From the IMG/VR virus record IMGVR_UViG_3300008217_000022, positions 1 through 36,315 of that record: a DNA stretch of 36,315 nucleotides; one strand, given 5' to 3'. The notes under the pieces are model-generated. The model worked only from the letters and a program-made list of their open reading frames with translations, ran no database searches and was not told the origin of the DNA. Position numbers and translations under genes: made by a program. The stretch comes from a virus. This document shows, piece by piece, positions 1 to 36,315 of the stretch (position 1 is the first letter of the stretch; the number at the start of each line of letters is the position of its first letter).

Positions 1-2
1 CA

Positions 3-287
3 GAAACTTTTTTATTTATTTCTGTTCTTCTTCAAGCCTTACTTGATGCAATAACAGAAGAAAGTTCTGATTTGGAACAAAGAAAATCTTTGGATAGGGA
101 AAGAGCATTAGCTTGGTTTTATGCAAGTATAGGGGTTACAGCTTCTGACTTTGAAGATGTATGTGACTTAGCAAACATTGATCCTATTCAAATGAAAAGT
201 TTTGCTATTGATGTTATAAACTCAGATAATAAAAAGGAGATGAGAGATAAAATTAATTTACTTTTCTCTCAAAGAATGCAACAATAA
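3..287 (+). CDS. Small phage protein of unknown function, 5'-truncated by window edge
   Basis: The frame is open from base 3 to a TAA at 285-287. A TTG at 72 could act as a start, but the codons upstream are all sense and continue the same helical, leucine-rich protein (FLFISVLLQALLDA before EQRKSLDRERALAW). The gene therefore most likely begins before the window and is seen here as about 94 C-terminal residues. The visible part has a WFYAS segment followed by a DVCDLANIDP block, a pattern I associate with small conserved marine phage proteins of unknown role. It lies 19 bases upstream of the DUF3310 gene and is probably cotranscribed with it. No catalytic motif or membrane segment is evident. 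Confidence 0.7.
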   Translation, partial: ETFLFISVLLQALLDAITEESSDLEQRKSLDRERALAWFYASIGVTASDFEDVCDLANIDPIQMKSFAIDVINSDNKKEMRDKINLLFSQRMQQ

Positions 288-306
288 TTTAGAGGAAGGC
301 ACAGCA

Positions 307-543
307 ATGGAACCACTAGATAAACAAGTTGGAGGGGAACATTATAAGAGTTGTAAGATACAACCAGTAGAATATATCTATGCAAATGATCTTGACTATT
401 TTGAAGGTAATGTGATAAAATATATAACCCGTCACAGAATGAAAGGGGATGGCGCTACAGACATTAAAAAGGTTATACACTATGCTGAACTAATTCTGCA
501 ATTAGCTTACAATGACAAGGTAGAGAGGGACACAGATGTTTAA
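307..543 (+). CDS. DUF3310 family protein
   Basis: This 78-residue protein matches the compact DUF3310 phage family by pattern: an N-terminal VGGEHYKSCKIQPVEYI block (residues 8-24), then a DYFEGNVIKYITRHRMKGD block (30-48) and a closing helix. DUF3310 proteins are common in tailed phages, often near nucleotide-metabolism genes, and are sometimes labelled nucleotide kinase-like. No biochemical role is established that I can rely on. A GAGGA ribosome-binding sequence sits just before the ATG. The stop codon overlaps the start of the RNR gene by eight bases, so the two are probably translationally coupled. Confidence 0.85.
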   Translation: MEPLDKQVGGEHYKSCKIQPVEYIYANDLDYFEGNVIKYITRHRMKGDGATDIKKVIHYAELILQLAYNDKVERDTDV

Positions 544-2212
544 ATCAAATAAGAATCCACAATTCAGATCTAAATTTTCTGAAGATATATTCAATACAAA
601 ATATTATCATGTAGGTGCTGAGACTATGCACGAGTTAGCAGAAACTTTGGTTGAAGATGTTTGTAGAGATAAGATGACTCCTTCTGAAAAAGAAGAACTT
701 ACAAATCATATATCAGAATTAAGATTTCTACCAGGAGGTAGATACTTATATTATGCAGGGAGAGAAAAGAAGTTTTTCAATAATTGTTATCTGTTAAAAT
801 GTGAAGAGGATACCAGAGAAGACTGGGCTAACCTTTCTTGGAAGGCTGAGTCTTGTCTTATGACTGGGGGTGGGATAGGCTCAGATTATTCTGTGTATAG
901 AGCAGAAGGAAAAACTCTTTCAGGAACAGGTGGTATTGCTTCTGGCCCCATACCAAAAATTCAAATGATAAATGAAATTGGTAGAAGGGTAATGCAAGGA
1001 GGTAGTAGGAGATCAGCTATCTATGCAAGTCTAAATTGGAAGCATGAAGATATATTTAAATTCCTTTCCTCTAAGAATTGGAAAGATATGCCAGTTGGGA
1101 CAACAGGACAAACCTTATTTGATATTAAACAAGACGACTTTAATTTTCCTGCACCACTGGACATGACAAATGTAAGTGTTAATTATGATACAGAATGGTT
1201 GCTAAACTTTTGGAAAACAGGAGAGGTAGGAGATGTCTTTCGGACTAATGTACGTCAAGCTTTATCAACTGCGGAGCCAGGATTCAGTTTCAACTTCTTT
1301 GATAAAGAAAACGAAACCTTACGAAATGCTTGTACAGAAGTTACATCAGAAGATGATTCCGATGTCTGCAATTTGGGAAGTCTTAATTTTGCTAGGATCT
1401 CTGACATTAATCAACTTAGAGAAGTTGTCGGGCTGGCTACAAAGTTTCTTCTTTGTGGAACCCTGAGAGCACAGCTACCTTATGACAAAATTTACTTGAT
1501 CAGAGAAAAGAATAGGCGACTTGGATTAGGATTGATGGGTCTACATGAGTGGCTTATTCAGAGGAACAGTAGGTATGAAACTACAGAAGAGATGCACCGT
1601 TGGCTGAAAGTTTATGAGGCAGAGTCTGATAGTGTTTCAGATTCCTTTGCTGATGAGTTAGGAATTTCAAGACCTGTAGCTAAGAGAGCAGTAGCTCCTA
1701 CAGGTACAATAGGAATCATTGCTGGTACATCTACAGGAGTAGAGCCTATCTTTGCTGTCTCTTATAAGAGAAGATATTTGAAGAATAGAAGATGGCATTA
1801 TCAGTATGTGGTGGACAGCGCCGCTCAAGAAATGATTGATTTATATGGGGCTGATCCAGATAATATTGAATCAGCTATAAACTTATCTACAGATTATGAG
1901 AGAAGGTTATCTTTCCAAGCTAATATACAAGAATATGTAGACATGAGTATATCAAGCACAATCAACCTACCCCCGTGGGGAACAAAAGAAAATAATGAGG
2001 ATCTCGTAGACCCATTCTCTCAGACTTTAGCAAGGTATGCCCACAGATTAAGAGGCTTTACCTGTTTCCCTGATGGCAGTAGAGGTGGACAACCTCTCAC
2101 AATTGTACCTTACAAGGAAGCTGTAGATAAGCTGGGTGAAGAGTTTGAAGATAATATACAAGCCCACGACATTTGTGATATTACAGGATCAGGAGGAGTT
2201 TGTGGAGCTTAG
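536..2212 (+). CDS. nrdJ: Adenosylcobalamin-dependent (class II) ribonucleotide reductase
   Basis: This enzyme reduces ribonucleotides to deoxyribonucleotides for phage DNA synthesis, using a cobalamin-derived radical. The class II active site is visible: C84 in NNCYLL, the N264-x-C266-x-E268 triad (NACTE), C278 in CNLGSLN, and the phosphate-binding PTGTIG at 388-393. A C-terminal redox pair, C547 and C556, lies in CDITGSGGVC. At 558 residues it is compact compared with many bacterial NrdJ proteins, as expected of phage versions that lack the ATP-cone and long C-terminal extensions. No class I small subunit or class III activase is nearby, which supports class II. Its ATG overlaps the end of the DUF3310 gene, and its TAG lies two bases before the tRNA. 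The B12 requirement implies a host that makes or imports cobalamin (inference). Confidence 0.93.
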   Translation: MFKSNKNPQFRSKFSEDIFNTKYYHVGAETMHELAETLVEDVCRDKMTPSEKEELTNHISELRFLPGGRYLYYAGREKKFFNNCYLLKCEEDTREDWANLSWKAESCLMTGGGIGSDYSVYRAEGKTLSGTGGIASGPIPKIQMINEIGRRVMQGGSRRSAIYASLNWKHEDIFKFLSSKNWKDMPVGTTGQTLFDIKQDDFNFPAPLDMTNVSVNYDTEWLLNFWKTGEVGDVFRTNVRQALSTAEPGFSFNFFDKENETLRNACTEVTSEDDSDVCNLGSLNFARISDINQLREVVGLATKFLLCGTLRAQLPYDKIYLIREKNRRLGLGLMGLHEWLIQRNSRYETTEEMHRWLKVYEAESDSVSDSFADELGISRPVAKRAVAPTGTIGIIAGTSTGVEPIFAVSYKRRYLKNRRWHYQYVVDSAAQEMIDLYGADPDNIESAINLSTDYERRLSFQANIQEYVDMSISSTINLPPWGTKENNEDLVDPFSQTLARYAHRLRGFTCFPDGSRGGQPLTIVPYKEAVDKLGEEFEDNIQAHDICDITGSGGVCGA

Positions 2213-2214
2213 AT

Positions 2215-2291
2215 ACTCTCGTAGCTCAATTGGACAGAGCAACAGATTTCTAATCTGTAGGTTGTGGGTTCGAGTCCCGCCGAGAGTGCCA
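2215..2291 (+). tRNA. tRNA-Arg (anticodon UCU)
   Basis: A full cloverleaf can be drawn. The acceptor stem ACTCTCG (2215-2221) pairs with CGAGAGT (2281-2287). The D arm has GCTC/GAGC, the anticodon stem is ACAGA/TCTGT around loop TTTCTAA, and the T arm is GTGGG-TTCGAGT-CCCGC. A G discriminator and an encoded CCA (2289-2291) complete it. The anticodon TCT reads AGA and AGG, by far the commonest arginine codons in this AT-rich genome, so codon supplementation is the likely role. It begins two bases after the RNR stop and is probably cut out of the RNR transcript. It is a complete gene, and no integrase is present to suggest an attachment-site remnant. Confidence 0.95.
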
Positions 2292-2300
2292 AGATTTTTC

Positions 2301-2329
2301 TTGACAAAAGATATAAATTATGAGATAAT
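2301..2329 (+). promoter_or_regulatory. Sigma70-like promoter downstream of the tRNA
   Basis: A perfect -35 box TTGACA (2301-2306) is separated by 17 bases from GATAAT (2324-2329), a five-of-six -10 box. Expected initiation is about seven bases downstream, at or within a base or two of the ATG at 2336, and no Shine-Dalgarno sequence precedes that ATG. It would drive the GNAT-like/glycosyltransferase/holin/cupin/terminase run. The quality of the boxes is read directly; activity is inferred. Confidence 0.7.
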
Positions 2330-2335
2330 ATACTG

Positions 2336-2785
2336 ATGAAAGATTTTAAATTTACACCAGTAGAATCCCAAGTTATAGATGTTTTCTGGTCACAGTTGGC
2401 TCCTCTCTTTCAACAAATTATTGATAGAGAGGGAATGGGCAGGGAAACACTAGACTCTTTGAAAGAGAAAATTAAAGGAGGATATTTACAGGTATGGATA
2501 GGATGGGAGGATTCTGTTAATGATATCGTTGCTACATATTGCACACAAATTATTGAATATCCAACGAAACGTCAGTGCCAATGGGGCTATATGGCGGCAA
2601 AGAATAATGACATGGTTAAGTGGGAAGAAGCAATGATAGCTTCTTTAGTACACTATACCATAGAAACTAAGTGTGATGGTATAGAATTTTTTAGTTCAAG
2701 AAAGGGATGGAAAAAGATATTTGCAAAATATAAAATAAATATAGAGCCAATTGGAACTCTCTACGAGACAAAGATTAATGTATAG
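2336..2785 (+). CDS. GNAT-like (acetyltransferase-fold) phage protein
   Basis: This 149-residue protein resembles the small GNAT-fold proteins often seen in phages. It has an N-terminal helix pair with QLAPLFQQIIDREG, a strand LQVWIGWEDS, a central strand IVATYCTQIIEYP, and a C-terminal CDGIEFFSSRKGWKKIFAKY segment matching the IEI-x-GR-x-GW-x-R-x-L pattern of that family. The usual acetyl-CoA loop (R/Q-x-x-G-x-G/A) is not clearly conserved, so the activity and substrate are unknown. The ATG lies 7 bases after the -10 box of a good promoter and has no visible Shine-Dalgarno sequence, so it may be read from a leaderless transcript. Its end overlaps the next gene by eight bases. Confidence 0.6.
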   Translation: MKDFKFTPVESQVIDVFWSQLAPLFQQIIDREGMGRETLDSLKEKIKGGYLQVWIGWEDSVNDIVATYCTQIIEYPTKRQCQWGYMAAKNNDMVKWEEAMIASLVHYTIETKCDGIEFFSSRKGWKKIFAKYKINIEPIGTLYETKINV

Positions 2786-3566
2786 TCTCCCTACTATTTA
2801 TGTTGGATATGATAGAAGAGATGGAGAAGCATATAAAGTATTAGTAGAATCTATCTTAGATAGAACATCTCACCCAGTTAATATTATTCCTATATACCAA
2901 GAAGAAATGCGTAGGATAGGATTCTACAGAAGAACACATAGAATAGGCAAAGACTTAGTATCTATTGATACACTAGATAAAAAGCCTTTCTCAACTGCGT
3001 TTAGTTTTACCCGCTTCTTAGTTCCCTTTTTAAACAGACATCAAGGACAGGCTTTATTTATGGATTGTGATATGTTGGTAAGATCAGATATCATGGAAGT
3101 ATTTGATTATGGTCTAGCTAATGATAAAGCAATCTGGTGTGTCCAACATAATCATTCCCCAACAGATAAATTTAAAATGGACAACATGATTCAGTCCCAA
3201 TACTCCAGAAAGAACTGGTCTAGTTTTGTGTTGTGGAATTGTGAGCATGAAGCTCATAAATATTTCACAATAGATGATGTTAATCTACGCACAGGCTGGT
3301 ATCTTCACAATTTTAAATGGATTCCAGATAACGAAATAGGATCTCTACCAGAAGAATGGAACTGGTTAGACAATCACTCATCCCCTAATATTGAACCAAA
3401 GAATGTACACTTTACAACTGGTGGTCCTTGGTTTGATAGCTGGACTGTCAAAACAGTAGACGATGGTAAGTATGCCTTAGAATGGAATTATATTTATACA
3501 GCTATAACTGTTGAAGAATCTTTAGGAAAGGAAAAAAATATTAAATGGAAAAAAGAATTAACATAG
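2778..3566 (+). CDS. Glycosyltransferase, GT8-like with DxD motif
   Basis: The protein opens with PTIYVGYDRRDGEAYKVLVESI, the first strand and helix of a GT-A nucleotide-sugar-binding fold. It carries D96-C97-D98 in ALFMDCDML, the metal-binding DxD motif. A GWYLHNFKW / FTTGGPWFD region toward the end resembles acceptor-side segments of GT8-type enzymes. The expected role is transfer of a sugar from a nucleotide donor to a glycan or protein; donor and acceptor are unknown. I chose ATG 2778 (262 residues) over a TTG at 2751, because the ATG gives an eight-base overlap with the previous gene and starts directly at the fold. Its 3' end overlaps the next, related gene by 22 bases. Confidence 0.75.
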   Translation: MYSLPTIYVGYDRRDGEAYKVLVESILDRTSHPVNIIPIYQEEMRRIGFYRRTHRIGKDLVSIDTLDKKPFSTAFSFTRFLVPFLNRHQGQALFMDCDMLVRSDIMEVFDYGLANDKAIWCVQHNHSPTDKFKMDNMIQSQYSRKNWSSFVLWNCEHEAHKYFTIDDVNLRTGWYLHNFKWIPDNEIGSLPEEWNWLDNHSSPNIEPKNVHFTTGGPWFDSWTVKTVDDGKYALEWNYIYTAITVEESLGKEKNIKWKKELT

Positions 3567-5839
3567 TAACTTCTTTTTCTAAGACAGGATGGGAAACCTA
3601 TGGAAGAAAGATGGTACAAAGTGCTGCCCAATTTTGGGGACCAAATATTCACCTCACAGCATTCTATCATGACTTTGAATTAACTGATCCAATAAGTAAC
3701 CCACAAATTTCTTACAGGAATTTAAATGAAGTCAAAGATATGAAGGAATTTAAAAAGGAATATGCTAAATATGACGGTACTTTAGGAGGAAAATCTCCCT
3801 ATACTTATAAGCTTGATTGTATAAAGTTCTGTCATAAAGTCTTTGCACTAACAGAATTTGCTTTTGAATTGTGTGAACAGAGTAAGAAACCAGGATGGCT
3901 TATCTGGCTAGATGCAGATACCATTACCACAAAGGTTGTAACTTATGATACACTTAATAAATGTCTACCAGAAAAAGCTTCTCTGGTTTATCTAGGTAGA
4001 AAGCATTATGAGTATAGCGAGACATCTTTTTTAGGTTTTAATCTTGACCATCAAGCTCCTGTAGATTTGTTAGGGGACTTACGAGGAGCATATATTTCTG
4101 GAGAAGTTTTAAATTACAGAGAATGGCATGATGGGTTTGTCTTTGAAAGATTATTAAAAATTTATATAGCTCATGGATTAAAAGCCCATGACTGGACAGG
4201 ACACATAGACGAGATCAAGAGTCTTCATTCTGGTGTCCAAGCTTTTGAAAGCTTTCCTTTAGGAGAATATATGATCCATAACAAAGGATCAAGAAAGAAA
4301 CCAGGAGGGGGAGTGTCTCCAGATGTGAACGGGCCAGAAAGATATAAACAATTGATGCAGTTAATTCTTCATTACAAACCTAAATCCATTATTGAAACAG
4401 GAACATGGAACGGTGGAAGAGCTATACAAATGGCTATAGCAGCCTTTCAGAATACAGACAAGGTAACATATACAGGCTATGATTTATTTGAAGAAGCCAC
4501 AAAAGAAACAGACACAAGAGAATTAAATACAAAAGCTCATAATTCTTTAGAGGCAGTTAATAATAGGCTTCAAGAATTTGCAGATAAGATCAAAGAGAAA
4601 GGTAAAATATTTAAATTTACATTACATAAAGGAGACACAAAGAAAACCCTGTCAAAATCCAGAGCAGATTTTTCTTTCATAGATGGTGGTCATTCAAAAG
4701 ATACAGTCAATCATGATTTTAAGATGCTTAAAAAATCTCCTGTGGTTGTTTTAGATGACTACATTATGGAAGATCCTGCAGGAAAGGGACCACCAAAAAA
4801 GTTTTATGGTGTAAATAAAATTATTAAAAAACAAAATCGTTCTGTAATTCTTCCATCTAAAGATCAAATAAGAGATGGTGGAAGGACACATCTGGCTGTG
4901 GTCTTAACAAATAAAAATGTGTCAGATGTCCCAGTAGATATTCAATCTGTTCCAATTGTGGTACAACCAAAGGATTGTGTTCCCAAAGAATACATAGAAA
5001 ATAATGTGAAAGCTAATACAAAGATAATTAAAAAATGGATTAAAAGATCTAAACCAAACAATGAAGTTGCCATTTTTGTTTCTGGAGGAACTGTTGATTG
5101 GGAGGAATTAAAAGGTCTTATAAGACATGAAGGAGAAGAAAGGTGTAGGATTGTCTGCGTGAAACATTCCTATCCTAAGTTATTGGCAGAGGGGATAAAG
5201 CCTTGGGCTTGTATCATTCTTGATCCCCGCCCAGTTGAGGGTACAAGTACTCATGGAATTGTAAGAAAAGACTTATTTAAAACTGTAGATAAAGATACCT
5301 TATTCCTTACTGCATCTATGACTGATCCTTCAGTAACCAATCTTATTAAATCTAAAACGGATAACATTATTGGATGGCATGCTTTTTCAGAAGCATTAAG
5401 AGATACAAAGGCAGAGGAACAACAGAAGTCTATTATTGTAAAAGAAGAATTAGGTATAGAAGCAGGAGCCACAATGATTGTTGGAGGAACCTGTGCAGCT
5501 ATGAGAAGTATAGGCATTATGCACACACTAGGTTTCAGAACTTTCCATTTGTTTGGGTATGACTGCTCTATGCCTGAACCAAATGAGGAAGAGAAACAAA
5601 CAATAGAAAATGAAAAGCCTAAATATATTCAAGTAGGAATAAAAGTAAATGGAGAAAACCGTCCCTTCTGGACTACAGGAGAGCTTCTTGCAATGGCACA
5701 AGACTGTGAGAAATTATTTGATAGAGAAGATGTAGACATGAATTTAAATTTCCACGGGACAGGAACTTTAGTTTCTGCTATTTGGGAAAACTCTACAACT
5801 AAAAACTTAAAACATTACAGAGAAATATTAGAACTATAG
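3545..5839 (+). CDS. Glycosyltransferase / SAM methyltransferase / DUF115 three-domain fusion
   Basis: Three domains can be read. Residues 1-250 form a GT-A-like unit with D123-A124-D125 in WLIWLDADT. Residues about 262-455 look like a class I SAM methyltransferase of the Methyltransf_24 type: SIIETGTWNGGRA (281-293) as the SAM loop, GYDLFEEA after strand 2, FSFIDGGHS (377-384), and VVLDDY (401-406). Residues about 500-745 resemble DUF115/MptE-like proteins, including the family of flagellin-glycosylation glycosyltransferases, with VAIFVSGG (508-515), CIILDPRP, and GGTCAAMRSIGIMHTLGF (647-664) followed by HLFGYDCS. Separate genes for such activities are usual; one polypeptide suggests stepwise building and methylation of a glycan. 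The target could be host surface polysaccharide or phage structures. Domain calls are from motif reading without a profile search. Confidence 0.72.
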   Translation: MEKRINIVTSFSKTGWETYGRKMVQSAAQFWGPNIHLTAFYHDFELTDPISNPQISYRNLNEVKDMKEFKKEYAKYDGTLGGKSPYTYKLDCIKFCHKVFALTEFAFELCEQSKKPGWLIWLDADTITTKVVTYDTLNKCLPEKASLVYLGRKHYEYSETSFLGFNLDHQAPVDLLGDLRGAYISGEVLNYREWHDGFVFERLLKIYIAHGLKAHDWTGHIDEIKSLHSGVQAFESFPLGEYMIHNKGSRKKPGGGVSPDVNGPERYKQLMQLILHYKPKSIIETGTWNGGRAIQMAIAAFQNTDKVTYTGYDLFEEATKETDTRELNTKAHNSLEAVNNRLQEFADKIKEKGKIFKFTLHKGDTKKTLSKSRADFSFIDGGHSKDTVNHDFKMLKKSPVVVLDDYIMEDPAGKGPPKKFYGVNKIIKKQNRSVILPSKDQIRDGGRTHLAVVLTNKNVSDVPVDIQSVPIVVQPKDCVPKEYIENNVKANTKIIKKWIKRSKPNNEVAIFVSGGTVDWEELKGLIRHEGEERCRIVCVKHSYPKLLAEGIKPWACIILDPRPVEGTSTHGIVRKDLFKTVDKDTLFLTASMTDPSVTNLIKSKTDNIIGWHAFSEALRDTKAEEQQKSIIVKEELGIEAGATMIVGGTCAAMRSIGIMHTLGFRTFHLFGYDCSMPEPNEEEKQTIENEKPKYIQVGIKVNGENRPFWTTGELLAMAQDCEKLFDREDVDMNLNFHGTGTLVSAIWENSTTKNLKHYREILEL

Positions 5840-5848
5840 GAGGATTTA

Positions 5849-6253
5849 ATGTTTGGAATTGCTGAAAGTGTAGTTGGAGTTGCAGGAAAAGTCTTAGATA
5901 AATTTATTGAAGACAAAGATTTAAAGACTAAACTTGAGGCTGAACTTAAAACACAGATGCTTAGTTTAGATGCTCTTCAAGCCCAAACTAATATTGAGCA
6001 AGCAAAGCATCCCTCAATTTTTGTAAGTGGTAGCAGACCAGCAATCATGTGGATCTGTGCCTTTGCTTTAGGATGGCAGTTTATCTTTGCCCCCATCATA
6101 TCCTGGGGATTGGTTGTGTGGTATCCTATAGTAACCCTTCCAACTCTGCAGACACAGGAACTAACTGGTCTTGTGTTAGCTCTGCTTGGTCTAGGTGGAA
6201 TGAGAACTGCAGAAAAATGGCGAGGTGTCCATAGAAACAATATGCAATCATGA
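5849..6253 (+). CDS. Holin-like protein of the GTA-type 3TM family
   Basis: This 134-residue protein has an amphipathic, charged N-terminal half (FIEDKDLKTKLEAELKTQ) and then hydrophobic segments: about residues 62-76 (PAIMWICAFALGWQF), 78-93 (FAPIISWGLVVWYPIV) and 103-115 (LTGLVLALLGLGG). The SGSRPAIMW and GLGGMRTAEKWRG signatures resemble the GTA_holin_3TM family, which forms membrane lesions at lysis. A strong AGGAGG lies just before the ATG. The gene overlaps the cupin by ATGA. It is on the opposite strand from the endolysin at 8511-8891, so the lysis genes are split between the two transcription blocks. Membrane location is well supported; holin function is family-based. Confidence 0.75.
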   Translation: MFGIAESVVGVAGKVLDKFIEDKDLKTKLEAELKTQMLSLDALQAQTNIEQAKHPSIFVSGSRPAIMWICAFALGWQFIFAPIISWGLVVWYPIVTLPTLQTQELTGLVLALLGLGGMRTAEKWRGVHRNNMQS

Positions 6254-6591
6254 TAGCTGGAAAAGTATGGGGTAATACACAACTTATTCACGCTAATGGA
6301 GTGCTGGAGTTTCACAGGATTGAAGTGAATGAAGGAGGAAAGTGTAGTAAACATAAACATAAATATAAATGGAATGGTTTCTTTGTAGAAAAAGGAGAAC
6401 TCATTATCAAGGTATGGAAAAACGATTATGATCTAATGGATATAACAATTCTAAAACCTGGACAGTTTACTCAGGTTAAGCCTGGAGAGTATCACCAGTT
6501 CGAGGCTGTAAGAGACACTGTAGCTTTTGAACTTTACTGGGCAGAGTTTGATCATGGAGATATAGAAAGAAAAAATGTCGGCAGTTCTTAA
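6250..6591 (+). CDS. Cupin-domain protein
   Basis: This 113-residue single-cupin barrel has motif 1 as GGKCSKHKHKYKWNGFFVEKGEL, with H35, H37 and E47 or E50 as probable metal ligands. Motif 2 is LKPGQFTQVKPGEYHQFE, with H82. Small cupins like this occur in many marine phages and resemble the C-terminal domain of mannose-6-phosphate isomerase/GDP-mannose pyrophosphorylase. A role in sugar metabolism would fit the glycosyltransferases upstream but is not shown. The ATG overlaps the holin TGA (ATGA), and the 3' end overlaps the terminase small subunit gene by 17 bases. Confidence 0.8.
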   Translation: MIAGKVWGNTQLIHANGVLEFHRIEVNEGGKCSKHKHKYKWNGFFVEKGELIIKVWKNDYDLMDITILKPGQFTQVKPGEYHQFEAVRDTVAFELYWAEFDHGDIERKNVGSS

Positions 6592-6991
6592 TAAAAAGCA
6601 AGAGAAGTTTGCACAAGCATATGTGCTACACAGAAATGCAACTGATGCAGCCAAGACTGCTGGCTATGCTCCAAAGTCAGCATATAACCAAGGTTACAGA
6701 CTTCTACAAGATACAGCAATTCTGGAGAGAATAGAAGACTTAGAAAGAGAACTTGAAACCAGTGTTGATGTAATAGAAGAAATAGAAAACCAATATGCTT
6801 TTGCTAAAACACAGGGACATACAAACAGTGCAATTAAAGCTTTAGAACTTTTATCCAGAGTTAGAGGTCATAAGAGTGATAAAGATACAGAGATTAGTAG
6901 AGAAGATTTACATACAGCTATTATTAAATCTATGGAAATACTTGGACAAGAAGAAGTAAATAAGTTATTAAAGAAATGTGAGTTTGATTAA
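6575..6991 (+). CDS. terS: Terminase small subunit (Terminase_2-like)
   Basis: The opening LNKKQEKFAQAYVLHRNATDAAKTAGYAPKSA is the classic helix-turn-helix DNA-binding start of terminase small subunits. LLQDTAILERIEDLERELE follows, then a coiled-coil-like oligomerisation region, for 138 residues in total. It would recognise phage DNA and hand it to the large subunit for packaging. The large subunit is not within this window on either side, and the capsid genes are on the other strand, so the packaging genes are dispersed. The ribosome-binding site is a weak purine run (GAAAGAAAAA) inside the cupin gene. The stop and next start overlap as TAATG at 6989-6993. Confidence 0.8.
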   Translation: MSAVLNKKQEKFAQAYVLHRNATDAAKTAGYAPKSAYNQGYRLLQDTAILERIEDLERELETSVDVIEEIENQYAFAKTQGHTNSAIKALELLSRVRGHKSDKDTEISREDLHTAIIKSMEILGQEEVNKLLKKCEFD

Positions 6992-7311
6992 TGAATGCTA
7001 TAGTGACACTTACAGAACGAGCAAAAGAATATATGAAAAGTGTATGTGAAGGTGGGTACATAACTCTTGGTGTAAAAGGCGGGGGGTGTTCAGGATTTAA
7101 ATATGTATGGGGATTGTCTCCAGAGGCAACTCATGAACGTATACAGTGGTCTAAGCCTATAGAAGATATATTATTGTTAGATCCAATAGCTGAACTACAC
7201 ATCTTAGGTAGTGAGATAGATTATGTCGAGGAACTTGGAGGAAGTTTTCTAAAGGTTGTAAACCCTACAGCAACAAGTCATTGTGGTTGTGGGGAGAGTT
7301 TTGGTGTTTAA
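6991..7311 (+). CDS. A-type iron-sulfur carrier (IscA/ErpA/HesB family)
   Basis: This 106-residue protein keeps the three invariant cysteines of A-type carriers: C33 in GGGCSGFKY, and C98 and C100 in the C-terminal SHCGCGESFGV. An NPTA motif sits at 91-94. These proteins bind Fe-S clusters or iron and deliver clusters to target enzymes. Homologues are known auxiliary genes in marine cyanophages and pelagiphages, where they may keep Fe-S enzymes active during infection. It is translationally coupled to the terminase small subunit through a TAATG overlap, an odd functional pairing. The length matches the bacterial family, so nothing appears missing. Confidence 0.9.
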   Translation: MNAIVTLTERAKEYMKSVCEGGYITLGVKGGGCSGFKYVWGLSPEATHERIQWSKPIEDILLLDPIAELHILGSEIDYVEELGGSFLKVVNPTATSHCGCGESFGV

Positions 7312-7369
7312 CTTTCCTTTTAGAAATTTACTAATATCTTCTACTTTAATTATTGAAAGGAGAAAATTA

Positions 7370-7735
7370 ATGAGTTTTAATAGTCCTATGTGGTGGGTGG
7401 AAGACGAGACATTTCTTTCCTTTAAAGAGTATCAAAGATCAGCCCAAACTACTAAGCTTTATCCAGATACAACAAAGATATGGTATCCAACACTAGGTTT
7501 ATGTGGTGAGGCAGGAGAGGTAGCAGAAAAAGTCAAGAAGTTTTTTAGGGACGGCACCTCAGAAGAAGAATTTAAAGAGGTTGTTAAAAAAGAATTAGGG
7601 GATGTCTTGTGGTATATCCAAGCTCTAGCTACAGACTTAGGCTTCTCACTAGAAGAAGTAGCCAAAACTAATATAGCTAAATTAAAGGACAGACAGAAAC
7701 GAAACAAGGTACATGGGGATGGAGACAATAGATAA
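7370..7735 (+). CDS. mazG: MazG-like nucleotide pyrophosphohydrolase
   Basis: The MazG fold is clear: TLGLCGEAGEVAEKVKKFF carries the E-x-x-E metal-binding motif (GEAGEVAEK), and ELGDVLWYIQALATDLG carries the E-x-x-D motif (ELGDV). The length is 121 residues. MazG-like enzymes hydrolyse (d)NTPs to monophosphates, and in phages they are proposed to recycle host nucleotides or alter (p)ppGpp signalling. I place the start at ATG 7370, where AAAGGAG lies just upstream. A more distal ATG at 7283 lies inside the previous gene and would add an unlikely 29-residue leader. Together with RNR it supports a nucleotide-supply role for this block. Confidence 0.88.
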   Translation: MSFNSPMWWVEDETFLSFKEYQRSAQTTKLYPDTTKIWYPTLGLCGEAGEVAEKVKKFFRDGTSEEEFKEVVKKELGDVLWYIQALATDLGFSLEEVAKTNIAKLKDRQKRNKVHGDGDNR

Positions 7736-8084
7736 TCTCAAAGATAAAGATTTATATCTACATATCTTTGATAGATATGAGGTATGGTGGGAAGACACAA
7801 CCAGCCACAGTGAGTGGCAGCAGATAACAGAAGCAAAAAAAGATAAGCCTGTGATCTGTTTTACTGAAGGATATTTACTTCATAAAAATAGAGATGCTTA
7901 TATTTTCTTTATGTCCATCTGTTCTGCAGAGGAGATAGGGGATCAGATAGTTATCCCTTCAAAGAATATTAAGAAATTAACCAAAACAGGGAGCAGAAAC
8001 TTCCTAGCCAAGGAATTTGAGTACGATACCTACAAAAAAGTACCCAAAGCCCGAAAACAACCTCCTCAGAAGCTCCCTGAGTAG
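7713..8084 (+). CDS. Hypothetical phage protein
   Basis: This 123-residue acidic-to-basic protein has a DRYEVWWEDTTSHSEWQQI segment, an IFFMSIC strand near residue 68, and a very basic, proline-rich tail (KKVPKARKQPPQKLPE). I do not recognise a family. The start is either ATG 7713, preceded by AAGGTAC within the MazG gene, or ATG 7719 two codons later. It overlaps the end of MazG by 23 bases and is the last gene of the + block before the convergent junction. Its last codons lie in a weak hairpin (CCTcCTCAG/CTGAGtAGG, 8061-8085) with a T run at 8096-8100, which could terminate + strand transcription. Confidence 0.6.
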   Translation: MGMETIDNLKDKDLYLHIFDRYEVWWEDTTSHSEWQQITEAKKDKPVICFTEGYLLHKNRDAYIFFMSICSAEEIGDQIVIPSKNIKKLTKTGSRNFLAKEFEYDTYKKVPKARKQPPQKLPE

Positions 8085-8100
8085 GGGTAAAGAAGTTTTT
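8061..8100 (+). terminator. Possible weak terminator for the + strand block
   Basis: CTCAG (8065-8069) pairs with CTGAG (8077-8081), extended past one mismatch by CCT/AGG. A T5 run follows at 8096-8100. The distance from stem to T run is about ten bases, longer than in canonical intrinsic terminators, and part of the stem is coding. Position at the end of the block is the main support. Confidence 0.3.
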
Positions 8101-8114
8101 GGTATCTTATATCC

Positions 8115-8153
8115 AAAAATACTAAGGCTCGTCAGTGAGGCTTACAGAGCCTT
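8115..8153 (-). terminator. Intrinsic terminator ending the minus-strand virion block
   Basis: Read on the minus strand, AAGGCTC (8153-8147) pairs perfectly with GAGCCTT (8130-8124) across a 16-base loop. AGTATTTTT follows, giving a U tract at 8119-8115. It lies 21 bases past the stop of the last minus-strand gene, exactly where the lysis end of the virion operon should terminate. The stem is short and the loop long, so efficiency may be moderate. Confidence 0.5.
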
Positions 8154-8173
8154 ACAGAGGGTAGTGCTAAAAT

Positions 8174-8491
8174 CTACGTCGGAGGGTGCTTTCCATTGTG
8201 CATATCGTATAATTTAGAAATATCTTGGATTAGCATCTCTACTTTAGCTTCTATAGCCCCTCTTCTTGTATGTTCTATAGCTAGATTATCTGGGCTTAGT
8301 ATCCCTGCCAAAGTAAGGATCTGACTTTTCATTACAGCGATACTATTATCGTTCTTATCTAAGTCTCTCCCATGCTCTGTCATTTTTAGCCTCATGGAAT
8401 CCTGATTTTCTTTTAAGGTTTTGACTTGGGATTTAACCAAAGCCCAGGCTCCAGACAGAGAGGCTACTACAGCCCCTATCTGAAAAAGCAT
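8174..8491 (-). CDS. Small membrane-anchored coiled-coil protein, spanin-like
   Basis: From ATG 8491 this is a 105-residue protein with one N-terminal hydrophobic segment (MLFQIGAVVASLSGAWALV). A long charged helical region with coiled-coil character follows (KTLKENQDSMRLKMTEHGRDLDKNDNSIAVMKSQ and onward). One transmembrane segment followed by a coiled coil, directly downstream of the endolysin, is the topology of an inner-membrane spanin (Rz-like), so that is my best guess. No outer-membrane spanin lipobox was found nearby. A GTG at 8551 would add 20 residues and overlap the endolysin by 41 bases; I prefer the ATG, which starts at the membrane segment. It is the last gene of the virion block. 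Confidence 0.55.
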   Translation of the reverse strand: MLFQIGAVVASLSGAWALVKSQVKTLKENQDSMRLKMTEHGRDLDKNDNSIAVMKSQILTLAGILSPDNLAIEHTRRGAIEAKVEMLIQDISKLYDMHNGKHPPT

Positions 8492-8510
8492 TCTTGAATC
8501 TAGTTCCAAT

Positions 8511-8891
8511 TTATGTATAGCTCCAAACCCAAGGTCTTGGATGCGTATCACTATTATCCATATCGTCTAAGTGAATAAACCTTGTGCATCTATTTCCTCT
8601 TTGGGATATTCCTATTCCTGTCATGCCGTGCTTTATACCTAATCTTATTATCTCATATGCTTCTAAACCGAAACATTGAATATCTACTGCTCTACCAAAA
8701 ACATGAGGGGAGTTTATCGCTCCCCCTACTGTAATATTATAGGTAGGATTTCTGAAAGCAGAACTTAAAATAATTGGATTACTAAATTCTTCTCTTAAAG
8801 CTACAAGCTTTTTCATAAAAGAAGAATCCATATTCCATTCACCAGTCCCTTTACATCTTAATTCTTTTTCACTGAAATATTTCCAACTCAT
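8511..8891 (-). CDS. Endolysin, M15-type D-Ala-D-Ala/L-Ala-D-Glu peptidase
   Basis: This 126-residue peptidase has the zinc site of the Peptidase_M15_3 type: H63 and D70 in SPHVFGRAVDI, and H107 in RFIHLDDM. It also has the preceding SSAFRNPTYN loop (43-52). It should cut peptide cross-links in host peptidoglycan at the end of infection. There is no signal peptide, so release would depend on a holin; the candidate holin is on the + strand at 5849. The ATG overlaps the stop of the giant virion protein as ATGA. The length is typical for single-domain phage M15 endolysins. Confidence 0.88.
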   Translation of the reverse strand: MSWKYFSEKELRCKGTGEWNMDSSFMKKLVALREEFSNPIILSSAFRNPTYNITVGGAINSPHVFGRAVDIQCFGLEAYEIIRLGIKHGMTGIGISQRGNRCTRFIHLDDMDNSDTHPRPWVWSYT

Positions 8892-11800
8892 CGAAGCTGA
8901 CTATAAACTACAGGTGGAAACTTTTGTTCTTCTCCTCGCTCTCCTAAAGAAGCACCAGCAAATGACGAATAAATATTAAATAAGTCTTCTTGAGATTCTT
9001 CTATAGGAGGAGGACTACCACCCATATTTTTAATAACTTGATTCCATTTTAATACATCTTTTTTTAGTGGTTTAGGCGGAATAAATATACCATCTTTAAC
9101 TATGCTTTGTATCACTCTCTTATCTAAATATTTAGAAAACATTCCGCCATATGTAATAGTCTGGAAGATATCTTCCTCTGACATTCCAGCACTTTTTGCG
9201 TGACTAATTATATCATATAATTCTTTAGCATAAGCGTATTGGTTTGATAAAGAGTTATCATATGCTCTGATAAGCTCTGTTTTTGTTGTAGGAGATTGTT
9301 CTCTTATTATATCTGTCCAGATTTTTCCTGCCTCTCCCATTTTATCTTTTACTTCCCATATTTTATTTCGTAAGTCTATTTTTAAATCATATCTTTGGGG
9401 TTTAACACCAGATAAACCCATAACTTGATGCCAAGTTTTTGTTAATTTTCTTCCAGATTTTCCTTTCATTATTGCATCAGCTTTTCCTACAGGTTTTTGA
9501 TCTATAGATTCATAAATCTTCTTTGCTGATGTAACAAATCCAGGTTCAAAAGATTCTAAAAATGTTAAAACTCCTGTAGTCATCTGCTTTCCTAAAGATT
9601 CTGATCCTTTATATAGAGGACTGCCATATTTATCACGATTATACAAAATATTTACTAGGCCATCAGTCAACATAGATGGTCCAAGAGTTTCCTTTAGAGG
9701 CTCCCAAAATGTTTCTTTCATAGCCTCCATTACTCTATCTTCTACATTTTCATTTCTAGTATAAGCCTCCCATCCTGCCCTTAGTGGATCTTCAAATTTT
9801 GCATAAGGATTTATATAACTCAAATTTAATCTTGTACCTTCTCCATCTTTAGGACTCCCAAAATACATGAAGGAAGAACCTTTATCCCAAGGTGTATTAA
9901 AAAATTCTATTCCCTCTTTTCTTGTGTAGTTCTGTCCAGGGAGTGTCTCAGATAAATCTTCTTGTCCAAAAAATTTGTATCCAACTATACCTGCAGTAGT
10001 AGATAAAGCAGGAGCAGCCCCATGAGAAGCTATCATCGTTCCTAATCTTTTGTAGCCTTGATTTCTTAATGCCTTTCCTCTATCACTATTAGTTCCCTTC
10101 ATTAATCTGCTGCCTACATCTATAGCTTTTAAAGATCCTATAAGAAGATTAGCTTGAATCCTTGCTTGTTCTGTAGTAAAGGCAAGGAAATCTGCCATTG
10201 GTGCAAGTCTAGCATAACGTACAAACTGAGGAACTCCTGCATAATTCTGCATATAATCTGCTACATTCTGGGCTGCATATTTATCTAGTCGTGTTATCTT
10301 AATTGGAATACCTTTAGGCGATACAAATTCCTCAAGAACTTCATCTGGATTAACACCAAAATCCTCTAAGATTCTTCTACCTGTTCTTCTTTCATGTTCC
10401 ATAGCATTGCGTTTCCACATATCATCCATTGCTTGATAGAATTTAAGAACAGGAGTATTAATTTTATCAGCCTTATCAACTAATTTTTCTTTATGTGTAT
10501 AGAAGGGCATTCTTAAATCATAAAATTCTTTTCGAGATCCTAATCTTAAAGCCTCTCTATAAGCTCCCGTTTCTATACCACTTTGAGCAATTCCTAAATG
10601 TTGCTCTTTTATCATTGCTGCTTCTAAAACAGCATCGTTTTCTCTAATCATTCCTTTCCAAACTTCACGAATAGATTTTAATTCTCTGGGATCTAAATAT
10701 CCTGCAGAAAACGAGTTCCAAGCAGCACCAAGAAAGTTTCTACCTGCAGCAGTAGGACTCCATACAGTTACAGCAGATCTTGTAAGTCCTTGTAATATTA
10801 AAAATTGTTGGAGAGGCTTAAAGTTTACTACTGCTATTTCATTTCCTTTTAAAATTGCATCTGCTATTTCTGGAGTAGCAAACATTCCTTCTAAAGGACT
10901 TTTGTAATATCCTGCAGTACCTTTAAATTCTTCTTTAAATCGAAAAGGCTGATCTACTTTTTCTGAACTAAGGATAGAAGGGATTCTTTGAACTATACCC
11001 TTTTCTGCATCAGGTCTTGTAGCAGTACCTGGAATAAGACTTTCAGGACGATCTTCCATAGGTAACAATTTTCTGGATATAGGTACTTCATCTAGTAAAT
11101 TTTGCGTCATTTTCCCAGGCTCTACACCTAATACTGAAGCAGGGACAGCACCAGGAAGTTTATCTAAGAATTGGCTCCACTTAGTAGGCGCTGCTAAAGT
11201 ACTCCCAATAGATCCTAAAGGAGCAATTCCTTTAATTACATCTGCTATACTTTTTTCATACTTATATAATTCAGTAGTTGTAAGAATTTTTATCAGTGAA
11301 TTTGCATAATTAGTAATGGGATCGTCATACTCTCCTAATAAGGCTTTTATTTGGTTAGGAATCACTTTTCTTGGAGCAAGAATTTTAAAAGATTTTCCTC
11401 TACTAACATTTATAGGAGTCTCAAATACTCTAAATAAATCTTCTGGATTATTAACACTAAGAATATCTCTAATAGTCTGATTAATTGATCCTTCTTCTCC
11501 TGCTACAGCATGCCAATAATCTATCTGATCTGGATCTAAATCTTCCAACCCAGTCAAACCTTTCATATCCTCTCCTGCTTGCCGCTTCTGGTGCAGAGCA
11601 AGTACTTTTTTATTATCTATCTCTTTAAAGGTTTTATCTGTATTTCTAGCTTGTCCTTTTAAATACTGTCTTACATTCCTCATAACGGTCTTATCATTAG
11701 TAACTATATTAGACCATTCTGGATCATTATAAGCTCTATACTGTTTATTAAGCCATAGTTCTACGTCCTTTCCATCCATAGAAGCTTCAATTTTTCCATA

Positions 11801-13567
11801 TAGATTCTCTCCTGGTTCTAACATACCACTATTTAACATATTCTTTTGTCCCGCCTCAATATCTTGTCTCATTAAACCTAACTGTTTTATAGTTTCTGGT
11901 GCTCCTCCTTTTGGTAATAATGCTTCTTCTACTGGCTCAAGTTTTTGTCCTTCTAATATCTTATTTAATACCTTTCCAGTTTCTTTTGGTAGATCTGCAA
12001 AATATTTACCACCAAAATCTTTTGCTACTGCCCTATTAAAAAGATCTATTCTACCTTTAGCTCGTTTTGTTATTGTACCCAAACCACCAGTAAGAAGTCT
12101 TTGAGCATCAGTAAGATAAGGAGATCTTGTAAGTCCTACTTTTCTATCTATTTTAGCTAAAAATTGTGTAATCCAACTTCTTCCATCTGCTATAGTAGAA
12201 ACTTCCTCTTCTATCTCATCTATTGGAGATATTCTTTTTCCTTTAAATCTATGACTAGGCTTTACTATTACCTCTCCAGTTTTAGTAAAACCTGGAGCAG
12301 GTACTGTTCTAGTTATTGGTGCAAGATCAATACCTATATTAGCTGCCTCTTCAACAACAGCCTCTTCTGCTTCTTTATAGATTTTTTGTGATTGTTCTGT
12401 AGCATCTTTCTGTATTTGTGCTAATGTCTCTTTATCAAGATTTTTTACTGTTGCATGAGGAGGAAGTGAACCTTCTGTTTGAGCTTTCTTTAAAGCCTCT
12501 TCTTTCATATCTCTAACTATTTGATTTTTTACTTGTTGTACTCCCCCTATTAATTTAACATGAAGAGTTCCCCCTAAATTTAATTGATTTCCTGCATCGT
12601 TTAAGATATTTCCTATTTCATCACGAGTCAATGTTGGAGAAAAAGGTTTTACAACAAGATTATCTTTTCTTTGTGCGCGTCCTTCTGCTTGTTTTTGGAG
12701 TGCATCTAATTTTCCTTGATATTTTCCTAATACACTCTTTGCTCCAAATTCTCTAGCTTTATTAAATACTACACCAGGACCAGCAAATAGAGCGCCCAAA
12801 CCAAAACCTAAAGCAGCATTCTTAGCAACTTCTCCAACATCTATGTGTTCACTTGGAGTTTCATATACATCTTCAAATTGTTGTTTTTCAATACTTTCAA
12901 GACCACCATGAGCTGCACCCCACCCACCAAATGAAGCTGCTTGTCCAGCACCCCACTTTCGTCTTGCCTTTTGTCTTGCTCGTTTTAAAAGAGGAACATC
13001 AATTTCTTTAGACACACCTTTTTCAACAAATTCTTTTAGACCCTTCTTTGATACGCCTTCTTTAGCTAAAGCTCTTTTCAATTGTTCTTTAAATGCAAGC
13101 CTTCCAACAAATTGTGCTCCTTTTCCACCAACAAGTCTGGCAACACCAGCAAAACCTGCTGTAGCTAATGTTGGTATCAAAAAGGAAGGATCTTGTATTG
13201 TATTTTTAATTGCTCTTCTTACTGTTTGTAGATCTACATCAAGATTTTCATACATATCCATAGACTCTACCCAAGCTTTTTTAGTAGCATAATCAAAATC
13301 ATCTGCTTTATAAGCTAACCAACCCATACTTGTTAAGTCATTTCCTATTTCGGAATGTCTATTTTTAAACCACTCACCTAATTTCTTATTTGATTTTTTC
13401 CAGTCTTCTCCATCATGTTCTGATTTATATACAGTACGAGCATGGTTTAACCACTTAGGATTATGAGTCAGCCCTTCTTCTGTAAACTCTTCTTCACTAG
13501 GAGAATAGTCTTCTCTTGTTGGTCCTAACTTACTATAAACTACAGGTGGAAATAAAGAAGGAGGCAT
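8888..13567 (-). CDS. Giant internal virion / DNA-ejection-type protein (1559 aa)
   Basis: At 1559 residues this is the largest protein here and closes the virion block before lysis, the position of T7 gp16-like ejection proteins. The N-terminal part (30-125) is helical and Trp-rich. Alanine/glycine-rich hydrophobic segments lie at about 129-148 (FLIPTLATAGFAGVARLVGG) and 248-267, with another late (ALSTTAGIVGYKFFG), fitting a protein that must cross or associate with membranes. The middle is long and helical with basic stretches. I see no lysozyme or peptidase motif. The termini share FPPVVYS (residues 6-12, and just before the C-terminal QLR), encoded by an identical 21-bp repeat. The ribosome-binding site is weak. 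Function is inferred from size, location and composition. Confidence 0.65.
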   Translation of the reverse strand: MPPSLFPPVVYSKLGPTREDYSPSEEEFTEEGLTHNPKWLNHARTVYKSEHDGEDWKKSNKKLGEWFKNRHSEIGNDLTSMGWLAYKADDFDYATKKAWVESMDMYENLDVDLQTVRRAIKNTIQDPSFLIPTLATAGFAGVARLVGGKGAQFVGRLAFKEQLKRALAKEGVSKKGLKEFVEKGVSKEIDVPLLKRARQKARRKWGAGQAASFGGWGAAHGGLESIEKQQFEDVYETPSEHIDVGEVAKNAALGFGLGALFAGPGVVFNKAREFGAKSVLGKYQGKLDALQKQAEGRAQRKDNLVVKPFSPTLTRDEIGNILNDAGNQLNLGGTLHVKLIGGVQQVKNQIVRDMKEEALKKAQTEGSLPPHATVKNLDKETLAQIQKDATEQSQKIYKEAEEAVVEEAANIGIDLAPITRTVPAPGFTKTGEVIVKPSHRFKGKRISPIDEIEEEVSTIADGRSWITQFLAKIDRKVGLTRSPYLTDAQRLLTGGLGTITKRAKGRIDLFNRAVAKDFGGKYFADLPKETGKVLNKILEGQKLEPVEEALLPKGGAPETIKQLGLMRQDIEAGQKNMLNSGMLEPGENLYGKIEASMDGKDVELWLNKQYRAYNDPEWSNIVTNDKTVMRNVRQYLKGQARNTDKTFKEIDNKKVLALHQKRQAGEDMKGLTGLEDLDPDQIDYWHAVAGEEGSINQTIRDILSVNNPEDLFRVFETPINVSRGKSFKILAPRKVIPNQIKALLGEYDDPITNYANSLIKILTTTELYKYEKSIADVIKGIAPLGSIGSTLAAPTKWSQFLDKLPGAVPASVLGVEPGKMTQNLLDEVPISRKLLPMEDRPESLIPGTATRPDAEKGIVQRIPSILSSEKVDQPFRFKEEFKGTAGYYKSPLEGMFATPEIADAILKGNEIAVVNFKPLQQFLILQGLTRSAVTVWSPTAAGRNFLGAAWNSFSAGYLDPRELKSIREVWKGMIRENDAVLEAAMIKEQHLGIAQSGIETGAYREALRLGSRKEFYDLRMPFYTHKEKLVDKADKINTPVLKFYQAMDDMWKRNAMEHERRTGRRILEDFGVNPDEVLEEFVSPKGIPIKITRLDKYAAQNVADYMQNYAGVPQFVRYARLAPMADFLAFTTEQARIQANLLIGSLKAIDVGSRLMKGTNSDRGKALRNQGYKRLGTMIASHGAAPALSTTAGIVGYKFFGQEDLSETLPGQNYTRKEGIEFFNTPWDKGSSFMYFGSPKDGEGTRLNLSYINPYAKFEDPLRAGWEAYTRNENVEDRVMEAMKETFWEPLKETLGPSMLTDGLVNILYNRDKYGSPLYKGSESLGKQMTTGVLTFLESFEPGFVTSAKKIYESIDQKPVGKADAIMKGKSGRKLTKTWHQVMGLSGVKPQRYDLKIDLRNKIWEVKDKMGEAGKIWTDIIREQSPTTKTELIRAYDNSLSNQYAYAKELYDIISHAKSAGMSEEDIFQTITYGGMFSKYLDKRVIQSIVKDGIFIPPKPLKKDVLKWNQVIKNMGGSPPPIEESQEDLFNIYSSFAGASLGERGEEQKFPPVVYSQLR
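8900..8920. repeat. 21-bp direct repeat, copy A (C-terminal codons of the giant protein)
   Basis: The same 21 bases occur at 8900-8920 and 13532-13552, the two ends of the 1559-codon gene. On the coding strand they begin TTTCCACCTGTAGTTTATAG and encode FPPVVYS in the same frame. Codon-level identity across seven residues at both termini is unlikely by chance. Confidence 0.95.
13532..13552. repeat. 21-bp direct repeat, copy B (N-terminal codons of the giant protein)
   Basis: This is the second copy of the repeat at 8900-8920. It encodes residues 6-12 (FPPVVYS) of the 1559-residue protein and is followed by K-L, against Q-L in the C-terminal copy, so the protein similarity extends slightly beyond the DNA identity. 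Confidence 0.95.
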
Positions 13568-13576
13568 TTTAATTTT

Positions 13577-16500
13577 CTAGCTCCAACCAAGTATTCTTCT
13601 AGCCTGTTGTTCATTTCCACCAAACTGTTGTATAAATTCTCTTATATAATGCTTCTCAACGACATCCTTTTTGCCCCCCTCGTTTATAGCATTATCTCTC
13701 GCTCTTGCAAAATCACCTATATATTCTATTGGAATATTCTCTCTTAGTACAGAAAAGGTACTATGCTCTCCTTCTAATACTGCGTCAGGCAGCACCCTCT
13801 GATTAAGTAGTTCTATAGCATCACCCATTGCCACCGTTGGATTTGGCTCTGTCGAATTACTTAAAAATGTTATCATTTCGACCCTACCTTTTCTTAATGT
13901 CTCCTGAAACTCTCTAGTATGGTAAAGTGGATGCTCTTTAAAAAGATCGGTAATTATAGTATTTACTTTCGAAAGATCACCTGTTGTAATTCTAGGAAGT
14001 CGGGTCGAATTTGCTCTTGCTAGATCAACTATTAGCTGTGCTACCTTCGCTTCATTTTCTGTTTTAGCTTGTGCAGCAGCAATAGTAGCAGTATCAACGG
14101 TAAGCTGAATCTCTAGTAGCTGTTTTGTTACATCAAGTTCTGTAAGCCTTATATTAGATAAAGCTTCCGCTTTCTCTACAGGTGTCATAACCTCAGTTAC
14201 CTTTAAGTTGAACATCTGGTCCTGTAGACGATCTAGGGTCTGGTTATAATTATTATTTAATTCCCTTAGTTCAGTAAGAACATTTTTATCATAATTAAGA
14301 ATACCCAAATTTATTTCATTGATCTTACTGGTATCTAAAATATCTCTTTCAACTTGTTTTATTTTTGATTTTCTTTCCTTCTCAGTTAGTCCTCTTAATT
14401 GTGGAGCCATCGCTTCAGTAGCTTCTGAAGCAATTCTGCCTAAAGTAGTTACAAATCCTTGAAAGCCAGAGAGTCCAGCTTCTTCTTTAGGTATTTTACC
14501 AACTTGCCCAAATGCTGCAGCAACTTCAAAACTTCTTTGATTCCTTAAAGATTCTTGTTCCTGTCTATACATCTCTGCAGCTTTCTCTTTTGCTTCTTCT
14601 GCATCAGCTAAAGATTTAGTATGCGCTTCCCCTATCTTACCCTGTACCTCTGCAAGATCTTCTCTATGTTGCTCATAATCAGTTGTAGTACCCGTTATTC
14701 TAGCTTCTACATCACCAGCCCGTTCCCTTCTAAGCCTTTCCTTGTGTCCATAAGCTAGTCTTGCTGCCTCACCTTGATCAACTAGTGAACCTCTATATTG
14801 ATTAAAAGTCTTAACTATCTCACTATCTGGGCCATATATACTTTTTAAAGTAGCAAGACGCTCTTCGTGAGCAGTGGCTTCCTCGTCTTGAGCAGTCATC
14901 AATCTTCTTATAGATGCATCAAAAGAAATATCAGTAGGATCTATTCTATCTGGACTTGGTATTTCTGTCTCATCTAAAATAACAGGAGACAGAGATATAG
15001 CTAGAGGTTCATATTCTCCAGATTCATATATAGCCCCTTCTGCAAGACGTTGTGCCTCCAATACTTCTTTAGCAAGGTTTCTGCGCCTAAGAACAGGATC
15101 TGCTGCATTTCTTATTTGGTCTATCAGTTCATCTCTTTGTTTTTCTAGTATGCTTGCAGCATCCAAAACGCCTTGTTGTTCTAAAGATTTAATCCTTTGA
15201 TTCAACTGGTCTATTTGAGGAGAAGTAATACTAGGTATAGATGGTGGTGGCCTTAGTCGGGGCGTTGGAGAAACTGCTGGCATCGTAACCATTTCTATAT
15301 TAGGATTAGCTGCTATTGTAGCGCCAGGAACCAAAGGGAACTGTACCATCTCTTCGTCCTTGCCCCACAGATCTTCAGTAGAGCGTATACCCATATCCTT
15401 TAACTTTTCTTGTATTAGTTGTTGCTCATCTTCAGTTAATTCTGGATCATACAGCATATTAATAAGACTACGAGGATCTATTTCTTGCTCTCCAAATCTG
15501 TGACCTCCAAAGCTTCTACCTCCAAAGCTTCTACCTCCAAAGCTTCTACCTCCAAAGCTTCTACCTCCAAAGCTTCTACCTCCATGTCTTTCCCCTCCAA
15601 ACTTCTGACCAGGCCCAAGACCCATACCTGCTCTATACCTATCTCCAAATGTATTATTCTGATGAGATTCAACTAGTCCAGATAGTCCTCCTCTGATCTG
15701 TCCACCAGAAGCAGCCTTCTGTGGGGGAGCACCAAAACCAAACCCACCTAATGTACCATACATTCCTAGACCTTGAGCACCAGCAGTAAGTAAGGTTTGT
15801 CCAAGAGAAGGTGTAGGAGCAGTCTGTTGGGTATACTGATAAGCTGCTGGTGTATAAGGAAAGCCTCTTATAGAAGCTTGATATTCTTGTAAGGATCTTG
15901 TTGGAAATTCTCTTTCCTCAAGAAAATCTTCATAACCTAAATTTAATGCTTTCTGATCAAGTAATTGTTGCGCTTCACCAACAGACTGCAGAACTCCTAA
16001 TTCTTTTACAGCTTGAGAAGGAACCTGCCCAAATTGCTGTTGCATAAATCCTTGTAATCCTCTTGCTCTAGTTGCTTCCTGTTCATAAGCTTTTTGAGCT
16101 TGTTGATAGGCTTGAGCACTTCCTTTCATTTGAATATCTGATAGCTGCTGTTGTAGATTTTTTAATCCTTCAGATTCAAGAATAGCTCCTCTTGATCCAC
16201 CATAAGAACCTGCAGCTACTGCCTGTTGTTCAATCTGTGGAGCAACAGTTGTTTCATAAGATCTTTCAGCTTCTCTTTTTGCAATATCAATAACTTGTTG
16301 TTGATAAGGATTAGTTAATCTTTCTATATCTGCAGCCTCTATAGGTCTTCCAGCCCTTCTAGCAGCCTCTAAAGCTTCTTGAGCATAGAAAGCACTAGAA
16401 GTATCAGGAGCACCTACTACACCTTGCCTTACCAGATCAGTTAAACCTGTAAAAGCTTCTTGCTGTAAGGGACCAAAGGGTGCAAGTCTTGCCCCTGGAT

Positions 16501-16663
16501 AAGGTGTATATTCTAGTCCTTCTTGTTGAGCTTTAGCCTTCTCAAAAATATCTGTAATAAAAGGCTTGAACTCTGAAGGAAGCTCAGTAGTTGTTATCTG
16601 AGTTGCTGCTCCTACAGGAGTACCTGCTGGTCTTGGCCCACCTAATATTGATGTAATTCCCAT
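13577..16663 (-). CDS. Large internal virion protein with GGRSF repeats (1028 aa)
   Basis: The N-terminal 240 residues resemble a domain common in phage ejection-type proteins: PYPGARLAPFGPLQQEA, then NPYQQQVIDIAKREAERSYE, then AAGSYGGSRGAILESE, then a Gln/Ala-rich helix. Next come a Gly-rich stretch and a GGQIRGGLSGLVES motif near residue 320. At about 360-385 there is a five-fold GGRSF tandem repeat encoded by 15-bp units. The C-terminal half is mostly charged coiled coil (AEEAKEKAAEMYRQEQESLRNQ and beyond). The location between the giant protein and other large virion genes suggests it is packaged in the capsid and ejected with DNA. AAGGATA precedes the ATG. No enzymatic motif was seen. 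Function is inferred from architecture and context. Confidence 0.65.
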   Translation of the reverse strand: MGITSILGGPRPAGTPVGAATQITTTELPSEFKPFITDIFEKAKAQQEGLEYTPYPGARLAPFGPLQQEAFTGLTDLVRQGVVGAPDTSSAFYAQEALEAARRAGRPIEAADIERLTNPYQQQVIDIAKREAERSYETTVAPQIEQQAVAAGSYGGSRGAILESEGLKNLQQQLSDIQMKGSAQAYQQAQKAYEQEATRARGLQGFMQQQFGQVPSQAVKELGVLQSVGEAQQLLDQKALNLGYEDFLEEREFPTRSLQEYQASIRGFPYTPAAYQYTQQTAPTPSLGQTLLTAGAQGLGMYGTLGGFGFGAPPQKAASGGQIRGGLSGLVESHQNNTFGDRYRAGMGLGPGQKFGGERHGGRSFGGRSFGGRSFGGRSFGGRSFGGHRFGEQEIDPRSLINMLYDPELTEDEQQLIQEKLKDMGIRSTEDLWGKDEEMVQFPLVPGATIAANPNIEMVTMPAVSPTPRLRPPPSIPSITSPQIDQLNQRIKSLEQQGVLDAASILEKQRDELIDQIRNAADPVLRRRNLAKEVLEAQRLAEGAIYESGEYEPLAISLSPVILDETEIPSPDRIDPTDISFDASIRRLMTAQDEEATAHEERLATLKSIYGPDSEIVKTFNQYRGSLVDQGEAARLAYGHKERLRRERAGDVEARITGTTTDYEQHREDLAEVQGKIGEAHTKSLADAEEAKEKAAEMYRQEQESLRNQRSFEVAAAFGQVGKIPKEEAGLSGFQGFVTTLGRIASEATEAMAPQLRGLTEKERKSKIKQVERDILDTSKINEINLGILNYDKNVLTELRELNNNYNQTLDRLQDQMFNLKVTEVMTPVEKAEALSNIRLTELDVTKQLLEIQLTVDTATIAAAQAKTENEAKVAQLIVDLARANSTRLPRITTGDLSKVNTIITDLFKEHPLYHTREFQETLRKGRVEMITFLSNSTEPNPTVAMGDAIELLNQRVLPDAVLEGEHSTFSVLRENIPIEYIGDFARARDNAINEGGKKDVVEKHYIREFIQQFGGNEQQARRILGWS
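15511..15585. repeat. 15-bp tandem repeat, five copies (GGRSF codons)
   Basis: The unit agcttctacctccaa is repeated five times head to tail, perfect except for the last base of the fifth copy. Degenerate copies flank it on both sides. In the minus-strand gene it encodes (RSFGG)5 within a larger HGG/RSFGG/HRFG block. Near-identical DNA copies point to recent slippage expansion. Confidence 0.95.
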
Positions 16664-16673
16664 CTTTTTATCC

Positions 16674-18176
16674 TTATGCTTTAATTAATGATTGCAATGC
16701 TGTTGATCCATCCATTTCTGGAGGTTGTCTATCTCTTCCATATTTTGTTTTTCTAAATGTAGATATAAATCTATCCATCTTTTCAGAACCATCATCTGCA
16801 TTTCCATTACCTAACATAGCCATAACATCTGCTGGTACTACATATTCTTTTGGAGATACTGCTGCAATGCCTCCTCCCTCAATAGGCATCATAACATTAT
16901 CTTGCATCCCATGTCCTGGCCCTTCTACCTTTCCTTCAAAAGCTCTCCCTCCTTTTTCAAGAGAGACAAGTCCTCCTCTTTTAGCAATCACATCAGGATA
17001 GATATTTTTACCACTAAGCGCTCCATACCAGCGACCTCCCCAGTCTCCAGATCCTATTCCTCCATAATATCTAGCAAGAGTTGCTTCTAAAGTAGGAGGA
17101 TCTGAACGTAAAGAAGGTTGTCTATATTTTCTATCTTTTTGTGTATATGTCTCACGTTGAGAACCAGCTAACATAGCCTTTTCTTGTTTCTTTCGTAGTT
17201 CTTCAGCAGCCTCATCCTCTTCTACAAGTGCTCTAGTAGTTAATACTTGTGAAGGAACAGAAAGTAATTTTGAAGGACTCTGTTCATAATATTTTCCTAC
17301 ATTTTTCATACTTTGAATAGGTGTCCTAGCTGAAAATAAATCTGTACCTAATCTTGCTTTCCTCACAGCCCCTGGAGTAGGAATACCCCCACCAGGTATT
17401 CTAGATGCTACATCATAATATCCTGCTGATCCTGGTCCTTGAATACTGCTTCTTATAGTTTCAGGGGAAACTGGTGTAAAAGCTGCTGTTCTTACAGATT
17501 GAGGAGGAAGATTAGTTATTCCAATCTTTTTCAAGATATCTGGTTGTTGTGTAGCCATTTTAGATATCGCATCAGATCTCTGTACTGCTGTTTGTAATTC
17601 CGATACTGGCATATTACTTATCTCTGCTAGTTTCTCTGGATATACCCCCGCTACCTGCTGCCTATATTTGTTTGCATCAATAACTTTTTGTGCTTGATGG
17701 CCTCGTGCAAGAGCACGGCTATCAGCCCATTTTCCTGTTCCATAACCAACTGCTGAACCCGCTAATCCAGTTCCTCCTCCAAACACAATACTTTTTGGAA
17801 TATCTTGACCAGCTATAGCTCCAGTTAGACCTCCAACAGCGGCTCCACCTAACGCACCAGTTGCCAAAGTTCCGAATAATCCTGTTCCCATAGCACCTCC
17901 TATAGCACCATAAATTGCAGGACCAAACATTATTCCAGCAGCTAACGCAGCTAGATTTCTTGGCTTAACCAAGCTTTTAGCAAAATTCTTTAAACCTCCA
18001 AGGAAATACTCAGGTAGTCCAGTTTGAGGATTTAAAGACATTAACCCTGAAGCTTCTAATCTCTTAACCTCTGGTCTAGTCATATGGACTAGTTCAGTAT
18101 CTCCTCCTCTTCCTCTTGCAGCCATCAAACTTGCAAGACCTGCTCCTGGTGCGTTTCTATTAATATATTGTGCCAT
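16674..18176 (-). CDS. Virion protein with glycine-rich hydrophobic core and GGLVSLEKGG motif
   Basis: This 500-residue protein has a glycine/alanine-rich hydrophobic region at about 75-155 (LAALAAGIMFGPAIYGAIGG, ALGGAAVGGLTGAIAG), which looks like glycine-zipper membrane-active sequence. GGLVSLEKGG is at 401-410. A C-terminal domain follows with VEGPGHGMQDNVMMPIEGG (418-436) and SPKEYVVPADVMAMLGNG (441-458). The latter matches a recurring marine-phage pattern (GPGTGTSDSIPA...LSDGEYVIPADVV..LGNG) in a diverged form. It lies between two large virion genes and is probably an internal or ejection protein, perhaps one that inserts in the host membrane. AGGTGA precedes the ATG. No function is proven. 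Confidence 0.65.
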   Translation of the reverse strand: MAQYINRNAPGAGLASLMAARGRGGDTELVHMTRPEVKRLEASGLMSLNPQTGLPEYFLGGLKNFAKSLVKPRNLAALAAGIMFGPAIYGAIGGAMGTGLFGTLATGALGGAAVGGLTGAIAGQDIPKSIVFGGGTGLAGSAVGYGTGKWADSRALARGHQAQKVIDANKYRQQVAGVYPEKLAEISNMPVSELQTAVQRSDAISKMATQQPDILKKIGITNLPPQSVRTAAFTPVSPETIRSSIQGPGSAGYYDVASRIPGGGIPTPGAVRKARLGTDLFSARTPIQSMKNVGKYYEQSPSKLLSVPSQVLTTRALVEEDEAAEELRKKQEKAMLAGSQRETYTQKDRKYRQPSLRSDPPTLEATLARYYGGIGSGDWGGRWYGALSGKNIYPDVIAKRGGLVSLEKGGRAFEGKVEGPGHGMQDNVMMPIEGGGIAAVSPKEYVVPADVMAMLGNGNADDGSEKMDRFISTFRKTKYGRDRQPPEMDGSTALQSLIKA

Positions 18177-18182
18177 AATTTA

Positions 18183-20720
18183 TCACCTAATCTGGTTGGG
18201 TTGCATATAATAAGATTGTGGTTGTGTACTTTGAGCATACACATTACTAATGTTACTCTGTGCATGAGGTTGCTGTGGTACAGGTCTATTAGCTGTATTA
18301 GGAGCCATAGTTAGTCCTTGATTTAATAGTTGTGATTGAGTAAGTTGTGGAGAAGAAGGAGGAGGAACATTTCCTTGAGCATAAGCATTTGCTACCATAC
18401 TTCTTATTCCACTATTTATACCTTCTCGAATATGTTGAGTAAAATTATTTGCTATTGGATTTCCTCCTCCTTGCAGAGATATTAAACCTCCTGCCTTATA
18501 TACACCATACCTCATATCTTCAGGTTCATTAAAAGGTTGATCAAGATACCTTAGACCTAGGTTGGGGGTCTTCCGCCAGGGAGAAGAGTATTCCTCTTCG
18601 GAATCATCATCCCACCATTCCCTACTTGGTCCCTCTATATCAACAAACTTACCTTGCTCTTTAAGTTGGGCAACTATATCAGCATTATCCCTATAATCTC
18701 GTCCATAGTCTCTTATATTTTTATGATGTTGAAACATACCACGACCTACTGTCGCCATAGGCCAAACCATTGGCACTGGGATTCCTGTTAGTGCATTAAC
18801 CAAACCTGACCCTATAAATTTTCCTGTATTTTTCAATGCGCTTAGTCCTACATTTTTCCAGTTTATCCCTTGGTCATCATTCTCTCTTTGTCGTTGGGCT
18901 ACATTCTCTCGTAATCTATTATAATTTGCTATTTCTAAAGAAGTAGGTCTAATATCCATTGGTGAACCTAATGTAGCAGGGGATGTTTCCTTTACAAAGT
19001 TTAAGGGAGAACTATATTGTCTAGCTTGTGCCAAATCCTCTACTATACTATAATTAGGATGCAGAGCCATATAATCTGGGTTTACATTTCCTCCATAAAC
19101 AGGAATAAGTGGTGCTCCGGGAGTAGTTGCTAAATTATACGGTAACGGCGTTTCTTCTTGTGAACTGTAATCTTGATATTCATAACTTTCTTGAGGTGAT
19201 TCATACATAGCATCTTCTACTATATCCTCGTAGACGTAAGGATTTCCTCCATTAGCCAAAGATACTAATCCTCCGAACTTTCTATTATGAGGTAAGTTAA
19301 GATCAGAAGCAATGGGGAGGGATAGGTATGGGACAGGCTCTAAGAGAATGTCATCAACAATTTCTTTTTGTCTCAGAATTCTCAAATCATCTTCAGTAAA
19401 TGGTGCCAGAATTCTCAAATCATCTTCAGTAAATGGTGCTTCGGGAATAGTTACTAATTGTTGTTCAATAGCATCATCAGTGGATAATATCTCTGCATCA
19501 CGATGTTTCTCCGCTAGAGCTTTACCTCTATAATATCTTTCCCACAACCTTTGAGACTCTTCTTCTTCTTTTTGTCTCAAAGTTCTCCAATAATCTTCTC
19601 GTTGTTTAAAATCATCTAAAGAATAAGCCTGTCGCCAGTGTCGAGGAATTGAAGACCATAACTTATCTCTATCTTTTTCTGAAACTTTATCATAATCTGT
19701 AAGAATAGGATCTATCCAATGTTCTACATCAATATCTTCAAATAACTCTGGAAAAACTCCATATCTGCTTAACTCATAAGCTCTTTGAGTCTCTTCCCTT
19801 TCTGCATTTTCTCGTGCCAGCCTTTTCCGGTAAGTATCCTCCATTTCCTCTGTCCAATGTTCTATATCAATATCTTCAAATATTTGGCCGTCACTTTGTT
19901 TTTGTAAACTTTTTAATCCTGTATTCATTGTGTCCTCCGGTGTCCCTCTAAGGATAGGTTTTTCATTTAGAAGCGTAGGTAATTCATAGAGTTGATATGG
20001 TGCGTGAAGTTCTTCATCTAATCTTATATCAGACATTGGAAGTGCAGGTTGAAAAGGATTTTCATCTTTATGATACGCTGGTAAACCAAATTTCTTTCTT
20101 ATATTAACATCTCTAAATTTTTCCTTTTCTACCTTTTCTCCTCCTCTATGGTGATGCTTAATATAAGTATCCAACATTGCCCAGTAACGCGGCTTATCAT
20201 TTTTTTTGGGCCAAGGCGTATCATTACCATAAGTTATTGTTAACCACTTCTCATCAGTTCCTGGCTGTTGATCTAGGTATGACCAAAATAGTGCATCCTC
20301 CATATGTGGTTTTAAATCGAGTACTTGATTCTGCCAATCTTCTTGTGTTAAAGTCTTTATATACCCCTCATTCTGGCGCAATATTTCTGCATTCCTATCT
20401 AAACTTAACAACCAATCTGGTATCTCTATTCCTTCTTTATTATAAGACTTTATTAAATTATGAGTGGCACTTTCAATAGTTCCTTTCTTTTCACCCTTTC
20501 CAAAATCTGATGTCATCCATTGATAAATTCCTCTTGCATTACTATTAGGATTTACTTTCTTTGTACCACCAGAACTTTCTACATCTCTAACCCTTCTAGC
20601 AAAATCTAATAAGTTAGAAGGATCATCAATTTTAAGACGCTTCATTATAACTCTTAAAGATACAGGAAGAGGTTCTGGTGGCTTTTTTACTGGTCTTGCT
20701 CTATGTAAATTATTTGCCAT
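18183..20720 (-). CDS. Virion-associated lytic-transglycosylase-like protein (845 aa)
   Basis: The N-terminal domain looks like a soluble-lytic-transglycosylase/lysozyme-like fold: FARRVRDVESSGGTKKVNPNSNARGIYQW (40-68), with E48 as the candidate catalytic glutamate and ARGIYQW matching the A-x-G-L-x-Q/F motif. It probably opens host peptidoglycan at DNA entry. The remainder is low-complexity, acidic and rich in short duplications, including LAPFTEDDLRI twice at 428-449 and FEDIDxEHW twice. GGLVSLANGG (483-492) and GGLISLQGGG (744-753) follow, then a Pro/Gln/Asn-rich tail. I start at ATG 20720 (TAATG overlap with the preceding gene). An in-frame ATG at 20738 would add six residues and overlap that gene by 19 bases. 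Confidence 0.7.
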   Translation of the reverse strand: MANNLHRARPVKKPPEPLPVSLRVIMKRLKIDDPSNLLDFARRVRDVESSGGTKKVNPNSNARGIYQWMTSDFGKGEKKGTIESATHNLIKSYNKEGIEIPDWLLSLDRNAEILRQNEGYIKTLTQEDWQNQVLDLKPHMEDALFWSYLDQQPGTDEKWLTITYGNDTPWPKKNDKPRYWAMLDTYIKHHHRGGEKVEKEKFRDVNIRKKFGLPAYHKDENPFQPALPMSDIRLDEELHAPYQLYELPTLLNEKPILRGTPEDTMNTGLKSLQKQSDGQIFEDIDIEHWTEEMEDTYRKRLARENAEREETQRAYELSRYGVFPELFEDIDVEHWIDPILTDYDKVSEKDRDKLWSSIPRHWRQAYSLDDFKQREDYWRTLRQKEEEESQRLWERYYRGKALAEKHRDAEILSTDDAIEQQLVTIPEAPFTEDDLRILAPFTEDDLRILRQKEIVDDILLEPVPYLSLPIASDLNLPHNRKFGGLVSLANGGNPYVYEDIVEDAMYESPQESYEYQDYSSQEETPLPYNLATTPGAPLIPVYGGNVNPDYMALHPNYSIVEDLAQARQYSSPLNFVKETSPATLGSPMDIRPTSLEIANYNRLRENVAQRQRENDDQGINWKNVGLSALKNTGKFIGSGLVNALTGIPVPMVWPMATVGRGMFQHHKNIRDYGRDYRDNADIVAQLKEQGKFVDIEGPSREWWDDDSEEEYSSPWRKTPNLGLRYLDQPFNEPEDMRYGVYKAGGLISLQGGGNPIANNFTQHIREGINSGIRSMVANAYAQGNVPPPSSPQLTQSQLLNQGLTMAPNTANRPVPQQPHAQSNISNVYAQSTQPQSYYMQPNQIR
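19374..19439. repeat. Perfect 33-bp tandem duplication
   Basis: Bases 19374-19406 are repeated exactly at 19407-19439, adding one 11-residue copy (the APFTEDDLRIL register) to the transglycosylase-like protein. Exact identity, with in-frame length, indicates a very recent duplication. Confidence 0.97.
19715..19744. repeat. 30-bp dispersed repeat, copy A
   Basis: It matches 19853-19882 with a single mismatch. The two copies encode FEDIDVEHW and FEDIDIEHW about 46 codons apart in the same protein, showing that this acidic region grows by short in-frame duplications. Confidence 0.9.
19853..19882. repeat. 30-bp dispersed repeat, copy B
   Basis: This is the partner of 19715-19744 with one mismatch (tctatatc versus tctacatc). 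It encodes the FEDIDIEHW copy. Confidence 0.9.
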
Positions 20721-21001
20721 TAATTCAAATCCTGCCAAGAAGTTTCTGCTCCTAAACTAACATACCCTGCAAATTTTCCTCTACTTGCAATATACACTAT
20801 ATCTCCTCCTTGAGGGCGTCCTACACTTGTTACACAAACTACAGTGTAAATATTTGTAGATGGTGTAGCATCTACTTGATTATCTCTTTGCTCTAAAGTA
20901 TTAACTAAGACAGCACCCCAATCTTCTAACATCTCATAAAATTCTTTCGCTGTATAATCTCCAATCCTGACAAGACTACGGAGTTGTGGATATGTTGCCA
21001 T
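20720..21001 (-). CDS. Small tail-region protein of unknown function
   Basis: This 93-residue protein begins MATYPQLRSLVRIGDYTAKEFYEMLEDWG. It continues into a beta-rich half (YTVVCVTSVGRPQGGDIVYIASRGKFAGYVSLG) that could form a small barrel. It lies between the P22 gp10-like protein and the transglycosylase-like protein and overlaps the latter as TAATG, so its product is probably a tail or ejection component. I do not recognise a named family. GGTAAAG upstream is a weak ribosome-binding site. Confidence 0.6.
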   Translation of the reverse strand: MATYPQLRSLVRIGDYTAKEFYEMLEDWGAVLVNTLEQRDNQVDATPSTNIYTVVCVTSVGRPQGGDIVYIASRGKFAGYVSLGAETSWQDLN

Positions 21002-21004
21002 ACT

Positions 21005-22879
21005 TTACCGTAGCCCGTCAGGTTGTAATGAAAGTCTCAATGAGCCATATCTCCAGCTAGTTCCTGCTTCTCCTGAAGAAACCCGAACAACAGCTTGCCT
21101 TCCTCTTGCTCTAAAATCAACCTTCTTAGTTGTTGGAGAAATAACAAATGGTCCCTTTTTAATTTGATCATTCACAGGAAAATTCTGTACAGTGATACTA
21201 AATCCTAAGTTCCCTCCTGATAGAGTAAAATCTGGTATTAATCTGTCTGCAAACAATATATGTGTTCCATCAGGATCTATATCAAAAGCAGCAGATTCAA
21301 TAAAAGATGTCTGTGCCGCACCATTAGCTGTATATATTCCATCTGGTTCATTATTATAAAGATATGCAGAAACAGAAACTCCAGTTGTTAAAGTATTATC
21401 AAAAATTACTTTATCAAAGAATGTTGTATAAATAGTTGACCCATAATACCAAGCTTTTTCTGCTGTATTATATATAACATATTTATCACATTCTGTAGAA
21501 TCTGAAGAAGGATATAACCAGATCACTTCCTTAAATTCAGAATTGATTCCTGCAAAAACTTTATCTTTATTTGTTGTATTAAAATCATCAAATATATATC
21601 TTCTCACTGTACAAGGAAGATTTATTACTCGACCTTCAAAGGCATAAAAGTTATCATCTCCCATCCAATAAGCTACACCATCATAATTTATTGCAGCATG
21701 AGGACCAATCAATCCACAATTAGTACCCATTTGTTGAAATGCAAAAGTAAAAGGAGGCCCAACAAATTGCATTTGCCAAATAGAATTATCTGTCCAAACC
21801 ATAATACCATTACGAGATTTCGTTGCTCCAATAATTTCTGTTCCATCAGCCAGAATATTTTCTCCTGAAGTTGAACTAATGGAAGGAGTAAAATTATTAT
21901 AATTATTTTGATCAGACCATCTTACCAATAATGGATTATATGTTCCTGTTCCATACTCATTACTTCCCAATGAAATCAAATGTCTATCATTAGGAGATAC
22001 AATAATATAATTATTAATGGATGGAGAAGCACTTACAAATCCTGCTCTTGGAGGAGTTGAGCTTCTAATGGAATCCCAGAAATATATTCTTCCTCCCCTT
22101 CTACAAGCAAGAATATCTTCTCCCCAATTATCTAATGTCCATTGAGTAATTCTTGTAACAATATTAGAAGAACTTGCAGCCTCACTCCATGCCCTCATTC
22201 CAGTTGTAGAAGTTCCTGCATTATAAACTCCTGCTCCATAGCCTAAACCCTGGATTGCTGCATCTGTTCCTGTAGGTAGAAGATATTTCAATGTTGCAGT
22301 CCCAACCTTACTTTGTGTAGCATTAGCTGTTACAGATGCTGCAAAAGAAAACTGATTATCTCCTAAAACAGATACAGCAAATGTTCCACCTGTTAAATCT
22401 ATTGTCCCTCCAATTGTTGTCCCAGAAGTAAACGTAATAAAATCTCCTGTCTCTGCTCCATGACTTGATACAGAGACAGATACTCTTGTTGAACCATCAG
22501 TAGTATAAAAGCCATTATTTGTTCCATCAATTGTGACAACGGCAGAAACATTAGTTCCTACGGAAACCTCTTTGATAGGTGTGATATCCAAGATTGAATT
22601 ATCATTATATTCGTATAACTTTTTTTCTGTCCCAAAAGAAGCAAACTTGAATGTATCATTGTCTGACCAAGCAAGTAAATCTCTTGCTGTTCCATCAAAA
22701 GAAGAAGTTGATCTTTTATTATAACCTCTTAAATTTTCTGGTCTTCCCTGCCTAAATCTAACTTTATTACCATCATACCAGTTACCCCCTGGTAGAGTAC
22801 CACCTTCAGCATATTCTGTAGATTCTCTGTTAATCCCAGGTTTAAATTTTAATTTAGCTAGTTGTGATTGTGTAGACAT
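21005..22879 (-). CDS. P22 gp10-like tail (nozzle/DNA-stabilisation) protein
   Basis: This 624-residue, beta-rich protein starts KLKFKPGINRESTEYAEGGTLPGGNWYDGNKVRFRQGRPENLRGY. That is the characteristic opening of the phage stabilisation family related to P22 gp10, which forms the tail hub below the head-tail adaptor and retains packaged DNA. Repeated strands with Trp/Gly turns (ILAWSDNDTFKFASFG, RGGRIYFWDSIR, GVAYWMGDDNFYAFEG) suggest a beta-propeller body. The C-terminal region ends in FRARGRQAVVRVSSGEAGTSWRYGSLRLSLQPDG, a common ending in this family. It supports a short-tailed virion. The Shine-Dalgarno sequence is weak (TTTGGATA). Confidence 0.8.
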   Translation of the reverse strand: MSTQSQLAKLKFKPGINRESTEYAEGGTLPGGNWYDGNKVRFRQGRPENLRGYNKRSTSSFDGTARDLLAWSDNDTFKFASFGTEKKLYEYNDNSILDITPIKEVSVGTNVSAVVTIDGTNNGFYTTDGSTRVSVSVSSHGAETGDFITFTSGTTIGGTIDLTGGTFAVSVLGDNQFSFAASVTANATQSKVGTATLKYLLPTGTDAAIQGLGYGAGVYNAGTSTTGMRAWSEAASSSNIVTRITQWTLDNWGEDILACRRGGRIYFWDSIRSSTPPRAGFVSASPSINNYIIVSPNDRHLISLGSNEYGTGTYNPLLVRWSDQNNYNNFTPSISSTSGENILADGTEIIGATKSRNGIMVWTDNSIWQMQFVGPPFTFAFQQMGTNCGLIGPHAAINYDGVAYWMGDDNFYAFEGRVINLPCTVRRYIFDDFNTTNKDKVFAGINSEFKEVIWLYPSSDSTECDKYVIYNTAEKAWYYGSTIYTTFFDKVIFDNTLTTGVSVSAYLYNNEPDGIYTANGAAQTSFIESAAFDIDPDGTHILFADRLIPDFTLSGGNLGFSITVQNFPVNDQIKKGPFVISPTTKKVDFRARGRQAVVRVSSGEAGTSWRYGSLRLSLQPDGLR

Positions 22880-22887
22880 TTAATTAA

Positions 22888-23811
22888 TTATCCAAATTCC
22901 TTAACAAGAATAGAATCTACTGCTGAAGTTTGTCTTACATTATAAACAAGAAGATCTACTGCATTAATAGATGTACTAATTGTTGGAGAACTAGCCCCAG
23001 GAAATAAATAAGAAGCTCCAAAGGAAAGTGTTCTACTTCCTGTGCCATCTTGTATAATATAAATATGTCCTGTCTGTCCTATAGTAGGATTAGAGGGACT
23101 ACCTAAAGTTCTGTTGCCTCCTAATGTAACAATAAAATCATTTCCTGCACTAAAATCTACATCAATAGATGCTGCATCAGTTAAAGTTGTTGGGGTAGCT
23201 ATAAAAGCTCCAGAGAAAGTTGCTGTAGATGTAGCAGCAAAAGTACCCTCTACACTCACTACAGAAGTAAAGGTTTTCTTTCCTGTAACTGTTGTATCTG
23301 TAGATGTAGGAATATATCTAATATCTGCTGTAGAAACGGGAATAAGATTTGCATCTCCTGTACCAAAGTCTAAGTCTGCTGCTGTTCCTAAACCCAAACC
23401 TTTTGCATTTAGTCCATATACAGAAACGGAATCACAAAAAGCAAAGCCAGCCATGCTTGCTGCAACAGTCATTCCTGTACCACTTCCTGTTTTTAAAGTA
23501 AGGGTACTACTACTTTGTCTTACAGTTTGATCATTAATAACATAGAATTTTGAAACAGTAGGTATAGTAATATCAATATTTGCACTTACAGTTCCTACAA
23601 ATTCCAAAATAGCTGATCTTGACTGATCTACAGTGCCGTTATTTTCAGATAAAGTGATATTAGCAGAAGAACAGGAAACAGTAGTATAGGCTGCCAAAGC
23701 ATCATCAAGCATATCAATGACATTAGCATTAAGGATAGTTCCCCAACTATTAGGATTTTCTCCATCTGCCTGTTTTTCTAATCTAATTCTTGATGTAAAT
23801 GTACTTGCCAT
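22888..23811 (-). CDS. Tail fiber / receptor-binding-type protein with shared C-terminal domain
   Basis: The 307-residue protein opens SRIRLEKQADGENPNSWGTILNANVIDMLDDALAAY, a start I associate with marine phage tail fibers. A Ser/Thr/Ala-rich beta region follows. Residues about 210-307 (ASIDVDFSAGNDFIVTLGGNRTL, then GHIYIIQDGTGSRTLSFG) are clearly related to the C-terminus of the 27125-28489 protein (ISVDFNAGQNFTVTLAGNRTL, then GSIFIVQDGTGSQTLAYG). The two probably form similar trimeric or tip structures. The low charge and the repetitive VSVxGTF/ATSTATFSG elements suit an extended fiber. AGGG precedes the ATG. Confidence 0.72.
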   Translation of the reverse strand: MASTFTSRIRLEKQADGENPNSWGTILNANVIDMLDDALAAYTTVSCSSANITLSENNGTVDQSRSAILEFVGTVSANIDITIPTVSKFYVINDQTVRQSSSTLTLKTGSGTGMTVAASMAGFAFCDSVSVYGLNAKGLGLGTAADLDFGTGDANLIPVSTADIRYIPTSTDTTVTGKKTFTSVVSVEGTFAATSTATFSGAFIATPTTLTDAASIDVDFSAGNDFIVTLGGNRTLGSPSNPTIGQTGHIYIIQDGTGSRTLSFGASYLFPGASSPTISTSINAVDLLVYNVRQTSAVDSILVKEFG

Positions 23812-23814
23812 ATT

Positions 23815-24219
23815 TTATTCCCTAACCTGTTTATCTTTTGAAATTGATCCCTTTGCTAAAGTATAAGCAATAATTTCTTTTGGATTATTAGCATAAGCTA
23901 AAGCAAGAACAGATGTTTCTATATTATTAGAATCTATATAAGAAGCTACAAGACTATGAATATTAAAAGTAGTAGGTGGATTAATTCTTATACATCTTTG
24001 AAATAAATGTAATATCCTCATTTTACTCTGAAATTTTTTATCACTTTCAGTATCAGCTTTAACCATTTCCATTATATCTTTTTCTTCTCTACAAGCAGCA
24101 CCAACCATAACTGATTCACCTTGTGTCCACCGAACCTCTGCTTGTGCATTAAGTGGAACAGGATAAAATAAAAATGCTCCAAATAAAATAGAAAATAATA
24201 TATATTTAATTTTATTCAT
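23815..24219 (-). CDS. Small secreted/periplasmic protein of unknown function
   Basis: This 134-residue protein begins with a good signal peptide: basic MNKIK, hydrophobic YILFSILFGAFLFYPV, then LNAQA with plausible cleavage near residues 25-27. The mature part has two cysteines (in GAACREEKD and FQRCIRI) and is otherwise helical and charged. There is no lipobox, so it is not an o-spanin or lipoprotein. A secreted protein among fiber and adhesin genes could block superinfection or modify the host envelope, but no family was recognised. It is one of the few clearly exported products in the window. Confidence 0.65.
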   Translation of the reverse strand: MNKIKYILFSILFGAFLFYPVPLNAQAEVRWTQGESVMVGAACREEKDIMEMVKADTESDKKFQSKMRILHLFQRCIRINPPTTFNIHSLVASYIDSNNIETSVLALAYANNPKEIIAYTLAKGSISKDKQVRE

Positions 24220-24223
24220 TTTA

Positions 24224-24724
24224 TTATCTAGGATTCCTAGGCCATTCTTGAATATTTAAATTTTCTAATTCACCTACAGAAGAAGCGCCATCTATAGCAT
24301 TTTCTAATTCTACAGCCCTAGCTCTCAAATCAGTTCTCCACTGAGCAAGATCAACAGGAGCTTCCTTACCTGTGTCAGCTTTCCTAATAACAACCCAATC
24401 AGTTTGGGATAGAGAAGCACTCAAAACTTCATTAATTTGATTTTTCATTTTAGTTTTAATCTCATTGATATCTCTAACTATATTAATATAATTTACCACA
24501 ACAGAATTTTCTCTTACATCAGGACTTTCTTCTCTATGTTTATAAAACATCTCGTTTTTTCTAGTCCCAGAATAAACATAAGGAACTATACCTATAGCCT
24601 TTCTTTCAATATCAGACCAAGATATACCAAAAATACTTTTTGGATATTGGATATTATTAATTATTAAAGCTTTTGGTCTACTAATAATCTCTTCTAACTG
24701 TCCTACATTAACTCTTGCCCACAT
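24224..24724 (-). CDS. Tail-fiber-assembly-like protein (DUF4376-like)
   Basis: This 166-residue protein ends with SLSQTDWVVIRKADTGKEAPVDLAQWRTDLRARAVELENAI. That matches the STDW-x-x-x-R-x-x-E-x-G-x-x-x-P pattern of DUF4376/XkdW-type proteins found beside tail fibers and thought to act as fiber-assembly chaperones. I start at ATG 24724, with AGGAG ideally spaced and just after the stop of the adhesin gene. A more distal ATG at 24784 would overlap that gene by 41 bases. It sits directly downstream of the large adhesin gene and may serve that protein or the neighbouring fibers. Confidence 0.65.
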   Translation of the reverse strand: MWARVNVGQLEEIISRPKALIINNIQYPKSIFGISWSDIERKAIGIVPYVYSGTRKNEMFYKHREESPDVRENSVVVNYINIVRDINEIKTKMKNQINEVLSASLSQTDWVVIRKADTGKEAPVDLAQWRTDLRARAVELENAIDGASSVGELENLNIQEWPRNPR

Positions 24725-24743
24725 AATTTTCTCTCCTATTAAT

Positions 24744-27125
24744 TTATTTTCCATATATAGGAGGCAATCTTCCGCCCCCGCCAATGTCTGCCATTGCTAA
24801 ATATACATAAGTTGCTGAACTTGTATTTGTTCCAGAATCTGTATTTCTAATTTTAAAACCTTCAGCAAGAATATCTATTTCCTCTGATCCAGTTGTTTCT
24901 ACTGTTGTAGCTTCAGCTAGTAACTGATCATCTACTTCATTACTAGAAGATCTAACAGTATCATACATAAACCAACTACCTGTAGAACTTGATATCTTGA
25001 TTAAGATAAATCTAGGTTTAAATCCTGTACAAATCAAAGGACCATCAGCATTTCCATTTCCTGTATATGATCCAACAGCACATACACCAGCAATTGATCT
25101 AAAACAATATGCTATATATTTTTCTGTATTCGCATTAACTTGATGATTAGTCCCTATACTAAAAACAGAACTAGTAGGAGCAGTATCATTCCACATTGTA
25201 GAATCATCAGAAATAGCAGCAGTAGTATTTAATACTAGATAATCTGTTTCTGCATCACTAGCAACTCCTGAATGATAAACTGCCCAGGCATCTCCTTGAT
25301 CTCTATTTTTCACAATTATCATTTCTGCAGCACCACCAAGACCATGCCCTGTTGTAGTGGCAGAACCAGTCCCTGTATAAGAAACTGTTGAAAAATGTTT
25401 TGCGCTGGCAACAATAGAAGTACTAGCCAAATCTCCAGCAGGGGATGTAGTACTTCCTGCTCCACTAGCGGCACCCCAGTTCCAAGAAACATAATCTTCT
25501 GTGTTTGTATTAACTGCTACATTGCTTCCTACTGTAAATCCATCAGAACCAAAAGTAGTTAAAGATTCAGTATCTGTTGCTTCTGCATCTACTGTATCAC
25601 TCTCTATATATTTAGTAGTTGTTCTAACTCTATCAAAAAGCATATGACTATCTGTAGCATCTCTATTTTTAATCCATACAAATCCTGGCTCAAATCCTGC
25701 ACCTGTAACAGCCTTTCCTCCAGATCCTATTGCTGTCCCATTTCCTGTATAAAGAACTGGATTAAAGAAGTCTATACCCTGATTACTTGGGGCAGTAAAA
25801 TTAGCTGTACTAATTTCTTTAGCTCCTGTTGGAGTGGAATGTGTCCAATCAGAGGAGTCTATTGCTAAAGTAAGAGTTGTTCCATTTGCTCTAACACAAA
25901 TAGATATAAGATCAGAACTAAAAGTATTAGAAATAGTTCCAAGTGACACTCCAGAATTATTATAAAATCTTACTTCATTATCAGCTAAATCTAATTCACA
26001 TCCAATTGTGTTTCCTGAAGAAAATCCTGATCCATAAGAACTTTCTGTACCATCAACAATTTTATTATTATCATCAGTATATAATACACAATCTGAAGCA
26101 GAAGTAATATCGCTTCCATTAATATTACTATCTAAACCTACAAATCCAACAGCCCATTCTGACGAACCACTATCTTCAGCAATGGTTGCTTCAAAATACC
26201 AAACTCCTCCAGCAGCGTTATTTATAGAGAGTGTACCTATAGTAAATTTTGTACTTCCAGAAAAAATTAAATTACCTTGTGTTAAAGTTCCTACACTTGG
26301 AACAAGTTGGTTTAATATAACATATTCTTTAGAAGGTGTATTAGTAGACTGATTAGCAGAAGATATACTTGTTAAACCAAAGTTATTACTATTATCACTT
26401 TCATCTTCTCCTAAATTAGAAGAATCATCAAAGGAAAGCATAAAACTATTAGCTCCTCCTGTATTAACTAGTGTTGTAATATCTGCATCTGATTTAGGTA
26501 CATATTGAGAACCGTTAGTTCCAAAAGTAAAAGTATCCAGAAAATCTGTTACCGCAAAATCTCCTTGCTGAATAGACTTAGTACCAATCATAGATGCTTG
26601 AGCAACAGAACCTCTCCACAAACCATTTTCTACACTACTTCCAACCTCATGAAGTGTATTAGTATTAAACTGATAAGTATGATCTTGAGGAGGATAAGTT
26701 CCAGTTAATGTTGCTGCCACTCCATTTATGTAAAGATCTACTCTATCTGCAGGAGTGCTTTGAGATGTATCTACACTCAATAAGAAATGATACCAAGCAT
26801 TATCTCTCCATACAGCAGTAGTATTTAAAATTTGTGATCCTGTTTTTGTCTGAAAATAAATCTTATCATCTGAATCAAGTCTTATACTTGAATAAGCTGA
26901 AGAATCCCCAGAACAAAGAAATGCGTGTCCTCTACTAATTTCATTAGCTTGAATCCACATAGAAAGTGTAAACTCTGATCCATCTCCTGCATCAGACATT
27001 GTTTTAGTTACTTTATCACTTGTCCCGTCCATCCAAATTGAATTAGGTATAAGAGTACTATCAAAAGTGGGGGCAGTCTCTTGACCACCTGCTCCTAAAA
27101 GAAGATTATTACTAAATACACTCAT
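24744..27125 (-). CDS. Large adhesin: LamG-like, SPRY-like and DUF7483-like domains (793 aa)
   Basis: Three beta-sandwich blocks can be distinguished. Residues about 30-200 look LamG/concanavalin-like (SEFTLSMWIQANEISRG, NAWYHFLLSVDTSQS, VDLYINGVAA). Residues about 290-420 look SPRY-like (GGVWYFEATIAED, WAVGFVG, NTIGCELDLADNEVRFYNNSGVSLG). The C-terminal 350 residues carry two tandem modules with paired motifs (GFEPGFVWIKNRDATDSHMLFD / GFKPRFILIKISSSTGSWFMYD; EDYVSWNWG / EKYIAYCFR) matching the DUF7483-type repeats of marine phage tail proteins. The combination is typical of carbohydrate- or surface-binding tail proteins. It starts with a TAATG overlap after the fiber gene. Binding to host glycans is inferred. 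Confidence 0.72.
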   Translation of the reverse strand: MSVFSNNLLLGAGGQETAPTFDSTLIPNSIWMDGTSDKVTKTMSDAGDGSEFTLSMWIQANEISRGHAFLCSGDSSAYSSIRLDSDDKIYFQTKTGSQILNTTAVWRDNAWYHFLLSVDTSQSTPADRVDLYINGVAATLTGTYPPQDHTYQFNTNTLHEVGSSVENGLWRGSVAQASMIGTKSIQQGDFAVTDFLDTFTFGTNGSQYVPKSDADITTLVNTGGANSFMLSFDDSSNLGEDESDNSNNFGLTSISSANQSTNTPSKEYVILNQLVPSVGTLTQGNLIFSGSTKFTIGTLSINNAAGGVWYFEATIAEDSGSSEWAVGFVGLDSNINGSDITSASDCVLYTDDNNKIVDGTESSYGSGFSSGNTIGCELDLADNEVRFYNNSGVSLGTISNTFSSDLISICVRANGTTLTLAIDSSDWTHSTPTGAKEISTANFTAPSNQGIDFFNPVLYTGNGTAIGSGGKAVTGAGFEPGFVWIKNRDATDSHMLFDRVRTTTKYIESDTVDAEATDTESLTTFGSDGFTVGSNVAVNTNTEDYVSWNWGAASGAGSTTSPAGDLASTSIVASAKHFSTVSYTGTGSATTTGHGLGGAAEMIIVKNRDQGDAWAVYHSGVASDAETDYLVLNTTAAISDDSTMWNDTAPTSSVFSIGTNHQVNANTEKYIAYCFRSIAGVCAVGSYTGNGNADGPLICTGFKPRFILIKISSSTGSWFMYDTVRSSSNEVDDQLLAEATTVETTGSEEIDILAEGFKIRNTDSGTNTSSATYVYLAMADIGGGGRLPPIYGK

Positions 27126-28489
27126 TATGAATATGCCTTTGTAAGTAGAGCTTGGACATCTGTAGATGTATGAACTATATAATCTAGCCTATCAATTGCA
27201 TTTCCATCTGTTGAAAGAGTAGGTGCTTCTCCTCCTGCAAAATCCCAACTACTTCCATAAGCAAGAGTTTGAGAACCTGTGCCATCTTGTACAATAAATA
27301 TACTTCCTACTTGTCCTGCAACACAATTCGTTGGATTATCTAATGTTCTATTTCCTGCAAGAGTTACAGTAAAGTTTTGTCCTGCATTAAAATCTACAGA
27401 AATATTTGTGCCATCTGTTAGTGCATTAATATCTGCAACTGCTGCAGTTTCAATTCTTAAATTCTTTCCAAGAAGAGAATTAATTCCTATAGCTACAGCA
27501 CTGACATAAAAATCTGTTCCCGATACAGTTCCTGTTAAGGTTCCTCCTGCCAGAGGAAGATGATTACCTATACTTGTGGCTAAAGCTGCAGAGGTAGCAG
27601 CAACACGAGTATTTGTAGTTCCTATACTTGTTGCTAAAGCAGAAGAAGTTGCCGCGATAAGAGTATTTGAGTTACCTATACTTGTAGCTAGTGCAGCAGA
27701 AGTAGCTGCAAGTACAGTATTAATAGATGTTATAGCATTAATATTAGTTGTAATATTTGTATTGGAATTTCCTATACTTGTGGCTAAAGCTGCAGAAGTA
27801 GTAGCGATAAGAGTGTTTGTAGTTCCTATACTAGTTGCCAAAGCCGCAGATGTTGCTGCAAGAACCGTATTAACAGATGTAATTGCTGCTTTATTAACTG
27901 ATGTTAAAGCACTGACTGCAGCAATATCACTAGCACTTGGAATTGCACTTCCACCAATATAGATCTGAGTTGTAGCATAGACATTAGCTGCTGAAACAGC
28001 CCCAGAAAACTCTGCTGCTACACCAGAAACCTTTGTTGTAAAACTTCCTGTACCAGCAACAAAATTCGTTGCACTTAAACTTGTTGTAAATCCACCCAGT
28101 ACACCAGCTAAATTAGTTGAAACAGAAACTATTCCAAAACTTTGATTAGTCTGTAACTGAATAAATCCTTCATTGGTTATACCTGCAGAAGGATCAGTAG
28201 CTATTCCTGTTCCAGTTCCATAAGTAGATGCTGCACCTACAGAGGTTAATGTACCAGCAATAGAAGTTAATTCATTAAGTTTAGAAACAGTAGCTGTTAA
28301 TGCAACACCACTGATTTGAAAAGTTCCATTTACATTTACAACCCCATTACTCAATTGAAGAGCAGAGTTTGTACCATCTCCACTTTCAATAGTTCTTACT
28401 GTTGCATCAATACCATCATTAGTAGATACAGCTACTTTTAAAAGTTGCTTATATGTATTAGCTATTTGTTTCCCTGTTAAGTCAGTCAT
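27125..28489 (-). CDS. Tail fiber with heptad-like coiled-coil repeats
   Basis: A 454-residue fiber. The N-terminal region (MTDLTGKQIANTYKQLLKV) probably attaches to the tail. The middle (about 205-310) is a run of repeated ATSAALATSIGxxNTxIA units, low in charge and rich in Ala/Thr/Ser, likely a trimeric coiled coil. It ends in NHLPLAGGTLTG, the LPLAGG-T-x-TG motif widely seen in phage tail fibers. The C-terminal 90 residues are paralogous to the end of the 22888-23811 protein. I start at ATG 28489, which forms an ATGA overlap with the upstream gene, rather than at 28501. It is likely a host-recognition fiber. Confidence 0.75.
   Translation of the reverse strand: MTDLTGKQIANTYKQLLKVAVSTNDGIDATVRTIESGDGTNSALQLSNGVVNVNGTFQISGVALTATVSKLNELTSIAGTLTSVGAASTYGTGTGIATDPSAGITNEGFIQLQTNQSFGIVSVSTNLAGVLGGFTTSLSATNFVAGTGSFTTKVSGVAAEFSGAVSAANVYATTQIYIGGSAIPSASDIAAVSALTSVNKAAITSVNTVLAATSAALATSIGTTNTLIATTSAALATSIGNSNTNITTNINAITSINTVLAATSAALATSIGNSNTLIAATSSALATSIGTTNTRVAATSAALATSIGNHLPLAGGTLTGTVSGTDFYVSAVAIGINSLLGKNLRIETAAVADINALTDGTNISVDFNAGQNFTVTLAGNRTLDNPTNCVAGQVGSIFIVQDGTGSQTLAYGSSWDFAGGEAPTLSTDGNAIDRLDYIVHTSTDVQALLTKAYS
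27566..27880. repeat. Coding repeats, about 54-bp units, in tail fiber gene
   Basis: Degenerate copies of a unit encoding about 18 residues (TSAALATSIG-[TN]-[TS]-NT core) occur five times. A longer unit containing NTVLA nests two to three of them. The spacing and Ala/Ile pattern suit a coiled-coil shaft whose length changes by repeat gain or loss. Confidence 0.85.
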
Positions 28490-28764
28490 ACTTGATTCCA
28501 ATCAGTAGATTCATTTTCCCATAAAGTTGTAGCAGCTTCCCAAGTTATATTTCTTCCACCAGTATCCGGTCCTCTAGGATTTCTAATTGCTATGTTATCT
28601 TTAACATTAGGAGATTTATTTAATGGACTATTTTTTAAATCATAAGCACCTTCCCAATCTTCTGGACATACCAACATCCCATAACTATTCATTCTCATAA
28701 CTCTATGAGGATATTGAAATCCACAAGTATCACAAATGGCTAATGCTCTTTTATTTGAAGCCAT
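28486..28764 (-). CDS. Small Cys-motif (zinc-ribbon-like) phage protein
   Basis: This 92-residue protein has ICDTCGFQYP (Cys-x-x-Cys at 11-14) and a further cysteine in MLVCPEDW, followed by KNSPLNKSPNVKDNIAIRNPRGPD. Three cysteines plus a nearby histidine (PHRVM) could bind one zinc ion. I recognise the general form from tail-region genes of marine phages but know no function. It has TAATG overlap with the upstream adaptor and ATGA overlap with the downstream fiber, so its stoichiometry may be linked to theirs. A small structural or assembly role is a guess. Confidence 0.6.
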   Translation of the reverse strand: MASNKRALAICDTCGFQYPHRVMRMNSYGMLVCPEDWEGAYDLKNSPLNKSPNVKDNIAIRNPRGPDTGGRNITWEAATTLWENESTDWNQV

Positions 28765-29438
28765 TAATAAACCCTAATCTTTGGTAAAAAGAACATACTT
28801 GCTCGCTCCCTATCTTCTGTCATAGCTCTACCAAGAAGTTCTTCATAATTTGCCTTCAACATTCCTATTCTTTGCTCTGGAACTAAAGGACGTTTCATTG
28901 ACATATAATAAGCTAAACCACAAGTTAAAGGAGGAAGAAATCTTTTTGGAAGATCAGCATTCTGTCCCTCAGATTTATTTACATCCTGTAATTCACTTAT
29001 CTTTTCTATCTTTAAAACATCTGTAGAATTTTCTGGTATAGGCCAAATAAATACTGTAGGCTTACTTTGATTACGTTTAATAGTATATTGACTAGCTCTA
29101 CCAGTTTGTCCCTTTTGAGGAATGTGAAGATATTCTTCAAAAGAAATTCTGGTTGCAGCTATATCTACATTATCTCTATTCACAATAACTTGAAGAGCAT
29201 CTATAGCAGAGCCATCCATATCATAAGATGTTACACTAGCAGATACAGTAACTAAAGTAGTTTGTGTAGTCCATAAAAGAATACCTCTGTTCTGCCAGTC
29301 TTTCAACATAAGATTAATTGATCTTCTGGCAGAGGCTGGTTCATGACCAAGAGTTTGTTCTCCCCCAATCATTTCCATTGCTTCCTGTATAACTTCATCT
29401 ATATTGAGATCAAAATTATATGTTCCTGATAAAGCCAT
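28764..29438 (-). CDS. Head-tail adaptor / tail accessory factor (P22 gp4-like)
   Basis: This 224-residue protein shows IDEVIQEAMEMIGGEQTLGHEPASARRSINLMLKDWQNRG, a helical start shared by phage adaptor proteins. A beta section (TTLVTVSASVTSYDMDGSAIDALQVIV, then PTVFIWPIPEN) and a C-terminal helix pair (PLTCGLAYYMSMKRP, RIGMLKANYEELLGRAMTEDRERAS) follow. P22 gp4 and its relatives bind under the portal and close the head. It is the second adaptor-like gene in the block, the other being at 30991-31680. The TAATG overlaps on both sides place it in a translationally coupled chain. The family call is from architecture, not from a profile match. Confidence 0.62.
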   Translation of the reverse strand: MALSGTYNFDLNIDEVIQEAMEMIGGEQTLGHEPASARRSINLMLKDWQNRGILLWTTQTTLVTVSASVTSYDMDGSAIDALQVIVNRDNVDIAATRISFEEYLHIPQKGQTGRASQYTIKRNQSKPTVFIWPIPENSTDVLKIEKISELQDVNKSEGQNADLPKRFLPPLTCGLAYYMSMKRPLVPEQRIGMLKANYEELLGRAMTEDRERASMFFLPKIRVY

Positions 29439-29689
29439 TAAACTTGGCCTCCTTTGTTATAACCTTGAATAATCTTATTTCTTCCTACAAGACCACCTCC
29501 TGCTGCTGTTATTATTAATCCTCTATTATTTGTAAGACCTTTAAAAGTTTTTCTTGAGGATTTCTTTTTATATAATCCATTAGTCTTTTTTCTTTCTTTA
29601 GGAGATGCTTTAGCTACATCTATAGGATTAGACTTTATCTTACCTTTACTAGTTAATCTAAGAAAAGTATATTTTGTAGGATATGCCAT
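29438..29689 (-). CDS. Small basic virion-region protein ending in KGGQV
   Basis: This 83-residue, strongly basic protein contains ASPKERKKTNGLYKKKSSRKTFKGL. It ends AAGGGLVGRNKIIQGYNKGGQV, which carries two Gly-Gly-hydrophobic motifs, one at the very C-terminus. The same ending (GYKKGGQV) occurs in the 30297-30731 protein. A DNA-binding, packaged or minor head role would fit the charge and position between two connector genes. No family recognised. TAATG overlaps on both sides. Confidence 0.55.
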   Translation of the reverse strand: MAYPTKYTFLRLTSKGKIKSNPIDVAKASPKERKKTNGLYKKKSSRKTFKGLTNNRGLIITAAGGGLVGRNKIIQGYNKGGQV

Positions 29690-30075
29690 TAAGTTTTTCT
29701 AACTGCCCCTCCCCCTCTTAGAGCTTGTCCCATACCTATACCACCACCCTTATCAAATCCATAAGTTCCTCTTGGCTTTCTTGTAGCTCTGGCAACCTTT
29801 CTTCTGGCTGCCATAGACATATCCTTATCATGTTCTGGTCCTCTGGTCATGCCTAGTTGCTCATCTTCTCTTGCGTCATAACCTTGTACCATACCACCAT
29901 GTTGAGCAGTCATCTTAGGTGGTTTTTGTGGTTTAGGTTTGGAAGGTTTACCCTTCCTGCTACCCCTTCCTGCTACCTTATTATACCTTCTACGTTCAGC
30001 TTCAGACTGAGTACCTGCTCTTGCTTCTTCTGCAGGAGATAGTCCTACACGACTCATTCTATTTCTCTTTGTCAT
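29689..30075 (-). CDS. Basic protein with repeated Gly-Gly motifs
   Basis: This 128-residue, Arg/Lys-rich protein appears largely disordered (RRRYNKVAGRGSRKGKPSKPKPQKPPK). Gly-Gly motifs appear at AQHGGMVQGYD and, near the end, FDKGGGIGMGQALRGGGAV. An ARRKVARATRKPRG segment suggests nucleic-acid contact. The start has a strong AAGGAGG. It belongs to the five-gene basic cluster between the two adaptors. No function is established. Packaging with DNA or a linker role in the neck are possibilities. Confidence 0.55.
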   Translation of the reverse strand: MTKRNRMSRVGLSPAEEARAGTQSEAERRRYNKVAGRGSRKGKPSKPKPQKPPKMTAQHGGMVQGYDAREDEQLGMTRGPEHDKDMSMAARRKVARATRKPRGTYGFDKGGGIGMGQALRGGGAVRKT

Positions 30076-30077
30076 AT

Positions 30078-30281
30078 CTAATTTCCCTCCTTATAAATTA
30101 CTTCTTTACCAGGCTGGTAGTCTACAACTACGTCCTGTTCTGGTCCCTGAACTGCTGGTCCCTTTCTTGCAGCACCGAACCCTTGTCCTGTTGGATTACC
30201 TGTAACTTCCTTCATAGCCTTTTCATAAGCTGCGTAACCCTTCTTATCATATGAATAATGTTTTCCTTTAAATGTAGGCAT
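30078..30281 (-). CDS. Small hypothetical protein in the connector cluster
   Basis: This 67-residue protein has a Tyr/Lys-rich start (FKGKHYSYDKKGYAAYEKAMKEVTGN), then a GPAVQGPEQDVVVDYQPGKEV segment. A GGGAG ribosome-binding sequence supports ATG 30281. No Gly-Gly motif and no recognisable family. It sits two bases before the next gene, in the chain of small connector-region proteins, and is probably a minor virion or assembly protein. Confidence 0.5.
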   Translation of the reverse strand: MPTFKGKHYSYDKKGYAAYEKAMKEVTGNPTGQGFGAARKGPAVQGPEQDVVVDYQPGKEVIYKEGN

Positions 30282-30296
30282 TATGTTCTCTCCCTA

Positions 30297-30731
30297 TTAA
30301 ACTTGTCCACCTTTTTTGTAACCATAAAAAACTTTTCCTCCACCTTTTCTTTTTGATACTTTTCCTCCACGTTTTAAAACAAATTCTCCTCTTCTTCTAA
30401 GGCGGTTCTCATACTCTTCTCGCAGTTTCCGTAAAGCTTTCCAATCTTCTGGAGTTTGTGCTCTTCTACTTGCGTTAGGACCATAAAGGTCTTGGAAGGA
30501 TTTATCTTTCCAAGCTTCTGTCCCTTGCATTGCATTGACAGCCTCCTCTACTGTTTCAAACTGTTGGCCTTTAGTTTTAGGATTATTTTGCCAAAAATAT
30601 TTTCCTTCTTTATTCTGGAATAGATGATAAGCTGTTCCAGATTCTCTTTCTGGTATTTGAGGTTTATCAGGAATTGGCATAGTTTCTAATCTTTCCAGCA
30701 TCTCTTGACGTTTCCTACGGTTCGGTCCCAT
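30297..30731 (-). CDS. Basic protein ending in YKKGGQV
   Basis: This 144-residue protein has a WQNNPKTKGQQFETVEEAVNAMQG segment, suggestive of a small alpha/beta fold, then a helical Arg-rich stretch (WKALRKLREEYENRLRRRGEF). The tail is Gly-Gly-rich: RGGKVSKRKGGGKVFYGYKKGGQV, containing three Gly-Gly-x-Val units in 22 residues. The C-terminal GYKKGGQV nearly equals the GYNKGGQV ending of the 29438-29689 protein, though the rest is unrelated. The TAATG overlap with the upstream gene implies coupling. Function unknown. Confidence 0.55.
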   Translation of the reverse strand: MGPNRRKRQEMLERLETMPIPDKPQIPERESGTAYHLFQNKEGKYFWQNNPKTKGQQFETVEEAVNAMQGTEAWKDKSFQDLYGPNASRRAQTPEDWKALRKLREEYENRLRRRGEFVLKRGGKVSKRKGGGKVFYGYKKGGQV

Positions 30732-30991
30732 TATGTTTTTTTCCTGCTCATATTTTTAAATGTTCTTGCTAAGTTATATCTTTTAGAACCTGGAGGACAA
30801 GTTTTACTTCCAAACTTTTTGCCTGTGCAAACTCCTTTAGTTCCTCTTTGGTTAATAGATGCTGTTGCTCTTTGTATCCAATTTTTTTTAGATACAGACC
30901 CACCAGTTGCTCTTTTAACTGTTTTTGTATTTTTAGCCACTTTTCTATTTCCTTTCAATTCTCTTGGAATAGCACTTCTACTAATAGCCAT
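30731..30991 (-). CDS. Very basic small protein with GVCTGKKFGSKTCPPGSKRY signature
   Basis: This 86-residue protein has a high Lys/Arg content and almost no acidic residues. The segment RGTKGVCTGKKFGSKTCPPG, with two cysteines, followed by SKRYNLARTFKNM, resembles a conserved pattern in small basic virus proteins (DUF5872-like; uncertain). RATGGSVSKKNWIQ earlier carries a Gly-Gly motif followed by Ser-Val. The charge suggests binding to packaged DNA, and the position is directly after the first adaptor, with TAATG overlap at both ends. Family call tentative; role inferred. Confidence 0.55.
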   Translation of the reverse strand: MAISRSAIPRELKGNRKVAKNTKTVKRATGGSVSKKNWIQRATASINQRGTKGVCTGKKFGSKTCPPGSKRYNLARTFKNMSRKKT

Positions 30992-31680
30992 TAAGGACGA
31001 CCTTGAACAACAGGATCAGCAGAACCTGCAGGACTTGCAGCAACAGCCATATCGTCTTGTCTTGTTCTTCTAGCCTGATTTCTTAATGCTTCAATAGCTA
31101 TATTAAATTCTCCTTGCCATAAAGGAACTGTATCAAAACTTTTATTATAAAGAGAAGCTTCAATCATACAAGCATAAAAGAGTGCGTCATAACAAAAATC
31201 AGAGAAATAATTATTAGGAGCAGCAGATGTAAGAGTAGCAGGTCTGGAAACATGAAGCACTTCTCCATCATAAGTTGATGTAGGTGTTGGAGCTAAGTAA
31301 ATAGCTGTATTGCTTCTCATTGCGTAATACTTTGGTTGACCTACGGAAGCACTAACATAAGGCCAAAAATCATAAACAAATTCTTGTGTTCTTGGAAGTA
31401 AACTAATTCTACTGTTTGCAGTTCCTGCAGGAGCAGAGACAGAAGCTGATACAAGAATATTAAAATTTCTCACAATTCTTGTTCCGCTAGGCAAAGATAC
31501 AAAAGGATTACTGGCTGAAACAGCTACTGAAGTAAATGTATTCAATCCATAATCATCTAGTTGATTAACTAAACGATTTTCTGCTTTATTAATAAAATAA
31601 TCTATATGACTAGAAAATTCTGTCCCATCATTTTCAGCAGTATTTTGAATATCTGTTACAAGTGTAGAATAAGAAGGCAT
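30991..31680 (-). CDS. Head-tail adaptor protein (SU10-like / DUF6682-type)
   Basis: The protein is 229 residues. It begins MPSYSTLVTDIQNTAENDGTEFSSHIDYFINKAENRLVNQLDDYGLN, the helix-turn-helix start typical of phage adaptor proteins of the SU10 type. Beta strands follow (FTSVAVSASNPFVSLPSG, RISLLPRTQEFVYDFWP, KYYAMRSNTAIYLAPTP), then helices (CYDALFYACMIEASLYNKS, WQGEFNIAIEALRNQARR). The adaptor binds the portal and connects the head to a short tail. It is the first connector gene after the capsid terminator. The ribosome-binding site is weak, so expression may depend on readthrough from upstream. Confidence 0.72.
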   Translation of the reverse strand: MPSYSTLVTDIQNTAENDGTEFSSHIDYFINKAENRLVNQLDDYGLNTFTSVAVSASNPFVSLPSGTRIVRNFNILVSASVSAPAGTANSRISLLPRTQEFVYDFWPYVSASVGQPKYYAMRSNTAIYLAPTPTSTYDGEVLHVSRPATLTSAAPNNYFSDFCYDALFYACMIEASLYNKSFDTVPLWQGEFNIAIEALRNQARRTRQDDMAVAASPAGSADPVVQGRP

Positions 31681-31685
31681 ATAGC

Positions 31686-32030
31686 TTAACCATAAAAAAC
31701 AGTTAAAACGGCGGCACTTGAAGGTGCAGAAACTTTAATTACTCCACTAGCTCTTGGTCCATAATCTCCTAAATAAATATCTGCTCCAGCTACAGCTTTA
31801 AATTTTGTAACAGCACCAACAGTATTAGAGGAAACACCCCCTGCTACATTAACCTGCTTCTCAGCAGTAATAAGATAATCTCCTGCTACATCAGCATATA
31901 AAGCATATATTCTTGTAAAAGAATCATTTGTATTACTCGAATTTAAAGTAACTGAAGTTGTAATGTCAACTAGTAACCCACTTCCAGTTCCACCACCGTC
32001 AACCATTGCTGTTTTAATATTAGATGACAT
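31686..32030 (-). CDS. Small beta-rich head protein (possible capsid fiber or decoration)
   Basis: The 114-residue protein has alternating hydrophobic strands (GSGLLVDITTSVTLN, TRIYALYADVAGDYLITAEKQVNV, GVIKVSAPSSAAVLTVFYG) with Ser/Thr/Ala/Gly in between. That fits a small beta-barrel or jellyroll-like surface protein. It is the first gene after the capsid-unit terminator and has AAAAGGA before the ATG. The family is not recognised. A head-decoration or stabilisation role is inferred from position and composition. Confidence 0.55.
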   Translation of the reverse strand: MSSNIKTAMVDGGGTGSGLLVDITTSVTLNSSNTNDSFTRIYALYADVAGDYLITAEKQVNVAGGVSSNTVGAVTKFKAVAGADIYLGDYGPRASGVIKVSAPSSAAVLTVFYG

Positions 32031-32044
32031 AGTTCATTCCTTTT

Positions 32045-32076
32045 AAAAAAGATAAGAAGGAGGGATTGCTCCCTCC
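32045..32076 (-). terminator. Strong intrinsic terminator after the major capsid gene
   Basis: On the minus strand, a perfect 7-bp stem GGAGGGA/TCCCTCC (32076-32059) closes a GCAA (GNRA) tetraloop. TTCTTATC and a T6 run (32050-32045) follow. It lies 16 bases beyond the capsid stop and just before the next ribosome-binding site, where many phages place a terminator to boost capsid expression over downstream genes. Confidence 0.8.
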
Positions 32077-32091
32077 CCCTTAATGGTTGAA

Positions 32092-33045
32092 TTAACCAGT
32101 GTTACCATAGAAACCTCTCCAGTCAGACCAACCAAAGCTATAACGCTCTCTGGCCTTGAAGCGTAGATTTCCTGTATCAAAATCTGGCTCCATCTTAGTC
32201 TGTAGAGGTGCTCTCACAAACATCTTAGTACCGTTAGGAACATTAGTCTTAACGTACCAACCATCTGTGTCGGTAAAGCGACGATTAATATGTGAACCCT
32301 TTGGTAGCATTGACATACTACGAACTGAGTTCACATCATTCCATCCTGATGGTCCTGTTAGTGCAGCACTACCGTCAATGGCGATAGTACCTGCTGACGG
32401 AACCAACTGGGAGTTAAGTAGTGAATTAGCCGTCGCCCAATAATCTGGCGGAATATGAAGTGAGACAGCAGACCCACCAACCAGAATACCTCGATCATCC
32501 TTAATCTTTTGAATCGTTGTAAGTGCAGATTCAAGAGATGCGTAAGCAAGATCAGCAGCACTCAAGTTGTTAGACTGATTGCCATCACTGATTGTTGGAT
32601 GGGAGGCACTAAAAAGCGGAACCCCATCTCCACCATGATAAGCAGCAGTATCGGTAAAGCCGTTGTTAAAGATATCAGCAGCTTTAACCTCCTTTGTATT
32701 AGCCATAGCTCTTGCAAGACCCTTGGCCCGGAGTTTAGCGAAAGTATCATAAAGATTATCTTCCATCGCCTCTTCCGTTACAGCAAAAGCAAGACTAATT
32801 GTTTCATTAGTATAACGGGCAGTATAACTTTCTGAAGCTGTATCATAAGTTACTGCAGCACCCTCTCCCTTAACAGGAGCAGTACCGAACCCAGTAAATA
32901 GAACCTCTTCTTCAAAGGCTCTGTCTGAATTTTCAATTTCAAAAAGTGATTTATGCTCGTTATCAACATCCCCGTATTCTAAACCAAACACGGCATTCAA
33001 ACCGGGGAGTAATTCTTTGGCAATACTAGCTCTATTAATAGCCAT
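32092..33045 (-). CDS. Major capsid protein (Mu gpT-like, HK97-fold expected)
   Basis: This 317-residue protein has the features of the Mu gpT-type major head family: AEEVLFTGFG-like early loop (EEEVLFTGFGTAPVKGEG), YTNETISLAFAVTEEAMEDNLYD, an A-domain-like GVPLFSASHPTISDGNQSN, a helix SALTTIQKIKDDRGILVGG, and LHIPPDYWATANSLLNSQ. It ends WYVKTNVPNGTKMFVRAPLQTKMEPDFDTGNLRFKARERYSFGW. It forms the icosahedral shell. GGGGAGGG precedes the ATG. It is the last gene of a promoter- and terminator-bracketed unit with the scaffold-like and decoration-like genes. No prohead protease is in the window, and the N-terminus has no obvious long delta domain. Confidence 0.85.
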   Translation of the reverse strand: MAINRASIAKELLPGLNAVFGLEYGDVDNEHKSLFEIENSDRAFEEEVLFTGFGTAPVKGEGAAVTYDTASESYTARYTNETISLAFAVTEEAMEDNLYDTFAKLRAKGLARAMANTKEVKAADIFNNGFTDTAAYHGGDGVPLFSASHPTISDGNQSNNLSAADLAYASLESALTTIQKIKDDRGILVGGSAVSLHIPPDYWATANSLLNSQLVPSAGTIAIDGSAALTGPSGWNDVNSVRSMSMLPKGSHINRRFTDTDGWYVKTNVPNGTKMFVRAPLQTKMEPDFDTGNLRFKARERYSFGWSDWRGFYGNTG

Positions 33046-33059
33046 GATTTAACCCTCCC

Positions 33060-33662
33060 CTATGCTAATGTTACGCTAGGTGCAAGCATCGCCTTGTGAT
33101 GTGCAAGCCTAACTTCAAGTACGGGATATGCTCTTTCTGCCGCAACAGTAATATCATTCCCCGGTTCATTTTTCACAGCTACTGGATATACATCAATAGC
33201 TTGTGTTGCTAGTCTGGTTGCGGCTTTCACACCAAAACCTGACTGTCCGGTAACAGTTGATCCAGCACCAACAGTCAATCCAAAGAAGGACTTATTAATA
33301 TCACCAGCAGAAACAGAAGTATCTGCCTGAATATAATATGTTGATGTTGGGTCAGTATTTACCATAGCCGTGGCATTAGTAGCAGAAGTGCCGGTAGGCC
33401 AATATTTACTCCATTTTGGTTGTCCATCCTGAACATAATGACATCCTTGGAATACACCTATAACAATAGGAGCATCACCAAGAGAAGTGCCACCAACAGT
33501 AACTGGTTCGCAGTTGCCTAAAGTAGCTTTAACTGTATCACCAGTAAAAATATTTTTAGCTAACCCTGACGCAATAGGAATCTCCTCAAAACCAGTGGAG
33601 TTAGCACCAGAGCCACGCATTCTTGCAGGTTGGAAACCACGGAGAGCTTTTGTAGTACTCAT
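33060..33662 (-). CDS. Head decoration / capsid-associated protein
   Basis: This 200-residue, beta-rich protein lies directly upstream of the major capsid gene, 14 bases apart, in the usual place for a head-decoration protein. It starts TKALRGFQPARMRGSGANSTGFEEIPIASGLAKNIFTGDTVKATLG. It has an IVIGVFQGCHYV strand and TSTYYIQADTSVSAGDINKSFFGLTVG, and ends in a short helical tail (LEVRLAHHKAMLAPSVTLA). AAGGAG precedes the ATG. Similar proteins accompany capsid genes in many marine podoviruses. The family is not named with certainty. Confidence 0.65.
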   Translation of the reverse strand: MSTTKALRGFQPARMRGSGANSTGFEEIPIASGLAKNIFTGDTVKATLGNCEPVTVGGTSLGDAPIVIGVFQGCHYVQDGQPKWSKYWPTGTSATNATAMVNTDPTSTYYIQADTSVSAGDINKSFFGLTVGAGSTVTGQSGFGVKAATRLATQAIDVYPVAVKNEPGNDITVAAERAYPVLEVRLAHHKAMLAPSVTLA

Positions 33663-33710
33663 ATATTTTCTCCTTACCTAGAGTTTCCCAGTAAACCCTC
33701 TAACTAAAAA

Positions 33711-34208
33711 TTAATCCTGAAACGTAGGACTTCTCCCTCGTGTAATAGAGGACTTACTATTATTTGTTATAGGCATCCTAGAATCAGAGGAGTTTTCCAA
33801 CTGCGAATTAACTGCAGTCATTAGATTATCACTCTTATTCTGGAAATACCTCTGACGAGCAGCGATTTTTCCTTTAGGCATTTTTGCTAAAGCTAAGTCT
33901 CCACGACAGACTGTACCACTGTATCGTCCTTCCTCCAGCACGATAGAGGAATGTGCCATCTCAGGAACCTCATCTGGAGCAACAAAAGTCCATCCTTCAG
34001 CCAGCTTCTTTCCAATATTCTGATAGTCATCGTTTTCTCTCAGCTTAATTCGTAGCCAACGCAGACCCATTTCTTGATCATCAAAACGATTTCTAACACT
34101 ATCAGGAATATTTAAAGCATCTGGTTCTTCGTAAGTCCATTCTGTTTCTTCTCTAGTTTTCAATTCTCTTTGATTTGCACTTCGTGCATTTTGATTTCGT
34201 GTATCCAT
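33711..34208 (-). CDS. Hypothetical protein of the capsid module
   Basis: This 165-residue, polar protein contains EETEWTYEEPDALNIPDSVRNRFDDQEMGLRWLRIKLRENDDYQNIGKKLAEGWTFVAPDEVPE, a compact charged fold. A GDLALAKMPKGKIAARQRYFQNKSDNLMTAV helix follows, and then a Ser/Asn-rich end. I recognise the WLRI...D..NI..K...GWTFV pattern as recurrent between scaffold and capsid genes in marine phages; its function is unknown. I start at ATG 34208, with GGAGG eight bases upstream overlapping the scaffold stop, rather than at ATG 34253. A virion-assembly role is likely from position. Confidence 0.65.
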   Translation of the reverse strand: MDTRNQNARSANQRELKTREETEWTYEEPDALNIPDSVRNRFDDQEMGLRWLRIKLRENDDYQNIGKKLAEGWTFVAPDEVPEMAHSSIVLEEGRYSGTVCRGDLALAKMPKGKIAARQRYFQNKSDNLMTAVNSQLENSSDSRMPITNNSKSSITRGRSPTFQD

Positions 34209-34212
34209 AGTG

Positions 34213-35133
34213 TTAACCTCCACGCTGTGTTTGAATAGTTGTATATTCCCCATCGGCTAAATCAGCCTTTCTTTTTTCTGCGGCATATACCTCAAGGGGG
34301 ATATTCCATTTATTAGCTAATCTTACATCTTCTTGTGATAGTTTAACCTTTTTACTGGAACCTGCAGGATTGCGTGATGCTCCTGCAACCACTTGAGCGG
34401 GTTGTTTCGTAACCCGAGGCGAATCAGTATCAGACATTCCTTCATACTTATGAGGAAATTCTTTTTGTAATCTTTTATCTATTTCTGTATAAAAATTATC
34501 GTCAGCAGTATCAAATCCCTTTTGCTTTAATTCAGCATCTATAGCTAAAGCTGCTGCAGTTCTAACTGAATCTTTACCAAACCAGTCATTTTCTGCTGCC
34601 CAACTTTGGGCTTTAGGATCAGGAGCTTGAGAAACTTGTTGCTGATATTGCTGCTGTTCTGCTTTTTGAGCAATAGCTCTTTCATAATTAGACAGAGCAT
34701 TTTTTCTTCGGCTTAAATTCTGTAAATCAAGTTGTGACTGATTCAAAGCTTCTTGAGCAGCAAGAACTTTTGTTGAATCACCATCTTCATAAGCTTCTTT
34801 ATAATTACTTCTTGCTAATTCAATCTTATCTGTAAGTTGATGTTCAGAAAGTTCTGTACTTACTTTTTGGGAATCTGCGAATTGTTTTTCTCTTGAAAGT
34901 ATACCTCTTTTCATTTCCTCATTTTGAGACATTAACTGTTGAATATGTTCATCTCTCTCTTTTCTCTGAGAAACTAGTTGTCTAATTCTTTTTTGTGCTC
35001 CTTGTGTTTCTATACCATCAAGCTCTTCTGGTTCTGCAGCTTGAACAGATTCTTTATCCTTCTCTACTTCAAACTCTACATCTTCTTCTTTAGAAACTTC
35101 CACTTCGTTCCAATCATCCTTTTCAGTACTCAT
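34213..35133 (-). CDS. Scaffolding-like capsid assembly protein
   Basis: The 306-residue protein is highly charged and mainly helical. The acidic N-terminus (SKEEDVEFEVEKDKESVQAAEPEELD) precedes a long coiled coil at about 45-165 (RIRQLVSQRKERDEHIQQLMSQNEEMKRG through LQNLSRRKNALSNYERAIAQKAEQQQYQQQV). A small region with KAQSWAAENDWFGKDSVRTAAALAIDAELKQKGFD and a short C-terminal helix (KVKLSQEDVRLANKWNIPLEVY) follow. This matches podovirus scaffold proteins, and the AxxWAxxNDWFG motif is common in them. It is the first gene after the palindromic promoter and two genes before the major capsid gene. GGGAG precedes its ATG. Confidence 0.8.
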   Translation of the reverse strand: MSTEKDDWNEVEVSKEEDVEFEVEKDKESVQAAEPEELDGIETQGAQKRIRQLVSQRKERDEHIQQLMSQNEEMKRGILSREKQFADSQKVSTELSEHQLTDKIELARSNYKEAYEDGDSTKVLAAQEALNQSQLDLQNLSRRKNALSNYERAIAQKAEQQQYQQQVSQAPDPKAQSWAAENDWFGKDSVRTAAALAIDAELKQKGFDTADDNFYTEIDKRLQKEFPHKYEGMSDTDSPRVTKQPAQVVAGASRNPAGSSKKVKLSQEDVRLANKWNIPLEVYAAEKRKADLADGEYTTIQTQRGG

Positions 35134-35186
35134 ACTTTATTCTCCCTTTACGTTGCCACGAAAGCAATACGGTTTACGGTTTATCT

Positions 35187-35216
35187 ATTATACTATATTT
35201 TATAGTAGTCGCGCAA
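35187..35216 (-). promoter_or_regulatory. Candidate promoter of the capsid unit
   Basis: Read on the minus strand, TATAAT (35192-35187) is a perfect -10 box. A weak -35 (TTGCGC, 35216-35211) lies 18 bases upstream. This is the longest non-coding gap in the virion block (89 bases) and leads into the scaffold, decoration and capsid genes. The weak -35 suggests dependence on an activator or phage factor. Confidence 0.55.
35191..35207. promoter_or_regulatory. Operator-like palindrome overlapping the -10 box
   Basis: TACTATA and TATAGTA form a perfect 7-bp inverted repeat around a 3-base spacer and overlap the -10 box of the candidate promoter. A tandem CGGTTTA pair at 35170-35183 lies just downstream on the transcript. 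Both could bind a regulator. AT-richness lowers the strength of the evidence. Confidence 0.4.
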
Positions 35217-35222
35217 CCCCCT

Positions 35223-35645
35223 CTAATGAGATAAATTAAATGTGGGGTCTAAATATTTAGGATTCTGCACTTTTAACAATATTTGATCGTCAAACAAAAG
35301 AATTAACTTAACTCCCTTATATTGCATCTTTACTCCTGCATTCTTACCATAGCAGACATAATCTCCTTTTTTACACCACGGTCCTTCAGGAAATTTGTCT
35401 GGGTCCATATAAGCCAATTTTCCCAAAGTAAGAACTCGTCCTACTGTAGTAAGATAAGCCATATCATCTTTTGTTGAATCAGGTAGAAGAACACCTCCTT
35501 TTGTTTTTGTCTTAATTGAAACTGGACGAATTAAAACGTGGTATCCTGGTATACTGGGAAGAGGAGACGGATCAGAAACTTCCTCCTCTTCTCCAGAAAT
35601 CCACATATCATTTTTGATTGCCTTACTTAAAGCTGGTTGCTGCAT
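35223..35645 (-). CDS. groES: GroES-like co-chaperonin (Cpn10)
   Basis: The core at about 33-125 (PGYHVLIRPVSIKTKTKGGVLLPDSTKDD, then TVGRVLTLGKLAY, then KKGDYVCYGKNAGVKMQYKGVKLILLFDDQILLKV) matches Cpn10. GGVLLP occupies the place of the mobile-loop hydrophobic tripeptide that contacts GroEL. It should cap the host GroEL to fold phage proteins, as gp31 does in T4. It is longer than bacterial GroES (140 versus about 97 residues), with an acidic N-terminal extension (EEEEVSDPSPLPSIP) and a short C-terminal one. It lies just before the capsid promoter, consistent with help in folding scaffold or capsid protein. AAAGGAG precedes the ATG. Confidence 0.87.
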   Translation of the reverse strand: MQQPALSKAIKNDMWISGEEEEVSDPSPLPSIPGYHVLIRPVSIKTKTKGGVLLPDSTKDDMAYLTTVGRVLTLGKLAYMDPDKFPEGPWCKKGDYVCYGKNAGVKMQYKGVKLILLFDDQILLKVQNPKYLDPTFNLSH

Positions 35646-35660
35646 ATCTATTGTTCTCCT

Positions 35661-35858
35661 TTAATCATCTTCGTTATCTGAATACATTCTTTTTTTCAAA
35701 ATATCTGACAAGGTTCCTCTTGCCCATTCTATACCTGCACAGTAACCAACCATGTGTCTGTAAGTGGCAAAATTATCTGCACTTCCAGAGGCAATTGCTC
35801 TAACTATAGTTTCTAATTCTTGATTATATTTTTGTACTACTTCATCCCAAAGTTCCAT
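35661..35858 (-). CDS. Small conserved-looking hypothetical protein
   Basis: The 65-residue helical protein reads ELWDEVVQKYNQELETIVRAIASGSADNFATYRHMVGYCAGIEWARGTLSDIL. The pattern of an N-terminal helix, SGSADNFATYRHMVGYCAGIEWAR and an acidic tail is one I have seen in small genes next to virion modules in marine phages, with no known role. It is coupled by TAATG to the upstream membrane protein and lies 15 bases before groES. Confidence 0.55.
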   Translation of the reverse strand: MELWDEVVQKYNQELETIVRAIASGSADNFATYRHMVGYCAGIEWARGTLSDILKKRMYSDNEDD

Positions 35859-36073
35859 TAGTTTGTAGGTGTTTTACAGATATCAAGAGTACTTAATGAA
35901 ACAGAAGGATTCTGATAAAACTTAGGCCATCCTATTCCATTAGCTATATATCCTATAACTAGTCCTAAAAATACAGCTAGGACAGTCCTTCTCCATACTT
36001 CAGCCCAACACCAGTGATACATTCTGCAAACATAATCTCCTAGTGGTGACAATAATGATGTAATGATTCTCAT
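35858..36073 (-). CDS. Small single-pass membrane protein
   Basis: This 71-residue protein has a hydrophobic segment at about 30-46 (TVLAVFLGLVIGYIANGIG), flanked by WRR on the N side, which predicts an N-in orientation. A short C-terminal tail with one Cys (DICKTPTN) follows. GAGG lies eight bases before the ATG. I see no lipobox and no holin family signature, although a single-TM lysis or membrane role is possible. It sits between two helical small proteins at the upstream edge of the virion block. Function unknown. Confidence 0.55.
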   Translation of the reverse strand: MRIITSLLSPLGDYVCRMYHWCWAEVWRRTVLAVFLGLVIGYIANGIGWPKFYQNPSVSLSTLDICKTPTN

Positions 36074-36099
36074 ATATTAATCCTCATATAAAGGTTATA

Positions 36100-36291
36100 C
36101 TAAATCTCTTCAGATCTAGTTCTACTAGCTATTTCTGCAGCTTTTATCAAACTTTCTTGAGTTTGTTTATTTGTTTCAGCTTCAATTCTTCCTGCTGAAT
36201 CTATTAATTTTACTAAAGCTTTTAATTGTTCTATACTACTTTTTGTTTCGTTTCCTTGTGATGTTTCTAATACCTTTGTTAAAGTTTCCAT
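36100..36291 (-). CDS. Small coiled-coil protein, possibly 5'-truncated
   Basis: The visible protein is a charged helix (METLTKVLETSQGNETKSSIEQLKALVKLIDSAGRIEAETNKQTQESLIKAAEIASRTRSEEI), about 63 residues from ATG 36291. The frame stays open through a TTG at 36300 and on to the window edge at 36315, so the true start may lie outside. No clear Shine-Dalgarno sequence precedes the ATG, only a purine-rich AAAAAAGAA. Unknown function. It is the most upstream gene seen of the virion block; portal and terminase large subunit would be expected further upstream. Confidence 0.5.
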   Translation of the reverse strand: METLTKVLETSQGNETKSSIEQLKALVKLIDSAGRIEAETNKQTQESLIKAAEIASRTRSEEI

Positions 36292-36315
36292 AATTTTCAA
36301 TTGTTCTTTTTTATC

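Follow-up and report, generated by a model that had tools for sequence, protein, structure and literature searches.

A predicted three-domain glycosyltransferase–methyltransferase fusion and its GT8-like neighbour form a conserved two-gene unit in marine phages

Genes and predicted folds at the locus

The window analyzed here is a 36,315-base virus record from IMG/VR. Its major capsid protein shares 52% identity with that of Roseobacter phage CRP-901 and 50% with that of Pelagibacter phage HTVC023P, while its ribonucleotide reductase is 74% identical to that of Roseobacter phage CRP-3; on such sequence similarity, the host is likely a marine alphaproteobacterium. The literature searched on such roseophage groups does not mention the gene of interest, which encodes a single long protein, hereafter the fusion, and overlaps an upstream GT8-like glycosyltransferase gene by 22 bases. 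The relevant features are as follows:

536–2212, ribonucleotide reductase gene, preceding both the GT8-like and the fusion genes
2778–3566, + strand, GT8-like glycosyltransferase gene (open reading frame from a TTG at 2751, with the ATG at 2778 the likelier start)
3524–3532, + strand, Shine-Dalgarno-like sequence AGGAAAGGA, 5' of the fusion start
3545–5839, + strand, fusion gene (ATG start, 764 amino acids, zero internal stops)
3545–4300, + strand, N-terminal GT-A domain, predicted GT6/GT8-like (residues 1–252; DAD at 123–125; Foldseek matches to GT6 structures)
4319–4939, + strand, middle SAM-dependent methyltransferase domain (residues ~259–465; Pfam and Foldseek)
4946–5836, + strand, C-terminal MptE-like or Maf-glycosyltransferase-like domain (residues 468–764; PF01973 and Foldseek)

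The initial annotation had read this protein as three usually separate domains joined in 764 residues. Profile searches recovered two of them: Pfam placed Methyltransf_24 (PF13578) at residues 283–406 (E 5.7e-8, 34 bits against a cut-off of 26.3) and the MptE-like family PF01973 at residues 486–677 (E 1.2e-9, 38.6 bits against a cut-off of 34.6), with no Pfam match in the N-terminal third (first ~250 residues). Against the PDB by sequence only, neither the glycosyltransferase (GT) nor the MptE-like domain gave anything significant, the Maf match of the C-terminal domain by sequence profile standing at E 1.6. Its best NCBIfam match was PseD (E 4.8e-6), at 25.5 bits and thus far under the cut-off of 670. 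No transmembrane stretch was found in the fusion protein (maximum 19-residue Kyte–Doolittle mean 1.21), and a search for defence-system membership returned none.

All three domains were recovered by structure prediction. An AlphaFold2 model of the 764-residue protein, built from an alignment of 31 relatives, reached a mean pLDDT of 85.7 and a pTM of 0.48; given this low pTM, the predicted arrangement of the domains relative to one another is uncertain, while the individual folds of the model can be considered reliable. Foldseek searches of the PDB matched the model to GT6 alpha-1,3-galactosyltransferases (5nr9, E 1.2e-7; 1g93, E 2e-7), to the Magnetospirillum Maf glycosyltransferase 5mu5 (E 2.1e-7), and to the O-methyltransferases 3r3h, 5zw4 (TrmR) and 5n5d (TomG) (E 5e-6 to 8e-6). 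Structure prediction had been named as a check on the middle SAM fold and the C-terminal fold, and both were found. The suggested kinship of the C-terminal domain with flagellin-glycosylation transferases is likewise supported by the 5mu5 match and the sub-threshold PseD hit. The model of L042, a natural variant without the methyltransferase (pLDDT 81), also matched GT6 and Maf structures by itself, with 5mu5 at E 9.3e-7. The N-terminal domain was predicted to adopt a GT-A fold and carries a DxD motif, as in GT6 enzymes, yet neither Pfam nor a domain-profile search of PDB sequences gave a GT6 match. Taken together, these models predict three folds in one chain, i.e., a GT6/GT8-like GT-A domain, an O-methyltransferase, and a Maf-glycosyltransferase-like domain.

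A conserved two-gene unit in ocean phages

Four IMG/VR scans, three of them using C-terminal domains and the fourth the GT8-like gene, supplied the relatives. A scan with the C-terminal domain identified 439 IMG/VR stretches encoding relatives of it. From the collected loci we obtained 250 complete ORFs with both GT and MptE-like domains, many of them repeat fetches of one contig, and clustering at 95% identity reduced these to 90 non-redundant ORFs, including that of the window. The search for the same domain order in metaviromes, which had also been proposed, was successful: the order GT–methyltransferase–MptE-like was seen in 84 of the 90 ORFs, with the methyltransferase absent from the other 6, and this recurrence indicates that the fusion is not an assembly artefact. 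In the loci examined, neither the GT nor the MptE-like domain was seen without the other in a complete ORF. The fusion is thus a widespread family in related ocean phages, shared beyond the phage of the window. A search of 50,697 phage records for relatives of the C-terminal domain was negative, even with E values up to 1 admitted, as was a pattern search of 84,980 species genomes that detects close relatives only. A full-length structural match does exist in UniProt (A0A6J7X5Q0, 714 amino acids, from an uncultured Caudovirales phage, 31% identity), so the architecture was already deposited; the entry is annotated merely as a "methyltransferase domain protein". No study of it appeared in the literature searched, and searches on phage MptE/DUF115 proteins gave nothing relevant.

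The C-terminal MptE/Maf-like domain is the conserved core: across the 90 relatives it has 66 columns conserved at ≥97%, whereas the GT domain has 22 and the methyltransferase 15. The GT-A assignment with a DAD motif had been made from the window alone (residues 123–125), and the corresponding DxD is kept in 82 of the 90 relatives. One of the eight exceptions (L245) carries N-x-N, which may be likened to the motif of metal-independent bacterial GT6 enzymes. One clade (L128, L188, L189, L191, L193, L194 and L198) has lost the DxD of the GT domain as well as the methyltransferase residues, with the MptE-like domain conserved. Recombination also occurs between the GT and MptE-like parts: L030 and L031 are 99% identical in the C-terminal domain and 76% in the GT domain.

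The GT8-like gene was found 5' of the fusion in all 90 relatives, at a distance of up to 60 bases in 80 of them and up to 700 in the rest. In the opposite direction, 76 loci were fetched with the GT8-like gene; 75 contain the fusion too, and the one exception is truncated by the contig end. Because this adjacency is universal, we consider the conserved unit to be two genes, the GT8-like gene and the fusion. The product of the former matched Pfam GT8 under the cut-off (E 0.0016) and PHROG 28018 at E 9e-49. The initial annotation had placed both this gene and a cupin alongside the fusion in a compact pathway for building and O-methylating a glycan: the GT8-like partner stands, and the cupin drops out, since it lies beyond the holin and just 6 loci out of the 90 contain its family.

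The surroundings of the unit are partly conserved as well, with the terminase small subunit 3' of the fusion in 81 of 90 relatives and ribonucleotide reductase 5' in 80 of 90. The latter varies in type (~558 amino acids at 80–93% identity versus ~640 at 24–29%), as if types had been swapped at one site. Around half of the relatives carry an Hsp20 small heat-shock gene upstream of the GT8-like gene (L235:4962–5366 and 42 other loci), and in one relative a ThyX thymidylate synthase gene (L044:4014–4652) sits between the two genes of the unit.

Variation of the internal methyltransferase

The methyltransferase of the window contains an ETGT motif I at residues 284–287, and D380, H383 and D404–D405 are its predicted metal or catalytic residues; these may correspond to the acidic metal-ligand and catalytic-base positions of COMT. 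By alignment, the four residues are present in the window and 48 other relatives (49 of 90) and altered in 35, while the whole domain is absent in 6. In the altered sets, position 380 is G, position 383 is N or D and positions 404–405 are DH, DN or DK, with one other type.

A Methyltransf_23 gene lies directly 3' of the fusion in 27 of the 35 altered relatives, but in no relative whose domain is intact (49) or deleted (6); for two altered relatives (L178 and L188), the available stretch ends before the region 3' of the fusion can be read. The start of this stand-alone gene typically overlaps the end of the fusion (L165:4254–4862 and 26 other loci), and it occurs only where the internal methyltransferase lacks its key residues. 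Extending the search to whole contigs, Methyltransf_23 was detected in 0 of 49 contigs with an intact domain versus 27 of 44 others. Other relatives carry a separate Methyltransf_24 gene, either elsewhere (the DK subgroup L040, L044, L060, L065 and L079) or downstream (the deleted variants L041 and L042); among the 49 contigs whose internal methyltransferase is intact, only one had a second Methyltransf_24 gene. Three relatives that have lost the internal domain (L031, L236 and L280) showed no replacement among the methyltransferase families tested. Overall, the internal methyltransferase can degenerate, be deleted or be replaced.

How far these counts are independent was evaluated on a tree built from the GT and MptE-like parts of the fusion relatives. 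The label functional or non-functional methyltransferase needs seven changes on this tree. As the link with Methyltransf_23 is in essence confined to a single clade, the counts reduce to about three independent replacements. An independent-pairs test of compensation gave p 0.5 and was underpowered, while a Fisher test (p 3e-15) ignores the kinship of the sequences and was therefore set aside and not counted as evidence. The pattern nevertheless suggests a genuine methylation step, one that a separate gene can provide in trans, a reading that is statistically unsecured.

Proposed function and comparison with known enzymes

Phage isolates carry some of these parts as separate neighbouring genes. 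In Pelagibacter phage Mosig, Mosig_00189 is a separate homologue of the GT-A domain of the fusion (profile match, probability 98.8), located between two FkbM methyltransferases and a GT8-like gene, with a sulfotransferase two genes on. Caulobacter phage CcrColossus encodes an MptE-like protein (E 1.5e-7, slightly under the cut-off) and a GT8-like gene, both placed between a tail gene and lysis genes. Both arrangements support a shared glycan task. Comparison of CcrColossus gp127 and gp128 with the GT-A domain was negative, and the two compared methyltransferases of Mosig and ct7QV12 showed no similarity to the internal one.

We consider it somewhat probable that the fusion is a cytoplasmic multi-activity glycan-modifying enzyme working with the upstream GT8-like gene, with a protein as the likeliest acceptor. 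The Maf-like domain would attach a host-made nucleotide-activated sugar to the acceptor, starting or capping a glycan, and by analogy with Maf the donor may be a CMP-activated nonulosonate or Kdo. Hexoses added by the GT-A and GT8-like enzymes would extend the glycan, and the middle domain would O-methylate one sugar, yielding a short O-methylated glycan; O-methylation of a glycan by the fusion can reasonably be inferred. A search of 40 contigs turned up no CTP-sugar synthetase, hence the donors are probably host-made; these contigs likewise yielded no tyrosine integrase, suggesting that phages carrying the fusion are probably lytic. From this probable lytic character and the late-gene neighbourhood, a weak argument, a virion protein is slightly favoured over the host surface as the acceptor. 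On the opposite strand of the window, at 24744–27125 (−), lies a large tail-associated protein whose Pelagibacter phage homologues are annotated with SPRY or lectin domains, a possible glycan-related virion protein. A more speculative scheme, and a rather unlikely one, is Maf-type protein O-glycosylation, whereby the fusion and its partner would move a host nonulosonate (e.g., Kdo) onto virion proteins, extend it and O-methylate it, the methylation being swapped between an internal and a separate enzyme across lineages.

Alternatively, the unit may remodel the host surface, i.e., lipopolysaccharide or capsule, and so block rival phages or the binding of progeny to debris. Sets of glycosyltransferases and O-methyltransferases commonly modify O-antigens, and Synechococcus phage S-SCSM2R has a GT8-like homologue near KdsB and KdsA. 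We nonetheless regard this as possible but doubtful: without an integrase in the 40 contigs, temperate-style, long-term serotype conversion is less likely; many O-antigen-modifying systems use membrane partners, whereas the fusion has no transmembrane stretch; and no flippase-like gene was present among the nearby genes scanned.

The Pfam name MptE-like and the upstream ribonucleotide reductase gene might suggest a nucleotide or pterin kinase acting in cofactor or nucleotide metabolism. The name, that of a 6-hydroxymethylpterin diphosphokinase, is inherited from Pfam, however, and the fold search favours Maf; the structural match is a Maf glycosyltransferase, the best NCBIfam match is PseD, and in 90 relatives the domain is always fused to GT-A and always beside the GT8-like gene, making a kinase quite improbable. 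Some phages glycosylate and further modify bases, and the ThyX gene between the two genes in L044 could be taken to hint at phage DNA with hypermodified, glycosylated bases as the substrate. This appears more improbable still, as ThyX is there in one relative only, the named genes of the window include no base hydroxymethylase or thymidylate synthase homologue, and a DNA glucosyltransferase is absent from the listed Foldseek matches.

With a glycan-modifying enzyme as the preferred reading, the unit represents an uncharacterised two-gene glycan module that many marine phages carry but that the annotated phage records searched lack, with a Maf-like enzyme as its probable core. Its natural variants, which have an intact, a degenerate or a deleted methyltransferase or a separate methyltransferase gene alongside, make the roles of the domains directly testable.

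Among known systems, the Mosig cluster resembles that of the window in that homologues of the GT-A and GT8-like enzymes adjoin methyltransferases, but differs in that these are separate genes with FkbM-type methyltransferases, and no MptE-like domain was found. Maf/PseD enzymes, as represented by Magnetospirillum Maf 5mu5, share with the C-terminal domain of the fusion its predicted fold and the motifs GIxP and GFRxxxLFGxD, although sequence similarity is remote. Maf enzymes move CMP-activated nonulosonates to Ser/Thr of flagellin, their PF01973 domain is similar to the sialyltransferase Cst-II, and one Maf transfers CMP-Neu5Ac and CMP-Kdo to protein, a clostridial Maf also using CMP-Kdo (PMC11339370). 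Unlike the fusion, Maf lacks GT-A and methyltransferase domains and carries N- and C-terminal domains of its own, and the fusion in turn has no flagellin link. GT6 (alpha-1,3-galactosyltransferase, blood-group A/B enzymes, BoGT6a) and GT8 (XXYLT1) enzymes have a GT-A fold with DxD, as predicted for the fusion, with ~10% identity to its GT domain and no GT6 sequence match. Finally, Mg-dependent O-methyltransferases (Methyltransf_24; TylF/CmcI, COMT-like, TomG and TrmR) share the SAM fold predicted for the middle domain and may share the D/H/DD pattern seen in the window, but the methyltransferase of the fusion differs from them in being embedded between two GT domains, and 41 of 90 relatives either lack it or have one that looks inactive.
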